A stretch of 48,628 nucleotides of DNA from a bacterium (GTDB lineage Bacteria > Patescibacteriota > Minisyncoccia > CAIUEV01), in assembly GCA_021779915.1 (NCBI GenBank), contig JAJXZR010000002.1, positions 1-48,628 on the forward strand, given 5' to 3'. Made by a program: the position numbers and the translations under genes. The notes below the pieces were generated by a model. That model did no database searches. It saw only the letters and a program-made list of their open reading frames with translations, and was not told the origin of the DNA. Positions within the stretch are counted from its first letter, which is position 1. The number at the start of each line of letters is the position of its first letter. Positions 1-48,628 of this stretch are shown here, piece by piece.

Positions 1-65
1 AACTCCCCAAACCCTTATCGGAACTAAAAAATTATATAAATTAGTTCATAAAGTTCATAAAAAAG

Positions 66-113
66 GTGTCATCCCGGGCTTGACCCGGGATCCAGTTAGA
101 CTAATAGAATGTT
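66..113. repeat. REP-like palindromic repeat, single arm (gtgtcatcccgggcttgacccgggatccag + ttagactaatagaatgtt)
   Basis: Near-identical to 29562-29610 and to the reverse complement of 45133-45180. Confidence 0.85.
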
Positions 114-195
114 GGTTTGACATGCATTGTTAAGAAACTGATCCTGACAAGCTTTCTAACTTTCTAAACTTTCTAACTTTATAAACCAATGTTCA

Positions 196-280
196 GGAGA
201 GGTGGCTGAGTGGTCGAAAGCGCTTGATTCGAAATCAAGTGTGTCGCAAGGCACCCAGGGTTCGAATCCCTGCCTCTCCG
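196..280 (+). tRNA. tRNA-Ser (CGA)
   Basis: Acceptor ggagagg/cctctcc, anticodon arm cttga-ttCGAaa-tcaag, long variable arm, T-arm ggttcgaatcc. Confidence 0.95.
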
Positions 281-285
281 CTCAT

Positions 286-312
286 AAAAAAGCGCTCTCG
301 GAGCGCTTTTTG
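286..312 (+). terminator. Intrinsic terminator after tRNA-Ser
   Basis: agcgctctcggagcgct hairpin followed by a T-run. Confidence 0.8.
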
Positions 313-438
313 TGTCTTCTAACATCTTTTCTTGGGCAGAAAAGTATTTGCGGTTGATGAGATACATAGGTAACATAAAAGTTTGATTATTAGAATATAG
401 GTGCTATATTTGCACAAATTAAGCATTCATCAATATCC

Positions 439-1548
439 ATGAGTCTCGGTCCGTACAAAATTAACGGAAGCCGGATTTCTTATATCGGCAATAAAATTTA
501 TGAACCTATTGAGGAAGTCAGAAAAATCAAACCTCCACAACATCTGACCAGTCGCCATCTTCAAGTAAGAAATGAAAATAAAAAATGGGAAGCTCTGATA
601 AAAATTTGGGACGGGGTTTTTAAAGCAAGTAATGCTTTTATGGAAAGTAAAGACGTTTTATTATTTGACCTTCCTATCACCACAAGGATGATATCGTCTC
701 CTGGCGCTCTAACCGGTACTATATCTTCTGATGTCGACCCTTTTGAGATAAAATTTTTTGACAAAAAAACTTTTCTAACTCAATCATCCCAGCTTTATTT
801 AGAGTTTGCCATTACTAATCCCGGTATCAATAGCGTTTATTGTTGGGAAAAAAGTTTTCGAAGGGAGAGGGCCGATTTTAGGCACCTGCCCGAATTCACC
901 CACATTGAGTTTGAAGCTAACATAGGATTTGAAAAAAATTTGGAGCTTCAGCAAAAATATCTTCAATTCCTTGTTGGATATTTAATCGAGAAAAATTTAA
1001 AAGAACTCAAGGTATTCCTAAAACAGACCGATTTAGAAAAATTAGGAAAATTTACTAAGATAAAAAAGTTCAAGAGAATTGAATTTAACGAGGCCTTTAA
1101 GTTGCTTGAGAAAAAAATGAAGAGGACTGTTTACAAAAACCCTACTATTAGAAATTTCGGAGTTTATGAGGAAGTTGCTCTAGGCGAAATTATAGACGAG
1201 CCGTGTTTTGTAACTCACTACATCGAGGAAGAAGTTGCTTTTTATCATGCTAAAGATCCGAGAAAACAAGGATTGGTGATAAATGCTGACTTCCTACTTA
1301 CCGGTTACGGAGAATTAATTGGAAGTGGCGAGAGAGTGCACACAAAAGAAGAAACAAGTGAAAAAGCTTTGCACTTCAAGCTCAATATGGAAGATTATCA
1401 ACCCTACATTGATTCAAGAGATAGTAATCCCCAAATACATTCAGGCTGGGGGATGGGGATTGAAAGATTTATCCAATGTATCTTAAAACTGCCTTTTATC
1501 TGGGAAGCTAAGGCATTTCCCAGGGTAGATAACCAAAATCATCCTTAG
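439..1548 (+). CDS. Class IIb aminoacyl-tRNA synthetase-like protein (AsnRS/archaeal AS-AR-like) without the N-terminal OB-fold anticodon-binding domain
   Basis: LTQSSQLYLEFA, motif 2 FRRERADFRHLPEFTHIEFE, motif 3 GWGMGIERF; ORF too short and lacks an OB-fold before the catalytic core. Confidence 0.85.
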   Translation: MSLGPYKINGSRISYIGNKIYEPIEEVRKIKPPQHLTSRHLQVRNENKKWEALIKIWDGVFKASNAFMESKDVLLFDLPITTRMISSPGALTGTISSDVDPFEIKFFDKKTFLTQSSQLYLEFAITNPGINSVYCWEKSFRRERADFRHLPEFTHIEFEANIGFEKNLELQQKYLQFLVGYLIEKNLKELKVFLKQTDLEKLGKFTKIKKFKRIEFNEAFKLLEKKMKRTVYKNPTIRNFGVYEEVALGEIIDEPCFVTHYIEEEVAFYHAKDPRKQGLVINADFLLTGYGELIGSGERVHTKEETSEKALHFKLNMEDYQPYIDSRDSNPQIHSGWGMGIERFIQCILKLPFIWEAKAFPRVDNQNHP

Positions 1549-1551
1549 ACA

Positions 1552-2586
1552 ATGATAAAAACGATAAAACCAGGAAAACTTTCAAAAGGCGACAGAATCG
1601 GTATTGTAAGTCCTTCCTCCCCCATGGCTGGGCTAGTGCCTCACCGTGTCAAAAAGGGCGTTGCCATGATCAAAAAACTTGGGCTTCGACCTGTAGTTGG
1701 AAAGAATGCTTTAAAAATTACCGAATACACAGCAGGGAATCCTAAAGAACGGGCGGAGGACATAAACAATTTTTTTAAAGACGAGAACATTAAAGCTATC
1801 ATATCTTTTGTTGGTGGCAATCACTCAAACCAGATACTCAAATATTTGAATTTTAATCTGATCAAGAAAAATCCAAAAATATTTGTCGGCTATTCGGATA
1901 TAACGGTATTACATTTAGCTATTCACACAAAAGCTAATTTAACTACTTTTTATGGACCGGCAGTTATAACCCAATTTGCCGAGAATCCAGAAATTCTGGG
2001 CTATACTCGGAAGTATTTTGAAAAGGCGCTAATGGGGAAAGAAGTAATCGGTAATATTAAACCATCTCCAAGTTGGACTGAAGAAACCCTAGACTGGTTT
2101 GAGAAAGAAGATTTAAAAAGACCAAGGAAGATGAAAAAAAATCCCGGCTGGGAGTGGCTCGGGAAGGGCAAGACAAGAGGGAAAATCTTGGGTGGTTGTA
2201 TTACTTCCATGATGCATCTCCGAGGAACAGAGTATTGGCCCGATTTCAAAAACGCTATATTTTTTTGGGAGATTCCAGAAGGGGAGGATTTTACAAGGGG
2301 AGAAAAATTGGAGAACATAGACGCTTACCTCACGGATTTGGAATTATCAGGGGTATTTGGATTAATAAAAGGAATGGTGATCGGCAGACCTTTTAGCTAT
2401 AGCAAAGAGCAGAATGAGAAGCTAATGAACATTATTGCGGAAAGAACTAGCAATTATAGATTCCCCATTCTATACAGTGTCGATGTAGGCCACACCGACC
2501 CCATGATAACTATTCCTCTGGGAACGACCGTGGAATTAGATTCTGATAGTAACCGATTTACGTTTCTCGAAAAAGGAACAAGTTAA
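1552..2586 (+). CDS. S66 family serine peptidase (LD-carboxypeptidase / MccF microcin C self-immunity-like)
   Basis: GDRIGIVSPSSP N-terminus, nucleophile elbow VGYSDITVLH, GHTDPMITIPLG near the C-terminus; starts 3 nt after the upstream stop. Confidence 0.88.
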   Translation: MIKTIKPGKLSKGDRIGIVSPSSPMAGLVPHRVKKGVAMIKKLGLRPVVGKNALKITEYTAGNPKERAEDINNFFKDENIKAIISFVGGNHSNQILKYLNFNLIKKNPKIFVGYSDITVLHLAIHTKANLTTFYGPAVITQFAENPEILGYTRKYFEKALMGKEVIGNIKPSPSWTEETLDWFEKEDLKRPRKMKKNPGWEWLGKGKTRGKILGGCITSMMHLRGTEYWPDFKNAIFFWEIPEGEDFTRGEKLENIDAYLTDLELSGVFGLIKGMVIGRPFSYSKEQNEKLMNIIAERTSNYRFPILYSVDVGHTDPMITIPLGTTVELDSDSNRFTFLEKGTS

Positions 2587-2612
2587 AATAATCATCCAGA
2601 ATAAGTACAATT

Positions 2613-3419
2613 ATGAGTAAAATAGCCTCTTCAGACGTTAGAAATTTTTCCTACGTGGAACTAATGGCTTTCCTAAACGAAACGAATCGCCCTCCCGGAG
2701 GAAAGGATTCAATCAGAAGAATAGTCCAAAATTGTTTTATCACCAAGGATTCAAAAGTCTTGGATGTGGGATGCAACACTGGATACTGTTCTTTTGAGAT
2801 TGCCCATCTGGCAAAATGTTCTGTTACAGGAGTTGACATTAATAAAGACATGATTGGGACGGCTAAAAAGAATCAGTCTAAAGATGCCTCGAAAAGTTTG
2901 TTGAAATTTATTCTGGCAGACGGAATGAAACTGCCCTTTGAAAAAGAAGCTTTTGATGTCGTAATGTCGGGTGGATCTACCGCCTTTATTGAAGATAAAA
3001 TGAAAGCAATACATGAATATAAAAGAGTATTAAAGCAATGGGGTTTTATAGCCGATATAAACTTTTTTTATAAGACAAAGCCTCCAAAAAAACTGATTGA
3101 AAAGCTTAATACAACTATGGGTATTAATATTGAGCCATGGAGCATAGATTACTGGCTGAACCTTTATAAAAGATGTGGTCTTGAAAGATACTATGTTTAT
3201 AAGGGGAAAATAAAGAAGGTAATAAATAAAGAGGTACAAAATTATTGTTCCATAATGGTTGGGCAAAAAGGGCTTGATAAAACTTCAGGAAAAGAATTGT
3301 GCGGGAGATTAGGGGACATTATGAATTTATTCAATCGAAATCATAATTATTTAGACTACGGGGTTTTTATTTTGAGAAAAAGGTCGAAAGAAGAACAAAT
3401 CTCACTATTTGGGGCATAA
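2613..3419 (+). CDS. Class I SAM-dependent methyltransferase (Methyltransf_11-like)
   Basis: Motif I VLDVGCNTGYCSFEIA, VTGVDIN, DGMKLPFEKEAFDVVMS. Confidence 0.85.
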   Translation: MSKIASSDVRNFSYVELMAFLNETNRPPGGKDSIRRIVQNCFITKDSKVLDVGCNTGYCSFEIAHLAKCSVTGVDINKDMIGTAKKNQSKDASKSLLKFILADGMKLPFEKEAFDVVMSGGSTAFIEDKMKAIHEYKRVLKQWGFIADINFFYKTKPPKKLIEKLNTTMGINIEPWSIDYWLNLYKRCGLERYYVYKGKIKKVINKEVQNYCSIMVGQKGLDKTSGKELCGRLGDIMNLFNRNHNYLDYGVFILRKRSKEEQISLFGA

Positions 3420-3427
3420 ACATAAAA

Positions 3428-3460
3428 GGGGAGTTTTCTGATTTTACAAAAGACTCCCCA
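3428..3460. terminator. Probable bidirectional terminator between convergent operons
   Basis: ggggagttttctgattttacaaaagactcccc inverted repeat. Confidence 0.6.
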
Positions 3461-3465
3461 TCCTG

Positions 3466-4767
3466 TTACTTTTTTCTGCTACGCTTCCTTTGCTCTTCCA
3501 AGAAAAACCGGTAGCCCTCCTCGTCTATCTTTATCTTCTGTTCTTTTGCGATTTCCTTGAGCAGATCAAGAGGCAAACCATGAGTATCGTGAAGTTTGAA
3601 AGCGTCCTCTCCGGAGATGAACTCTTTCGAGTGCAGAACAACTTTTTCGAACTCTTTCAATCCTCTTTTCAGGGTTTTCCCAAAGGTATCTCCCTCCTTT
3701 TTTATTGCCACCTCGATGACCCTTTGGTTTTGGGTAAGTTGTGGATAATATTGTGAAAACATCTTGACCACAAGACTGCTAGCCCTGGCAAGATTTTGTG
3801 GCTGGACGCCGGACAAGTCAGCGTGTAAAAAAGCCCTCCTGAGGAGCCTTCTCAACACATATTCCCTGCTAGTGTTACCTGTGTAAATTCCATCGGCGAT
3901 CATGAAAGTTGCACACCGTATGTGATCTGTCATCACCCGAATCGATTTCTCAGAAATGTTGTTTGCGCGTTCACCAGCAATAACATCCTTTATCGGCTTC
4001 AAGAGGTCAGTTTCATATACGGAGTCGACTTCCTGGAGAATAACGGAAAAACGATCCAAACCGGCTCCGGCATCAACGCTCTTTATTGGAAGCTCGCTAA
4101 AGTCGCCACTTTCGTGGAGATTGTATTGCATGAATACTCCGGCGTTCCATATTTCCAAAAAGCGCCCACACTCACAATCCGGACCACAATCCTTACCGCC
4201 ACATCCGAGCTCTTCTCCTCGATCGATGAACACTTCTGTGCATGGACCACACGGTCCAGTTTCGCCTGCCGGACCCCAGAAGTTGGAATTAGCTCCTAAA
4301 CGAATTATTCTTTCCGGGGGAAGCAAACTATTCCAAATCCGGATCGACTCTTCATCCGGTGGAATATTAGGCAACCTGTTGTCTCCACTGTAAACGGTCG
4401 CATAAATCCGGTGAGTGTCGAAGCCAAAAACATCCTTGATCGCACCCCAAGCTAGCGTGATAGCTTCGTCTTTGAAATAATCTCCGATTGACCAGTTGCC
4501 CATCATCTCAAAAAATGTTAGATGGTGTCTGTCTCCGATACTCTCGATGTCATTCGTTCGGACGCACTTCTGAATGTTGCAAAGACGTTGTTCGGGAGGG
4601 GTCTTCTCCCCAGTAAAGTAGGGTTTTAGCGGTGCCATACCAGAATTTACGATAAGAAGTGTCGGATCCTCGTTGGGGATAAGAGAGGAACTGCTTATCA
4701 CCAAATGCTCATGGCCGGCGAAATAATCCAGGAAAATCCTCCTTATTTCTGAGCTTGAAATTTTCAT
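3466..4767 (-). CDS. Alanyl-tRNA synthetase-like protein with catalytic and tRNA-recognition domains only (no editing or C-Ala domain)
   Basis: KCVRTNDIESIGDRHHLTFFEMMGNWSIGDYF, NFWGPAGETGPCGPCTEVF, AGAGLDRF, ends ..DTHGLPLDLLKEIAKE..FLEEQRKRSRKK; start at 4767 preceded by AAGGAGA. Confidence 0.9.
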   Translation of the reverse strand: MKISSSEIRRIFLDYFAGHEHLVISSSSLIPNEDPTLLIVNSGMAPLKPYFTGEKTPPEQRLCNIQKCVRTNDIESIGDRHHLTFFEMMGNWSIGDYFKDEAITLAWGAIKDVFGFDTHRIYATVYSGDNRLPNIPPDEESIRIWNSLLPPERIIRLGANSNFWGPAGETGPCGPCTEVFIDRGEELGCGGKDCGPDCECGRFLEIWNAGVFMQYNLHESGDFSELPIKSVDAGAGLDRFSVILQEVDSVYETDLLKPIKDVIAGERANNISEKSIRVMTDHIRCATFMIADGIYTGNTSREYVLRRLLRRAFLHADLSGVQPQNLARASSLVVKMFSQYYPQLTQNQRVIEVAIKKEGDTFGKTLKRGLKEFEKVVLHSKEFISGEDAFKLHDTHGLPLDLLKEIAKEQKIKIDEEGYRFFLEEQRKRSRKK

Positions 4768-4769
4768 GT

Positions 4770-5936
4770 CTAATCTCCTTTTTCTGAAAGTATCATCAGC
4801 TTGAGTGATATTCCGTAAGTGTCCCAAAGATATTCTGGGGGAAATGTCTTATTCTTAAGAGTAGTGACTGCTCTCCGCATTATTTCGCGAAGAGCATATG
4901 CTTCTCTGTTGACTAAGTCTTTTATCGCTGTTTCTCTGGTAATCGTTCCGTCGCGTAACATTTGTTGGCCGAAGTCGTTAATTAGCCCATCCACTCGGAT
5001 AGTTTTTTGGACAGCTATCCAGGTAATTTCCAAAAAACGCCTTATCAATTTTCTCATCACGTACCCCTCTCGCTTGTTTGAAGGGCTGACCCCTTCTTCA
5101 GCTAAGATGAGAATTGCTCTGAGATGGTCGGATATTATCCTTACATCTTCTATATTGGAAAAGCCGATAAAGTTGCCGACAATATTTGTTAGAGGCTTAA
5201 GGGTATCAATTTCATATCCATTGCATCCCTGGATTGCCGCAGCAAGACGTTCTACTCCGACACCGAGATCGAATCCCGGATTGGCTATAGGCACGATTCC
5301 ATCATACCCCGTTTCTTGTCCGTATAAATAGATGAGATTGAGCAGTTCAATAAATCTGTCCTGTCCATCAATCATCTGCTGAATCGAGGTAACCTTGCCA
5401 TGTGAATGCGAGTAAATAACGGTAACCCCCTTTCCTACTGCTCCGAGTTTTCCGAATCTCCATTCTTGCCAGAAATGATCGTTTTTTTTCAAAGAGAAAA
5501 TTCTTGAAGAATCTACTCTGTTTGCCAAAAGAACTTCACCGAATTCACCAGTTGGAACCGTGAAGAAGGTTCTTTCTGCTTCCAAATCAAGAATCTCCAA
5601 AAGATCCAATAGATATCGAACGGCGACAGAATAGTTTGACGTAAAAATCCCGCTTCCGAACATCTCAAAAAATGTAAAATAGTACGGATTTCTTCCGACA
5701 AACTCGATCTCGTCTTTTCTTCCCATCCTGAAACACTTCTGGATAAAAGCGTAGTTTTCCGGCTTCGATTCCACATCAGTGAACCATCTTTTGAATGGGG
5801 TAATTGTTGCGTTCGTAAACATCACCGTAGGATCACCCGACATTAGAGGAAAAGACTTAAAAATTTTAAATCCTTTTTCCTGATGGTACCTTATGAGGAT
5901 CCTCTTAATTTCATCAACAGACAACACTCTGCTCAT
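4770..5936 (-). CDS. Divergent AlaRS-like paralog with remodelled active-site motifs
   Basis: KCFRMGRKDEIEFVGRNPYYFTFFEMFGSG and FDLGVGVERLAAAIQ retained, GPxGPCGPCxE motif absent (KLGAVGKGVTVIY); AAAGGTGG upstream of ATG at 5936. Confidence 0.82.
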   Translation of the reverse strand: MSRVLSVDEIKRILIRYHQEKGFKIFKSFPLMSGDPTVMFTNATITPFKRWFTDVESKPENYAFIQKCFRMGRKDEIEFVGRNPYYFTFFEMFGSGIFTSNYSVAVRYLLDLLEILDLEAERTFFTVPTGEFGEVLLANRVDSSRIFSLKKNDHFWQEWRFGKLGAVGKGVTVIYSHSHGKVTSIQQMIDGQDRFIELLNLIYLYGQETGYDGIVPIANPGFDLGVGVERLAAAIQGCNGYEIDTLKPLTNIVGNFIGFSNIEDVRIISDHLRAILILAEEGVSPSNKREGYVMRKLIRRFLEITWIAVQKTIRVDGLINDFGQQMLRDGTITRETAIKDLVNREAYALREIMRRAVTTLKNKTFPPEYLWDTYGISLKLMILSEKGD

Positions 5937-6351
5937 TTCTCTTACCACCTTTCTTGTTAATGTACTTTAACATTGAACTCTAGCAGAGTTCTTTGGTTTT
6001 TCAAATGCCCTAAGCGAAAAAGGAGACATTCTGCTGTCCCAATAAGACATATGCTGTCTCGTGTCTCATTTTTGCCAAAAACTCCGACCCAATCTCCTTA
6101 AATTCTAGTTCTCGACCAAATCCTAGAAACGTTCTATGATACTCATATATTCTGGGTACTTAACTCGAGATGCCCGCCTTCAGAGATAGCGCGCGAATGA
6201 CATCAGTGCAACAAGTGTTTGATTATGTATATCTTAGCCGGAGCTTTAAAAGAGTATAATTACAATTATGCCTAATTTTATTTTTTACCTTGCGAAAGTA
6301 AATGTGAAATGAATAACCACTAAATTCTTGATTTTTATTTTATCTCGGCTA

Positions 6352-6380
6352 TTGACAAGATTGTAGTTATATTAATAATA
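6352..6380 (+). promoter_or_regulatory. Putative sigma70-type promoter (ggctaTTGACAagatt...)
   Basis: TTGACA -35; shares ggctattgacaagatt with 9475-9490. Confidence 0.5.
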
Positions 6381-6422
6381 ACCTGTCCACTCAAAAAGTA
6401 TCAAAACATCAAGGAGGCCGTG

Positions 6423-6725
6423 ATGGAAAAAGGAATCAGAGAGATAAAGGAAGATGTTAGTCCAGGAGAACTGAGAGTACTTGCTCAAAATCTAAACAAA
6501 GAGCTGGTTCATGAAAAGAAGTGGAGAATTGTCTATCAGGTAATCACGTTTATTGCAATTTTTCTTGCCTGCCTAATTCTTTACCTTAACGGAAGGATTC
6601 TGGACATCAACAATAAGTTCATTGATGCAAACGACAAACTTATTGAGGAAAATGTAACTCTGGAAAAAAGTAACGAGAATTTGAAGGGGCTATTGAATGA
6701 GTGTCGTAGTAACTGCAAAAAATGA
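6423..6725 (+). CDS. Small single-TM protein with coiled-coil-like C-terminus
   Basis: AAGGAGG SD before ATG 6423; TM segment VYQVITFIAIFLACLILYL. Confidence 0.6.
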   Translation: MEKGIREIKEDVSPGELRVLAQNLNKELVHEKKWRIVYQVITFIAIFLACLILYLNGRILDINNKFIDANDKLIEENVTLEKSNENLKGLLNECRSNCKK

Positions 6726-6948
6726 TGCAGAAAAAATAAATTATTACACGCCATGTCGCAAGACCTCTGGCGTTTTTATTTTGTAGACACAATCTTGTCA
6801 AAATCAGATTTTTTCTGCAAAATGAAATTATAAACCTAAATATACGTTCCAATATCGTCCCACTCTCTCCGCAAGCCTATAAAATCGCTTCTATAGGGAT
6901 TTTTGTGGGGCTATTCAGGTTTTCAATCAAGCCATCATCTTTGCCCTA

Positions 6949-6976
6949 TTGACAGGTTGTTTTATACCCTTATAGT
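6949..6976 (+). promoter_or_regulatory. Putative sigma70-type promoter
   Basis: TTGACA-16 nt-TATAGT. Confidence 0.6.
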
Positions 6977-7066
6977 ATGAAGTCAATGATAAAAGGTGCT
7001 TTGACGAGATCTTTACAAGGTATACAATATTTAGATTCCAAGTAAACTTTTAAAGGAGGCTTGAGA

Positions 7067-7417
7067 ATGGGTAATTCAGCGGTTCTTTTGGCAATTTTGG
7101 TGGTTGCTTCTGTGGGGTCGGCGTTGCTTTTTCTTTTGGTTAATACAATGGTAGGGGTGATTCTTAACAGAAAGCGTTCGGTTCTACTGGTAGCTTTTTT
7201 TGGTTGTCTTTACGCTACGGGAGTTATTTTCTTTCTTTTAGGATCTTATTCTACTGAGCAGTCTTTCTACAAAAAATTCTCTCGGGACGTGAAGGTGGAA
7301 GATCTTTCGCAGAAGAAAAGATCTTTTGAGGCGGGAATCAGGATTTTTTATAACAAGCGGGAGAAAATCAACAAAATAGAGCTAAAAGAAGGTACTACTT
7401 GTCCGGAAGAAAATTGA
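7067..7417 (+). CDS. Small two-TM membrane protein
   Basis: AAAGGAGG SD before ATG 7067; two hydrophobic segments. Confidence 0.6.
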   Translation: MGNSAVLLAILVVASVGSALLFLLVNTMVGVILNRKRSVLLVAFFGCLYATGVIFFLLGSYSTEQSFYKKFSRDVKVEDLSQKKRSFEAGIRIFYNKREKINKIELKEGTTCPEEN

Positions 7418-7430
7418 TAAAGTTTTGTTA

Positions 7431-7463
7431 AGCCTGAAGAGATAATTCTTTTCAGGCTTTTTT
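7431..7463 (+). terminator. Intrinsic terminator
   Basis: agcctgaa...ttcaggct + T-run. Confidence 0.75.
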
Positions 7464-7716
7464 ATTCGTAGACGAAATTTTGCCAAAATACGAACTTCTT
7501 TGCAAAATAAAATGGCAAAGCTAAATAAGTTCCCACACTACTAAAACCCATAAAAGCACTGCTAGATTGCTTTAAACTCCTCATTCATTTACCGCGCGTA
7601 ATCCCCTGCAAGATTTTTTCTTTGTCTGTCTATTCATATTTTGTAACTTATTTGACAAAAATGTTATGTTTTAATAACATCAAGTTATAATAATATAACA
7701 TTTTAATTAAAAAACT

Positions 7717-8142
7717 ATGTTCACAAAAGCAACTTGGTTCCAAAAAAGAAAATATGGTGGTTGGGGAATAACTCCTCGCACTTGGCAAGGTTGGGTTTAT
7801 ATTGGAATATTTGTCGGTTTAGTAATGATTATTCAATCGCTTCCTTTTTTAAGTGAAATGGTTAAAAATATTCTTGTGGGTATTTTGGTTGTGCTTTTTG
7901 TTGCAGACGCCTTAAGAATCATGGCTACGTTAAAGAAAGACGAGTTGGAGGAAAAAAATGAAGCAACCGCAGAAAGGAATGCTTCTTGGGCGATGGTTTC
8001 GGTTTTGGCAGTAGGAATTATTTATCAGATATTTTCAAATAATTTAAAAAGCGTTCTCGAAGTAGATCCTTTTTTAATAGGCGCTTTGGTTTCTGGATTT
8101 TTAGTGAAAGGAATATCCTATTTTATTCTTGAAAAAAAATAA
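7717..8142 (+). CDS. Integral membrane protein (DUF2178-like)
   Basis: Four hydrophobic segments; directly upstream of a small XRE regulator, a common arrangement. Confidence 0.55.
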
Positions 8143-8144
8143 AG

Positions 8145-8336
8145 ATGGATAATCATATAAAGGAACTAAGAGCCAGGTATAATCTAACGCAAGAGGATCT
8201 TGCAAAAAAAACAAACGTCAGAAGAGAAACAATCTTGTTTATAGAAAAAGGCAAATACAATCCCTCTTTGAAATTAGCCTATGAAATCGCCAAAGCTTTA
8301 GATAGTAAAATCGAAGATGTTTTTATCTTGGAATAA
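8145..8336 (+). CDS. Small XRE-family HTH transcriptional regulator
   Basis: [48 protein letters not shown]. Confidence 0.9.
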
Positions 8337-8561
8337 CTAAAATAAATGTATGAAAATAGTAATTTTAGATTGCACGGGATTGACATCGGAAAAAGAGGAA
8401 TCTAATTCGTTCCAACGAACGATTGAACTAGATATGATTTGAAAAATCGAACAGAATTGAAATATCCGATGTTTTTGATTTTTATTTTATTTAAATTTTA
8501 GAAAAATTTTATATTTGCTATGTTAGACTGAGATTAAAATAATTAATTAATCTCAAAACCC

Positions 8562-9395
8562 ATGAAAACAACCAAAATTGCCTTGTTTCGAGGCAGGAAA
8601 ATTAGGAAAACGCTTTATCAAAATGAATGGTGGTTTGTAATAAATGATGTTGTTGAAGCATTAACTGACTCAATTGATCCCGCTCAATACTTTAAGCGAA
8701 TGAAAAAAAGAGATCAGGAATTAGCAAAATTGATAAACAAAGGGGGTGTACAATTTGTACCACCCCTTATGTTAGAAATAGAAACGACTGGTGGTCGGCA
8801 AAAAATGTATTGTTGGAATACTGAAGGAATATTTAGACTTATTCAATCCATCCCCTCTCCTAAAGCCGAGCCATTTAAGCGATGGTTGGCAAGAGTTGGG
8901 TATGAAAGATTACAAGAAATAGAAAACCCCGAACTGGCAACTAAGAAAACGAGGCTCCTTTATAAATTAAAGGGGTACCCGGAGGATTGGATTGAGAAAC
9001 GAATAAGGGGCATTGCGATTCGCGAAGAATTGACAGATGAATGGCAAAAGCGAGGAGCTGATGAAGATAGAGATTATGAAATTTTAACAGCAGAAATCTC
9101 CAAAGCGACTTTTGGAATTACACCAAGTGAATACAAAGACTTAAAAGGGCTTAAAAGACAAAATTTGCGTGATCATATGGATGATTTTGAACTGATTTTT
9201 ACCATGCTCGGAGAGAGATCAACTACTGAAATTCATCGTGTGGAAAATTCCAAAGGAGTGAAAAAGCTAAAAGATGATGCCAAAGCTGGTGGAGAGATTG
9301 CCGGTGGAGCCAGAAAGAACTTGGAAAAACGATTAGGTAAATCCATTGTTTCTGGCAACAATTTCTTACCAAAACCCAAACAAAAAGGATTTTGA
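8562..9395 (+). CDS. BRO family / DinD-like protein with N-terminal Bro-N domain
   Basis: FRGRKIRKTLYQNEWWFVINDVVEALT; YCWNTEGIFRLIQSIPSPKAEPFKRWLARVGYERLQEIENPE. Confidence 0.85.
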   Translation: MKTTKIALFRGRKIRKTLYQNEWWFVINDVVEALTDSIDPAQYFKRMKKRDQELAKLINKGGVQFVPPLMLEIETTGGRQKMYCWNTEGIFRLIQSIPSPKAEPFKRWLARVGYERLQEIENPELATKKTRLLYKLKGYPEDWIEKRIRGIAIREELTDEWQKRGADEDRDYEILTAEISKATFGITPSEYKDLKGLKRQNLRDHMDDFELIFTMLGERSTTEIHRVENSKGVKKLKDDAKAGGEIAGGARKNLEKRLGKSIVSGNNFLPKPKQKGF

Positions 9396-9479
9396 GCCAG
9401 TTTTCATAAAAAACATCTAATTTAGGAATTTCGAACTACACTCCCATAAACCCTCGTCAATAAAGGTTTTTAGTGGCTA

Positions 9480-9507
9480 TTGACAAGATTTTATAAATTA
9501 CTATAGT
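9480..9507 (+). promoter_or_regulatory. Putative sigma70-type promoter
   Basis: TTGACA-16 nt-TATAGT. Confidence 0.6.
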
Positions 9508-9600
9508 TAAAAGTTCACAATAAGAAGCTTTTTGAACCAGTACTTTACAATATAATCTAGAGTTATATCTAGAAATGTCATCGAGAAAAGGAGTTGGGTA

Positions 9601-9855
9601 ATGATATCAACAATATCATCTTTATCATCAGTGGAACCGTACTTCTTAATTTTTGTAGGGCTAGGGGGGGTCGCATTCGGTTTGTTTTGTTTCCTTCTAG
9701 GGTCCTTCCTGAGTTGTCTGCTTTATGGATTCGGCAAGAAAGCTCTCGCGGACAACGTATATGCGTTAGGGCAGGTAATCATGCTTTTTTTGGCTGTTTG
9801 TTCGACGGGGATAAGTTTTTGGGGTTTTGTTAAGATGATACCCATAATGTTTTAA
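9601..9855 (+). CDS. Small hydrophobic membrane protein
   Basis: AAAAGGAG SD shortly upstream of ATG; two TM segments. Confidence 0.55.
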   Translation: MISTISSLSSVEPYFLIFVGLGGVAFGLFCFLLGSFLSCLLYGFGKKALADNVYALGQVIMLFLAVCSTGISFWGFVKMIPIMF

Positions 9856-9882
9856 TATTCCTCAAGCTATCTCATTGTGTAC

Positions 9883-9916
9883 AAATGCTGGACTTCGGTT
9901 CAGCATTTTTTTATAA
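9883..9916 (+). terminator. Intrinsic terminator
   Basis: aaatgctg..cttcgg..cagcattttttt. Confidence 0.75.
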
Positions 9917-10127
9917 ATTTTTGCCAAAATCAGATTCTTTCTACACAATAATAATGTAATATTAAATACGTTCCAACATCTTTTCACCCTCTCCGCAACC
10001 AATTAATGCGGTTAAAATGCTGTTTTAATCATATAATATAACTGAGCTTGATTTTCGTTTTATTTTAATTTAATAATTTTTTTTATTATTTCTATGTTAT
10101 ACTAGCTTAAAAAAGTAAAATTATTAA

Positions 10128-10910
10128 ATGAAAAAACCATATTACAACAAATCAAAGTTTAAATTGTATCACTCAGATTGTTTAGATATTTTGAAGGAAA
10201 TTCCCGAAAATTCCGTGGATATGATTTTTGCCGATCCTCCCTACTTGCTTTCAAATGGGGGTTTTACTTGTGATGGTGGAAAAATGGTCAGTGTAAATAA
10301 AGGTCAGTGGGATGTTAGTAATGGCCTAAAAAAGGATTTTGAGTTTCATTTGGAATGGACCAAGGCTTGTCATAGAGTTTTGAAGCCCGGAGGGACTATA
10401 TGGGTTAGTGGAACTTACCATTCAATCTATAAGTGCGGTTTTGCCTTGCAAGTCAACAAATACCACATTCTGAACGATATTGCTTGGTTTAAGCCAAATG
10501 CATCACCGAATTTAAGTTGTCGTTTCTTCACGGCTAGTCACGAGACTATAATTTGGGCTAGAAAGGACAAAAAGGGGAAGCATAAATTCAACTATGATTT
10601 AATGAAAAACGGCAATTGGCCGGAAGACTTTTTAAAAAAGCCAAATTTACAAATGCGAAGTATTTGGTCAATGAACACGCCAAAACCATCCGAAAAGAAA
10701 TTCGGCAAGCACCCTACTCAAAAACCAATAGATCTGTTGGTGCGCATTGTTATGGCTAGCACTGATAAAGGCGATTTAGTCATTGATCCTTTTACGGGTT
10801 CTTCAACAACCGGATTAGCTTGCGTTCTTAATGATCGAAAATTTATTGGTATTGATATGGAAAAGAAATATTTAGATCTGTCGATTAAGAGATATGAGGA
10901 TTTAACATAA
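10128..10910 (+). CDS. Type II DNA methyltransferase (DPPY, N6-A or N4-C; D12/N6_N4_Mtase type)
   Basis: DMIFADPPYLLSNGG followed by DPFTGSSTTGLACVLNDRKFIGID. Confidence 0.92.
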   Translation: MKKPYYNKSKFKLYHSDCLDILKEIPENSVDMIFADPPYLLSNGGFTCDGGKMVSVNKGQWDVSNGLKKDFEFHLEWTKACHRVLKPGGTIWVSGTYHSIYKCGFALQVNKYHILNDIAWFKPNASPNLSCRFFTASHETIIWARKDKKGKHKFNYDLMKNGNWPEDFLKKPNLQMRSIWSMNTPKPSEKKFGKHPTQKPIDLLVRIVMASTDKGDLVIDPFTGSSTTGLACVLNDRKFIGIDMEKKYLDLSIKRYEDLT

Positions 10911-10914
10911 CAAC

Positions 10915-11610
10915 ATGCTTTCAAGTTTAAAATTAAAGGTTTTAAAACCATTTATTGACATCATAGAAACTCACAAAGGGAAAACTTTGGGGGAGGTTTC
11001 AAGAAAACTTAGTAATGGTAGGCACAAGCATTTCAAAAAAGGAGCCAGTGGTCTAATTATTGAAAATTTATTAGGGCTTGAAAATAATAATTCTAAAAAG
11101 GCGGATTTAGAGGAATACAGAATTGAAATCAAAGTTCTGCCGATCCAACTGAGTAACTTGAAAGCGAAAGAGCCGACACAAATAAAAATGATAAATTATG
11201 TCAGAGTGGCTTCTGAAAAATGGGAAAATGCTGAAATTAGGGATAAAATTGAAACAATTTTTTGGATTGCCTATGGTGTTAAAAAAGAAAACGGAAAAAA
11301 CGTTAGTCAAGACAAATATATTATTTTGGATTGGTTCATTGATGTACCTAATAATGAAACTCAAAAAATATTTCGAAAAGATTGGGAAGAAGTAAAATCC
11401 TATATAACAGCAGGAAGAGCCGATAAGTTATCCTGTAGCATGGGTGTTTATATTGAGCCAAAAACAAAAGGGAAAAATAATCAAGATCTAACTGATGCAC
11501 CTGATGGTAAAGGCGGTTTAGTTAAGGTTAGAAGAAGAGCTTTCTATTTCAAAAAAAATTATACCAATTTCAAAGTAATAAAAGAACTTGACTTAAAGGG
11601 GGTGAAATAG
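10915..11610 (+). CDS. MutH/Sau3AI-type restriction endonuclease
   Basis: KKGASGLIIENLLGL...ADLEEYRIEIKVLPI resembles the Sau3AI/MutH E..D..ExK catalytic pattern; adjacent to the methyltransferase. Confidence 0.75.
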   Translation: MLSSLKLKVLKPFIDIIETHKGKTLGEVSRKLSNGRHKHFKKGASGLIIENLLGLENNNSKKADLEEYRIEIKVLPIQLSNLKAKEPTQIKMINYVRVASEKWENAEIRDKIETIFWIAYGVKKENGKNVSQDKYIILDWFIDVPNNETQKIFRKDWEEVKSYITAGRADKLSCSMGVYIEPKTKGKNNQDLTDAPDGKGGLVKVRRRAFYFKKNYTNFKVIKELDLKGVK

Positions 11611-11715
11611 TTTTAACCTTTGCAAACAAAAATTTAGACCTCGCGTACTAAAGCTACTGGATTTTCTGATTTAAGTCTTGTTTGTTTTATTAAAATAATT
11701 ATTAATAAAAGAAAA

Positions 11716-12543
11716 ATGAAAAAGCTTCCAATGGGGATTGCTGTTGCGGTAGCGGTAATCGCTCCAGTTTGTTTCACTTACGCCGCTTACAATCCCAATC
11801 AAAATGGAAACTATCCGGGAGGGCGTAATGGGTCGATGATGGGAGATAGAGGGCAGGGACGCGGGCCAATGGGAGGGAATAATGGGAACAGCAATCGTGG
11901 TCCGGGAGCCAATGGAAACGGTAATTTTCAAGGGAGGCAAAACTTTTGTCAAAACAATCCTGCTTCGCCTGGTTGCCAAAGGCAAAATGGTAATACAAAC
12001 CGACAGCAAAATATGGCCGGTTTTTGTCAGGCAAATCCTAATACTCCCCGTTGTCAGCAAAATTCAAACGGACAGGTCAATAGCAATGCTAATACTCAGG
12101 GATTTGCCCAGGATCATTGCAAAAGGATAACTGCAAGAATCCAAGCCAGAATAAATAATTTTAACAACAACCAAACGGCGCGGATAAACATTTTTCAGGA
12201 TCTGCAGGATCATTTGAAGATGATTGCTAATAAATTGAGCTCTAATGGATTGGATGTTAGCAAACTTAATACGGATCTTGCAACGTTAAACCAGAAAATC
12301 AACAAATTTACCGCCGACTATGGTGATTTTATAAAATCTCTCCAGTCGGTTGTGCAGAATCAATGCGGTAATTCTAATGGAAATTTTGCTATAGGGCTTC
12401 AAAATGTCAGAGGCAACAATCAGTTGCAACTGAGAACCGATATTCTAGATGTGAGGAATTATGTAACCAGCACTATTCGACCGGATATTGAGACGCTTAA
12501 AGCCAAAATAAAAAGCAATACCAATAATAATAATCAGTTTTAA
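11716..12543 (+). CDS. Secreted Asn/Gly/Gln-rich low-complexity protein
   Basis: Signal peptide MKKLPMGIAVAVAVIAPVCFTYA; repeated FCQxNPxxPxCQ. Confidence 0.7.
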   Translation: MKKLPMGIAVAVAVIAPVCFTYAAYNPNQNGNYPGGRNGSMMGDRGQGRGPMGGNNGNSNRGPGANGNGNFQGRQNFCQNNPASPGCQRQNGNTNRQQNMAGFCQANPNTPRCQQNSNGQVNSNANTQGFAQDHCKRITARIQARINNFNNNQTARINIFQDLQDHLKMIANKLSSNGLDVSKLNTDLATLNQKINKFTADYGDFIKSLQSVVQNQCGNSNGNFAIGLQNVRGNNQLQLRTDILDVRNYVTSTIRPDIETLKAKIKSNTNNNNQF

Positions 12544-12564
12544 TAAATTAACTCAAAAACAATT

Positions 12565-12954
12565 ATGAGAAAATTAACAAAGATTTCTATTGCAACGTTG
12601 GGAGCGATTGCCCCGTTTGTTTTGGCTGGTTGTGGCAGTCAGGATCAGACAACAAATTCCAATGTTACGCCGGATAGTTCGGGAATGACCGGTGCCTCTT
12701 CTTCCTATTCTTCCGACAACACCAACTACAGTGTCACGGCCCCCAGCAATGACAATTATTCTGCATCAGATACTATGGGTGACGCGACAACTCCTCCTGC
12801 TCCGACAACGGTTCCGCCGAGCAGTACAACACAACAATCCCAAAATGTGAACGCCGATTTAGATCAAGTGCAAAAAGACATCAATTCTGTCAATGCTAAT
12901 TCCGATGATCTAAGTGGAAAAGCACTGGATAATTTGAATGATAACACAAACTAG
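12565..12954 (+). CDS. Small Ser/Thr/Asn-rich lipoprotein
   Basis: Lipobox VLAGC. Confidence 0.7.
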   Translation: MRKLTKISIATLGAIAPFVLAGCGSQDQTTNSNVTPDSSGMTGASSSYSSDNTNYSVTAPSNDNYSASDTMGDATTPPAPTTVPPSSTTQQSQNVNADLDQVQKDINSVNANSDDLSGKALDNLNDNTN

Positions 12955-12981
12955 AGCGAGTATCTTCTTGGTTATCTAATT

Positions 12982-13014
12982 AAAAAACCTCGGATAAGTT
13001 TATCCGAGGTTTTT
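12982..13014 (+). terminator. Intrinsic terminator
   Basis: aaaaaacctcggataagtttatccgaggttttt. Confidence 0.85.
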
Positions 13015-13029
13015 AATATTTTTTGCAGT

Positions 13030-13542
13030 TTATTGACTGGTTCCGTCTGAAAGGACGCTTATTCCTGTTACGAGATTGGAAATTGTTCCATCAGGATTTT
13101 TTTGCTGGAAAGTAGCTAATCTTGCAGCTTTAGGGTTTCTCAAATATTCAATTTCGATCAATCCGATTACCCCCGGAGGCCAGTAGGGATCGGTTTGCTT
13201 TTTTTGAGGAGAAATATTTTTCTTGAGATATTTTTCGTCGTCAAAAATGAAAATTAACATTCCGTCTGCTTGGAACCTTCCACGATTATCTTGCCGACCG
13301 GGGTAGTATATATACCTATCCCGACATGGTTTGTTCTTGTTTTTTTGGAAAAAATTCTTTATGCCATCACTATAACCTTGGGAAAAGAAATCACCTTGAA
13401 AAAAATCACCTAAAGTCTTCCACATTATATGGTTAGGATACCGTTTCGCTTCTTCTTGAGCTTGTGATACACTGACACAAAACAATAAAGCAATGCCGAC
13501 AAAGAGAAAAAAATAGGCGTCAGGGAATTTTCTTAATTTCAT
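13030..13542 (-). CDS. Secreted hypothetical protein
   Basis: Signal peptide FFLFVGIALLFCVSVSQAQ; SD AAAGGAG upstream. Confidence 0.6.
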   Translation of the reverse strand: MKLRKFPDAYFFLFVGIALLFCVSVSQAQEEAKRYPNHIMWKTLGDFFQGDFFSQGYSDGIKNFFQKNKNKPCRDRYIYYPGRQDNRGRFQADGMLIFIFDDEKYLKKNISPQKKQTDPYWPPGVIGLIEIEYLRNPKAARLATFQQKNPDGTISNLVTGISVLSDGTSQ

Positions 13543-13658
13543 TATTCCACTCCTTTCACGTTGTTAATGACCTTTAATGTTAATTCTGGTCTACAGGAGA
13601 AGAAAGAAATGGTCAACAAAACTACAATAAAAAACTACAGTAATGTTATCCTACCGTG

Positions 13659-13692
13659 TCATCCCGGGTCAAGCCCGGTATGACACGGTATC
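13659..13692. repeat. REP-like repeat, compact fused palindrome
   Basis: cgtgtcatcccgggtcaagcccggtatgacacgg. Confidence 0.85.
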
Positions 13693-13778
13693 GTCCTGTT
13701 CTACTTAAAAATTGAAAAGTAAAACAAAAAGACCATCGAAAAATCAATGGTCTTTTTGATATTCAAACTCATAAATCC

Positions 13779-14615
13779 TTATCTCTTTTTCTTCTTCCTG
13801 CGTCGTACAATATACTGGCTGGAGGGTTTTTTGGGTTTTCGGGTTTTTACTCCCTTGGCGGGTTTACCCCATTTGGTCTTTTGATATTTAAGACCAATCG
13901 GTTGGTTTCCTTCTCCTCCTCCATGTGGATGGTCGACGGGGTTCATAACCTTACCTCTGACTTGTGGACGTCTTCCCATCCATCTTTTACGTCCGGCTTT
14001 TCCGATTCGGATAGTATTATGTTCAATGTTAGCGGCCTTTCCGATGGTAGCAAAACAAACGTCGTGAATCATTCTGATTTCAGAGGAAGGCATCTGGAGA
14101 TGAGTAAAGCCATTTTCCTGCGCCATAACGACGGCAGATGATCCGGCTGATCTTACGATTTGACCACCTTTGTTCACTTTCAATTCAATATTAAAAACTT
14201 CGGTTCCCACAGGAATTCTTTTAAGAATGGTGCGGTTTCCTATTTTAATTTCTGCTTTGGGAGAAATCATGATAATGTCTCCTTCTTTAGCTCCGTGCCA
14301 AGCGGGAATATAACTCTTCTCTCCATCAGCATAGGCGATAAGAGCGATAAAGGTGGTACGATTAGGATCTTTTTCTACTCCGATAACCTTAGCTGGGATT
14401 TCTTTTTTATTAAGACGAAAATCAACAATGCGGAGCATCCTTTTGTGGCCTCCTCCTCTGTGACGGGTAGAAATCTTACCGGTGCTCATTCGTCCGACTT
14501 TGCTGGTTTTGGGAAGAAGTAACGACTTCTCAGGCTTTCTTTTCTTATCAAAACCGTCCTTCACATAGGACATGACTCTCTTTCCAGTATTTTTAATCTT
14601 TCTAATCTTAAGCAT
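13779..14615 (-). CDS. rplB: Ribosomal protein L2
   Basis: STRHRGGGHKRMLRIVDF; NPVDHPHGGGEG. Confidence 0.98.
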   Translation of the reverse strand: MLKIRKIKNTGKRVMSYVKDGFDKKRKPEKSLLLPKTSKVGRMSTGKISTRHRGGGHKRMLRIVDFRLNKKEIPAKVIGVEKDPNRTTFIALIAYADGEKSYIPAWHGAKEGDIIMISPKAEIKIGNRTILKRIPVGTEVFNIELKVNKGGQIVRSAGSSAVVMAQENGFTHLQMPSSEIRMIHDVCFATIGKAANIEHNTIRIGKAGRKRWMGRRPQVRGKVMNPVDHPHGGGEGNQPIGLKYQKTKWGKPAKGVKTRKPKKPSSQYIVRRRKKKKR

Positions 14616-14641
14616 AATAGATAATAAAAAGCGATTCTTAA

Positions 14642-14935
14642 TTACATTTTCTTAATACTTTCACCTTTTTTCAAAGTCACAATGGCCTTTTTTCCTCTTT
14701 TCCCCTTCTTTCCTTCACCCGATCTTCTCATCACAACTTTAGTTTTGATCTGAACGATATTAATCTTTTCGACCTTTACACCATATATTTTCTCTATAGC
14801 TTTTCTGACCATTACTTTATTAGCCTTGCTTTTCACTCGGAAAGTGTATTTTCCTGTCTTTTCTCCAGCGACAATCTTTTCAGTCATAAGAGGAGAAACA
14901 ATAATATCTTCCAGTATGTTATTTTGCTTGTTCAT
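14642..14935 (-). CDS. rplW: Ribosomal protein L23
   Basis: ILEDIIVSPLMTEKI..KYTFRVKSKANKVMVRKAIEKIYGVKV. Confidence 0.96.
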   Translation of the reverse strand: MNKQNNILEDIIVSPLMTEKIVAGEKTGKYTFRVKSKANKVMVRKAIEKIYGVKVEKINIVQIKTKVVMRRSGEGKKGKRGKKAIVTLKKGESIKKM

Positions 14936-15623
14936 CGGGTTGGATTACTGAATCATTTTTCCGAGATCTCGTTACCTTTTTGGAAGAACTCTCGGCTTTA
15001 AATTTTTCTTCCAAGATTTTAACCGCTCCTTTTTCTATCAAAACAATCTTTTTACTAAGTAAATCAAGAGTGTTGGTGTTGTTAATATCGGTTGTTTTCA
15101 CCTTTTCAAGATTAAGGGAGGCTCTCTTTAAGTTGGCATTTTGCTTTTCGGTTACCACTAAAACTGATTTCTTCCCATCAGACAAACCAGTGAGAATATT
15201 CGATAATCCTTTGGTTTTGGCATTATCTAGATCAAAACTATCAACAAACCTTATCTCTTTATCTCGAAGTTTTGCGCTAAGAGCCATTAAGAAAGCCAGT
15301 CGTCCAACTTTTTTGTTGATCTTACTGAGATAGTTTCGTTCATTGCGGGGTCCAAAAGTAATTCCTCCACCTTTCCAAATCGGACTTCTGTTTGACCCGG
15401 CGCGGGCCCTTCCTGTCCCTTTTTGCTTCCAAGGTTTCTTACCTCCACCCCTCACTTCCCCTTTGTTTTTGGTATGGGCAGTGTAAACTCGCTGGTTATT
15501 AAGGAGAGAAACCGTTACTTGATGCATTAAATCGGAATTCAACTTAACGTCAAAAATATGTTCGGCAAGTTCGATGGTTCCCGTTTCTTTTCCTTCCAAA
15601 TTGTATACTGAAATCTTTGTCAT
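14919..15623 (-). CDS. rplD: Ribosomal protein L4
   Basis: THTKNKGEVRGGGKKPWKQKGTGRARAGSNRSPIWKGGG-type motif. Confidence 0.97.
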   Translation of the reverse strand: MTKISVYNLEGKETGTIELAEHIFDVKLNSDLMHQVTVSLLNNQRVYTAHTKNKGEVRGGGKKPWKQKGTGRARAGSNRSPIWKGGGITFGPRNERNYLSKINKKVGRLAFLMALSAKLRDKEIRFVDSFDLDNAKTKGLSNILTGLSDGKKSVLVVTEKQNANLKRASLNLEKVKTTDINNTNTLDLLSKKIVLIEKGAVKILEEKFKAESSSKKVTRSRKNDSVIQPDEQAK

Positions 15624-15643
15624 GATAATTTATGAAAATTATT

Positions 15644-16261
15644 TTACATTCCAACCACTTTCACCCAGCTTCCTTTCCTACCGGGGACTGCTCCTTTGAT
15701 CGCGATAATATTCTTTTCTTTATCGATCCAAGCAATTTTGGAATTTTTAATAGTGACCTGTTCATATCCCATGCTACCGGCCATCTTCTTTCCTTTTTGT
15801 ACGTGTTCCGGAAAAGCAGATCCGATTGAACCGGCACTTCGAAGGACATGCCTGTGTCCATGGCTTTTGGGACCACCTTTAAATCCGTGTCGCCTGACAA
15901 CTCCTTGAGTCCCTTTACCTTTAGTTATGGCGATAACTTTAACATTGTCACCATTTTTGAAATTGTCAGCATTAATATTCTCTCCTTCTTTACCTTCCAT
16001 CTTCTCTTCCTCGGAGAGTCTGAACTCCTTGATAACGAGGAAATTTGTACTTTTCTTGACTAAATCGCTCTTAGATTCAATTGTTTGGGATTTTTTCTTA
16101 AGAATACCTAAGATATAAGATGAATAGCCATCTTTCTGTTGGGTTTTCTCTCCGACAAACACAGTCCGTCCGAAATCAACTAAGGTGATCGGCTCTACTT
16201 CCTTTTTTTCATTCCACCATTCTGTCATTCCCAATTTTTCTCCAAGTAAAAAAGTATTCAT
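15644..16261 (-). CDS. rplC: Ribosomal protein L3
   Basis: GKGTQGVVRRHGFKGGPKSHGHRHVLRSAGSIG. Confidence 0.97.
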   Translation of the reverse strand: MNTFLLGEKLGMTEWWNEKKEVEPITLVDFGRTVFVGEKTQQKDGYSSYILGILKKKSQTIESKSDLVKKSTNFLVIKEFRLSEEEKMEGKEGENINADNFKNGDNVKVIAITKGKGTQGVVRRHGFKGGPKSHGHRHVLRSAGSIGSAFPEHVQKGKKMAGSMGYEQVTIKNSKIAWIDKEKNIIAIKGAVPGRKGSWVKVVGM

Positions 16262-16379
16262 TTCAAAAACATAAAACATGAAACGTGAAGCATGAAACAC
16301 AAAATTCCAGGTTAAATATTTATAGAAAATTTATAAATATTAAATCCCGGATTGTATTTTCATGCCTTAGGTTTTATGG

Positions 16380-16694
16380 TTACATTTTTATCTCGATGTC
16401 AACCCCGGCAGGGAGATCAAGATTAGTAAGGGCTTCAATGGTTTTAGAAGTAAAGTTCTCAATATCAATCAATCTTTTGTGGGTTCTCATTTCAAATTGG
16501 TCTCGGGCGTCCTTGTGTACAAAAGTAGAACGGTTAACTGTGAACTGCTTAATTTTGGTGGGAAGGGGCACTGGACCATTGACCAAAGCACCTGTTCTTT
16601 CGGCAGTCTCCACAATTTGTCTTGCAGATAAGTCGATTACTCGATGATCAAAAGCTTTAATCTTGATTCGAATTCGGTTTTTACTTTCTTCCAT
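16380..16694 (-). CDS. rpsJ: Ribosomal protein S10
   Basis: [40 protein letters not shown]. Confidence 0.98.
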
Positions 16695-16719
16695 ATCTTT
16701 GTTCTTTAAATTAAAATAC

Positions 16720-16750
16720 ACCCCCGAATTCCTTTTGAGAATTCGGGGGG
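16720..16750 (-). terminator. Hairpin between tuf and rpsJ, terminator/attenuator-like
   Basis: Minus strand ccccccgaattc-tcaaaag-gaattcgggggtgtatttta. Confidence 0.7.
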
Positions 16751-16768
16751 TACGAGTCATTAATCTAT

Positions 16769-17962
16769 CTACTTGGTAATCTCCGTGATAACCCCTGCTC
16801 CAACTGTTCTTCCTCCTTCTCGAATGGCAAATCTCATTTCTTTTTCAGCCGCCACTGGTTTAATCAACTTGATCTTAAATTTCATAGTATCTCCAGGCAT
16901 TACCATCTCTACTCCCTCTGGGAGAGTCACCTCACCTGTAACGTCAGTTGTTCGAATAAAAAACTGAGGTTTATAGCCTGTGAAGAATGGAGTGTGTCTA
17001 CCACCTTCTTCTTTGCTTAAAATATACACCTCGGAATCAAACTCAGTGTGAGGGCTGATGGATCCTGGTTTTGCCAAGACTTGTCCTCTTTCAACGTCTT
17101 CTTTCTTGATTCCACGAAGCAGAATACCTGCATTATCACCGGCTTGACCTTTGTCCAATTCTTTGTTAAACATCTCAATTCCAGTAACCGCTGTCTTTTT
17201 TGTATCGCGAAGTCCGACAATCTCAACATCTTCCCCCAGCTTGACTTGTCCTCTTTCAATTCTTCCCGTTACAACGGTACCACGTCCTTCAATTGAGAAG
17301 ATGTCTTCAATTGGCATGAGAAGAGGTTTGTCAACATCTCGAATTGGCTCAGGGATCTTTTCATCAAGAGCGTCAATAAGAGCCAAAACTTGTTTGGCAT
17401 TCTCATCATTAGCATCTTTGGCTTCGAGAGCCTTAAGAGCTGAACCTCTTATAATAGAAGCTTCTTCACCTTTGAATTCATACTTAGTAAGGAGTTCTCT
17501 GATTTCTTCTTCAACTAAGTCAATAAGCTCCGGATCGTCTACCTGGTCTACTTTGTTGATAAAAACAACAATTTCAGGTACTCCTACTTGTCTGGCTAAG
17601 AGGATATGCTCTTGTGTCTGAGGCATTGGACCGTCGGTAGCAGCAACTACTAAAATCGCACCATCCATTTGAGCGGCTCCGGTAATCATGTTCTTCACAT
17701 AGTCAGCATGTCCCGGACAGTCAATATGGGCGTAGTGTTTTTTGTCTGATTCATATTCCACGTGAGCGGTGGCAATCGTAATTCCTCTTTCTCTTTCCTC
17801 GGGAGCCGAATCAATCTCATTCACGCCTTTTTTAGAGGTGGGTTTTCCCGAAAGAGCCAAACAGTGCAAAATTGCAGCTGTCAGGGTTGTTTTTCCGTGG
17901 TCAACGTGACCGATGGTTCCTACGTTGACATGCGGTTTTGTTCTGCTAAATTTTTCCGCCAT
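16769..17962 (-). CDS. tuf: Elongation factor Tu
   Basis: [50 protein letters not shown]. Confidence 0.99.
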
Positions 17963-18330
17963 TTTTGTTTGTGGTCCAGTTGCTTTAAAGCAAAAGCACC
18001 CTGTTAATTATTAGGATAATGATAAACTGCAAATTTTTCTTGAAAATTCATTCCGACCCTTATCAACCATAGTATTCGCAATATGAGAATGAAACACAAC
18101 AAAAAGATTGTCAAGAAAGTCGGTTAAAGAGCAGAAAATAATTGGACAAAAACAATATATTACCAATTTTTTCCAGCCTTTTTCTGCCTTGATTAGGCAA
18201 CTTGCAAAAACTAATGCATAATTTTAAAAATTGCAAAAAACAAAATAGAATAATCGAAGAAAGGCATAGCTGTATTTTTATTTTCTAATATTACCCCTTC
18301 GTTTGCAATATTAATTCCCTCATTATAATT

Positions 18331-20262
18331 ATGGAGAAAATCGAAAAGTCGCCTTCGCAAAAAGAACTGGAAGTGGTGGATTTTGGGTTTTATTGGTCGG
18401 GAGTTGTCAGTTTTTTGTGTTTATACCTGATTTACTCTATTATTCTAGGATATTTTGGGATATTCAATTGGATTTTATTACTGGCAGGATTTTTTGTTTT
18501 GTTTTTTATTTTTCGACTGCATTCCAGAATAATGGTTCTTTTTACTTTGATTTTTTCCCGGATCGACCTGCTCAAATTTATTTTGATTATTGTGGCTATA
18601 ATATGGATGACGCTTCTTGCTCTTTTTTTCTCAGATCCTTATTTTTCAGGCAGAGATGAAGGATCCTATGCTAATGCTGCAATTGAGCTCGCAAACTCTG
18701 GCAGTATGTTTTTTAAACCGGCGGTATTAACTCTTCTTTCAAATGAAGGACCGGCTCACCAAGCTCTCAACTTTCCTGGATTTGTTATCAAGGAAGGTAG
18801 TCTTACCTCGCAGTTTTCTCCCGCTTATTTTGTTTATTTAGCAATATTTTATTTATTCAGTGGCGGAACGTTTTTTTGGAGTCTAGCTAATGGCTTTCTT
18901 GTTCTTTTGGGAGCGATAGTCTTTTATAATTTGTTAAAATATTTTTTCTCTCGATTTATTGCTTTAGCTGGTTTTTTGTTGCTTATCAGTAATTTTTCGT
19001 TTATTTGGTTTCCCCGCTTTACTTTTTCGGAAAATATGGCATTTTTTATTTTTTGGAATCTAATTTTCTTTTTAACCCTTTTTTATTTTACTAAAGACCA
19101 ATTTATTAGAAGAAAACTGATCCTTTCCATAATTTTGCTTTGTATTGTTTTTCCGCTTGTGAGACCGGAAGGTTGGTGGATCTTTTTAATGGTTGCAATA
19201 TTTTCTGTATGCTTAAGGAAAGAAATCTTTAAAACATTATCTCCAAAATCCTTCTGGACAATTGCTCCTGTCGGTCTATTCGGTGTATTGCTCTCTATTT
19301 ATGTTTTTTATTTAGAATCTCCAGTATATAAAAGACTTTTTAAGGACTGGATTAAATGGCCTAAAAGCCAAGAGTTCTATATGAAAATAAGATCTGGCGA
19401 TTATTCCCTTTCAAATGCAAAAGAAGCCTTCCTGTCAACGTTCCCGCCGGTTGAAAAAATGGTATATTTTTGGAAAGTCGAATGGAATTATGGAATTTTA
19501 TTATTTGGAATCCTAGCGATAATTGGTTTTGTAATTTTTATTTTAGGTGCCAGGCGTAAAAGTTCTTATTTTTTTTCTGGCAAAGAGAGGAAATTTATTA
19601 AAATCTTGTTCTTTTTGAGCTTTCCTTTATTTTTTGCGTTTGTTTCTCCCCAAATATCCTCCGATCATCCTTGGATGTTACGCCGTTTTTTCTTCGCCGT
19701 CCTGCCAAGCGGAATTTTTCTTGGAGTAATGCTCGTTAAAAAATTCTCCCAAAAATTCTCTAAAAGATTTTTTTATCTTGCTCCCGTTCTTTTGGCTTTA
19801 TTGTTTGTACCTTCCTTTATGCCCAGCAGTTATTTTCTAACGATCAAACAAGATAGTGGCAGAGAAAATGTTTTTAGAAAATTAGGCCAAATATTTTCAA
19901 AGAACGATTACGTTTTTTTACATCGAGATGCAAGCGGTGACGGCTGGAAAATGTTCGCAGGACCGTTAATGTCAGTTTATGGACTAAATGCAGTTTATGT
20001 TTATCAGCCAGAGAACGTGATTAATAATAAAAAAATTATTGAAGATGGGTGGTACCAAGGCAAAAAAACTTATTTAGTGTTACCGGAAGGGGCTTTTGAT
20101 TTTGAACATCAGCTTCGAAAGGAGTTTGACTTGTCATTAGAGTGCGAATTGCCTTTTTCCAATGCGGAGCTCGATATAAATAAGAAAATGACCAGCGTGG
20201 CCTTTCCGTTGCTTGTAAAAAAGGATTATAAGGTTTTAGTCTACTTGTTGAGTCCGAAATAA
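18331..20262 (+). CDS. Multi-TM glycosyltransferase-like protein (GT39/PMT/ArnT-type)
   Basis: Many TM segments, SDPYFSGRDEGSYANAAIELA near the first TM segments. Confidence 0.65.
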   Translation: MEKIEKSPSQKELEVVDFGFYWSGVVSFLCLYLIYSIILGYFGIFNWILLLAGFFVLFFIFRLHSRIMVLFTLIFSRIDLLKFILIIVAIIWMTLLALFFSDPYFSGRDEGSYANAAIELANSGSMFFKPAVLTLLSNEGPAHQALNFPGFVIKEGSLTSQFSPAYFVYLAIFYLFSGGTFFWSLANGFLVLLGAIVFYNLLKYFFSRFIALAGFLLLISNFSFIWFPRFTFSENMAFFIFWNLIFFLTLFYFTKDQFIRRKLILSIILLCIVFPLVRPEGWWIFLMVAIFSVCLRKEIFKTLSPKSFWTIAPVGLFGVLLSIYVFYLESPVYKRLFKDWIKWPKSQEFYMKIRSGDYSLSNAKEAFLSTFPPVEKMVYFWKVEWNYGILLFGILAIIGFVIFILGARRKSSYFFSGKERKFIKILFFLSFPLFFAFVSPQISSDHPWMLRRFFFAVLPSGIFLGVMLVKKFSQKFSKRFFYLAPVLLALLFVPSFMPSSYFLTIKQDSGRENVFRKLGQIFSKNDYVFLHRDASGDGWKMFAGPLMSVYGLNAVYVYQPENVINNKKIIEDGWYQGKKTYLVLPEGAFDFEHQLRKEFDLSLECELPFSNAELDINKKMTSVAFPLLVKKDYKVLVYLLSPK

Positions 20263-20271
20263 AAACAACCT

Positions 20272-20486
20272 GTCATTCCTGTGGTCGCGGGAATCCAGAA
20301 AAACGTAAAATTACTCTAATTGACCTAATTACCCTAATTAACCTAAAAAAACACTAAATACCAAACAATAAAAATAAAATCTTAGAAATTGGTTTTTGAC
20401 ATTTTGTTTAGAATAATTAGACTAATTAGAACAATTAGAATAATTAATGAGTTTGACCTGGGTTCCCGTCTTACGGGAATTGACAC
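20272..20486. repeat. Composite palindromic element: REP-like arms enclosing an inner ctaattnacctaatt inverted repeat
   Basis: tgtcattcctgtggtcgcgggaatccag ... ctgggttcccgtcttacgggaattgacac; inner ctaattgacctaatta / taattagactaattag. Confidence 0.75.
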
Positions 20487-20540
20487 AGTTATTTTCTATT
20501 TTTTAAAAAACTGATACAATCTAAAAAAGTTCTAACGCCG

Positions 20541-21314
20541 TTGATTATGCAAAACAAAAACAAAGAAAGTGCTTTTACTTTGATCGAAGCGATGGTGGTG
20601 CTTTTCATTGTCGGACTACTTTCTATGACGGCGGCTTTGGGGTATGGGCAGATGTCGAGGGATAAGGCGATGGAGCAAGCCTCACAGAGAGTCGGTCAAC
20701 AACTCAGTCAAGCAAGAGACTATGCGGTTTTTGGTAAAGAGATACTCAAAGATCCCAGTAATACCAACAGCAGTTTTTTCCCTTGTGGTTATGGTGTTAC
20801 TTTCAGCACAGGAAATGTGAGTGGTAATGACAACGGAAGCGATCTCTCTCTTCTCTACTCTTCAGATAAGGATAGGATTGGTACGATGGATAGCAATCAA
20901 TCTTGCGATGAAGCGATAATTAATGGTGGCGCTACCAATTTGGCAGAAAATACAGTAGATGAAGCTGATTATGTTTCTTCTTCCACTGATAAATTAGTAC
21001 ACCTCAAAAATGTTAAAGTAGAATCGATAGAGGACAATTTGGGAAACAAAACAATTGGATGCCTTACAGTTTTATTTTCCGCTCCAAGGGGAGGTTCTTA
21101 CTTGGGAACCTATCCTGGCATGTATTCAGGAGATATTGCAAAGTGTACTTCCGAATGCCCTCCTAAAGCCTGTAATTTCGGTGTTTTTTCTGAATCATCA
21201 ACAGCTTTACCGGCTTATTTCTTAATCAACCTTATTATCAGTGACGGATCAAATAATTCCAAAAGAGTACTTAAGGTTTATCCTAGTGGAAATATGGAGC
21301 TGGTTAGCGGTTAA
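20541..21314 (+). CDS. Type IV pilin-like / GspH-like prepilin
   Basis: ESAFTLIEAMVVLFIVGLLSMTAALGYGQM. Confidence 0.85.
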   Translation: MIMQNKNKESAFTLIEAMVVLFIVGLLSMTAALGYGQMSRDKAMEQASQRVGQQLSQARDYAVFGKEILKDPSNTNSSFFPCGYGVTFSTGNVSGNDNGSDLSLLYSSDKDRIGTMDSNQSCDEAIINGGATNLAENTVDEADYVSSSTDKLVHLKNVKVESIEDNLGNKTIGCLTVLFSAPRGGSYLGTYPGMYSGDIAKCTSECPPKACNFGVFSESSTALPAYFLINLIISDGSNNSKRVLKVYPSGNMELVSG

Positions 21315-21330
21315 AATCAAAATTATTGTT

Positions 21331-21486
21331 TTTGACAAATTTGTTTATTATTGGTTTAGTACGACAGTAAAAACTGTAAGTGCCTTTTGAAGACTACAAG
21401 CGGGCAGCCATAAGTCTTGTACGAGAAAGCAAAAAAAACGGAATATCCGTTTTTGATTTAATCCTGCCCAAAAAGCAGGATTTATT
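21331..21486 (+). promoter_or_regulatory. Putative rplJL leader with attenuator hairpins
   Basis: TTGACA promoter-like box, structured leader, aaaaacggaatatccgttttt and cctgcccaaaaagcagg hairpins upstream of rplJ. Confidence 0.45.
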
Positions 21487-21490
21487 TATA

Positions 21491-21580
21491 AGTTTAAAAT
21501 TACAAGTTATAAGTTCAAAATTAAGGTGTCGCCTCAGGCGACACAAAAGCTTTGAACTTTTCACTTTTAACTTTTAACTG
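21491..21580. repeat. Intergenic cruciform-like repeat (family B)
   Basis: Outer stem aagttcaaa/tttgaactt with gtgtcgcctcaggcgacac hairpin. Confidence 0.55.
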
Positions 21581-21589
21581 TTCTGTTCC

Positions 21590-22105
21590 ATGTTAACTAG
21601 AACCCAAAAAGAGAAAATAGTTGAAGAATTAAAGAAAGCTTCGGATGATAGTAAAGTCGTTTTAATGGCTGATTTTAGAGGGTTGAATGTTAAGGATATG
21701 GGAGAATTGAAAAAGGAAATCAAAAGTATCGGGGGAAAAGTTAAGGTAGCTCGTAAAACTTTAATGAACCGAGTCTTGTTGGAAAAAGGGGTTGAATTTG
21801 ATACTCGAAAATTTTCTGGTCCACTTGCTTTTTTCTTTGGCAAAGATGAAACGGAAACTGCCAAAAGAGTCTGGAAGTTCGCCAAGAAAAATGACAAGCT
21901 TCAAATTGAAGGAGGCGTTTTGGAAAGTGTGGTTATAGGAAGAGCAGATATTGAGAATTTGGCTAAATTACCAACCAAAGATCAACTGCTTGGTCAATTA
22001 TTGAGTGTTATGCAAGGTCCAACAAGAGGGCTGGTTGGAGTTACAAGCGGTGTTATACGATCATTTGTGAATGTGATTAAAGCGATAGAAGACAAGAGTT
22101 TATAA
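21590..22105 (+). CDS. rplJ: Ribosomal protein L10
   Basis: LMADFRGLNVKDMGELKKEIKSIGGKVKVARKTLMNR. Confidence 0.97.
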   Translation: MLTRTQKEKIVEELKKASDDSKVVLMADFRGLNVKDMGELKKEIKSIGGKVKVARKTLMNRVLLEKGVEFDTRKFSGPLAFFFGKDETETAKRVWKFAKKNDKLQIEGGVLESVVIGRADIENLAKLPTKDQLLGQLLSVMQGPTRGLVGVTSGVIRSFVNVIKAIEDKSL

Positions 22106-22173
22106 AGTTCATCAAGTTTATCAAACTCATCAAGTTGTTGGACTTAGGTTTTAGTAATTTTTAATTTATTATA

Positions 22174-22614
22174 ATGACTGAAGAAGTAAAAAAAGAAGAG
22201 GTTCAGGAAGTGACCGAAGAAAAAAAAGCGGTTCCTGAGAAATTTAAGAAATTGGTCGAAGAAATCGAAAAAATGAGTGTTTTAGAGCTTTCAGAGTTGG
22301 TGAAAGTCCTCGAAGACAGATTTGGTGTCTCAGCTGCCGCTCCTATGGCTTTTGCCGCTATGCCTTCTCAGGGAGGTGAAGAGGAAGGAGGCGAAGCAGT
22401 AAAGAGCGCTTATGATGTTGAACTTCAATCAGCCGGAAACGCCAAGATTGCAGTGATTAAACTTGTCAGAGAAATCACTGGACAAGGGTTGAAGGAATCC
22501 AAAGATATTGTCGACGCTGCCCCGAAAGTTGTGAAAGCCGGCGTTTCCAAAGCGGAAGCCGAGGAACTCAAAAAGAAGCTGGAAGAAGCTGGAGCTTCAG
22601 TAGAGCTTAAGTAG
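22174..22614 (+). CDS. rplL: Ribosomal protein L7/L12
   Basis: [56 protein letters not shown]. Confidence 0.99.
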
Positions 22615-22645
22615 ATTTGTTTTTAGAGTAAAAAACTATTTTTTT

Positions 22646-22674
22646 AAGAACGGGAGCAATCCCGTTCTTTTTTT
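22646..22674 (+). terminator. Intrinsic terminator after rplL
   Basis: aagaacgggagcaatcccgttcttttttt. Confidence 0.9.
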
Positions 22675-22766
22675 GATTTTCGTTTTATTTATTTTTTATA
22701 ATTTTTTTATTTTTCTTTCTTTATAATAGGAATCGTGACCCAATTTATCTGTTTTTTTAATGAAGA

Positions 22767-23666
22767 ATGAATAAAAAACTTAAAGAATACCAGACAAAAG
22801 CGATTAGTTTGAAAGACAGCAAATATCCCTTAAGATTGATAGAAACTAAAAGTCCGCCGAAAGAGCTTTATTATAAGGGAAATTTGGATGTTTTGGAAAG
22901 CCGTTTGATTTTGGGCGTAGTAGGGAGTAGAAAACCGACTGAATATGGTCTTCGTTCGACAAGAGAAGTTGTTGCGCCTTTAGTTCGAAACGGGGTGGCA
23001 ATTGTGTCTGGGCTAGCCTATGGAATTGATGTTCTAGCTCATAAAATCACTTTGGAATTTGGAGGTGGAACTATCGCAGTTATGGCAGGGGGGATCGATG
23101 CTATCTATCCTCCCAGTCATGAGCAAGTCGCTCTTGAAATCTTGCAGAAAGGAGGTCTTATTCTAAGTGAACATCCGGAAAAAACACCCTACCTGAGACA
23201 ACATTTTCCAGCGCGAAACAGGATTATTGCGGGATTGTCCAATTCAATACTGGTGGTAGAAGCGCAAAAGAAATCGGGTTCTTTGATAACAGCGAAATTT
23301 GCTTTTAAAGAAAGAAAAAAAGTTTTTTCCGTTCCGGGTAGTATTTTTTCTCCGGAAAGCGAAGGAACAAACTCCCTTTTCAAAGAAGGCGCTTTGCCTG
23401 CTACAAAAAGCGAAGACATTTTTTGCTTTTATGCTGATAAAAATGTAAAAGCAAAACAAGAAATAATAAACAAAACAGAAGAAGATTTAGACGAAGAAGA
23501 AAAAAATATTTTTCAAAAAATTCCTCCAGAAACAAGCATCTCTTTAAATGACCTTATTAGAAAATCAGGCTGGAATTCAGCAAAAGTTATTGTGATCATA
23601 ACCCAACTTGAGCTTAGAGGGCTGATAAAAGAGGTCGGAGGAGGAAGGTATACTAGAAATTTCTAA
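22767..23666 (+). CDS. dprA: DNA processing protein DprA/Smf
   Basis: VVGSRKPTEYG, IVSGLAYGIDVLAH, FPARNRIIAGLS, VVEAQKKSGSLITA. Confidence 0.96.
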   Translation: MNKKLKEYQTKAISLKDSKYPLRLIETKSPPKELYYKGNLDVLESRLILGVVGSRKPTEYGLRSTREVVAPLVRNGVAIVSGLAYGIDVLAHKITLEFGGGTIAVMAGGIDAIYPPSHEQVALEILQKGGLILSEHPEKTPYLRQHFPARNRIIAGLSNSILVVEAQKKSGSLITAKFAFKERKKVFSVPGSIFSPESEGTNSLFKEGALPATKSEDIFCFYADKNVKAKQEIINKTEEDLDEEEKNIFQKIPPETSISLNDLIRKSGWNSAKVIVIITQLELRGLIKEVGGGRYTRNF

Positions 23667-23709
23667 TCCGCTACGGCGAAACAGGTTCATCTAAGTCCTA
23701 ATTAACCTA

Positions 23710-23832
23710 ATAAATGACGAATTTCGAATGACTAATGACGAATCAAATCAGAAATCCGAATAACAAAATTTTTTAGTATTCGGATTTTGTCATTTATTCG
23801 ACATTCGATATTAGTCATTCGTTATTTTATTG
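23710..23832. repeat. Long palindromic intergenic repeat (family C)
   Basis: aataaatgacgaattt..aatgactaatgacgaat / inverted ..attagtcattcgttattttatt. Confidence 0.7.
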
Positions 23833-23842
23833 GGAATTACAT

Positions 23843-24766
23843 CTATATTTCTGCCAATTTTAGCAATTTAGCCCATCGGAGGTCAATATCCCGCTGGATT
23901 TTCTCAATTACTGTCTTCCCTTCTTTGCTTTTAAACAAGTGTTTGAATCTTCCTTGAAGTTTAAGAAAATCTTCCACTGGAACATATTTTTGAGGAACAT
24001 AATTTATTTTATACTTTCCACTGTCGTATTCCCAAAGAGGCCAAAATCTTGTTTCGACGGCCATTTTAGCGATCTCAACGTATTTGCCTTCAGGAAATTT
24101 CCAAACAGTAATACAAGGAGAAAAAACTAAAAGTACTGCTGGACCGTTTGCTAAAAAGGCTTTTTTGGCTTTGATAAAAAGATCCATAGGGTTGGAAGCG
24201 CTTGCCTGGGCAGCGTAGGGGATGTCATGAGCAATGCAAATATCCAGCAGTTTTTTACGGGACTTCTCTTTACCTTGTTTTTTGCTTCCCGCCGGTTCCG
24301 TAGTGGTAGTAGCCCCCATAGGGGTTGCTCCCGATCTTTGCCCTCCTGTGTTCATATATCCCTCGTTGTCATAGCAAAGATAAACAAACTTGTGACCTCT
24401 TTCTAAGGCCCCGGAAAGGCTTTGCAATCCAATGTCGTAAGTGCCTCCATCGCCTCCAATTGCCAAAAAATTGAACTCCTGGTCTTGGTTTTTTGTCTTT
24501 AATAAATAATTATAAGCCGTTTCAATCCCGGAGATGGTTGCAGAAGCACTTTCAAAAGCGGTGTGAATATAATTTGTGTCCCAAGCGCTTTTTGGATAGA
24601 TGGTCGAAGTCACTTCAAGGCATCCCGTGGCATTACTCACAACCAATGGGTGCTCTGAGGCACTCATGACAGTCCTGACGATTGAAGGAAAAGCACAACC
24701 AGCACACGCACTATGTCCACTTTTTAATTGATTTCTCGAAGATTTTATTGTTTGCGCAAGAGACAT
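23843..24766 (-). CDS. porB: Pyruvate/2-oxoacid:ferredoxin oxidoreductase beta subunit
   Basis: GHSACAGCAFPSIVR, GGDGGTYDIGLQSLSGALERG, YDNEGYMNTGGQRSGATPMGA. Confidence 0.95.
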   Translation of the reverse strand: MSLAQTIKSSRNQLKSGHSACAGCAFPSIVRTVMSASEHPLVVSNATGCLEVTSTIYPKSAWDTNYIHTAFESASATISGIETAYNYLLKTKNQDQEFNFLAIGGDGGTYDIGLQSLSGALERGHKFVYLCYDNEGYMNTGGQRSGATPMGATTTTEPAGSKKQGKEKSRKKLLDICIAHDIPYAAQASASNPMDLFIKAKKAFLANGPAVLLVFSPCITVWKFPEGKYVEIAKMAVETRFWPLWEYDSGKYKINYVPQKYVPVEDFLKLQGRFKHLFKSKEGKTVIEKIQRDIDLRWAKLLKLAEI

Positions 24767-24840
24767 TGAGGGGGGAGATTAAAACTAGAAGGTTGAATAT
24801 TGAGATATTAAATTTCTAATTTACCTAAGTTCTAATTTCT

Positions 24841-24966
24841 AATAAAATGACAAATGACTAATATCGAATAACAAATCAATGACAAAGTCCGAATATTAAA
24901 AAGTTTTTGTTATTTGGATTTCGGATTTGATTCGTCATTCGTCATTTGAAATTTGTCATTTTATTT
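24841..24966. repeat. Long palindromic intergenic repeat (family C)
   Basis: aataaaatgacaaatgactaat ... cgtcattcgtcatttgaaatttgtcattttatt. Confidence 0.7.
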
Positions 24967-25002
24967 AGATGAATTAAAATTTGTCTTCCGCTTTAACGAC
25001 TC

Positions 25003-25275
25003 TTACAACCCAATCTCCGTCTTTATCGTTTCTATACCTGGTGTTTCTCCCCTCCAGCTCTTTATTTCTGCCTCTTCCCCGTCATCTGGACATAAGACCA
25101 GGGTTGGAGTAGCTAAAATAGAATAAAATTGTGCTTCTGCTAGTCCTTCTGCCTGATCTACGTTGTAAAATTCCACTTTGATTTTGCCTTCTTTTTTCAA
25201 TTCTTCTCCCAAAGCCTTAGCCAAAGGGCATTTCGGGCAGTCGTTTTTTGTAAAAATTTTTAGTTTGTTTTCCAT
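25003..25275 (-). CDS. Glutaredoxin/thioredoxin-like CPKC protein
   Basis: LKIFTKNDCPKCPLAKAL, ATPTLVL. Confidence 0.85.
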   Translation of the reverse strand: MENKLKIFTKNDCPKCPLAKALGEELKKEGKIKVEFYNVDQAEGLAEAQFYSILATPTLVLCPDDGEEAEIKSWRGETPGIETIKTEIGL

Positions 25276-25578
25276 CCGAGTTCTTATTTATTAATTAAAG
25301 AAAGACACTGCCTTAAGATAACATTATATTTTTTAAACTCAAAACATACATAAATAATTCAAAAGAAAAGTTTACAATTAAAAGTTTTAATTAATCCGAT
25401 TGCTTTAATTGTCCTTTAAGATTTAGAAAGTTAAAGTTACATAAATTTTGAAGTTTTAATTTTTCTTTTGAATTTTTAACTTATGATTTTGAATTGTTAG
25501 ATTTGACAGTTATATTTAAAATTCAAAACATACAGAGATAACTTTCTTAAAACGTAAATAAATTATTATTGGTTTTCA

Positions 25579-26790
25579 ATGACTAATGAAAATGGCAAGC
25601 GAAAAAATAATCTGGAACTTTCAGGGTTAAAAGTAGCGTTAATCCACGATTACCTGGTTGAGTATGGTGGAGCCGAGCGGGTTCTGGAATGTTTTGCCTC
25701 GATTTTTCCCGATGCACCGGTTTACACTTTGCTTTATGATAAAAAATTAGCAAAAAAAATTCTTCCAGGAAGAATCATTAGAGCGTCATTCTTACAGAAT
25801 ATTCCCTTTGCCAGATCCTTTCATCGATTCTTCCCTCTTTTTATGCCTATGGCTGTGGAGAACTTAGATCTTTCTTATTATGATTTGGTATTATCAGATT
25901 CTGCAAGTTTTGCCAAAGGTGTTATTACTCCGGCAAAAGCCGTTCATATCTGCTATTGTCATACTCCTACAAGGTATGTATGGGATGACTGTCACAAATA
26001 TGTGAAAGAGTATTCTTTCCCTGGATTCCTGAGAAAAATAGTGCCAGCTGGTCTTAATTATGTTAGACTTTGGGATCGTTTAGCCGCAAATAGGGTAGAT
26101 TATTACATTGCCAATTCAAAATTAGTTTCCGAAAGGATAAAAAAATATTACCAACGAAATTCAATCGTTATCAATCCTCCAGTTTTTGTCAAAGAGCTAT
26201 TATCGCCCAGAGAACAAGCAAAAAAAAGAATGTCGGGTAAAAAAACTTCTTCCAATTTGGATCAAGGTTACTATTTGATGCTAGGCAGGCTGATGTCCTA
26301 TAAAAAATTCGATTTAGGCATTAAAGCTTTTAACCGGTTAAAACTTCCTTTAAAAATAATTGGAGGAGGTCCCGAGATTAATAAACTTAGAAAAATGGCA
26401 GGTCCGAATGTAGAAATAATTGGTTCCTTGCCACCAAGAGATCCTCGAGTGGCGGAATATCTGGCAAAATCTAAAGCTTTAATCTTTCCCCAAGAGGAAG
26501 ATTTCGGAATAGTGGCGCTGGAAGCCATGATTAGCGGAAAACCGGTAATTGCCTATAAAGCTGGAGGAGCACTTGAAACTGTCAAAGAAAACATAACCGG
26601 GCTCTTCTTTAAAAGGCAAACCGTTAAAAGTTTAACTAAAGCAATCGAAAAATTCGAAAAATTGTCAAAAGAAAATTGCTTTAACCCTTTTCAAATTCAT
26701 GAATTTGCGCTATCTTTTAGAAGAGAGGAATTTGAGAGGAAGATAAAGGAGTTTGTTTTAGAGAAGTTGAATAGAACAGATTTAAGGTAA
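25579..26790 (+). CDS. Glycosyltransferase family 4 (GT-B)
   Basis: VALIHDYLVEYGGAERVLECFASIFPDAPVYTLLYD; FPQEEDFGIVALEAMISGKPVIAYKAGG. Confidence 0.92.
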   Translation: MTNENGKRKNNLELSGLKVALIHDYLVEYGGAERVLECFASIFPDAPVYTLLYDKKLAKKILPGRIIRASFLQNIPFARSFHRFFPLFMPMAVENLDLSYYDLVLSDSASFAKGVITPAKAVHICYCHTPTRYVWDDCHKYVKEYSFPGFLRKIVPAGLNYVRLWDRLAANRVDYYIANSKLVSERIKKYYQRNSIVINPPVFVKELLSPREQAKKRMSGKKTSSNLDQGYYLMLGRLMSYKKFDLGIKAFNRLKLPLKIIGGGPEINKLRKMAGPNVEIIGSLPPRDPRVAEYLAKSKALIFPQEEDFGIVALEAMISGKPVIAYKAGGALETVKENITGLFFKRQTVKSLTKAIEKFEKLSKENCFNPFQIHEFALSFRREEFERKIKEFVLEKLNRTDLR

Positions 26791-26804
26791 ATTGGCTAGT
26801 ATGG

Positions 26805-27075
26805 AAAAAATTTCCAATTTTCAAACAATTTTCAAGTTTGCAATTTCATAATTATATAAACAAAACCCCCCGTGTCATTCCTGCGAAAGCGGGAATCCAG
26901 GAAAGTAATACTATATTAGTTTAATATAATTCTCCTGGATCCTCGCTTTCGCAAGGATGACACGCTGGGAGGGTATTATTTAAAAAATTGAGAATTTAAA
27001 TCATTGAAAATTGTTTGAAAATTGTCTCCTTAGGCGACCCGCCTAGGGCGGGAAAATTAGAAATTGAAAATTTGT
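26805..27075. repeat. Nested inverted repeats: outer caattttcaaacaattttcaa IR around a REP-like pair (26871-26963)
   Basis: Left outer aatttccaattttcaaacaattttcaa; right outer ttgaaaattgtttgaaaattg; inner gtgtcattcctgcgaaagcgggaatccagg / cctggatcctcgctttcgcaaggatgacac. Confidence 0.75.
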
Positions 27076-27078
27076 TAG

Positions 27079-27164
27079 GCCGTGGTGGCGGAATTGGTAG
27101 ACGCGCTAGGCTTAGGACCTAGTGTTATTCAAATAACTTGGGAGTTCGAGTCTCCCCCACGGCA
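27079..27164 (+). tRNA. tRNA-Leu (TAG)
   Basis: gccgtgg..ccacggc acceptor, ctagg-ctTAGga-cctag anticodon arm, long variable arm, gggagttcgagtctccc T-arm. Confidence 0.96.
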
Positions 27165-27193
27165 CAAAAATCGTTAAGAATTGGCAAAGCCAA

Positions 27194-27259
27194 GGAGTTC
27201 GCCAGGTTATCCAACCTGGCGCCCCGTCGTATGACTGGGGCGAGTCTCCCCCACGGCAC
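27194..27259 (+). repeat. Duplicate of the tRNA-Leu 3' end (T-arm to acceptor) interrupted in the T-loop by a ~39-nt double hairpin
   Basis: ggagttcg[ccaggttatccaacctggcgccccgtcgtatgactgggg]cgagtctcccccacggcac versus tRNA ggagttcgagtctcccccacggcac. Confidence 0.9.
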
Positions 27260-27460
27260 CGAATTAGTTTAGAAAGTATAAAGTTAAGAAAGTTAGAAAG
27301 TTAACAAAGAGTAACTTTCTAAACCTTCAAAACTTTCTAAACTTTCCAAATTAATATCAAAATTGGACAAAAAATAAATTAATTTTAAAATAGGATTAAC
27401 TAATTCTTTGTTTGGCATTTTTAATATTAAAATAAAGTTTAAAAACGTTAAAAAATCAAA

Positions 27461-28399
27461 ATGGTAAAAGAAAATCAAAAAGAGGACTTAGAAGAAAAAC
27501 TTATCGAGGAGCTGGAAGGGGGTTATGAAGAAGAGAGTGGTGGAGGTAAGAAACTTCTTCTTATCGGGGGAGTTGTTGCGGTAGTTTTGGTTCTGGTGGC
27601 GATTATTCTTTCTCTTGTGGGAGGAGGAAAAAGTTCAGTAAATAGCAATGAGAACTCTTCTAATCAAAATGCTAACGTAACCGCACAAAGCACGGTCGAT
27701 AACCAGAAACCCTCAATTGTTTATCAGGACGATTTTAGTCGGGATCCTAATTCAGATACAGCCAAGAAGGCGGGTGAACCAAGCAATCCTTATCCTGATA
27801 AAACCAGTGGAGCGAGGGTTCCGGTTGATAAGCAGGGTAATTCTATCGAAGGAATGCCTATTCAAAAGAGCTTGATGATTGACGATCGGGAGAATCCTTT
27901 TCGCTCTATGAATACAATTGCGGGGGACATATATGATCTAATGGAAATTAATTTTTATAATTCGGAAAATAAAGCTTTGACACTCGGAGATTTTATTGGA
28001 AGAACCAGAATGGAAATGCCCCAGGACTTGCTTAACAAATTGGATGGAACATATCGCGTTCTGATGTATCGAGGCCAAGACGAGAAAGGGCCGGGATCGG
28101 CTTTAATTTTCTCTTCTTCGCTTGACAAATCCCAAATGGATGCCCTTATGACTCAATGGGAAAAAACAATGGTAAATAACCTTCGACCTTTTGTTTTAAT
28201 CGGTCTTAAAAAAGATTTCGTAGAAGCATCCGGCAAAAAGGATTTTGAGAGTAGTGGACTGTTTCCAGGAGGGAGATTCGTTGACTTTTCTAAAGATGGC
28301 ATCGTGTCTCTCAATTACGTTGTTTCTGGGAAGTATATTATTATCGCTAATAGTCGTTCTTCTTTTGAAAAAGCAATCTCTTTGGTTGAAAAAAAATAA
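27461..28399 (+). CDS. Single-TM hypothetical protein
   Basis: Acidic N-terminus then GGKKLLLIGGVVAVVLVLVAIILSLV. Confidence 0.65.
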   Translation: MVKENQKEDLEEKLIEELEGGYEEESGGGKKLLLIGGVVAVVLVLVAIILSLVGGGKSSVNSNENSSNQNANVTAQSTVDNQKPSIVYQDDFSRDPNSDTAKKAGEPSNPYPDKTSGARVPVDKQGNSIEGMPIQKSLMIDDRENPFRSMNTIAGDIYDLMEINFYNSENKALTLGDFIGRTRMEMPQDLLNKLDGTYRVLMYRGQDEKGPGSALIFSSSLDKSQMDALMTQWEKTMVNNLRPFVLIGLKKDFVEASGKKDFESSGLFPGGRFVDFSKDGIVSLNYVVSGKYIIIANSRSSFEKAISLVEKK

Positions 28400-28424
28400 A
28401 GAATAATTTAATTTGACTTTCGTT

Positions 28425-29447
28425 ATGTTTTATCTCGTTGCAAAAGCGGCAGAGGAAACTGATAGAATTGTGACTTGCAGTGGCTTGGATTGCAACATCT
28501 GCGGTCTTTTCAAAGTAGTTGCTAATCTTTTTAACTGGCTTTTGTATGTTTCTGCAGCGGTGGCGATATTTTTTGTAGTGGTTGGAGGACTGATTTATAT
28601 TGGGGCTCGGGGAAGGGATAATTGGATGTCTCAAGCCAAAAGAACAGTCTTTTGGGCTATTTCTGGTTTTGCCTTTATTCTTGTTGCCCATCTGGCAATA
28701 AGGGTTAGTTTTATTGTCATGGGCGCTACCAACAAGGGGGTTTTTGGAGATTTTAATTGTAATGCGGATGGGGGAAGCGCTCTTCTTCCCACAATCAAAA
28801 GTGAAAAAACAAACAGCTTGGCTCAAGAAGTGAAGAATAATGGGTCGGGAGGGGCAATTCTAGCTGAAGGAACAACTGCCAGCGATCTTACAAATTTGCA
28901 AGATAATATTTCCGATGAGGATCTCTTAATTTACGCTTTAGAGAGAGACAATGCGAGAAAACCAATTATTGCTCTTTCTAAATCCAGCCATTGGTTTGAT
29001 TGGGACTTGATTAAAAATGCGACGGCAAAATCAACCGGGCTCTTAATGATTAAAGAAGCTAAAGCAGCGTCTAACGATAATATCAGTTCCTCCACTCCTT
29101 TGCTGGGGCAAACTTCCGAAGAAGAGTATAAAAAAATTGCCGCTCAAATTGTGGAATCTTTGGTTAAAAACAACCAAAAAGTGGTTACTATAGTTACAAA
29201 AATTTCGGAGAGTAATTTAATAACCGGTATATCAGTGGGGGATCTATATAATTCCATTACAAATTTTGAAGATTGTTCGGGATCTGGTGGAACTTGGTAT
29301 CGTTTTTCCGACTCCTGCGCATACTCTAAAGGAGCCTGTGGAAGTTCAGGGGCTTCTTGCAGTGCATCTTCATCTTCACCTATGGACGGTTGTAGTTGTC
29401 CCAGCGGAATGTGTAGAAGCGGAAGTGAATGTGTGAAACAACAATAG
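28425..29447 (+). CDS. VirB2/TrbC-like pilin-domain protein with Cys-rich C-terminus
   Basis: FNWLLYVSAAVAIFFVVVGGLIYIGARGRDNWMSQAKRTVFWAISGFAFILVAHLAI. Confidence 0.65.
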   Translation: MFYLVAKAAEETDRIVTCSGLDCNICGLFKVVANLFNWLLYVSAAVAIFFVVVGGLIYIGARGRDNWMSQAKRTVFWAISGFAFILVAHLAIRVSFIVMGATNKGVFGDFNCNADGGSALLPTIKSEKTNSLAQEVKNNGSGGAILAEGTTASDLTNLQDNISDEDLLIYALERDNARKPIIALSKSSHWFDWDLIKNATAKSTGLLMIKEAKAASNDNISSSTPLLGQTSEEEYKKIAAQIVESLVKNNQKVVTIVTKISESNLITGISVGDLYNSITNFEDCSGSGGTWYRFSDSCAYSKGACGSSGASCSASSSSPMDGCSCPSGMCRSGSECVKQQ

Positions 29448-29479
29448 GATATTAGCAAAAGTCAAAAGTTGAAAGTGGA

Positions 29480-29506
29480 AAGAGTCGGTTTTATACCGAC
29501 TCTTTT
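29480..29506 (+). terminator. Intrinsic terminator
   Basis: aagagtcggttttataccgactctttt. Confidence 0.85.
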
Positions 29507-29561
29507 GATAGAGAAAAATAATCAAGAAACACGCTACAAAAAATACAAAAAGAAACCGTCT

Positions 29562-29704
29562 GTGTCATCCCGGGCTTGACCCGGGATCTAGGTTAGACTA
29601 ACAGAATGTTTTTTTATTGGTAATTGTTTAAAAGCTAGACAAAAGAACGTTTTGAGAAACTAAAAATGTCCTCCCGGATTCCAGGTCAAGCCCGGGATGA
29701 CACT
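29562..29704. repeat. REP-like pair in inverted orientation
   Basis: gtgtcatcccgggcttgacccgggatctagg ... attccaggtcaagcccgggatgacac. Confidence 0.85.
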
Positions 29705-29736
29705 CCACAACACCAACGTCCTAGTTTATTTTACTT

Positions 29737-30564
29737 TTAATTGGCATACGGATCTGCTCCTCTAGTATCAATGGTACTTTGGGCTCCAAAGCTTCTCATT
29801 ATGTTGTCTGAACCAAACAAATTGGAGGTGGTGTAAAATTTGTAAGAGCCTTCTTCTTGAGGAAAAGTGTGGGTCCAAAATAATCGAAAATCCCTTTTTT
29901 CATTAACAAGGATGCTGTTAATAGTGGTTTTATTTACAGCGATAATTTTGCCGGAAGGACTTTTCACGATAGCGTAGATCTCAATTTCCTTTAAATCGAA
30001 AGGGCTTTTATTGATTGTTGTTCCTGTAATATCGAAAAATTCGTTAGTTTCGCTTGGAGCATGTGTTGCAGAATCGGTTATTTCCAGTATCGGCTTTTCG
30101 AATTGTTTGAAAAATTGCCAATTGGGGGGATCAGCGATTTGCATAGTGGGATCTACTCCCTTCTGACAAGGTAAATTAATTTCTGCAACATAACGTTCCC
30201 TTTCTCCTGGGTAAATATAAAAATCACCCTTTTTTTGTAAGCTTCCCCAAGTCATAGTGTAAGTTGCGTGTTGCCCACCTAGGGAATTGTTGGGGTTTTC
30301 TATTGTGGCGACTAAATCACATTTCACTCCGTCACCCTCGACTACCTGAAAATCTTTGACAGTTAAGGGAATGGCGGTTGGTTTGGGGGTGGGGCAGGAT
30401 TTATTACAAACGCTTCCGCAGTCAACACCCTCTTCATTTTGATTCTGAATATTGTCAAAACAAGTGGGCTTTACTCGAAGTAACCACTTGACAGCAAAAA
30501 CAATCCCAACAACTGTGGCGGTCACAAAAACCAGAATAATTATTTGTTTGACACTTCTTTTCAT
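29737..30564 (-). CDS. Membrane-anchored secreted protein with Cys motif
   Basis: N-terminal TM; CFDNIQNQNEEGVDCGSVCNKSC. Confidence 0.6.
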   Translation of the reverse strand: MKRSVKQIIILVFVTATVVGIVFAVKWLLRVKPTCFDNIQNQNEEGVDCGSVCNKSCPTPKPTAIPLTVKDFQVVEGDGVKCDLVATIENPNNSLGGQHATYTMTWGSLQKKGDFYIYPGERERYVAEINLPCQKGVDPTMQIADPPNWQFFKQFEKPILEITDSATHAPSETNEFFDITGTTINKSPFDLKEIEIYAIVKSPSGKIIAVNKTTINSILVNEKRDFRLFWTHTFPQEEGSYKFYTTSNLFGSDNIMRSFGAQSTIDTRGADPYAN

Positions 30565-30704
30565 CTTATTTTTTTCTTAATTTTTTGATTATTATTTTAA
30601 AGGCAACAAACGGAAGCCACAAAAAATAAGTGGACTTTAAAACTTTTTCGGAAAAAATTTCTATCCAAGCTTTTTTTTCTGCCATTTCAATTGAAAATTA
30701 AAAA

Positions 30705-31259
30705 CTAAAAACGAAGAAATCTAGCCATTTTGTCACTGAAACCTTCTTCTTGCTCTTCTTCGTGTAAAAATTGGAGTAAAGACCGCCTTACTAAAATCGG
30801 ATCAGTTTCACCCAATGGAATTTGGATTAACGGAAGGTAAGGCTTTTTGTGTTTTAAACTTATAACTTTAAATTCGGGTGGCTCATAGAATATCCAAAAC
30901 GATTCTATCTCCTTAAAATAATAAATAGCAGTATCTGCGGAAATACTATGGTTGGTTATTTGACATCTGATTTTACGAGGTTTTTTTAATGAGAAAATAT
31001 AGATAGTGAGTCCCAGAAGGAGAAAGGTTAGGGCAGTGGTAATTTGCTTGGTAATAGTAAAATAGCCGACAACAAGAAAAAAGATGGCTCCTCCTATTAA
31101 AAACCAGGTTCGAGATTTTTCATAATAAGAAAATTCCTCAGCGTTCCAATCCAGAAGAAGGCTCTTAACACTTTGATTGTTAAACGCGGTTGTTTCCGGC
31201 GTTACAACCGGAGGTAAATCAGATTGGATTGTCTTTTTCTTGAGATTTAAAATGTCCAC
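30705..31259 (-). CDS. Two-TM hypothetical protein
   Basis: Two adjacent hydrophobic segments TWFLIGGAIFFLVVGYF / ALTFLLLGLTIYIFSL. Confidence 0.55.
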   Translation of the reverse strand: MDILNLKKKTIQSDLPPVVTPETTAFNNQSVKSLLLDWNAEEFSYYEKSRTWFLIGGAIFFLVVGYFTITKQITTALTFLLLGLTIYIFSLKKPRKIRCQITNHSISADTAIYYFKEIESFWIFYEPPEFKVISLKHKKPYLPLIQIPLGETDPILVRRSLLQFLHEEEQEEGFSDKMARFLRF

Positions 31260-31266
31260 GATAATA

Positions 31267-31380
31267 AATGTAAAATGTAAAAATCAAAATAGAAAATTTA
31301 GGAGTGAGCCTCGCTCACATTTAACTGCTTGTCGCTTATAGCGACACCAAAATTTTGCATTTTGCATTTTAAATTTTTAA
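31267..31380. repeat. Cruciform-like intergenic repeat (family B)
   Basis: Outer aatgtaaaatgtaaaaatcaaaat / attttgcattttgcatttt with gtgagcctcgctcac and gtcgcttatagcgac hairpins. Confidence 0.75.
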
Positions 31381-33203
31381 TTATTTCTGTTCCACTCTCT
31401 TCTTAATTTAAACTCGTACGGATAATGCTTTGTATGGAGAAGCTTTTCGGCTTTTCGGCTTTTCGGCTTGTATAGAAAATCATTGTAAAGCGCTATAATT
31501 GCTGGATTTTTGTGAGATTCTCTGAGAGGCTGGACTAAATCGCTATGGAGAAGCGATCCTGACCTTGACCTTCTAATAGAATCATTCACCGGATACGGTT
31601 GACCTCCTCCACCTATGCATCCTCCTGGGCAGGCCATTACCTCGATAAAATCATATTTTGATTTACCGGAAAGTACTTCCTCAACAATCTTTCTGGCGTT
31701 TCTTAAACCAAAAACAACGGCAATATTTAAATTTATTTTTCCAATCTTGAGTTTTGCCTCCTTAATTCCTTTGAGTCCCCTTAGCTCCTCAATCTCAAGT
31801 TTAGGAAGGCTTTTTCCTGTTAAGTAATAATAAGCGCTACGTGATGCAGCTTCTGCTACTCCTCCGCTAGTTCCAAAAATAGTTGCCGCACCTGTCCCCA
31901 TTCCTAAGGGAGGATCAAAATCTTTATCTGGCAAATCAAGGAAAGGGATTTGCAGATTTTTAATTAGATGGGCTAATTCTCTTGTTGTTAAAACAAAATC
32001 CACATCTTTAATGGAGCCGGTTGAAAATTCCGGTCTTGAGGCCTCGTATTTTTTGGCAGTGCAGGGCATAATTGAAACTAAACTAATATTTTTTGGATCG
32101 ACTTTAATTTTGGAAGCATAGTAAGTTTTTACGAGAGATCCAAGCATCATTTGGGGAGATCGAGTGGTAGAAAGATGAGGGATTAATTCAGGATAGAACT
32201 CTTCTACAAAAAGAACCCAAGCTGGACAACAACTAGTGAAAAGAGGCAAGGGGTTTTTGTGGTTTTTTTCTTTTATTCTTTCAATCAGCTCCGTGGCTTC
32301 TTCCGTTATAGTCAGATCAGCACTGGTGTTTACGTCAAAAACTTTTTCAAAGCCACATTCATAAAGAGCGGAAACTATTTTACCTGTGACTACTGATCCG
32401 GGAAGCATACCAAATTCTTCTCCTAATGTGGCTCTAACAGAGGGCGCAACCTGTGCAATAAGAATTTTATCAGGATCTTTCAGTAGCTTGATAACGGGTC
32501 CCAAATCACTTTTCTCTATGATAGCTCCGGTCGGACAATGGAGAGCACATTGTCCGCAATAGGTGCATTCGAGTGGAGCATAATTTTCTGTGCCCACTCC
32601 CATATGAATGCCCCTTTTTTGAGTGTTGAGAGCTTTAACACCCTGAATTTTGTCGCAGGTTTTAATACATCGTCGGCATTCAATACATTTTGCACTATCA
32701 CGGGCAATAGAGGGATTTTTTGTGTCGACGACCCTTCTTTCAAGTTGGTTTCTCAACTGTTCTAATGCCTCTTCACTGTCTGTTGATACTGCCTTTGGAA
32801 CGAAACGGAATTGATCAATAGAATAATGAATAGCAAGTTTTTGTAGTTCGCAGTTGAGATTTCGATAGCAGTGTGAGCAAAGACCGGCATGCTCAACAAA
32901 AAGCAACTCCAAAAGAGTTTTTCTTATGCGTGAAAGATCGTGATCATTAGATATGATCTCCAAACCGTCCTGAGTTTTAATTGCGCAACTAGGAAGGTAG
33001 TGATAATCCTCCTCTTGGGACTTTTTAACTTTAACTAGACACAATCGGCAGACTGCGTCGCTTTTTTCAAAGTCTTCATGATTGCAAAGAGAAGGGATTT
33101 CCAAGTTATTCTTTCTACAAAAATCAATCAATTTCTCTCCACTTGTACAATCAAAAATTTTCTCGTTGATTCGAATTTTAATTTTTTTCCCGACACTATC
33201 CAT
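31377..33203 (-). CDS. Monomeric [FeFe]-hydrogenase large subunit (group A) with N-terminal 2Fe-2S and 4Fe-4S domains
   Basis: H-cluster motifs TSCCPAWV, MPCTAKKYE, EVMACPGGCIGGGGQP; CIECRRCIKTCDKIQG; CTYCGQCALHCPTGAI. Confidence 0.96.
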   Translation of the reverse strand: MDSVGKKIKIRINEKIFDCTSGEKLIDFCRKNNLEIPSLCNHEDFEKSDAVCRLCLVKVKKSQEEDYHYLPSCAIKTQDGLEIISNDHDLSRIRKTLLELLFVEHAGLCSHCYRNLNCELQKLAIHYSIDQFRFVPKAVSTDSEEALEQLRNQLERRVVDTKNPSIARDSAKCIECRRCIKTCDKIQGVKALNTQKRGIHMGVGTENYAPLECTYCGQCALHCPTGAIIEKSDLGPVIKLLKDPDKILIAQVAPSVRATLGEEFGMLPGSVVTGKIVSALYECGFEKVFDVNTSADLTITEEATELIERIKEKNHKNPLPLFTSCCPAWVLFVEEFYPELIPHLSTTRSPQMMLGSLVKTYYASKIKVDPKNISLVSIMPCTAKKYEASRPEFSTGSIKDVDFVLTTRELAHLIKNLQIPFLDLPDKDFDPPLGMGTGAATIFGTSGGVAEAASRSAYYYLTGKSLPKLEIEELRGLKGIKEAKLKIGKINLNIAVVFGLRNARKIVEEVLSGKSKYDFIEVMACPGGCIGGGGQPYPVNDSIRRSRSGSLLHSDLVQPLRESHKNPAIIALYNDFLYKPKSRKAEKLLHTKHYPYEFKLRREWNRNN

Positions 33204-33231
33204 CTATTTTTTTTAATTTTTTACTTAGGAT

Positions 33232-33936
33232 TTAGGGAAGAATAGAATTGCCATTAGAGTTGCTGTCGGTTCCTTGACCGTTGCTACTATCCTGAGCTCC
33301 CATATCATCAAGCTTTTCCCATTTTTTTGTTTGTTCATTATACTCATAATCATCTTGAGCATAGTCGCTGTAATCGTCTTTTCCACTGGATAAAATCCAA
33401 TCTTCCTCTCCTTCCTTGTATCTGGCTAATTCATTTAACTTGAAACTGTTGCCGTCTTTTTGAACATCGAACAATATTTCCACCCCAACCAGGTCGGTAT
33501 TCGCTCCATAAAGTTCAAGATAAACTTTTGAATTTCCCACAAAATAAAAAGAAGGAGTGTCCCAAGTGTCGTTTTTTGGGGGAGGAGCTATTTTGTCGAG
33601 ATTTTGATTAACGTAGGCAATTATTTTTTGCCTCAAAGCCTCATCGGGCGTTTCATTACTGGTCTTGTCTGGGGGAATAACCTCATCGCTGGAATTATTA
33701 TTGGAGTTAACATTTGAAGAAGCGGTATTGGGAAGAGAATTTTCATTTAAATTTTCTGCATTGGAAGGTGTTTTAAGTTTTTGAGTTGAGTCGGCATTAA
33801 TATTAAAACTAGACTGGCTAGTATCGGAAGTTTTTTTCTTTGTAACGAAATAAACCGCACCAATCAAAAGAATGACGGCTAAAATCAGAAGTATTATTCC
33901 TGATTTGTTTTTACCTTTAGTGTTGTTTTGGATCAT
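33232..33936 (-). CDS. Single-TM secreted hypothetical protein
   Basis: SGIILLILAVILLIGAVYFV followed by Ser/Asn-rich linker. Confidence 0.6.
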   Translation of the reverse strand: MIQNNTKGKNKSGIILLILAVILLIGAVYFVTKKKTSDTSQSSFNINADSTQKLKTPSNAENLNENSLPNTASSNVNSNNNSSDEVIPPDKTSNETPDEALRQKIIAYVNQNLDKIAPPPKNDTWDTPSFYFVGNSKVYLELYGANTDLVGVEILFDVQKDGNSFKLNELARYKEGEEDWILSSGKDDYSDYAQDDYEYNEQTKKWEKLDDMGAQDSSNGQGTDSNSNGNSILP

Positions 33937-34024
33937 TTTTTTTTGAATTAATTTTTTATAAAGTATGTTCTAAAACTCTTGGAACTTAATTTTATACCAT
34001 AAGTTTAATTTAGTAACAGCAAGG

Positions 34025-35806
34025 CTAATCAAGTTGTCTTTCAATTTCGTCTCTTTTTCTCTTAAGAAACCCTATCCATGCCTCAAATGCCCTAATGATA
34101 AATTTAAAAGGAGCCTCGACCAGAAAGTCTAATAAAAAGATCAAGACGTTAATACGGGAAAATTTTACTGAAAGCAATCTTCCGAAACGTACAAAAGGAA
34201 GCATAATAGTGTCAAAGAGCAAACTTATAAAGCCTTCTTTGTCTTTTGTAATCACAAGATCCCTTCGAGATTGGCGAATAAGAGCACCAAAAAAACTTAC
34301 AGTTCCCGTAAAAATCGTGAAAATTATAATTGCTACGATATTAAATTGAAGAAAAACTAAAAATTTGATCAAAGAGTACACCACCAAAGCAAAAACAACC
34401 ATGTAAAAAAGATCTAAAATTCTCTCCGCGAAAGGATTTTCTCGATCAGTGATTTTTATTTCCTTCAAGTGTTCCTGCTGTTTTTTTTCATAAACTAGAA
34501 TTTCAGATCCATTGATTATTTCCCGAGTATTTTCTTCGTCCGGATGTTTTCCTGAGGATGCAATAAACCACAAAAGAAGAGGTGGGAAAATCAGATTGAT
34601 CGCGAGTGCCTGGTAGTTTATGGAAGTGTGATCTTGATATAATTCGTAAGGAAGCTCAATTAAAAGAGCTAGCACCATTTTCGTCATAAAAACATAAAGA
34701 ATTCCTCGAAAAATTCTTTTTTTTAGCTTATTGCGTTCTTTTAGGTATCGGCTGGAACATTTTTCTTTAATTTTTTCTCTTAACAGGAAATCTTGATTGG
34801 CAATCGCTCTTGCTTCTTTGGGATTTTCCATAATTGCCTCATAAAAAAATGAGGCGCAAAGCATATATTTTTTTATTGGGAAAAGAATACGGGTAATCAA
34901 AGGATGTTCGGCGATAATTTCAATTTCTTTCTTTTTGATTAGAAATAATTTGATTGTCTTTTCTATTTCATCTTTGTCTTTTAGGGTCAGTTTTTCCCAA
35001 TTAGGAAAATGAATATTAAAAACCAAAGAACGAAGCATTGCTCTATCTGACTTTCGGAGATTGCGAAAAATGGCGATATAAAGCAACATATTTAGTAATT
35101 TTTCTTTTTCCAGTTTCTCTTCTTTGGTGGAGGAAGTTTTTTTCTCGTAAGCGGAAAAAGTGTCGGCAATCGGTTCGATTAGTGATCCCACTCCTAAATA
35201 TTCTTCTGCAACATTTTGCAAACCAGTGATTTTAGAGCCTGGTAATGGGTAAGGTGGACGATCTAAAATAAATTTTGTTTTGGGTTTGAAAGTTTCGTAA
35301 ATGGCGTAAACTAAGGCCATTTTCTCCTTTTGAGGAGTGATAATGATTTCAATCTCTTCCGATGCAAGGTTAAGGAACCATCTGCGCAACTCCAAAGAAA
35401 CAGCCGGATTTTGTGATAACTTGTTGGTAAATTTTAAAACATGGAGATATTTTGCAATAAGAGCCTCGGTGTTGAGAAAATTTTCATCATTAGCATCTTT
35501 TTGTACGATGTAACCGGCCATCAGTAGTTCCAAATAAAAGGCCATAGTAATCTCCCTTTTGTTTTTTCTTTGTTCAATTGCAATTAGTCGTTTGAGAATT
35601 CGATAAATAGCAACTCTTCTTAGCAGATGTTCCTCTTTATATTGAACCGCCGTTCTTACTTTCTCATAAAGAAGCGCCATCTGACCAGCCAAATCAGAAG
35701 ATTCAATCTTAAAAATTTCATTAACAATCTTTTTTTTCTTTTTTCCTTCTTCTTCAACTACATCTAAAAAATAATCAATCGGAGCAGTCAAATTTTCGTT
35801 TTTCAT
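34025..35806 (-). CDS. Large hypothetical membrane protein
   Basis: Long ORF with several C-terminal TM segments. Confidence 0.65.
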   Translation of the reverse strand: MKNENLTAPIDYFLDVVEEEGKKKKKIVNEIFKIESSDLAGQMALLYEKVRTAVQYKEEHLLRRVAIYRILKRLIAIEQRKNKREITMAFYLELLMAGYIVQKDANDENFLNTEALIAKYLHVLKFTNKLSQNPAVSLELRRWFLNLASEEIEIIITPQKEKMALVYAIYETFKPKTKFILDRPPYPLPGSKITGLQNVAEEYLGVGSLIEPIADTFSAYEKKTSSTKEEKLEKEKLLNMLLYIAIFRNLRKSDRAMLRSLVFNIHFPNWEKLTLKDKDEIEKTIKLFLIKKKEIEIIAEHPLITRILFPIKKYMLCASFFYEAIMENPKEARAIANQDFLLREKIKEKCSSRYLKERNKLKKRIFRGILYVFMTKMVLALLIELPYELYQDHTSINYQALAINLIFPPLLLWFIASSGKHPDEENTREIINGSEILVYEKKQQEHLKEIKITDRENPFAERILDLFYMVVFALVVYSLIKFLVFLQFNIVAIIIFTIFTGTVSFFGALIRQSRRDLVITKDKEGFISLLFDTIMLPFVRFGRLLSVKFSRINVLIFLLDFLVEAPFKFIIRAFEAWIGFLKRKRDEIERQLD

Positions 35807-35853
35807 GAACTTTATAAACTTTATAACTTTATGAACCTGATAAACTAGTTATT

Positions 35854-35920
35854 GAGCCGCTTGTCAGACTCGCCAGGTCATTCGACCTGGCGCCCAGTCG
35901 TATGACTGGGCGAACTGACG
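35854..35920 (-). repeat. Duplicate of the tRNA-Thr 3' end interrupted in the T-loop by a ~38-nt double hairpin
   Basis: gagccgcttgtcagactcg[ccaggtcattcgacctggcgcccagtcgtatgactggg]cgaactgacg versus tRNA gagccgcttgtcagactcgaactgacg. Confidence 0.9.
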
Positions 35921-35963
35921 TTTGCTATTCTCTGTCTACCTATTTAATATAATGTTAAATCCG

Positions 35964-36035
35964 AGCCGCTTGTCAGACTCGAACTGACGACCTACTGTTT
36001 ACAAAACAGTTGCTCCACCACTGAGCTAAAGCGGC
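35964..36035 (-). tRNA. tRNA-Thr (TGT)
   Basis: Minus strand gccgctttagctcag..actgt-ttTGTaa-acagt..gtcagttcgagtctgac aagcggc. Confidence 0.96.
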
Positions 36036-36152
36036 AACAAAAAAATTTGGCAAACATTTAAAATGGTCGTCAAAAAGAACCCTTAAATTATTTATAATCA
36101 GAAAATATGGATTTGGAAAATAAAATATTAATTTCCAGTTTCTAAATTAAAT

Positions 36153-36182
36153 AAAAAACAGACCCGAAAGCCTGTTTTTTAT
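36153..36182 (-). terminator. Intrinsic terminator after trxA
   Basis: aaaaacaggctttcgggtctgtttttt. Confidence 0.75.
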
Positions 36183-36203
36183 TTAATATTAACTAACAAA
36201 AAA

Positions 36204-36524
36204 TTACTCTCCCAACAACTCTTCAATTTTCCTTATCATTTCTTCTTTCGATTGCATGCCAATTTTTCTTTCAATTTCCTTGCCATCTTTTATGAAAATA
36301 AAAGTAGGAATGCTCATTACACCGAATTTAGAGGCGATTTCATTGTTTTCATCCACATTTAACTTAGCTATTTTAGCTTTTTCTTTTATGTTCTCCGAAA
36401 CTTCTTCTACGATGGGTCCGGAAACTTGGCAGGGACCGCACCAAGGAGCCCAGAAATCAATCATAATCACCCCCTTAAAATCTTCAACTTCTTGCTTAAA
36501 ATTCTGATCATTGAGCTCTAACAT
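36204..36524 (-). CDS. trxA: Thioredoxin
   Basis: MIDFWAPWCGPCQVSGPIVEE; SIPTFIFIKDGKEI. Confidence 0.96.
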   Translation of the reverse strand: MLELNDQNFKQEVEDFKGVIMIDFWAPWCGPCQVSGPIVEEVSENIKEKAKIAKLNVDENNEIASKFGVMSIPTFIFIKDGKEIERKIGMQSKEEMIRKIEELLGE

Positions 36525-36622
36525 TGTTTTTTCTTAAAAATTAAGAACCTTTAAAAAGAACATTTCGGAATTAATGCGAAATATTTGGATTGAATATTCA
36601 GACAAACATTAGACAGTTTCAA

Positions 36623-36961
36623 TTATCCGCGTAGCAAAGTGTCTATTGTCCTTATCACAATAACTCCGGCAAGACCGACTACAATCCCTATTATTCCAAA
36701 AGTGACGGCCTTTTTGGCTTTTTGAATCTGTTGCTCTTCCCCTTGGGCGGTAAGATAGAGCGCTCCCGCCACAATAAAGGAAATAATGGCAAGAAGACCG
36801 AAAATTCCAAGGAGCCAATTAAGAAACTTTTCAAGAACCACCGCAATCGGATGACCGCCAGAATTTCCTGTTGGGTCGGGTAATCCACCAGTCCCCTCCC
36901 AACCATTCATCACACCTTCAAACAAAAAAATCCTCTTGGTCTTCTCTAAAATATTTTTCAT
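36623..36961 (-). CDS. VirB2/TrbC-like pilin-domain protein
   Basis: LNWLLGIFGLLAIISFIVAGALYLTAQGEEQQIQKAKKAVTFGIIGIVVGLAGVIVIRTID. Confidence 0.7.
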   Translation of the reverse strand: MKNILEKTKRIFLFEGVMNGWEGTGGLPDPTGNSGGHPIAVVLEKFLNWLLGIFGLLAIISFIVAGALYLTAQGEEQQIQKAKKAVTFGIIGIVVGLAGVIVIRTIDTLLRG

Positions 36962-37031
36962 CTTTGTATCATTAAACCTAAAAAATAACTTCTCTGTACG
37001 GGCATTATTGCAACATACCCTTCCATTCGAT

Positions 37032-37523
37032 CTATTGCATTGGTGCAGAAGGTAACGATGTCGGAACGTCTTGACTGTTATTTCCGGCTCCAGGTGAAGG
37101 TGGGGCGGGCATTGCATATGGTCCTCCCCCGGGGTTTGATCCGCTAGACGGGCTAGTAGGCGATGAAGCAGTACCCCCTCCTTGAGGGACATTGCCTTTC
37201 ATTATGCTATCTATTGTTCGGACTGCAACTAATCCGAGAATAGAAACTGCGATTCCAACAATAGCATAGAGGATTATTTTTTTAGCCTGGTCGATTTTAT
37301 TGGTTTCGCCTTGAGCTGTGAGATAAATAAATCCTCCGTAAATAAAAATAATCACGCCCAAAACTCCAATTATCATAACTGCCCAGTCAATAAATGTAAG
37401 CATTATCTCAGCTACTGATCGGTCAGGCATTCCTTTGACTTGGGGTACCTGCCAACCATCTTGTGAAGTTGCAGCGTATACGAAAGGGATAAGAGCGAGG
37501 TTTTTTATTTTTGTTTTAAACAT
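37032..37523 (-). CDS. VirB2/TrbC-like pilin-domain protein
   Basis: FIDWAVMIIGVLGVIIFIYGGFIYLTAQGETNKIDQAKKIILYAIVGIAVSILGLVAVRTIDSI. Confidence 0.7.
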   Translation of the reverse strand: MFKTKIKNLALIPFVYAATSQDGWQVPQVKGMPDRSVAEIMLTFIDWAVMIIGVLGVIIFIYGGFIYLTAQGETNKIDQAKKIILYAIVGIAVSILGLVAVRTIDSIMKGNVPQGGGTASSPTSPSSGSNPGGGPYAMPAPPSPGAGNNSQDVPTSLPSAPMQ

Positions 37524-37613
37524 AAAAGTAAAATTAAGGATAAAAATTTCAAGAAACAAGAAACAAATTACAAACAAATTCGAGTGTTGCAAACCCCAAA
37601 CAATAACCGTCTA

Positions 37614-37738
37614 GTGTGTCATCCCGGGCCCCAAACCATTCGGTACGGGGTAAATTTGACCCGGGATCCAGGAAAACAATATTAGACTGTTAAAATATTA
37701 CTTTTCTGGATCCCGGCTCGGGGACCGGGATGACACGT
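37614..37738. repeat. REP-like pair in inverted orientation; left arm carries an extra insertion
   Basis: gtgtcatcccgggccccaaaccattcggtacggggtaaatttgacccgggatccagg ... ctggatcccggctcggggaccgggatgacacg. Confidence 0.85.
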
Positions 37739-37801
37739 TGGATTGCTCTGTTTTGAATTTGAAAGATTATATTTTGTTTGTAACTTGTTTCTTTAAATTT
37801 T

Positions 37802-38098
37802 TTATATCACCATTCCCACTCCCCACAAAAAAACGGTTAAAATCAGAAAAATTATGCCTAGCTTCAATGCATGGAAGGCTTTTGCCATTTTAGGTTCTTC
37901 TCCAGCTGCTATCAAGTAAAAAACCAGAGAATCCAGCAGAAAGATTATTCCAATAACAAACAAAATTGCAGAAGCGTACTGGAAAAACAGCTTAAATACA
38001 CTCAAATCCAAACTCGGTTCCCTACTAATTACAGCATCTGGTCCAGATAAAACTAGATTGGCATTGACCGACCTGATAAGAAATAATTTTTCAAGCAT
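37802..38098 (-). CDS. Divergent VirB2/TrbC-like paralog
   Basis: FFQYASAILFVIGIIFLLDSLVFYLIAAGEEPKMAKAFHALKLGIIFLILTVFLWG. Confidence 0.55.
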   Translation of the reverse strand: MLEKLFLIRSVNANLVLSGPDAVISREPSLDLSVFKLFFQYASAILFVIGIIFLLDSLVFYLIAAGEEPKMAKAFHALKLGIIFLILTVFLWGVGMVI

Positions 38099-38110
38099 TA
38101 ATATTTTATT

Positions 38111-38455
38111 TTAGGCACCGGTAACGAAGTACCTCTGAATAGTTGCAACTACGACAAACCCGAGAACTGCAACAGCGAGTCCAACAGCGGCGTAAGTCAT
38201 TGTAGATTTAGCCCGGTCGATTTTGCTTTGATCACCACTAGCGGTCATATAAAGAAAACCGGCGACAATAAACATAATTACGCCAAGAACTCCTATGGCC
38301 ATTATGGCGAAATTGATAAAACTCAAAGCGATCTGAAGAACGTCAGCCTTCTTCGAAACGCCAGGCGCATTTTGGGCTATAGTTGTTATATCGGCATTTG
38401 CAATCGGGACTAGACCCAATAACTTGGTGATTTTGTTTTTTGTCTCTTTTTTCAT
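38111..38455 (-). CDS. VirB2/TrbC-like pilin-domain protein
   Basis: FINFAIMAIGVLGVIMFIVAGFLYMTASGDQSKIDRAKSTMTYAAVGLAVAVLGFVVVATIQ. Confidence 0.7.
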   Translation of the reverse strand: MKKETKNKITKLLGLVPIANADITTIAQNAPGVSKKADVLQIALSFINFAIMAIGVLGVIMFIVAGFLYMTASGDQSKIDRAKSTMTYAAVGLAVAVLGFVVVATIQRYFVTGA

Positions 38456-38557
38456 TTTTCGATTGAGATTATTAATTAAAAAATTGTTCAATAAAAAATT
38501 TCTAAAATCACCCCTTGCGAGAAACGGGATATACCCGTTCTCACAAAGGAAATATAT

Positions 38558-38899
38558 TTATAATTTGAGATCATTGACAACTTCCTCAATGTCTTCTCGT
38601 GGTTCTTCGGTTTTTCTTTCTTCCCGATCTTCTCTTCTCGGCCTTCTTCCCCCCTCAGGTTCACTGATTTTGAGGTTTACTCTGGCGTTGTTGCGAGCTC
38701 CTACCACACGAAGCAAAGTTCGAAGCGCTTTGGCTGTGCTTCCGTCTCGTCCGATAACCATACCCATGTCTTCTGGGTGGACGTGGAGGGTGACAAGCAC
38801 TCCCATCTCGTCAACTCTTCTCTCTGCTTTAACTTCTTCGGGGTGGTCTACGATGGACTTTACCACGTACTCCACAAACTCTGCGTCTTTCGGTGTCAT
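38558..38899 (-). CDS. KH-domain RNA-binding protein (KhpA/YlqC-like)
   Basis: VEYVVKSIVDHPEEV..HVHPEDMGMVIGRDGSTAKALRTLLRVVGARNNARVNLKI. Confidence 0.92.
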   Translation of the reverse strand: MTPKDAEFVEYVVKSIVDHPEEVKAERRVDEMGVLVTLHVHPEDMGMVIGRDGSTAKALRTLLRVVGARNNARVNLKISEPEGGRRPRREDREERKTEEPREDIEEVVNDLKL

Positions 38900-39046
38900 C
38901 TTTTGGAAATTAAAATTTAAACTCTCGCTTTGAGTCCTATTTTGCGAAAAACAGGACAGATACTGATTAAAAATTAAGATAATATTTTAAGGCTGTCAAT
39001 ATGTGGTAATCAAAACAAGTAAAATTATAAATTCTGATTATTACTT

Positions 39047-39499
39047 TTATTTTACTTCTATATTATACCATTCATTGTCGGTTGTCCCTGCCGTTTTAAG
39101 ATCACATGCTGCTTTGTCGCATCCCTCGCCAGTGCCATCGCACTTCGCACCCAGGATAATTTTGGTCGAAGTATTACATTTAGCATCATTAACACCACAA
39201 GAATAAACACAATAGGTAATATTTGTCCCATCTTCTTTCTCTGCGATTTTTTGTATGTACGGTTCGACGGCATTCATCATAGCGTCCCAACTTGTGGTAT
39301 CTGGCCAAGCACTTTTAGCCGAATAATACATTGTTATAGCTCCTCGTAAGTCTTCCAGATTAGATTTCCTTCTTGAATCAAGAGAATTCTTTCTGATATT
39401 TTGAACAGAAATTAGCATCATGGTGGAAAGAATCCCTATGATGGCCACTACCACAATCATTTCAATCAGGGTAAAAGCTAGATTTTTCTTTTTTTGCAT
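39047..39499 (-). CDS. Type IV pilin-like / pseudopilin
   Basis: LAFTLIEMIVVVAIIGILSTMMLISVQNIR. Confidence 0.9.
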   Translation of the reverse strand: MQKKKNLAFTLIEMIVVVAIIGILSTMMLISVQNIRKNSLDSRRKSNLEDLRGAITMYYSAKSAWPDTTSWDAMMNAVEPYIQKIAEKEDGTNITYCVYSCGVNDAKCNTSTKIILGAKCDGTGEGCDKAACDLKTAGTTDNEWYNIEVK

Positions 39500-39575
39500 T
39501 TTTATTTTGGAGATAAAAATTATTTTATTCTCGACATTTCATTAACTAATAACACAAAATTACAAAATATAAAAG

Positions 39576-40922
39576 CTAAAAATCTTTTAATTTTTCCGAA
39601 AGGTGGTGCTTTCTTAGCCTTTCAAGAGCCTTAGCTTCAATTTGCCGGATTCTTTCCCTAGTCACTCCAAACTTGTGACCGACCTCTTCTAAAGTTCTGG
39701 TCACTCCATCTTCGAGACCAAAACGGATACTGATAATTTTTCGTTCACGGGGAGTGAGGTCGGAGAGAGCTCCTTTCAATTGTTCTCGAAGAAGTGTATG
39801 GCTGGCAATTTGAGTAGGCATATTGACTTCTTCGTCGGGTATAAAATCTCCGAGAACAGTTGTTTCATCGTTGTCTCCAGTTCCGATGCTGGTTTCCAGT
39901 GAAATGGTTTCCTGAGAAATTTTTTGAATGTGCAGGGCTCTTTCTGTTTCAATACCCAACTCTGCAGCAATTTCTTCCGGAAAGGGTTCTCGACCAAGTT
40001 CTTGAACTAGGCGACGACTGGCTTGAGTGTATTTATTGATGGTTTCAACCATATGGACGGGGATGCGAATTGTTCTTGACTGATCGGCAAGAGCTCGAGT
40101 AATTGCTTGCCTAATCCACCAAGTGGCATAGGTGGAAAATTTGTAGCCCTTCCTGTAATCAAATTTTTCAACTGCCCGGAATAATCCCAGATTGCCTTCC
40201 TGAATAAGATCGAGAAGGCTTAGACTGCTAGATCTGCCAACATATTTTTTAGCGATACTGACTACCAAACGCAAATTCGCTTCAGTTAATCTCTGTTTTG
40301 CCAGTCGGTCTCCTTTTTCAATTCTTTTGGCCAGAGCCACTTCTTCGTCAGGAGAAAGCAATTTAACTTTTCCAATTTCTCGCAAATACATTTGAATAGT
40401 GTCCCCTCCAGTCGCTTCTTCCTGTACTACTTTTTTGGATTTTTTAGCGGTTTCGGCTTCCTTTTTTTCTTTTTCTTCTTCCAAAAATTCCGCTTCTCCT
40501 TCTACGATCTCTACACCGGATTTTGCCAAGTCGTTATAAATTTCTTCAATAATTTCTATCTGTTCTTCGGTTTCCGGAATTAATTCCAAAATTTCCGATT
40601 CCGTGACGAATCCTCTTTGTCTTCCTTCCTGGATTAAACTCTCAATTTTGTGTTTGAAAAGAGATTCTTCCTTGCTCAGCTCCTTTCCCTTGTTCTTATC
40701 TTTTTCTTTGAGTTTTTTTAATTCTTTAAAACTTGTTTTTTCGGGTTTAGGTATTTTAGATTTTACTCGTCGAACTGCTTTTGTTTTTTTTACTTTCAAA
40801 TCTTCACTTTCCATTAATACTTTTTTGGATTTATCAGGTTTAGCCGAGGATTTCTTTAGAACCTTAGTCTTCTTAGGACTCTTGACGACCAAAGAAGATT
40901 TCTTTTTCTTAGCTTGTTGCAT
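39576..40922 (-). CDS. rpoD: RNA polymerase primary sigma factor
   Basis: [95 protein letters not shown]. Confidence 0.98.
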
Positions 40923-40936
40923 AGAGTAATAAAATT

Positions 40937-41311
40937 TTATAAAGAAGCTTCGTTTTTTGATTTGCACGAAACACACATAACCGCTTGCGGTCTGATTTTT
41001 AGACGCTCATAGGGAATTTCTTGACCACAGATTTCGCAACGTCCGAATTTGTTGCTCTTAATTTTATCTAACGCTTTATTAATGAGTTTTAATTCATCTT
41101 CCAAACTGTGTTCTAAAGAGATGTTTTGTTCATATTCGGTGATTTCCTGGGCGTTTTCATCGGCTTGATTACCAATGTCGGGAAATTCAGTCCGATAGTT
41201 GTCTTCAATAGTTTTATCCTTGGTAGCGAATTTGGAAAGTTGTTTCTCAATGCTTTTTTTTGCATCAATTAATTTCTTTTCCAACTCTTTAATTTCTTTA
41301 TCCTGAAGCAT
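40937..41311 (-). CDS. DksA/TraR-type zinc-finger protein
   Basis: [28 protein letters not shown]. Confidence 0.88.
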
Positions 41312-41321
41312 GGTCGCTATT

Positions 41322-41443
41322 TAAAATTAAAAATGTAAAAATCAAAATGCAAAATTAGGGAGTGAGCTATGCTCACGTTTTAATTAATTGTCGCTGAAGG
41401 CGACTCCATAATTTTTATTTTTGATTTTTACATTTTTAATTAT
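41322..41443. repeat. Cruciform-like intergenic repeat (family B)
   Basis: aaaatgtaaaaatcaaaatgcaaaatt ... gtgagctatgctcac ... gtcgctgaaggcgac ... aatttttatttttgatttttacattttt. Confidence 0.8.
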
Positions 41444-43494
41444 TTTCCGTTTTCCTTTTTAAAAATAAAAACAGCATCACTAGCGTAGATGGTGTCATAG
41501 TCCTTTGCACGCCAAAAAAAGAAGTCGGCTCCCTTTGGACGGAGTATAACATAATTAATATCCTTTTGTCCATAACAGGCGGTTGCCAAACTGCTTTCGG
41601 GAACATCGAAAATATCTTTAGGACAGCGATCGACTTGGTTATAAGGGTCATATACTGCGTATTTATAATCGTAAGTGCGAGAAATAAAATAGTCATATCC
41701 GCGAGGTACGAAAAATTTTATCCAAGCATCTCCGACTAACGAAACGTGGTCTTTAAGGATCAAGTCATCTTGCTTTGAGTTTTTGTTGAGGTATTGAGAG
41801 GCTTCATAAAGTTGAACTGTATCTTGAAATTTGTTACTCCAAGAGAAATAACTTCGAAAGTCGGCGGTGCCGTCAAAAACAATTATTAAAAAAATTAACG
41901 CCCATAAAGCTAAGATTTTTTTATTTTTAAAATTAATCTTGAATTTTCCCAACAAGAAATCGGCGCCATATGCAGCAATAATAATCACAGGGAGTAACAG
42001 GTAATTTATTATTCTTTGACTGGGAAGATCTACATGGGAAATTTGCGGAGTAAAAGTCAATATAAAAAGAGGTAAAAACCAACCTACCAGAACCGCTAGC
42101 AAAACATTGATTTTTAGTTGGTTCTCGTTGGGAGCTACAACGTTTTCAAAATTTCTCTCAAAAACCTTTTTTATAAGAATAAACAGAGAAATTATCCCTG
42201 CTGTAAAGAATAAAAGCCGAAAATAACCGATTTTTCCCGGAGCTGTTAAGAAAGAAAAGCCCAAGTGGGTTTCTTTAAGGGGTGCTCGAAGGACAGTATT
42301 AACGGCTTGATCTTGGAGATAAAAGGGGGTGTAAATGATAAAAATAAAAAAAGCAACAACGGTGATAGCTAGAATTGGTGATGATTTTAAGATAACACGT
42401 GAGAACCAGAGAAAAACTTCCTTTATTGAACCCCAAGAACCTTTTGATTTGAAAGAAAGAGTGAAAATTGTGATTGCCCAGTATAAAAAGGTGAATAAAA
42501 AACAAATAATTAAGAGAAAAGCGCTCAAATGATGGGTGTAAAGAGCTCCTCCCAAAAAGAAAATTGCGGCAGTAACAAAGAGAGAGAGAGCCTTGAAGTC
42601 GGATTTTTTTTGAGGAATTATCTTATTTTTGTAAATCACTAGAAAATACCGAAAAAATAGGCTGATTAATATAAAACAGAGTACGAAAAATAAATTTCCA
42701 AAAGTGTTTCCGATAACGCCCCCCTTAACAAATTTCGCTTGAGGAGCATCAATTGCGTAATAAACTCCCGAGAGAAAAAGGGCAAAAATAGCAATTTTCT
42801 TTTTATTGGTAGCTATCAAAGCAAGAATTGGCAGAGAGAGAATAAGAATTAAATTATAAAAAGACAGGATAATCAAAGCGAGTGAAGAAAGCAAAGAAAT
42901 ACCGGCTAATTTGCTTAAGGAGCCAAAAATTAGGTGCTCTCCAACGATCACTTCGGAAGTTGTGTATTGGGGAATTTTCTCCTGGGAAACCAAAAATTCC
43001 GCCCAGTACATGTGGTGGCCTAAATCGGTGTTTTGAGGGACGGCATCTGGGAGGTAAAAGACGGTTCTGATTGCGATGGCAAAAATCCAAAGAGCGATAA
43101 AGATATAAACGAGGTGGGATTTTAACTTAACTGGTTCTGATTGATTAATTTTTTTCTTCTTATTCTTTTTTAATCCAATTTTTATTCCCCATAAAACAAT
43201 ATTAAGAAGAAAAAAGGTGGCAAATAAGTTCGGTCTTGAAAGTTTTATATTTAGTCGATTCAAAATAAAGACCATTCCATCGAGGACAACCAGTCCGGTG
43301 GCGGGGGAAAATAAATAGTAAAAATACTTTTGAACTATCCAAGCGTTAGATTTTGAGAGAATTTTACTTAAAACTCGGTTGAGATATCTTCTAGGAAAAA
43401 GAAGCTCTATAGCCACAAAACCGGGCGATAGGACGGCAAAAAAGAAAGCCGAGATTAGTAGAATGTAATCAAAGATGGAGGAAAAGTCGAACAT
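41440..43494 (-). CDS. Multi-TM membrane protein (glycosyltransferase-like)
   Basis: Many TM segments; soluble C-terminus. Confidence 0.6.
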   Translation of the reverse strand: MFDFSSIFDYILLISAFFFAVLSPGFVAIELLFPRRYLNRVLSKILSKSNAWIVQKYFYYLFSPATGLVVLDGMVFILNRLNIKLSRPNLFATFFLLNIVLWGIKIGLKKNKKKKINQSEPVKLKSHLVYIFIALWIFAIAIRTVFYLPDAVPQNTDLGHHMYWAEFLVSQEKIPQYTTSEVIVGEHLIFGSLSKLAGISLLSSLALIILSFYNLILILSLPILALIATNKKKIAIFALFLSGVYYAIDAPQAKFVKGGVIGNTFGNLFFVLCFILISLFFRYFLVIYKNKIIPQKKSDFKALSLFVTAAIFFLGGALYTHHLSAFLLIICFLFTFLYWAITIFTLSFKSKGSWGSIKEVFLWFSRVILKSSPILAITVVAFFIFIIYTPFYLQDQAVNTVLRAPLKETHLGFSFLTAPGKIGYFRLLFFTAGIISLFILIKKVFERNFENVVAPNENQLKINVLLAVLVGWFLPLFILTFTPQISHVDLPSQRIINYLLLPVIIIAAYGADFLLGKFKINFKNKKILALWALIFLIIVFDGTADFRSYFSWSNKFQDTVQLYEASQYLNKNSKQDDLILKDHVSLVGDAWIKFFVPRGYDYFISRTYDYKYAVYDPYNQVDRCPKDIFDVPESSLATACYGQKDINYVILRPKGADFFFWRAKDYDTIYASDAVFIFKKENGK

Positions 43495-43549
43495 AAAGGG
43501 GGCTTGAAGAGTATTAATTTTAAAAAAATACGTGTCGTTCCCTATCCAA

Positions 43550-43768
43550 CGTGTCATCCCGGGCTTGACCCGGGATCCAGGAGGGTAATAATAATTCCTA
43601 ATTCACCTAATTACCTAATTCACCTAATAAAAGTCTCAATGTCCAATATCAAAATATTTTTGAATTACACATTTTAACCATTGTGATTTTTATTATAAAT
43701 TAGGTGAATTAGAAATTAGAAATTCTATTACTGTTTTCTGGATCCCGGGTCAAGCCCGGGATGACACA
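43550..43768. repeat. Composite palindromic element: REP-like arms enclosing an inner ctaattcacctaatt inverted repeat
   Basis: cgtgtcatcccgggcttgacccgggatccagg ... ctggatcccgggtcaagcccgggatgacac; inner ctaattcacctaat / attaggtgaattag. Confidence 0.85.
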
Positions 43769-43794
43769 GTATAATAATGCTACTTAACCTAGTA

Positions 43795-44937
43795 TTATTT
43801 ACTCTTTGTCAGTTTCTCCAACTTTATAAACTCTCCCATATACCTCTCTCCAACTATTTTCCAATCAAAATTCTCCCTCACATATTCACGAGATCCGAGA
43901 GAAAGTTCTTTCCGGTATTCGGGATTTTCCATGAGAAATTTTATCACGCCAATATATTTTTTTGAATCTTTGGAAGGTAATCTTAGACCATTTTCCTTGT
44001 TAGTAATGGCGTTTTTTAGTCCCTCGATGTCTGAAACGATTGGCGGGAGTGCGCAGGCTCCCGCTTCAATGGCGGTTATTCCAAACCCCTCTTTATCTCC
44101 TGGTACTTTAATGTTGGGCATAACGAGGATGTCGGAAATATTCAAAACCAATTTTTTAACTTTCTCGCTGACTTTTCCTAAAAGAAAAACTCTGTCTTGA
44201 AGATGTTTTTCTTCCACAATTTTTTCAATTTTTCCTTTATCCGGTCCATCACCAGCAATTATGAGAACGGCTACCTGAGGAAGTTTGAGCATTACTTCCT
44301 TGGTAAACCAAGCCATTCCTTTCCTCTTGGCAAGGCGTCCTAAAAACAAAATAACGAACTTCTCTGAAAAATCAATTTTTGAAGCGATATCAGGAAGAAT
44401 TTTTTTGATCGTTCTGATTTTTTCTTTCGGATTTTCGTGAATGATTTTTAAATAGTATCGATCTGAGTGGGTACCGTTTGGAATGTAGGTGATTTTGTTT
44501 CCTTCAATACCATATTTGAGGCACTCTTCCTTGGTATCGAGACTTACCGGAATAATGAGATCGAGTTTTCTAATAGGAAGAACGTTGGAATAATAATAAA
44601 ATGGCAGTTTCTCGGCATACGTAAGATCTAATCCATGAATATTGATGGCTATTTTTATTTTGGGAAAAATAATTTTGAGCGCTAGTCCAACTGGTGATAA
44701 AACTCCATCGGACAAATGGACTATTTTAATCTTTTTAGTAATTATTAAGTAAATTGCTTTAATGAGTGCGTAAGGAACAAAAAAAGGCAAACCCTTTTTT
44801 CCGTAAACATTCTTAATGATGTAAGTAGGAGTCAATTTTTCTATCGTGGTGGTCAGGTCAAAACTCAAATTCTCCATTCCGCCGATAATCGGAGGGTAGG
44901 TGCGAGTGATGAAGAGGATGGGGGAAGATAAGGGCAT
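43795..44937 (-). CDS. Glycosyltransferase family 4 (GT-B)
   Basis: ITRTYPPIIGGMENLSFDL; ILFLGRLAKRKGMAWF; EGFGITAIEAGACALPPIVSDIEGL. Confidence 0.93.
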   Translation of the reverse strand: MPLSSPILFITRTYPPIIGGMENLSFDLTTTIEKLTPTYIIKNVYGKKGLPFFVPYALIKAIYLIITKKIKIVHLSDGVLSPVGLALKIIFPKIKIAINIHGLDLTYAEKLPFYYYSNVLPIRKLDLIIPVSLDTKEECLKYGIEGNKITYIPNGTHSDRYYLKIIHENPKEKIRTIKKILPDIASKIDFSEKFVILFLGRLAKRKGMAWFTKEVMLKLPQVAVLIIAGDGPDKGKIEKIVEEKHLQDRVFLLGKVSEKVKKLVLNISDILVMPNIKVPGDKEGFGITAIEAGACALPPIVSDIEGLKNAITNKENGLRLPSKDSKKYIGVIKFLMENPEYRKELSLGSREYVRENFDWKIVGERYMGEFIKLEKLTKSK

Positions 44938-44946
44938 AGATAGTGA

Positions 44947-45254
44947 TTAATTTTTAATTTCTAATTTTCAATTTCCAAACAATTTCCAATTACGAAATTT
45001 CTCAATTTAATAAACAAAGAAATCCTTGTATCTACGTGTCATCCCCGGCGTGTCGACCGGGGATCCAGGAAAACGATATTAAACTAACGTAACGTTACTT
45101 TGATTCATTTTTTTAACAATATACATTAAAATAACATTCTGTTAGTCTAACTGGATCCCGGGTCAAGCCCGGGATGACACGTATTTTTTGTTTGAAAATT
45201 AAGGAATTATATAATTAAAAATTGTTTGGAAATTGAAAATTGGAAATTGAAAAT
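44947..45254. repeat. Nested inverted repeats: outer caatttccaaacaatttccaa IR around a REP-like pair (45039-45181)
   Basis: Outer left ttctaattttcaatttccaaacaatttccaatt; outer right aattgtttggaaattgaaaattggaaattgaaaatt. Confidence 0.75.
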
Positions 45255-46688
45255 TATTTACTCATCATGCAAAAACTCCTAAAATACTCCCTTATCCTCT
45301 GGCTATTGAGTGTCCCTCTCTCTTTACCCTACTCTTTGAAAGTCGCTCCGGGGAGCACTTCTTTTTTGCTTTCCGGGATCTATCTTTCTGACCTGACGAG
45401 CCTTGTTTTCCTGATCGTTTTATTTTTTTACTTCTATTCATATAAAGGCTCTTTTTCTCTTTTGAAAAATATTTTATTAAAAAAACAGAGCGTTAATTTC
45501 GTTTTGCTTCTTTTTCTTGTATTTATTTGCCTTTCGGTTTTTTGGAGCGGAGAACCTTTACTTAGTTTGCTCCTTGGATTACGGATGGTTATTTTTTTTC
45601 TGGTTTTGTTTTCTGTTGCCTATTTTTTTTCTCTTTCTTCTAAAATCAAGCGATTATTTCTCTACATCTTTGTTTTTCTAGGTGTTTTTGAAAGTTTGAT
45701 CGGACTTTTGCAAGTGGTTTTTTCTCGATCGCTCGGATTTTATCTCCTCGGAGAAAGCCATCTTGGACCGGAAGTGTTGGGATTGGCTCGTTTTCCACTT
45801 TTGGGACACGACTTTCTTCGTGCCTATGGAACACTCCCCCATCCTAATGTTTTGGGAGGTTTTTTCTTATTTACTATTTCAGCTACACTTACTTTAATAA
45901 ATTTAGAAAAAAGTAACACAAAAAATACCGAGAAGTACAAACAATGTGTCATTCCTGCGAAAGCAGGAACCCAGGAGAACAATAAGCAACATTACTGTTT
46001 ATTCATTTTGATAAGAATGGTACAAACCGGAAAAAACTGTAAATCAGTAGAAAATATAGCACTTTTTATCCAATTCATTGGTCTAATTCTCACTTTTTCT
46101 CGTTCCGCTCTTTTGGGACTGATTTTGATGGCTGTTTTAAACCTAAAAACGATAAGAAGCGTCTTCGAAAAATTCAAGAAAAAGTCGGTGGTAGTATCAG
46201 CAATACTTATTCTTATTGCTTTCAGTTTTCTTCTGCGAGGATCAGTTTATAATTTTATTTTCTTAAAGGGAGAATCAATCGAATTGCGGATGGAGCTTGC
46301 TAAAGCGTCAGAAAAAAGATTTTTAAGTTCTCCGCTTCTAGGAAGAGGCTGGGGAACGGGACCAATCGAACTTTCCGCTTTCTCTGATTACCCGTTTTAT
46401 TTTTTTGAACACCAACCGGTTCATAACATTTACCTTTTAGTTCTTTCCGATCTTGGGGTTACGGGTTTTTTGATATTTGCTGTTTTTTTGATTGGAATTG
46501 CAGTTAGAGTGAAACTGTCGGAGAAAAAAACTTTAATTTGGGGCAGTCTTTTTCTAGCCTATCTTTTTATTGGTATATTCGATCACTATCTTCTAACTTT
46601 GCCTCAAGGAATATTTATTTTTCTCGGGAGTGCTTTAATTTTCTTAGCCGAGGAGCGAAGAATAGGAAAAAAGCAATTAGGAAAATAA
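45240..46688 (+). CDS. O-antigen ligase/polymerase-like (Wzy_C family) membrane protein
   Basis: Many TM segments; LPHPNVLGGF, LTFSRSALLGL, GRGWGTGPIE, EHQPVHNIYLLVLSDLGVTG. Confidence 0.85.
   Translation: MEIENYLLIMQKLLKYSLILWLLSVPLSLPYSLKVAPGSTSFLLSGIYLSDLTSLVFLIVLFFYFYSYKGSFSLLKNILLKKQSVNFVLLLFLVFICLSVFWSGEPLLSLLLGLRMVIFFLVLFSVAYFFSLSSKIKRLFLYIFVFLGVFESLIGLLQVVFSRSLGFYLLGESHLGPEVLGLARFPLLGHDFLRAYGTLPHPNVLGGFFLFTISATLTLINLEKSNTKNTEKYKQCVIPAKAGTQENNKQHYCLFILIRMVQTGKNCKSVENIALFIQFIGLILTFSRSALLGLILMAVLNLKTIRSVFEKFKKKSVVVSAILILIAFSFLLRGSVYNFIFLKGESIELRMELAKASEKRFLSSPLLGRGWGTGPIELSAFSDYPFYFFEHQPVHNIYLLVLSDLGVTGFLIFAVFLIGIAVRVKLSEKKTLIWGSLFLAYLFIGIFDHYLLTLPQGIFIFLGSALIFLAEERRIGKKQLGK
45944..45997 (+). 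repeat. REP-like repeat inside the Wzy_C-like coding sequence
   Basis: gtgtcattcctgcgaaagcaggaacccaggagaacaataagcaacattactg, read as CVIPAKAGTQENNKQHYC. Confidence 0.85.
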
Positions 46689-47640
46689 ACAGAAAAAATT
46701 TACCTTTAGTTTCAAATGAAATTGCTCCAATGCCTAGCGCTAAAGAAACAAGACTTATAAAAGCCGTAATTTCATAATGCTTCCAACCTTTATCGAGAAG
46801 ACTGTGATGAAAATGAAGCCTATCGTTCCCAATAGTGGGAGATTTTCCTTGGGCTATTCTTTTAGCAGAGACAAAAAGAAAATCAATCAGGGGAAATCCA
46901 AAAATTAGGGCAGTAGTAGCAATTTTCCCGCCTGAGTAAATTGATATTACGGCAATAATAAAACCAATAATCCAGACACCGGAAGAGCCAAGAAACACAC
47001 GGGCGGGATAAAAATTAAAATAAAGGAAACCCAGGGTTATTCCTGATAAAATCAAGCATAAAAGAGATGTGTTCGGTTGATTTACAATAGACGTGGCGCT
47101 TAAAATAGAAAGAACCAACAGATTGATGACGCTAATACTTCCTGCTAATCCGTCAACCCCATCAAACCAATTTAAGGAATTAATCACAATAATTATCCAG
47201 AGATAGGCGGATAGTATTGAAAGCCAGGCAGGGAAAAAGAAAACTTCACCCCAGGGAAGGCGTATGTGATTGATAGTGTCGCCGACAAAAACCGCTAGAC
47301 TTGCGGCACAAAGCTGAAAAATAAGCTGTTTTTTCCAGCTCAAACTGCTTAAATCATCTACAAATCCTCCGACAAACAGAATTATTATTCCCAAAATTAA
47401 ACTCCAAAAATCTTTAGGTAATAAAAATCCCTCGATTAAATATTGAAAAAATGAGAGAGATGTAATAAATAAGATACCAACAATTAATCCACCCCAGCGT
47501 TTATTTTTCTTGTATTGCTTAAGAACTTTGCTATTCGGGAGAATCTTGTTTTTTAGGTAAAATAGGCAATAAAAAACTGCAACAGAAAAAAATAGAGGCA
47601 GAAAAAACAAAACAAAAGCCTCTATCTGAAAATTATTCAT
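46615..47640 (-). CDS. WecA/MraY-type polyprenyl-phosphate glycosyl-1-phosphate transferase
   Basis: GGFVDDLSSLSWKKQL, NSLNWFDGVDGLAGS, DRLHFHHSLLDKGW. Confidence 0.92.
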   Translation of the reverse strand: MNNFQIEAFVLFFLPLFFSVAVFYCLFYLKNKILPNSKVLKQYKKNKRWGGLIVGILFITSLSFFQYLIEGFLLPKDFWSLILGIIILFVGGFVDDLSSLSWKKQLIFQLCAASLAVFVGDTINHIRLPWGEVFFFPAWLSILSAYLWIIIVINSLNWFDGVDGLAGSISVINLLVLSILSATSIVNQPNTSLLCLILSGITLGFLYFNFYPARVFLGSSGVWIIGFIIAVISIYSGGKIATTALIFGFPLIDFLFVSAKRIAQGKSPTIGNDRLHFHHSLLDKGWKHYEITAFISLVSLALGIGAISFETKGKFFLFIFLIAFFLFFAPRLRKLKHSREK

Positions 47641-47653
47641 AGGATGAAATTAT

Positions 47654-47935
47654 TTATTCGGCAGAACCCTTTTCTTTCCACTCTTTTTCTGCCTCATCTT
47701 CCATTTCTCTGAGTCGAGTGTAATAATCGGGGAATTCCGTGAGGTGGGCGAGGGCGATTTTTCCGGTGGTTAAAGGGTCATCGTTAGAAACATTAGTGAT
47801 GGGGTCGTGAGAACCATGTTCCAGTTCTACATCCATCCCCATTCGAAATTCTTCAACATCGAATTTAGACCAGTCGATTCCCAGTTTCTCGCCAATTTCT
47901 TTAGCTTCGTCGTAGATGAAATGTTTTTCAACCAT
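47654..47935 (-). CDS. Small conserved protein (DUF5661-like)
   Basis: FDVEEFRMGMDVELEHGSHDPITNVSNDDPLTTGKIALAHLTEFPDYYTRL. Confidence 0.75.
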   Translation of the reverse strand: MVEKHFIYDEAKEIGEKLGIDWSKFDVEEFRMGMDVELEHGSHDPITNVSNDDPLTTGKIALAHLTEFPDYYTRLREMEDEAEKEWKEKGSAE

Positions 47936-47978
47936 GGAAGATAATTAAAAATTAAAAGTGTAAAATTCAAAAAACACT

Positions 47979-48012
47979 GTCATCCCCGGCGTGTCGACCG
48001 AGGATGACACGT
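47979..48012. repeat. REP-like repeat, compact fused palindrome
   Basis: gtcatccccggcgtgtcgaccgaggatgacac. Confidence 0.8.
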
Positions 48013-48023
48013 TATTGTTTATT

Positions 48024-48473
48024 TCAATTTATCTCAACTACCCTCCCATTATCTTCCCTATTTATCAAAATAGAAACTTTTATGGGTTTTTTTAGATATT
48101 TAATATCCAAAATGCATTCCGGCCATTCCAGAAGAATAACTGAATTTTCCTCTTGCATAATTTCATTCCACCCAAGTTCTTCGAGATCGTTCATTTTTTT
48201 TAATCGATAACAGTCGAAGTGGTATATTTTTCCGACTTTTCCGGTTGAAGGGAAAACGCATTTGTAAACTCGAAAAACGTTAAAAGTTGGGCTTGTAATT
48301 TTAGATTTTATCTGGAGAGCCTTGGCAATTCCTCGGATAAAAACTGTCTTTCCTGCCCCTAAAATTCCGGAAAACAAAACCAATTCGCCACCTTTTAGGG
48401 TTTTTCCGAATTCATAGCCGAGTTTTTGAGTATATTTTGGGGAGGAGGAGAACATGGAAGGTATCATTTTCAA
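48024..48473 (-). CDS. tsaE: tRNA threonylcarbamoyladenosine biosynthesis protein TsaE
   Basis: LVLFSGILGAGKTVFIRGIAKAL, SPTFNVFRVY, IYHFDCYRL. Confidence 0.95.
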   Translation of the reverse strand: MKMIPSMFSSSPKYTQKLGYEFGKTLKGGELVLFSGILGAGKTVFIRGIAKALQIKSKITSPTFNVFRVYKCVFPSTGKVGKIYHFDCYRLKKMNDLEELGWNEIMQEENSVILLEWPECILDIKYLKKPIKVSILINREDNGRVVEIN

Positions 48474-48502
48474 TTTCTAATTCAAAAAATATCCTAAATA
48501 AA

Positions 48503-48628
48503 TTATTTTAATAATATCATTTTACGTGAATATATTTTCCCGGCAGTGCGCAAAGTATAAATATATACCCCAGAAGAAACTGTTCTATTATTATCATCTT
48601 TTCCATTCCATACAGCTCGATGTTCGCC
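48503..48628 (-). CDS. 3' end of a CDS with FlgD-Ig / T9SS type A sorting-domain-like C-terminus (truncated by window edge)
   Basis: Minus-strand translation GEHRAVWNGKDDNNRTVSSGVYIYTLRTAGKIYSRKMILLK-stop; not in the supplied ORF track. Confidence 0.75.
   Translation of the reverse strand, partial: GEHRAVWNGKDDNNRTVSSGVYIYTLRTAGKIYSRKMILLK

What the first reader, a model, noticed from the sequence alone, without database searches (positions are those of the whole stretch)
439..3419. Operon of an anticodon-domain-less AsnRS-like enzyme, an MccF-like S66 peptidase and a SAM methyltransferase
ORF1 has class IIb synthetase motifs but no OB-fold, resembling archaeal AS-AR-type asparagine synthetase-related proteins, which activate aspartate as an adenylate. 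ORF2, 3 nt downstream, is an S66 peptidase of the MccF/LD-carboxypeptidase family; MccF enzymes destroy aminoacyl-adenylate antibiotics such as microcin C, an aspartyl-adenylate mimic. ORF3 is a small-molecule-type methyltransferase. The shared chemical theme would be aspartyl/asparaginyl adenylates: a candidate pathway that makes, modifies or detoxifies an aminoacyl-nucleotide. The function is inference.
Basis: partly seen in the sequence, partly recalled or inferred. Interest (0 to 1): 0.82.

Follow-up and report, generated by a model that had tools for sequence, protein, structure and literature searches.

The report
Agrocin-like antibiotic cassette in ultrasmall bacterium
A tiny, probably host-dependent bacterium carries a compact gene set that matches the core of the agrocin 84 and microcin C antibiotic pathways, with a spare alanyl-tRNA synthetase in place of agrocin's spare leucyl enzyme, which suggests (untested) that it makes a decoy nucleotide that blocks alanine charging in other cells.

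Summary
The three genes are real and form a conserved set, but the set is larger than reported: five genes, 439-5948. ORF1 is an AsnRS catalytic core without OB-fold. It falls in one clade (support 100/99) with AgnA, the truncated AsnRS of the agrocin 84 plasmid. ORF2 is MccF-like, with triad and substrate-loop Trp kept. ORF3 belongs to the AgnB1/MccD family (best solved relative: microcin C MccD). The same five functions sit together on plasmids of Exiguobacterium and Peribacillus. pAgK84, a Xenorhabdus megaplasmid and a Moraniibacteriota relative carry LeuRS instead; a Bacillus pseudomycoides plasmid carries GluRS. Related cassettes, scattered across Patescibacteria and one Micrarchaeon, use a HisRS-like protein instead of the AlaRS-related one. 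Best reading: a minimal agrocin-84/microcin-C-type pathway for an N-acyl-phosphoramidate nucleotide inhibitor of an aminoacyl-tRNA synthetase, here probably AlaRS, with MccF-like and target-copy self-immunity. Homology, gene content and co-localisation are shown; product, target and export are inferred. No exporter is visible, the contig ends 438 nt upstream of ORF1, and the extra AlaRS is short. Known kind, new variant; I found no report of such clusters in Patescibacteria.

The parts
287..311 (+). Intrinsic-terminator-like hairpin upstream of ORF1; probable left border of the cassette
   Evidence: 11 bp stem AAAAAGCGCTC-TCG-GAGCGCTTTTT. Terminator-like matches in the region are only as frequent as in shuffles (7 vs 6.1), but this is the longest stem listed.
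383..410 (+). Promoter-like site before ORF1 (weak)
   Evidence: TTGATT-16-TATATT with TG before the second hexamer, 9 of 12 matches; consensus match only.
439..1548 (+). ORF1, AgnA-like: truncated AsnRS (catalytic core only, 369 aa)
   Evidence: PF00152 3e-40; AgnA 31% over 275 aa, 115 bits; one clade with AgnA and plasmid homologues, 100/99; AF2 model pLDDT 83, pTM 0.88, nearest folds AsnRS 9sh8 and 1x54, TMq 0.79-0.80.
1552..2586 (+). ORF2, MccF-like S66 peptidase (344 aa); predicted self-immunity enzyme
   Evidence: PF02016/PF17676; PDB: B. anthracis MccF-like Ba3275 3e-70, MccF 6e-53; pAgK84 S66 35.5%, E 1e-63; triad Ser115/Glu/His314 and Trp182, equal to MccF S118/E243/H311/W186, kept.
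2613..3419 (+). ORF3, AgnB1/MccD-like SAM-dependent enzyme (268 aa)
   Evidence: Best solved relative MccD 5fcd, 4e-27; tblastn in plasmids: Exiguobacterium 4e-50, Peribacillus 7e-45, AgnB1 of pAgK84 2e-40, MccD of MccC7-H22 2e-24; motif ETNRPPGGK.
3428..3459 (.). Hairpin between the convergent ORF3 and AlaRS copy; probable two-way terminator
   Evidence: GGGGAGTTTTC...AAAAGACTCCCC; folds at -17.3 and -18.9 kcal/mol on the two strands, z = -3.7 for each.
3466..4767 (-). Extra AlaRS copy without editing domain (433 aa from ATG 4767; 453 aa if TTG 4827 is used); predicted immune target copy
   Evidence: PF01411 2e-136, profile 1-430 of 552; GPCGPCTE and motif 3 kept; long branch, apart from the housekeeping AlaRS on C18.
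4770..5948 (-). AlaRS-related protein (392 aa), counterpart of the 'alanine--tRNA ligase-related protein' of the Exiguobacterium and Peribacillus clusters
   Evidence: PF01411 4e-47, residues 13-309; shares G[KR]Gx[TA] in place of the AlaRS GPxGPxTE motif with the other cluster AlaRS-related proteins; five rows on one side of a branch, 99/97, long branches.

Best explanation
The five genes at 439-5948 are a compact biosynthesis-and-immunity cassette of the agrocin 84 / microcin C kind, in a Patescibacterium (relatives: Moraniibacteriota). SHOWN: ORF1 is an AgnA-type truncated AsnRS, ORF3 an AgnB1/MccD-type SAM enzyme, ORF2 an MccF-type S66 peptidase with its catalytic and nucleobase-loop residues, and next to them lie an AlaRS-related protein and a second, editing-less AlaRS. 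The same functions are clustered on plasmids of unrelated bacteria. INFERRED, step by step: (1) ORF1 uses ATP and Asn (or a like amide) to make an N-acyl-phosphoramidate (P-N bonded) nucleotide, doing the job that ThiF-like MccB does in microcin C. (2) ORF3 alkylates or otherwise modifies that nucleotide with a SAM-derived group, as MccD does for the aminopropyl decoration. (3) The AlaRS-related protein, which has lost the normal AlaRS pocket motif, adds or exchanges the aminoacyl part (alanine or an analogue). (4) The product mimics an aminoacyl-adenylate and blocks a synthetase in competitor cells or the host. (5) ORF2 cuts the carboxamide bond of stray product, and the extra AlaRS is a product-insensitive stand-in, as the LeuRS AgnB2 is in K84. 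The identity of the extra synthetase (LeuRS, AlaRS or GluRS in different clusters) would then name the target: here AlaRS.
For: ORF1 in the AgnA clade (100/99); agnA is described as a truncated AsnRS lacking the anticodon domain and acting in antibiotic synthesis, and agnB2 as the self-immunity LeuRS (PMC4392301, PMC5059758). ORF3: MccD is the best solved relative, AgnB1 and plasmid homologues the best plasmid hits; mccD/mccE are required for aminopropyl installation, MccF cuts the carboxamide bond (PMC9239234). ORF2 keeps the MccF residues. Same gene set in annotated plasmids: Exiguobacterium (AlaRS-related, MTase, AsnA-like, AlaRS, MFS, S66), Peribacillus (AlaRS, AlaRS-related, MTase, AsnA-like, S66, MFS), Xenorhabdus (AsnA-like, MTase, S66, LeuRS, aaRS-related, MFS), pAgK84 (AsnA-like, MTase, LeuRS, S66), B. 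pseudomycoides (AsnA-like, MTase, GluRS, HisRS-like, S66, MFS). In Patescibacteria: L144 (S51 peptidase in place of S66; S51 MccG is a known immunity enzyme, PMC9239234) and L145. G002 has a second LeuRS beside its cassette, also missing the editing segment.
Against: No product is known and nothing is expressed. No exporter, nucleoside-tailoring or precursor-peptide gene is visible in the window; the genome shows one MFS transporter, on another contig, and the contig ends 438 nt upstream of ORF1. The AlaRS copy lacks about a quarter of PF01411 plus the editing domain and sits on a long branch, so it could be decaying. In the AlaRS tree it does not group with the Exiguobacterium/Peribacillus copies. 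The AlaRS-related proteins are very divergent and their join may be long-branch attraction. Agrocin 84 itself has no aminopropyl group, so what AgnB1-type enzymes do is open. The exact AgnA reaction was not found in a readable paper.
Confidence: 0.72

Rival explanations
1. Resistance island only: the genes detoxify nucleotide antibiotics made by neighbours or the host (MccF-like peptidase plus spare AlaRS), and ORF1/ORF3 inactivate or modify the drug rather than make one.
For: Stand-alone S66 and S51 immunity genes are common (PMC9239234); no exporter or tailoring genes in view; the genome is small.
Against: AgnA- and AgnB1-type enzymes are biosynthetic in agrocin 84, and the same core recurs in clusters that carry transporters and tailoring genes. 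A pure resistance set has no need of ORF1 and the AlaRS-related protein.
Confidence: 0.13
2. One reading: ORF1 is an asparagine synthetase or other amino-acid enzyme, ORF2 recycles muropeptides, ORF3 is an unrelated methyltransferase; the neighbourhood is accidental.
For: NCBIfam gives weak 'asparagine synthetase A' scores (134.9 bits, cut-off 389), and RefSeq names AgnA relatives that way.
Against: AsnRS models and folds score higher than AS-AR; the set recurs together in several phyla; ORF2 is MccF-like with its loop Trp; ORF3 is MccD-like.
Confidence: 0.05
3. A tRNA-level function: ORF1, the AlaRS-related protein and the AlaRS copy charge or modify tRNA (as GluQ-RS does), and S66 is incidental.
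For: All three are class II synthetase cores with ATP-binding motifs largely kept; no ordinary AsnRS turned up in the PF00152 search of the genome.
Against: Does not explain S66/S51 and MccD-like partners, nor the swap of LeuRS/AlaRS/GluRS between clusters. G000 has a non-discriminating-AspRS-like gene on C20 for Asn-tRNA (assignment inferred).
Confidence: 0.06

Closest known systems
Agrocin 84 cluster (agn genes, plasmid pAgK84, Agrobacterium radiobacter K84)
   Same: AgnA-type truncated AsnRS next to AgnB1-type SAM enzyme; S66 peptidase in the same plasmid cluster; an extra synthetase as self-immunity (AgnB2).
   Different: AlaRS copy instead of LeuRS; an AlaRS-related protein added; no nucleoside or sugar tailoring, dioxygenase, radical SAM or PEP-utilising genes in view; far fewer genes.
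Microcin C (mcc operon)
   Same: MccD-like SAM enzyme and MccF-like S66 peptidase.
   Different: No MccB (no ThiF gene found in the genome), no MccE hit, no peptide precursor seen; P-N bond chemistry presumably by an AsnRS-like enzyme.
AlaRS-copy clusters on plasmids of Exiguobacterium sp. Helios (NZ_CP053558) and Peribacillus psychrosaccharolyticus (NZ_CP068052)
   Same: All five functions: AgnA-like, AgnB1-like, S66, AlaRS-related, extra AlaRS.
   Different: Those carry full 595-aa AlaRS copies, MFS exporters, ATP-grasp and (Exiguobacterium) sugar genes; products unknown to me; ORF1 belongs to a different AgnA subclade.
Archaeal AS-AR asparagine synthetase (PDB 1nnh, 3p8t)
   Same: AsnRS/AspRS catalytic core without anticodon domain.
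   Different: Clearly weaker sequence match than AsnRS; not among the top 50 folds; AS-AR is not known for partnering MccF/MccD-like genes (own knowledge).

Membership tests
Agrocin 84-type nucleotide antibiotic cluster | Truncated AsnRS of the AgnA clade | tested here: met
   Tree 100/99; 31% identity, 115 bits to AgnA
Agrocin 84-type nucleotide antibiotic cluster | AgnB1-type SAM enzyme in the same cassette | tested here: met
   tblastn E 2e-40 to AgnB1, 33% over 99%
Agrocin 84-type nucleotide antibiotic cluster | Extra synthetase copy as self-immunity | tested here: inconclusive
   Extra AlaRS (not LeuRS) present; insensitivity untested; copy is short
Agrocin 84-type nucleotide antibiotic cluster | S66 peptidase in the cluster | tested here: met
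   35.5%, E 1e-63 to the pAgK84 S66
Agrocin 84-type nucleotide antibiotic cluster | Nucleoside/glucosyl-phosphate tailoring and export genes | tested here: not met
   blastp of 18 proteins of the pAgK84 agn region gave window hits only for AgnA, AgnB1 and S66; the contig end limits this
Agrocin 84-type nucleotide antibiotic cluster | P-N bonded adenine nucleotide product | not testable with these tools
   needs biochemistry or mass spectrometry
Microcin C cluster | MccB (ThiF) and MccA precursor | tested here: not met
   No ThiF in the genome, 96% complete; MccA not searched
Microcin C cluster | MccD-like enzyme | tested here: met
   5fcd 4e-27
MccF family (S66) | Ser-Glu-His triad and substrate-loop Trp | tested here: met
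   S118/E243/H311/W186 counterparts aligned
MccF family (S66) | Cleavage of aminoacyl-nucleotide carboxamide | not testable with these tools
   -
AS-AR asparagine synthetase | Closest relatives are AS-AR rather than AsnRS | tested here: not met
   AsnRS scores higher in NCBIfam, PDB sequence and fold searches; AS-AR absent from the tree
Functional AsnRS | OB-fold anticodon-binding domain | tested here: not met
   Hit covers the catalytic domain only; residues 1-34 are too short for an OB-fold

The most novel reading that the evidence does not exclude
Patescibacteria make AlaRS-directed Trojan-horse nucleotides with a stripped-down, horizontally spread agrocin-like cassette; across bacteria and at least one DPANN archaeon such cassettes are modular (AgnA core plus AlaRS-related/AgnB1-type or HisRS-like/other SAM-enzyme modules), and the spare synthetase in each names its target.
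Probability: 0.45. Interest if true: 0.85.

Novelty: new variant of a known kind. Interest (0 to 1): 0.76.

Why it matters
Agrocin 84 is usually treated as a single plasmid oddity. These data place its AgnA-type enzyme in a broad family of clusters found in several bacterial phyla and one Micrarchaeon, with different spare synthetases that give testable target predictions (LeuRS, AlaRS, GluRS). A chemical weapon in ultrasmall, host-dependent Patescibacteria would bear on how they handle competitors or hosts; the survey of their gene clusters that I read found few, mostly RiPP-like (PMC12153355). The set is small enough (three to five genes) to rebuild in a laboratory strain.

Tried and rejected
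Viral contigs hold no ORF1 relative. PADLOC gives no defence-system match beyond a generic methyltransferase. The idea that the cassette needs the HisRS-like gene was dropped: the window genome lacks it, and the AlaRS-related gene stands in the corresponding role. An early reading, that the AlaRS-related protein is private to this genome because its best class hits are ordinary AlaRS at about 32%, was dropped after L144, L145 and the plasmids showed counterparts. OB-less AsnRS-like proteins of G118 and G015 (L041, L027) looked like relatives but fall outside the AgnA clade. A try to bring archaeal AS-AR into the tree failed. Paper searches for the AgnA reaction, phosmidosine genes and Patescibacteria nucleotide antibiotics gave no mechanism paper; the 2006 agrocin sequence paper is not held.

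Full report
OBSERVATION. The three ORFs exist at the given coordinates. ORF1 is a class IIb synthetase core (PF00152, residues 35-363, 3e-40) with no anticodon domain; ORF2 is a full S66 peptidase; ORF3 is a class I SAM-dependent enzyme. Immediately downstream, on the opposite strand, lie two more synthetase-type genes: an AlaRS-related protein (4770-5948, 392 aa) and an AlaRS without editing domain (3466-4767, 433 aa from the first ATG). A 32-nt hairpin at 3428-3459 separates the convergent units and is far more stable than shuffles on both strands. A terminator-like hairpin at 287-311 lies upstream of ORF1. The window is one whole contig (C46) of a 1.12 Mb, 48-contig, 96% complete genome. 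Its relative G002 (same family) holds the same contig region as a record titled Candidatus Moraniibacteriota (L040 = L076), a Patescibacteria lineage.

WHAT EACH GENE IS. ORF1: AsnRS is the nearest solved relative by sequence (5zg8, 1.5e-38; AS-AR 1nnh 3e-12 and 3p8t 1.5e-10) and by fold (AF2 model, pLDDT 83, pTM 0.88; TMq 0.79-0.80 to AsnRS). Class II motifs 2 and 3 are intact. In a maximum-likelihood tree, ORF1, AgnA of pAgK84 and sixteen other cluster proteins form one group with 100/99 support against E. coli AsnRS, Patescibacteria AsnRS/AspRS-type genes, LysRS and two OB-less AsnRS-like proteins. ORF2: best solved relatives are MccF-type enzymes; MccF S118, E243, H311 and W186 all have counterparts. 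ORF3: best solved relative is MccD of microcin C (5fcd, 4e-27); among 72,556 plasmids the best hits are the SAM enzymes that sit beside AgnA-like genes in Exiguobacterium (4e-50), Peribacillus (7e-45), pAgK84 (AgnB1, 2e-40) and Xenorhabdus (5e-38), with MccD of a microcin C plasmid at 2e-24. The AlaRS-related protein shares with its cluster counterparts a G[KR]Gx[TA] motif where AlaRS has GPxGPxTE, and the five of them lie on one side of a branch (99/97), though the branches are long. The AlaRS copy keeps the AlaRS motifs but ends at PF01411 position 430 of 552. The genome's housekeeping AlaRS is the one on C18, which pairs with that of G002 (100/100).

THE SET IS CONSERVED. A search of 388 genomes of the class with the ORF3 family gave three strong hits: the window, G164 and G293. 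Both other loci carry an AgnA-like gene and an AlaRS-related gene beside it, with an S66 peptidase (G293, L145) or an S51 peptidase (G164, L144). S51 MccG enzymes are known self-immunity peptidases of microcin C-type clusters (PMC9239234). A sister type has a HisRS-like protein and other SAM enzymes with the AgnA-like gene and S66: G002, G130, G180, G280, G294 and a Micrarchaeon (L075, which also has an ORF3-type gene). A 15-sequence model of the HisRS-like protein resembles HisZ/HisRS (TMq about 0.5-0.6). It also occurs without these partners in Nostoc, KSB1, Acidobacteria and others.

ANNOTATED COUNTERPARTS. pAgK84, the agrocin 84 plasmid, has AgnA, AgnB1 and the LeuRS AgnB2 side by side and an S66 gene nearby. 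A review states that agnA is a truncated AsnRS lacking the anticodon domain that serves antibiotic synthesis, and that agnB2 is a LeuRS giving self-immunity (PMC4392301; PMC5059758). Exiguobacterium sp. Helios and Peribacillus psychrosaccharolyticus plasmids carry all five window functions plus MFS transporters, with AlaRS as the extra synthetase. Xenorhabdus bovienii carries LeuRS and Bacillus pseudomycoides GluRS. G002 has a second LeuRS beside its cassette that lacks the profile positions 225-407 (the editing insert), while seven other cassette genomes or relatives show no such second copy. So the extra synthetase varies between clusters of one kind, as a target-replacement gene would.

MECHANISM (inferred). 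In microcin C a ThiF enzyme makes an N-acyl-phosphoramidate nucleotide, MccD/MccE add an aminopropyl group to its phosphate, and MccF cuts the carboxamide bond for immunity (PMC9239234). Agrocin 84 has the same N-acyl phosphoramidate logic at its 5' end (own knowledge) but carries AgnA. No ThiF gene was found in the window genome. The simplest reading is that ORF1 makes the P-N bonded nucleotide, ORF3 modifies it, the AlaRS-related protein supplies or swaps the aminoacyl part, and ORF2 and the AlaRS copy protect the producer. Only the gene identities and the co-localisation are shown; every chemical step is inference.

WEAK POINTS. The contig end is 438 nt upstream of ORF1, so exporter or tailoring genes may be missing; only one MFS gene was found in the genome, on another contig. 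The AlaRS copy is short and fast-evolving, so decay cannot be excluded, although E. coli AlaRS fragments of about this length are active (own knowledge). It does not group with the plasmid AlaRS copies. The GC of the AlaRS pair (0.42-0.45) differs from ORF1-3 (0.37-0.39), which hints at a separate origin. Archaeal AS-AR is absent from the tree. The genome is a fragmented assembly.

VERDICT. The finding becomes an agrocin-84/microcin-C-type cassette with an AlaRS twist: a new variant of a known kind, of high interest because of its host lineage and because the spare synthetase gives a direct, testable target prediction.

Noticed in passing
window 8562-9395, 10128-10910, 10915-11610: Bro-N domain protein, an N6/N4 DNA methylase and a MutH/MvaI-type nuclease directly after it (a likely restriction-modification pair): an island-like stretch between the cassette and the ribosomal protein operon.
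   Followed up: partly
window 31377-33203: Large [FeFe]-hydrogenase-type protein (Fe_hyd_lg_C 3e-95, Fe_hyd_SSU, NADH-G and ferredoxin domains) in a Patescibacterium.
   Followed up: no
G000:C33 (L049) 13870-15687: A third AlaRS, full length with editing part, on a long branch and weakly joined (86/85) to the Exiguobacterium/Peribacillus cluster copies; could be a second immune copy or foreign sequence in the bin.
   Followed up: partly
L040 8751-10670 (G002): Second LeuRS beside an AgnA-like cassette lacks the editing insert; the window's AlaRS copy also lacks its editing domain, so loss of editing may be common in these copies.
   Followed up: partly
L078-L125 (e.g. L108 7893-8843, Nostoc): HisRS-like family of about 320-390 aa that occurs without the cassette in Nostoc, KSB1, Acidobacteria and others; function unknown.
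   Followed up: partly
L144 5929-7059 (G164): Radical SAM protein with a lysine-2,3-aminomutase-like look between the AgnA-like and AlaRS-related genes; suggests a beta-amino acid in that product.
   Followed up: no
L071 9235-9828 and just downstream (G173): HisRS-like gene interrupted by a stop, with no cassette genes near: a possible decaying remnant.
   Followed up: no
L075 3021-5346 (Micrarchaeota): PEP-utilising/PEP-synthase-like pieces upstream of the cassette; one matches the pAgK84 PEP-utilising enzyme at 40% over 92 aa.
   Followed up: no

Follow-up and report, generated by a model that had tools for sequence, protein, structure and literature searches.

The stretch of DNA analysed here (the window, 48,628 nt) contains at positions 26805-27075 an inverted pair of REP-like sequences in the middle of a second palindrome, which raises the question of how one palindrome came to be placed inside another. 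The window is contig C46 of a genome of about 1.12 Mb (1.118 Mb in 48 contigs, 95.9% complete) whose closest named relatives belong to the Moranbacteria and to related Parcubacteria, the genomes of the same family sharing about 70% protein identity. From these relatives we infer that the host, a small and uncultured bacterium, is a Moranbacteria-related patescibacterium.

The outer layer of the locus is an AT-rich palindrome, hereafter F1, that spans positions 26815-27024 and encloses a 92-nt inverted REP pair at 26872-26963. An initial annotation had described this nested arrangement, and it was borne out by the analysis: the outermost 21 bp of F1 pair perfectly, positions 26815-26835 (caattttcaaacaattttcaa) being the exact reverse complement of positions 27004-27024, and folding of 26805-27075 as single-stranded DNA yielded a structure far better than those of shuffled sequences (z=-10.1, 0/200 shuffles as good). 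In a repeat search, the F1 arms flanking the REP pair covered 57 nt and matched at 77% (26815-26871 and 26968-27024). The inner end of the left arm, aaacaaaacccccc, is a linker, and a linker also precedes the right arm in the segment 26964-27024. The REP pair, which is REPIN-like with its tags directed outward and is situated at the F1 tip, is real but starts one base later than annotated, at 26872 rather than 26871, and has the ends GTGTCATTCCTGCGAAAGCGGGAATCCAG and CTGGATCCTCGCTTTCGCAAGGATGACAC. The left REP (26872-26900, plus strand) consists of a G-TGTC tag, a stem ATTCCTGC/GCGGGAAT with the loop GAAA and a CCAG tail, and is CGTC-1-like, while the right REP (26935-26963, minus strand; GTGTCATCCTTGCGAAAGCGAGGATCCAG) has another stem variant, making the pair a heterodimer. 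Two short hairpins, gtctccttaggcgac at 27024-27038 (one mismatch) and cccgcctagggcggg at 27038-27052, had been placed just outside the palindrome; both exist, but they interrupt the right arm of F1, which resumes at 27053-27072. This 28-nt GC double hairpin (TCTCCTTAGGCGACCCGCCTAGGGCGGG, 27025-27052) thus lies inside the right arm and not at the tip, and splits the arm from its outermost 20 nt (AAAATTAGAAATTGAAAATT), for which there is no counterpart to the left of 26815. The double hairpin occupies the identical arm site in several other F1 copies.

The same outer and inner order, annotated at 44947-45254, was recovered at 44942-45262, where F1 arms at 44942-45008 and 45196-45262 (84%) have at their tip a 145-nt REP pair (45036-45180) with a left stem of the CCCCGG type and a right stem of the CCCGGG type. 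The single-stranded fold of this second locus was also far better than those of shuffled sequences (z=-10.8). Elsewhere in the window, a REP pair at 37616-37736 is surrounded by AT-rich arms (37542-37567 and 37777-37802) and holds a further hairpin, CCCCAAACCATTCGGTACGGGG, in its left REP loop, giving three levels, and a pair of the ~217-nt class at 43551-43767 (217 nt) has a palindromic interior of its own. AT-rich palindromes with the tip hairpins GTGAGC..GCTCAC and/or GTCGCC..GGCGAC were seen at 31266-31386, 41325-41441 and 21491-21579.

A degenerate REP pattern yielded 131 matches in the whole genome versus 0 for the reversed control. For the survey, 37 genome stretches (labelled L046, L050 and so on) were picked around REP matches and combined with the window into a sample of 428 kb, about 38% of the genome, in which absolute densities of repeats are biased upward because of this selection. 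Strong palindromes (score of at least 45) were present in 106 of the 260 intergenic regions of the sample versus 0/260 dinucleotide shuffles. An Rfam search returned tRNAs only. REPs were located within a few hundred bases of the ends of contigs C46, C30, C19, C6, C1 and C4, and since they lie near several contig ends, the assembly may be fragmented by these repeats, which could conceal longer elements.

Using a structural model of the REP end that tolerates one mismatch (ATCCAG tail), we identified 182 ends in the 428 kb, of which 144 were joined in 72 facing pairs. Most pairs were about 141, 151 or 217 nt long and a few were 92 nt. The constant parts of the ends were the GTGTC tag, an AT-first stem and the ATCCAG tail, and the stem type varied freely between the two ends, as illustrated by 24 pairs of type 1/1 and 23 of type 1/5. 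Among twelve 141-nt pairs the ends were 98% identical and the interiors 75%, compared with 62% for shuffled interiors. Symmetric single REPs with a GTGTC tag at both ends (GTGTCATCCCGGG..CCCGGGATGACAC) were seen in the window at 13656-13686 and 47977-48010, and also at L063 3791, L068 5423 and 9291, L079 719 and L065 3552; these are possibly collapsed dimers. Tandem units of about 20 nt, GTGTCATCCCGTTGCTCTCT, immediately precede a REP pair at L076 7246-7286 and L082 13116-13156.

These features fit the published super-family of CGTC/TGTC-tagged REPs (PMC3733652). Of the tags CGTC, TGTC and CCTC used to define it, TGTC is present here as an unpaired (G)TGTC before the stem, and the 8-9-bp stem with an AT start and a loop of 4-5 nt is found in ATCCCGGG-CTTGA-CCCGGGAT and in ATTCCTGC-GAAA-GCGGGAAT, while the loops of the CCCCGG and CCCGGC stem types are longer than in that definition (some of 6-8 nt). 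The scored ends finish in ATCCAG and thereby contain the CCA tail, and, as in the super-family, the elements are mostly inverted dimers (144/182 ends) with no Y1 transposase accompanying them.

The initial annotation proposed that insertion occurs preferentially at hairpin tips. For every one of the 72 REP pairs, the element was cut out computationally, the sequences on either side were fused, and the resulting junction was checked for a palindrome. The junction fell within a palindrome in 15 of the 72 cases, in the loop in all 15 and in the arm in none, and 10 of the 15 were no more than 6 nt from the symmetry centre of the host palindrome, although 5 of the 15 tip assignments have asymmetric loops. 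For comparison, of 1500 intergenic positions drawn at random outside REPs, 294 were in palindromes; the loop accounted for 123 of these, and 39 were no more than 6 nt from the centre (Fisher tests, 3.6e-6 for the loop and 6.9e-6 for the centre), so that the positions of the inserts are not random relative to loops. The 15 pairs are not fully independent, as several share F1 and the arms belong to some 3-5 families, and the statistic is much weaker if each such family is taken as a single case. Nor were REP pairs enriched in palindromes, with 15/72 (21%) against 69/300 (23%) and 294/1500 (20%) of random points. The REP pairs only avoid the arms of palindromes, without a preference for palindromes as such.

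Other hairpins are distributed in a similar manner. Small hairpins of three kinds interrupt seven REP hairpins, exactly in the loop in all seven, in a search that sees only the middle ~12 bases, of which the loop accounts for about 5 (window 37617; L082 6308; L080 11589 and 7024; L079 16677; L059 1312; L077 15979). Double hairpins in tRNA T-loops, likewise annotated earlier, were found in the T-loop of tRNA-like 3' halves in seven of seven cases. They have the form GCCAGG..CCTGGC plus GCCC(A/C)GTC..GAC.GGGC, are placed at TTC|GA in copies of tRNA 3' halves, and occur in the window at 27199-27241 and 35870-35912 and at L053 3213, L067 4126, L070 4760, and L079 3651 and 9799; the two copies in the window adjoin an intact tRNA gene. 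Small GC hairpins within larger palindromes were at the tip in 14 cases and in an arm in 2. The proposed preference for tips hence agrees with the REP pairs, the REP-loop hairpins, the double hairpins in T-loops and most of the small GC hairpins, but not with the double hairpin in the F1 arm of the locus itself (27025-27052) or with CCTGCC hairpins in the arms of the palindromes F4 and P2, nor is it matched by an enrichment of REP pairs in palindromes.

The insertion sites give some indication of the reaction. A target-site duplication of constant length was absent across the 72 REP pairs, the junction being Y|GTGTC..GACAC|R. A permutation test with loose matching gave p=0.001, yet on inspection there was no consistent length or position, and duplication was rejected; only isolated longer flank matches were seen (8 nt in L046, 6 nt in L071). 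The lack of a consistent duplication together with the form of the junction is more in keeping with a reaction on single strands than with a DDE transposase. Likewise, the features of DDE-type MITEs were missing, there being neither a target-site duplication of fixed length nor an autonomous IS with the same ends in searches for Y1, IS110, TnpB, DDE_Tnp_1 and rve.

A Y1 transposase (RAYT/TnpA_REP), the enzyme that the initial annotation suggested looking for, had no match (PF01797) in the 95.9% complete assembly. Y1 genes were present in 90 of the 142 genomes of the class and the REP motif in 18 of the 142, without a clear link, and none of the flanks of 30 Y1 loci of the class contained the REP, so that a Y1 enzyme was rejected as the mobiliser. 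IS110 (PF02371), TnpB (PF07282) and DDE_Tnp_1 (PF01609) were absent from the assembly, and its single IS481-like rve gene was discarded as a candidate because no REP-like or related ends were found nearby.

In our view the nested locus is best explained, and with fair probability, by a folded palindrome having received an insert at its unpaired tip. Three dispersed palindromic repeats, none of them coding, would then be nested at the locus: the AT-rich F1 is the oldest-looking layer, a non-autonomous dimer of CGTC/TGTC-tagged REPs would have been taken up at its tip, and the GC double hairpin would have joined one F1 arm later. An intergenic palindrome, most likely while single-stranded on the template of the lagging strand, would adopt a hairpin or cruciform fold with the loop as the sole unpaired DNA, and a single-strand-dependent reaction would put the next hairpin element into that loop without a target-site duplication. 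Each product would again be symmetric, so that nests could grow from inside. The insertion enzyme would presumably be supplied by the host or in trans. A broader version, in which a lineage-wide, loop-seeking pathway independent of Y1/RAYT places unrelated hairpins in the tips of AT-rich palindromes, REP loops and tRNA T-loops and builds nests, is doubtful.

The main rival is that the F1 arms and the REP pair are one mobile or duplicated unit, in which the REP pair owes its position at the tip to inheritance and F1-only copies are units that have lost the REP. Since the copies may not be independent, such co-propagation has to be taken seriously. It would account for the homology of F1 arms across loci, for the two arms of one locus being no closer to each other than to those of other loci, and for the recurrence of the linkers between arm and REP, as well as for the palindrome at L076 735-886, which has no REP but has kept sequence resembling a linker in its centre. 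On the other hand, F1 tips carry REP pairs of several lengths (92, 141, 145 and ~151 nt) and stem types, REP pairs are also found at the tips of arm families other than F1, and palindromic arms are missing around most of the 72 pairs. Three further F1 palindromes without a REP pair were found at L050 526-705, L056 3367-3476 and L065 2925-3039, in the last of which the F1 centre is closed and has no linker. The F1 palindrome and the REP pair are thus separate dispersed families, and a composite unit is a possible but unlikely origin of the nest. Another way to obtain a hairpin within a palindrome is to make the arms around the centre: at a small hairpin, the flank could be copied to the other side, or the arms kept identical, by template switching or inverted duplication. 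Two further hairpin families have the expected pattern, with arms 97-98% identical within a copy and 57-62% between copies (shuffled 44-51%). P4 has a conserved 23-nt loop (TGATTTTCTTATAGGAAATCCCC and variants) and arms of 36-59 nt, 98% identical within a copy versus 57% between (L078 6114-6234, L073 12507-12625, L071 12313-12421, L065 6378-6486, L046 4163-4270, L064 10653-10753, L203 and L205-L207), and P5 has a conserved 30-nt loop, GAGGACTGTCTGAGCGAAGCGAGTTCCGCA, and the same arm pattern (L068 4778-4901, L075 3670-3787 and 9525-9644, L066 4543-4660, L060 964-1093, L073 10554-10682, L194, L195, L197 and L199). Neither was found in the other 141 genomes of the class that were searched. That divergent sequences pair perfectly implies that the arms correct each other, formed recently or are strongly selected, and, judging from these sequences, arm-to-arm correction or formation may occur in this genome; the pattern merits a study of its own. 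F1 shows the opposite: the two arms of a locus resemble each other no more closely than they resemble the arms of other loci, which identifies F1 as a family of dispersed repeats rather than a locally formed duplication. Local inverted duplication was accordingly rejected as its origin, and for the nested locus we regard this explanation as improbable.

Selection for an RNA structure, such as a bidirectional terminator or a stabiliser of mRNA 3' ends, might also maintain the nesting, given the strong folds (z=-10.1 and -10.8) and the finding, in other bacteria, that REPs frequently lie 3' of genes and that their transcription is plausible (PMC3733652). However, 47 of the 72 REP pairs were between tandem genes, 9 between convergent and 9 between divergent genes, with 7 genic or at an edge, compared with 230 tandem, 47 convergent and 49 divergent intergenic regions overall. 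There is hence no enrichment between convergent genes, for which reason a terminator role of the REP pairs was rejected, and selection would leave the unrelated hairpins inserted in loops unexplained; we hold this alternative to be very improbable. Chance pairing of low-complexity AT-rich DNA around an ordinary REP would be in line with the AT-rich, quasi-repetitive nature of the F1 arms and with the single, non-palindromic F1-like runs in other genomes of the class. It is refuted by shuffling, considering the 21/21 outer pairing, the z-score of -10 and the 0/260 shuffles, and the outer arms matched in 17 of the 72 REP pairs versus 3.6 expected from mismatched flanks (p<5e-5), so that its probability is minimal.

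REPs lying inside palindromes have precedents. CGTC-tagged REPs, which include dRS3 of Neisseria and RPE-4 and RPE-6 of Rickettsia, are without a dedicated transposase, and REPs were located inside palindromes in three species, in two of which there were no free target palindromes (Di Nocera et al. 2013, PMC3733652). In H. neapolitanus, every CGTC-1 dimer is within 41-bp palindromes (PMC3733652). The elements described here share with them the unpaired TGTC tag, the ~8-bp AT-first stem, the CCA tail, the organisation in inverted dimers (HH) and heterodimers and the lack of an associated transposase. They differ in that Patescibacteria are outside the five phyla given there (PMC3733652) and in that some stems have 6-8-nt loops, and also in the presence of REP-free host palindromes, of several families of host arms and of hairpins in REP loops. 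The REP dimers of the GTAG-15 type in A. variabilis are likewise central in a long AT-rich palindrome, but have a different tag, and free target palindromes were not found in that species (PMC3733652). As in REPIN/RAYT systems, where the enzyme is an IS200/605-like Y1 transposase, TnpA_REP (PMC3116915, PMC8266576), we observed inverted REPs with conserved ends (98%) and a divergent interior (75%) and no target-site duplication, whereas the end is GTGTC instead of GTAG, the assembly has no Y1 gene and elsewhere in the class the REP is not found beside Y1 genes. A likeness of kind is seen with the mitochondrial hairpin and double-hairpin elements, in which several hairpin families crowd the intergenic DNA, tip placement not being described in the part of that account considered here (PMC2800124).

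Because REP dimers in palindromes were reported in 2013 (PMC3733652), the present case extends a known phenomenon. New relative to that study are the phylum, a palindrome family whose members occur both with and without a REP, the quantitative test of tip placement, the several families of host palindromes and the additional hairpins located in the loops of REPs. The way in which CGTC-type REPs are spread has been an open question since 2013 for want of an accompanying transposase. This genome offers more than 100 REP copies, several unrelated hairpins in loops, and palindromes without a REP that are candidate targets, which makes it a testable question whether REP insertion needs a folded single-stranded loop. 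It also illustrates how nested palindromes can come to occupy the intergenic space of a reduced genome.

Follow-up and report, generated by a model that had tools for sequence, protein, structure and literature searches.

Double-hairpin inserts in duplicated tRNA ends of Patescibacteria: probable non-autonomous copies of a tRNA-invading element linked to GIY-YIG nucleases

Introduction

Short palindromes of the REP/REPIN type occur as inverted pairs and disperse non-autonomously, and Rickettsia palindromic elements lie in-frame within ORFs, where they are tolerated. In mitochondrial DNA, the yeast GC cluster GC42 is described as 42 nt long with an AG duplication (PMC4478555), and double-hairpin elements (DHEs) have been cited as mobile (PMC7218506). 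SegB of phage T6 is a GIY-YIG homing endonuclease reported to cut inside tRNA genes at the motif RAWTSGAAC (PMC13096335); in our own reading, which is not that of PMC13096335, this motif would be the complement of the T-loop sequence GTTCSAWTY. In CPR bacteria, insertions in rRNA genes have been reported to encode GIY-YIG proteins and to differ from group I and II introns, with short ORF-less insertions occurring as well, most of them at the top or base of a stem-loop, and the GIY-YIG proteins were judged there to stand outside homing (PMC11270868). Here, a 48,628-nt stretch of a Patescibacteria genome (the window; GCA_021779915.1, contig JAJXZR010000002.1) was analysed, in which partial second copies of two tRNAs are each split in the T-loop by a short double hairpin (DH).

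Structure of the inserts in the window

The first-pass annotation, made from the sequence alone, had described a copy of the tRNA-Leu 3' end split in its T-loop by a double hairpin and the same insert at tRNA-Thr. Direct sequence inspection and ARAGORN bore out both, with the DH at tRNA-Thr running opposite to the direction of its tRNA (Table 1). Each DH spans 42-43 nt and comprises hairpin 1 (core like GTCATNCGAC), a CG, and hairpin 2 (reverse-complement core), positioned inside TTCG/CGA in the T-loop of the partial tRNA copy. At tRNA-Leu, the fragment to the right of the DH is probably the original 3' end of the host gene; a C after position 27259 makes GGCACC, the same as in G001 and G002. 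Neither window copy is accompanied by a GIY-YIG nuclease gene, and Rfam returned only tRNAs in the window, with no family and no group I or II intron ribozyme at the 42-43 nt insert. Dispersed palindromes of the GGATCC...GGATGACA type were also observed at 62-92 and 26937-26963.

Table 1. Positions of the tRNA copies and double hairpins in the window
Feature	Position	Strand	Evidence
Intact tRNA-Leu(TAG), functional copy	27079..27165	+	ARAGORN; Rfam RF00005, 58 bits; syntenic orthologues in G001 and G002
Spacer between intact tRNA-Leu and broken copy, 28 nt	27166..27193	+	sequence
Copied T-arm 5' side and start of T-loop (GGAGTTCG)	27194..27201	+	sequence
Leu insert, hairpin 1, CCAGGTT-ATCC-AACCTGG	27202..27219	+	sequence, folding, covariation
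Leu insert, central CG, reverse complement of target dinucleotide	27220..27221	+	sequence
Leu insert, hairpin 2, CCCCGTC-GTAT-GAC(T)GGGG, with bulged T	27222..27240	+	sequence, folding, covariation
CG repeat (27241-27242) and copy of T-arm 3' side and acceptor (27243-27259) (CGAGTCTCCCCCACGGCAC)	27241..27259	+	identity to intact tRNA-Leu
Acceptor/T-arm 3' fragment of broken tRNA-Thr copy	35854..35872	-	sequence
Second DH	35871..35912	+	R1 model, 69.7 bits
Copied tRNA-Thr T-arm 5' side (CGTCAGTTCG)	35911..35920	-	sequence
Intact tRNA-Thr(TGT), functional copy	35963..36035	-	ARAGORN; Rfam

The earlier judgement that the recurrence was unlikely to be due to chance was upheld by shuffle tests, the 11 copies in this genome, and matches in other genomes. 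Hairpin 1 with at most three mismatches matched the window six times against 0.91 expected (0 of 100 shuffles reached six), and its exact matches in the window are confined to the tRNA-Leu and tRNA-Thr sites. Compared with dinucleotide shuffles, the 69-nt tRNA-Leu region has a fold that is better by 3.3-3.5 sd, and stem pairing is kept by compensatory changes across nine copies of this genome, with a covariation score reached by 0 of 500 shuffles. The presence of 11 DH copies spread over several contigs, and of further copies in G227, whose assembly is a single contig, makes a local assembly fault unlikely. Chance or artefact was thus rejected on the combined evidence of shuffles, covariation, copy number, and matches elsewhere.

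Distribution of the double hairpin

To survey the DH, a covariance model (R1) was built from tRNA-linked copies of one genome; it contains no tRNA sequence except the flanking CG, so a skew towards tRNA sites is not built in. R1 identified 11 DH copies in the 1.12-Mb genome, which has 43 tRNA genes (the count derives from 22 rows over both strands and leaves out L034, a weak extra match not at a tRNA). All 11 copies lie in the T-loop of a partial tRNA copy, and an intact cognate tRNA stands beside 10 of them, the eleventh being at a contig end with its partner tRNA outside the assembly. The linked tRNAs are Pro-CGG, Pro-GGG, Val-GAC, Val-CAC, Gly-TCC, Glu-TTC, Leu-TAG, Thr-TGT, Gln-TTG, and Val-TAC, together with the contig-end copy; in the Pro-GGG copy one hairpin is recognisable and the second is unrelated, and the distal half of the Val-CAC copy does not match its tRNA. 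The majority are of a 3' type, with the intact tRNA followed by a 28-42 nt spacer (near-constant at ~30 nt at most sites) and the broken 3' end, while Gly-TCC and Val-GAC are of 5' types. Tandem duplication followed by DH insertion was rejected as an origin, as in this genome agreement between the flanks of the two copies stops ~0-5 nt past the tRNA. A different locus, L046, looks like a tandem duplication.

R1 matches were also found in 20 of 379 other sampled Patescibacteria genomes. Of 43 sites in other genomes that were read by eye, ~32 lie in tRNA fragments, for the most part in T-loops, and most copies therefore do not sit at random non-tRNA intergenic sites. The T-arm, proposed from the window as the target, is thus the main one, with anticodon loops (tRNA-Ser(CGA) in L055 and L071) and D-loops (L066) used as well, and rarely RNase P RNA (L037, L073, and L083, in three genomes) and 23S rRNA (L063), both identified by Rfam, and long open frames, which the DH enters in-frame (L035, L077). 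Copies nested within the hairpins of another copy were observed at L075 and L007. In addition, a GGAGTTTATCCCGC-like palindrome (GGCGAGATAAACTCC in this genome) occurs in broken tRNA copies of unrelated genomes (L036, L045, L046, L047).

A Y1/REP-associated transposase, whose co-occurrence the first-pass annotation had proposed to look for, is not required, given that Pfam Y1_Tnp was found in 9 of 12 genomes tested and is absent from this genome (G000), G227, and G076, each of which carries several DH copies. A phage origin was likewise rejected: one exact pattern found no DH in viral_contigs, blastn found none in phages, and phage matches to the GIY-YIG protein were only weak.

Junction rule and duplicated dinucleotide

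The junctions follow the rule XY-hairpin1-rc(XY)-hairpin2-XY, in which XY is the target dinucleotide. Flanks other than CG are CA..CA, or TG..TG when read from the opposite strand, and there the central dinucleotide is again their reverse complement, as at L035, L077, L078, the second copy of L079, and the tandem pair of L080. The rule also holds in other hairpin families, with CA/TG/CA at L116 and L118 and TA/TA/TA at L120. Exceptions among R1 sites are L061, L062, and L076, apparently through single transitions, and no clear duplication was seen at L093, L153, and L167. In having a pair of neighbouring GC-rich hairpins and a short duplication of the target, the inserts match double-hairpin elements and GC clusters.

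Empty sites and a replaced tRNA in relatives

Three genomes of the same family carry an orthologue (56-57% identity) of the gene at 27461-28399, which follows tRNA-Leu in the window. In G001 and G002, tRNA-Leu(TAG) lies upstream of that orthologue with no second T-arm copy and no DH, providing empty tRNA loci of the kind that the first-pass annotation had proposed to look for in sister strains; in G003, no tRNA was found within the stretch examined near the orthologue. The earlier idea of a mobile or structure-targeted palindrome at tRNA T-arms is well supported by these empty syntenic sites, the 2-nt target duplication, and the many tRNAs involved, but it is incomplete, since other genomes have a larger unit of which the two palindromes form the junction.

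Replacement of a tRNA was traced in G102 and G158, two genomes of one genus that share another hairpin family (not R1). Over its initial 55 nt, the broken tRNA-Gly(CCC) of G158 is identical (55/55) to the intact G102 gene, whereas the intact tRNA-Gly(CCC) of G158 differs from that gene at many positions. The broken copy is therefore the host's own and the intact one is different, indicating that the working tRNA-Gly(CCC) was replaced. This family has two loci with an ORF and at least five without one, before the intact cognate tRNA, and the matching tRNA-Lys(CTT) locus of G158 is empty of both ORF and DH, its segment being inverted relative to the flanks. Thus, as for homing endonucleases, insertions are present in one genome and absent from a relative, both at tRNA-Leu (G001, G002) and at tRNA-Lys(CTT) (G158). 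Between congeners, an element locus coincides with an inversion in L092 versus L196, and in L106 versus L197/L198 it falls where two tRNA-Gly loci are joined; element loci may lie at rearrangement breakpoints.

These sites also bear on whether the DH is a functional RNA maintained by the host at tRNA 3' ends as a processing signal, terminator, or decoy. Such an RNA would fit the strong fold with compensatory changes and the constant proximity to tRNAs in this genome. However, the DH occurs in both orientations relative to the tRNA, upstream or downstream of it, and copies lie in rnpB, 23S rRNA, and ORFs too; tRNA-Ser (window 196-281) and most other tRNAs of this genome have no DH, and the syntenic tRNA-Leu loci without DH weaken the idea further, leaving it highly improbable.

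Association with GIY-YIG nuclease genes

A larger unit, with the DH marking one of its ends, was seen in other genomes. It is made up of a broken host tRNA, the DH, a small GIY-YIG ORF, and an intact tRNA, so that the palindrome first taken as the whole element is only part of it. A search of 192 Patescibacteria genomes with the L039 protein gave matches in 75 genomes at E <= 1e-12, and 96 GIY-YIG ORFs in 90 loci were scored, a sample that represents the top matches of one query in one phylum. A tRNA lies within 350 nt of 62 ORFs, all 62 being on the strand of the tRNA, against ~2.6 of 96 expected by chance (assuming the tRNA density of this genome and independence, both approximate). The tRNA starts at most 60 nt downstream of 33 ORFs, lies at most 150 nt upstream of 21, and is within 350 nt of 8 more. 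The remaining 34 of 96 have no tRNA within 350 nt, which counts against the nuclease-element reading. Two GIY-YIG loci without a nearby tRNA (L133, L141) contain tmRNA genes, which suggests that tmRNA may also be a target of the element.

The GIY-YIG ORF often extends into the first nucleotides of the tRNA that follows it, and a 5' fragment of that tRNA lies upstream of the ORF in most, though not all, loci aligned. The broken fragments stop in T-, anticodon, or D-loops, with hairpins usually next. A strict test looked for a pair of perfect, directly neighbouring hairpins upstream of the 39 ORFs that have a downstream tRNA, and 14 were positive versus 0.125 expected from shuffles. For ORFs preceded by the tRNA, hairpins tend to come after the tRNA 3' end among the loci listed. 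All five of the closest relatives of the L039 protein adjoin a tRNA, and four of them are beside an R1-type DH. As the ORF sits between broken and intact tRNA in other genomes, its association is probably not incidental. Group I introns (Rfam) were observed on two loci with GIY-YIG ORFs (L096, L102).

The pairing of a tRNA 3' fragment with a restored intact tRNA resembles an attL/attR pair, and the T-loop and anticodon loop are known integrase sublocations, raising the reading that the inserts are remnant att sites of a tyrosine-recombinase integrative element targeting tRNA 3' ends. However, just ~30 nt separates the copies at most sites of this genome, 5' fragments are common in other genomes, the insertion leaves a DH and a 2-nt duplication, and the linked gene is a GIY-YIG nuclease; att remnants are thus scarcely credible.

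An independent palindromic parasite, comparable to the mitochondrial double-hairpin elements or the Rickettsia palindromic elements, deserves more weight. It would target CG or CA in RNA hairpin loops, and GIY-YIG elements would merely supply redundant tRNA copies that tolerate it, in line with the DH copies of this genome lacking a nearby GIY-YIG ORF, the copies in RNase P RNA (three genomes), 23S rRNA, and in-frame ORFs, and the nested copies at L075 and L007. On the other side, unrelated hairpin-pair sequences occupy the same slot in different lineages, between the broken tRNA and the GIY-YIG ORF, which is hard to explain if the DH is independent of the ORF; this alternative is considered unlikely. 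Further points count against the nuclease-element reading: G060 and G010 carry the DH with no GIY-YIG ORF detected, and this genome has, besides a fragment (C28), a single tRNA-linked GIY-YIG ORF (C34), whose protein falls outside the close relatives of DH-linked GIY-YIG proteins. At L047 (G000 contig 34), the genome's own GIY-YIG ORF follows tRNA-Ser(GCT), with a truncated 5' tRNA copy upstream.

The GIY-YIG protein scores above the cut-off for PF01541 in Pfam and consists essentially of this domain alone, while NCBIfam gave nothing over its cut-off. Its structural model has a single domain (83 aa, pLDDT 96); a profile search of structures placed UPF0213 best and SLX1 next, and Foldseek agreed weakly (best E 2.5e-4, TM about 0.56). 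Across 45 sequences, Y15, G17, R25, and H29 are invariant and Y5 and E61 nearly so, indicating an intact catalytic core as in homing endonucleases, whose separate DNA-binding domain, common but not universal, is absent from this single-domain protein. Given that SLX1 enzymes cleave branched DNA, the GIY-YIG protein could plausibly recognise hairpins.

Proposed element and its mechanism

Taken together, the window inserts are, with a probability of roughly 0.68, ORF-less and non-autonomous copies of a nuclease-linked, tRNA-invading Patescibacteria element that leaves a working tRNA, and its complete form probably comprises a tRNA cut in the T-, anticodon, or D-loop, the DH with a short target duplication, a GIY-YIG ORF, and an intact replacement tRNA. 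Beyond the architecture, recurrence, empty sites, duplication rule, and replacement tRNA in one genome pair established here, we infer that the GIY-YIG protein mobilises the element. It would cut tRNA-gene loops, perhaps leaving 2-nt ends XY, and repair of the break would make the two junctions different, one retaining the DH and the other a working tRNA. The ORF-less copies may have been moved in trans or be deletion remnants. Insertions would persist chiefly at sites where a functional tRNA is restored, and this would account for the intact cognate beside almost every broken copy. The intact tRNA retained by the element still has the same loop sequence, a point against the nuclease-element reading, and self-cleavage must somehow be avoided if the model holds.

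A bolder proposal, put forward tentatively and at a little under even odds, is that the element represents a new class among prokaryotic mobile elements. Its minimal GIY-YIG nuclease, similar to UPF0213 and SLX1, would recognise hairpin DNA, cut tRNA genes in their loops, and move a unit with a replacement tRNA, leaving a DH centred on the reverse complement of the target dinucleotide. In the open-access full text searched, no description of the arrangement of broken tRNA, DH, GIY-YIG ORF, and replacement tRNA was found, and the tRNA-invading double-hairpin element is apparently undescribed. If true, the many small GIY-YIG genes linked to tRNAs in uncultured bacteria would gain a likely role, and a selfish element would be seen to attack the most conserved part of tRNA genes while keeping its host alive through the working tRNA that it leaves.

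Comparison with known systems

Like REP/REPIN sequences with their RAYT (Y1) transposase, the DH is an inverted palindrome pair with non-autonomous spread; unlike them, it targets tRNA loops, and several DH-carrying genomes lack a Y1 transposase. By description, it resembles Rickettsia palindromic elements in entering ORFs in-frame and differs in lying mainly in tRNA loops and being linked to a nuclease ORF. The DHEs of Allomyces mtDNA and the GC clusters of yeast mtDNA are, as described, also short GC-rich hairpins thought to be mobile, but they are mitochondrial, and their cited accounts describe neither tRNA-loop specificity nor a replacement tRNA. As with the free-standing SegB of phages T4/T6, the GIY-YIG gene lies beside tRNA genes; in contrast, the ORF in Patescibacteria encodes a GIY-YIG domain and little else, with UPF0213 and SLX1 as its nearest matches, and neither a DH nor a broken tRNA copy is described for SegB in the cited account (PMC13096335). 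Finally, although the words tRNA and hairpin are absent from the main text of PMC11270868, the CPR rRNA insertions reported there come from the same bacterial group and likewise include GIY-YIG-bearing and short ORF-less forms, for both of which the element proposed here would offer a testable hypothesis.
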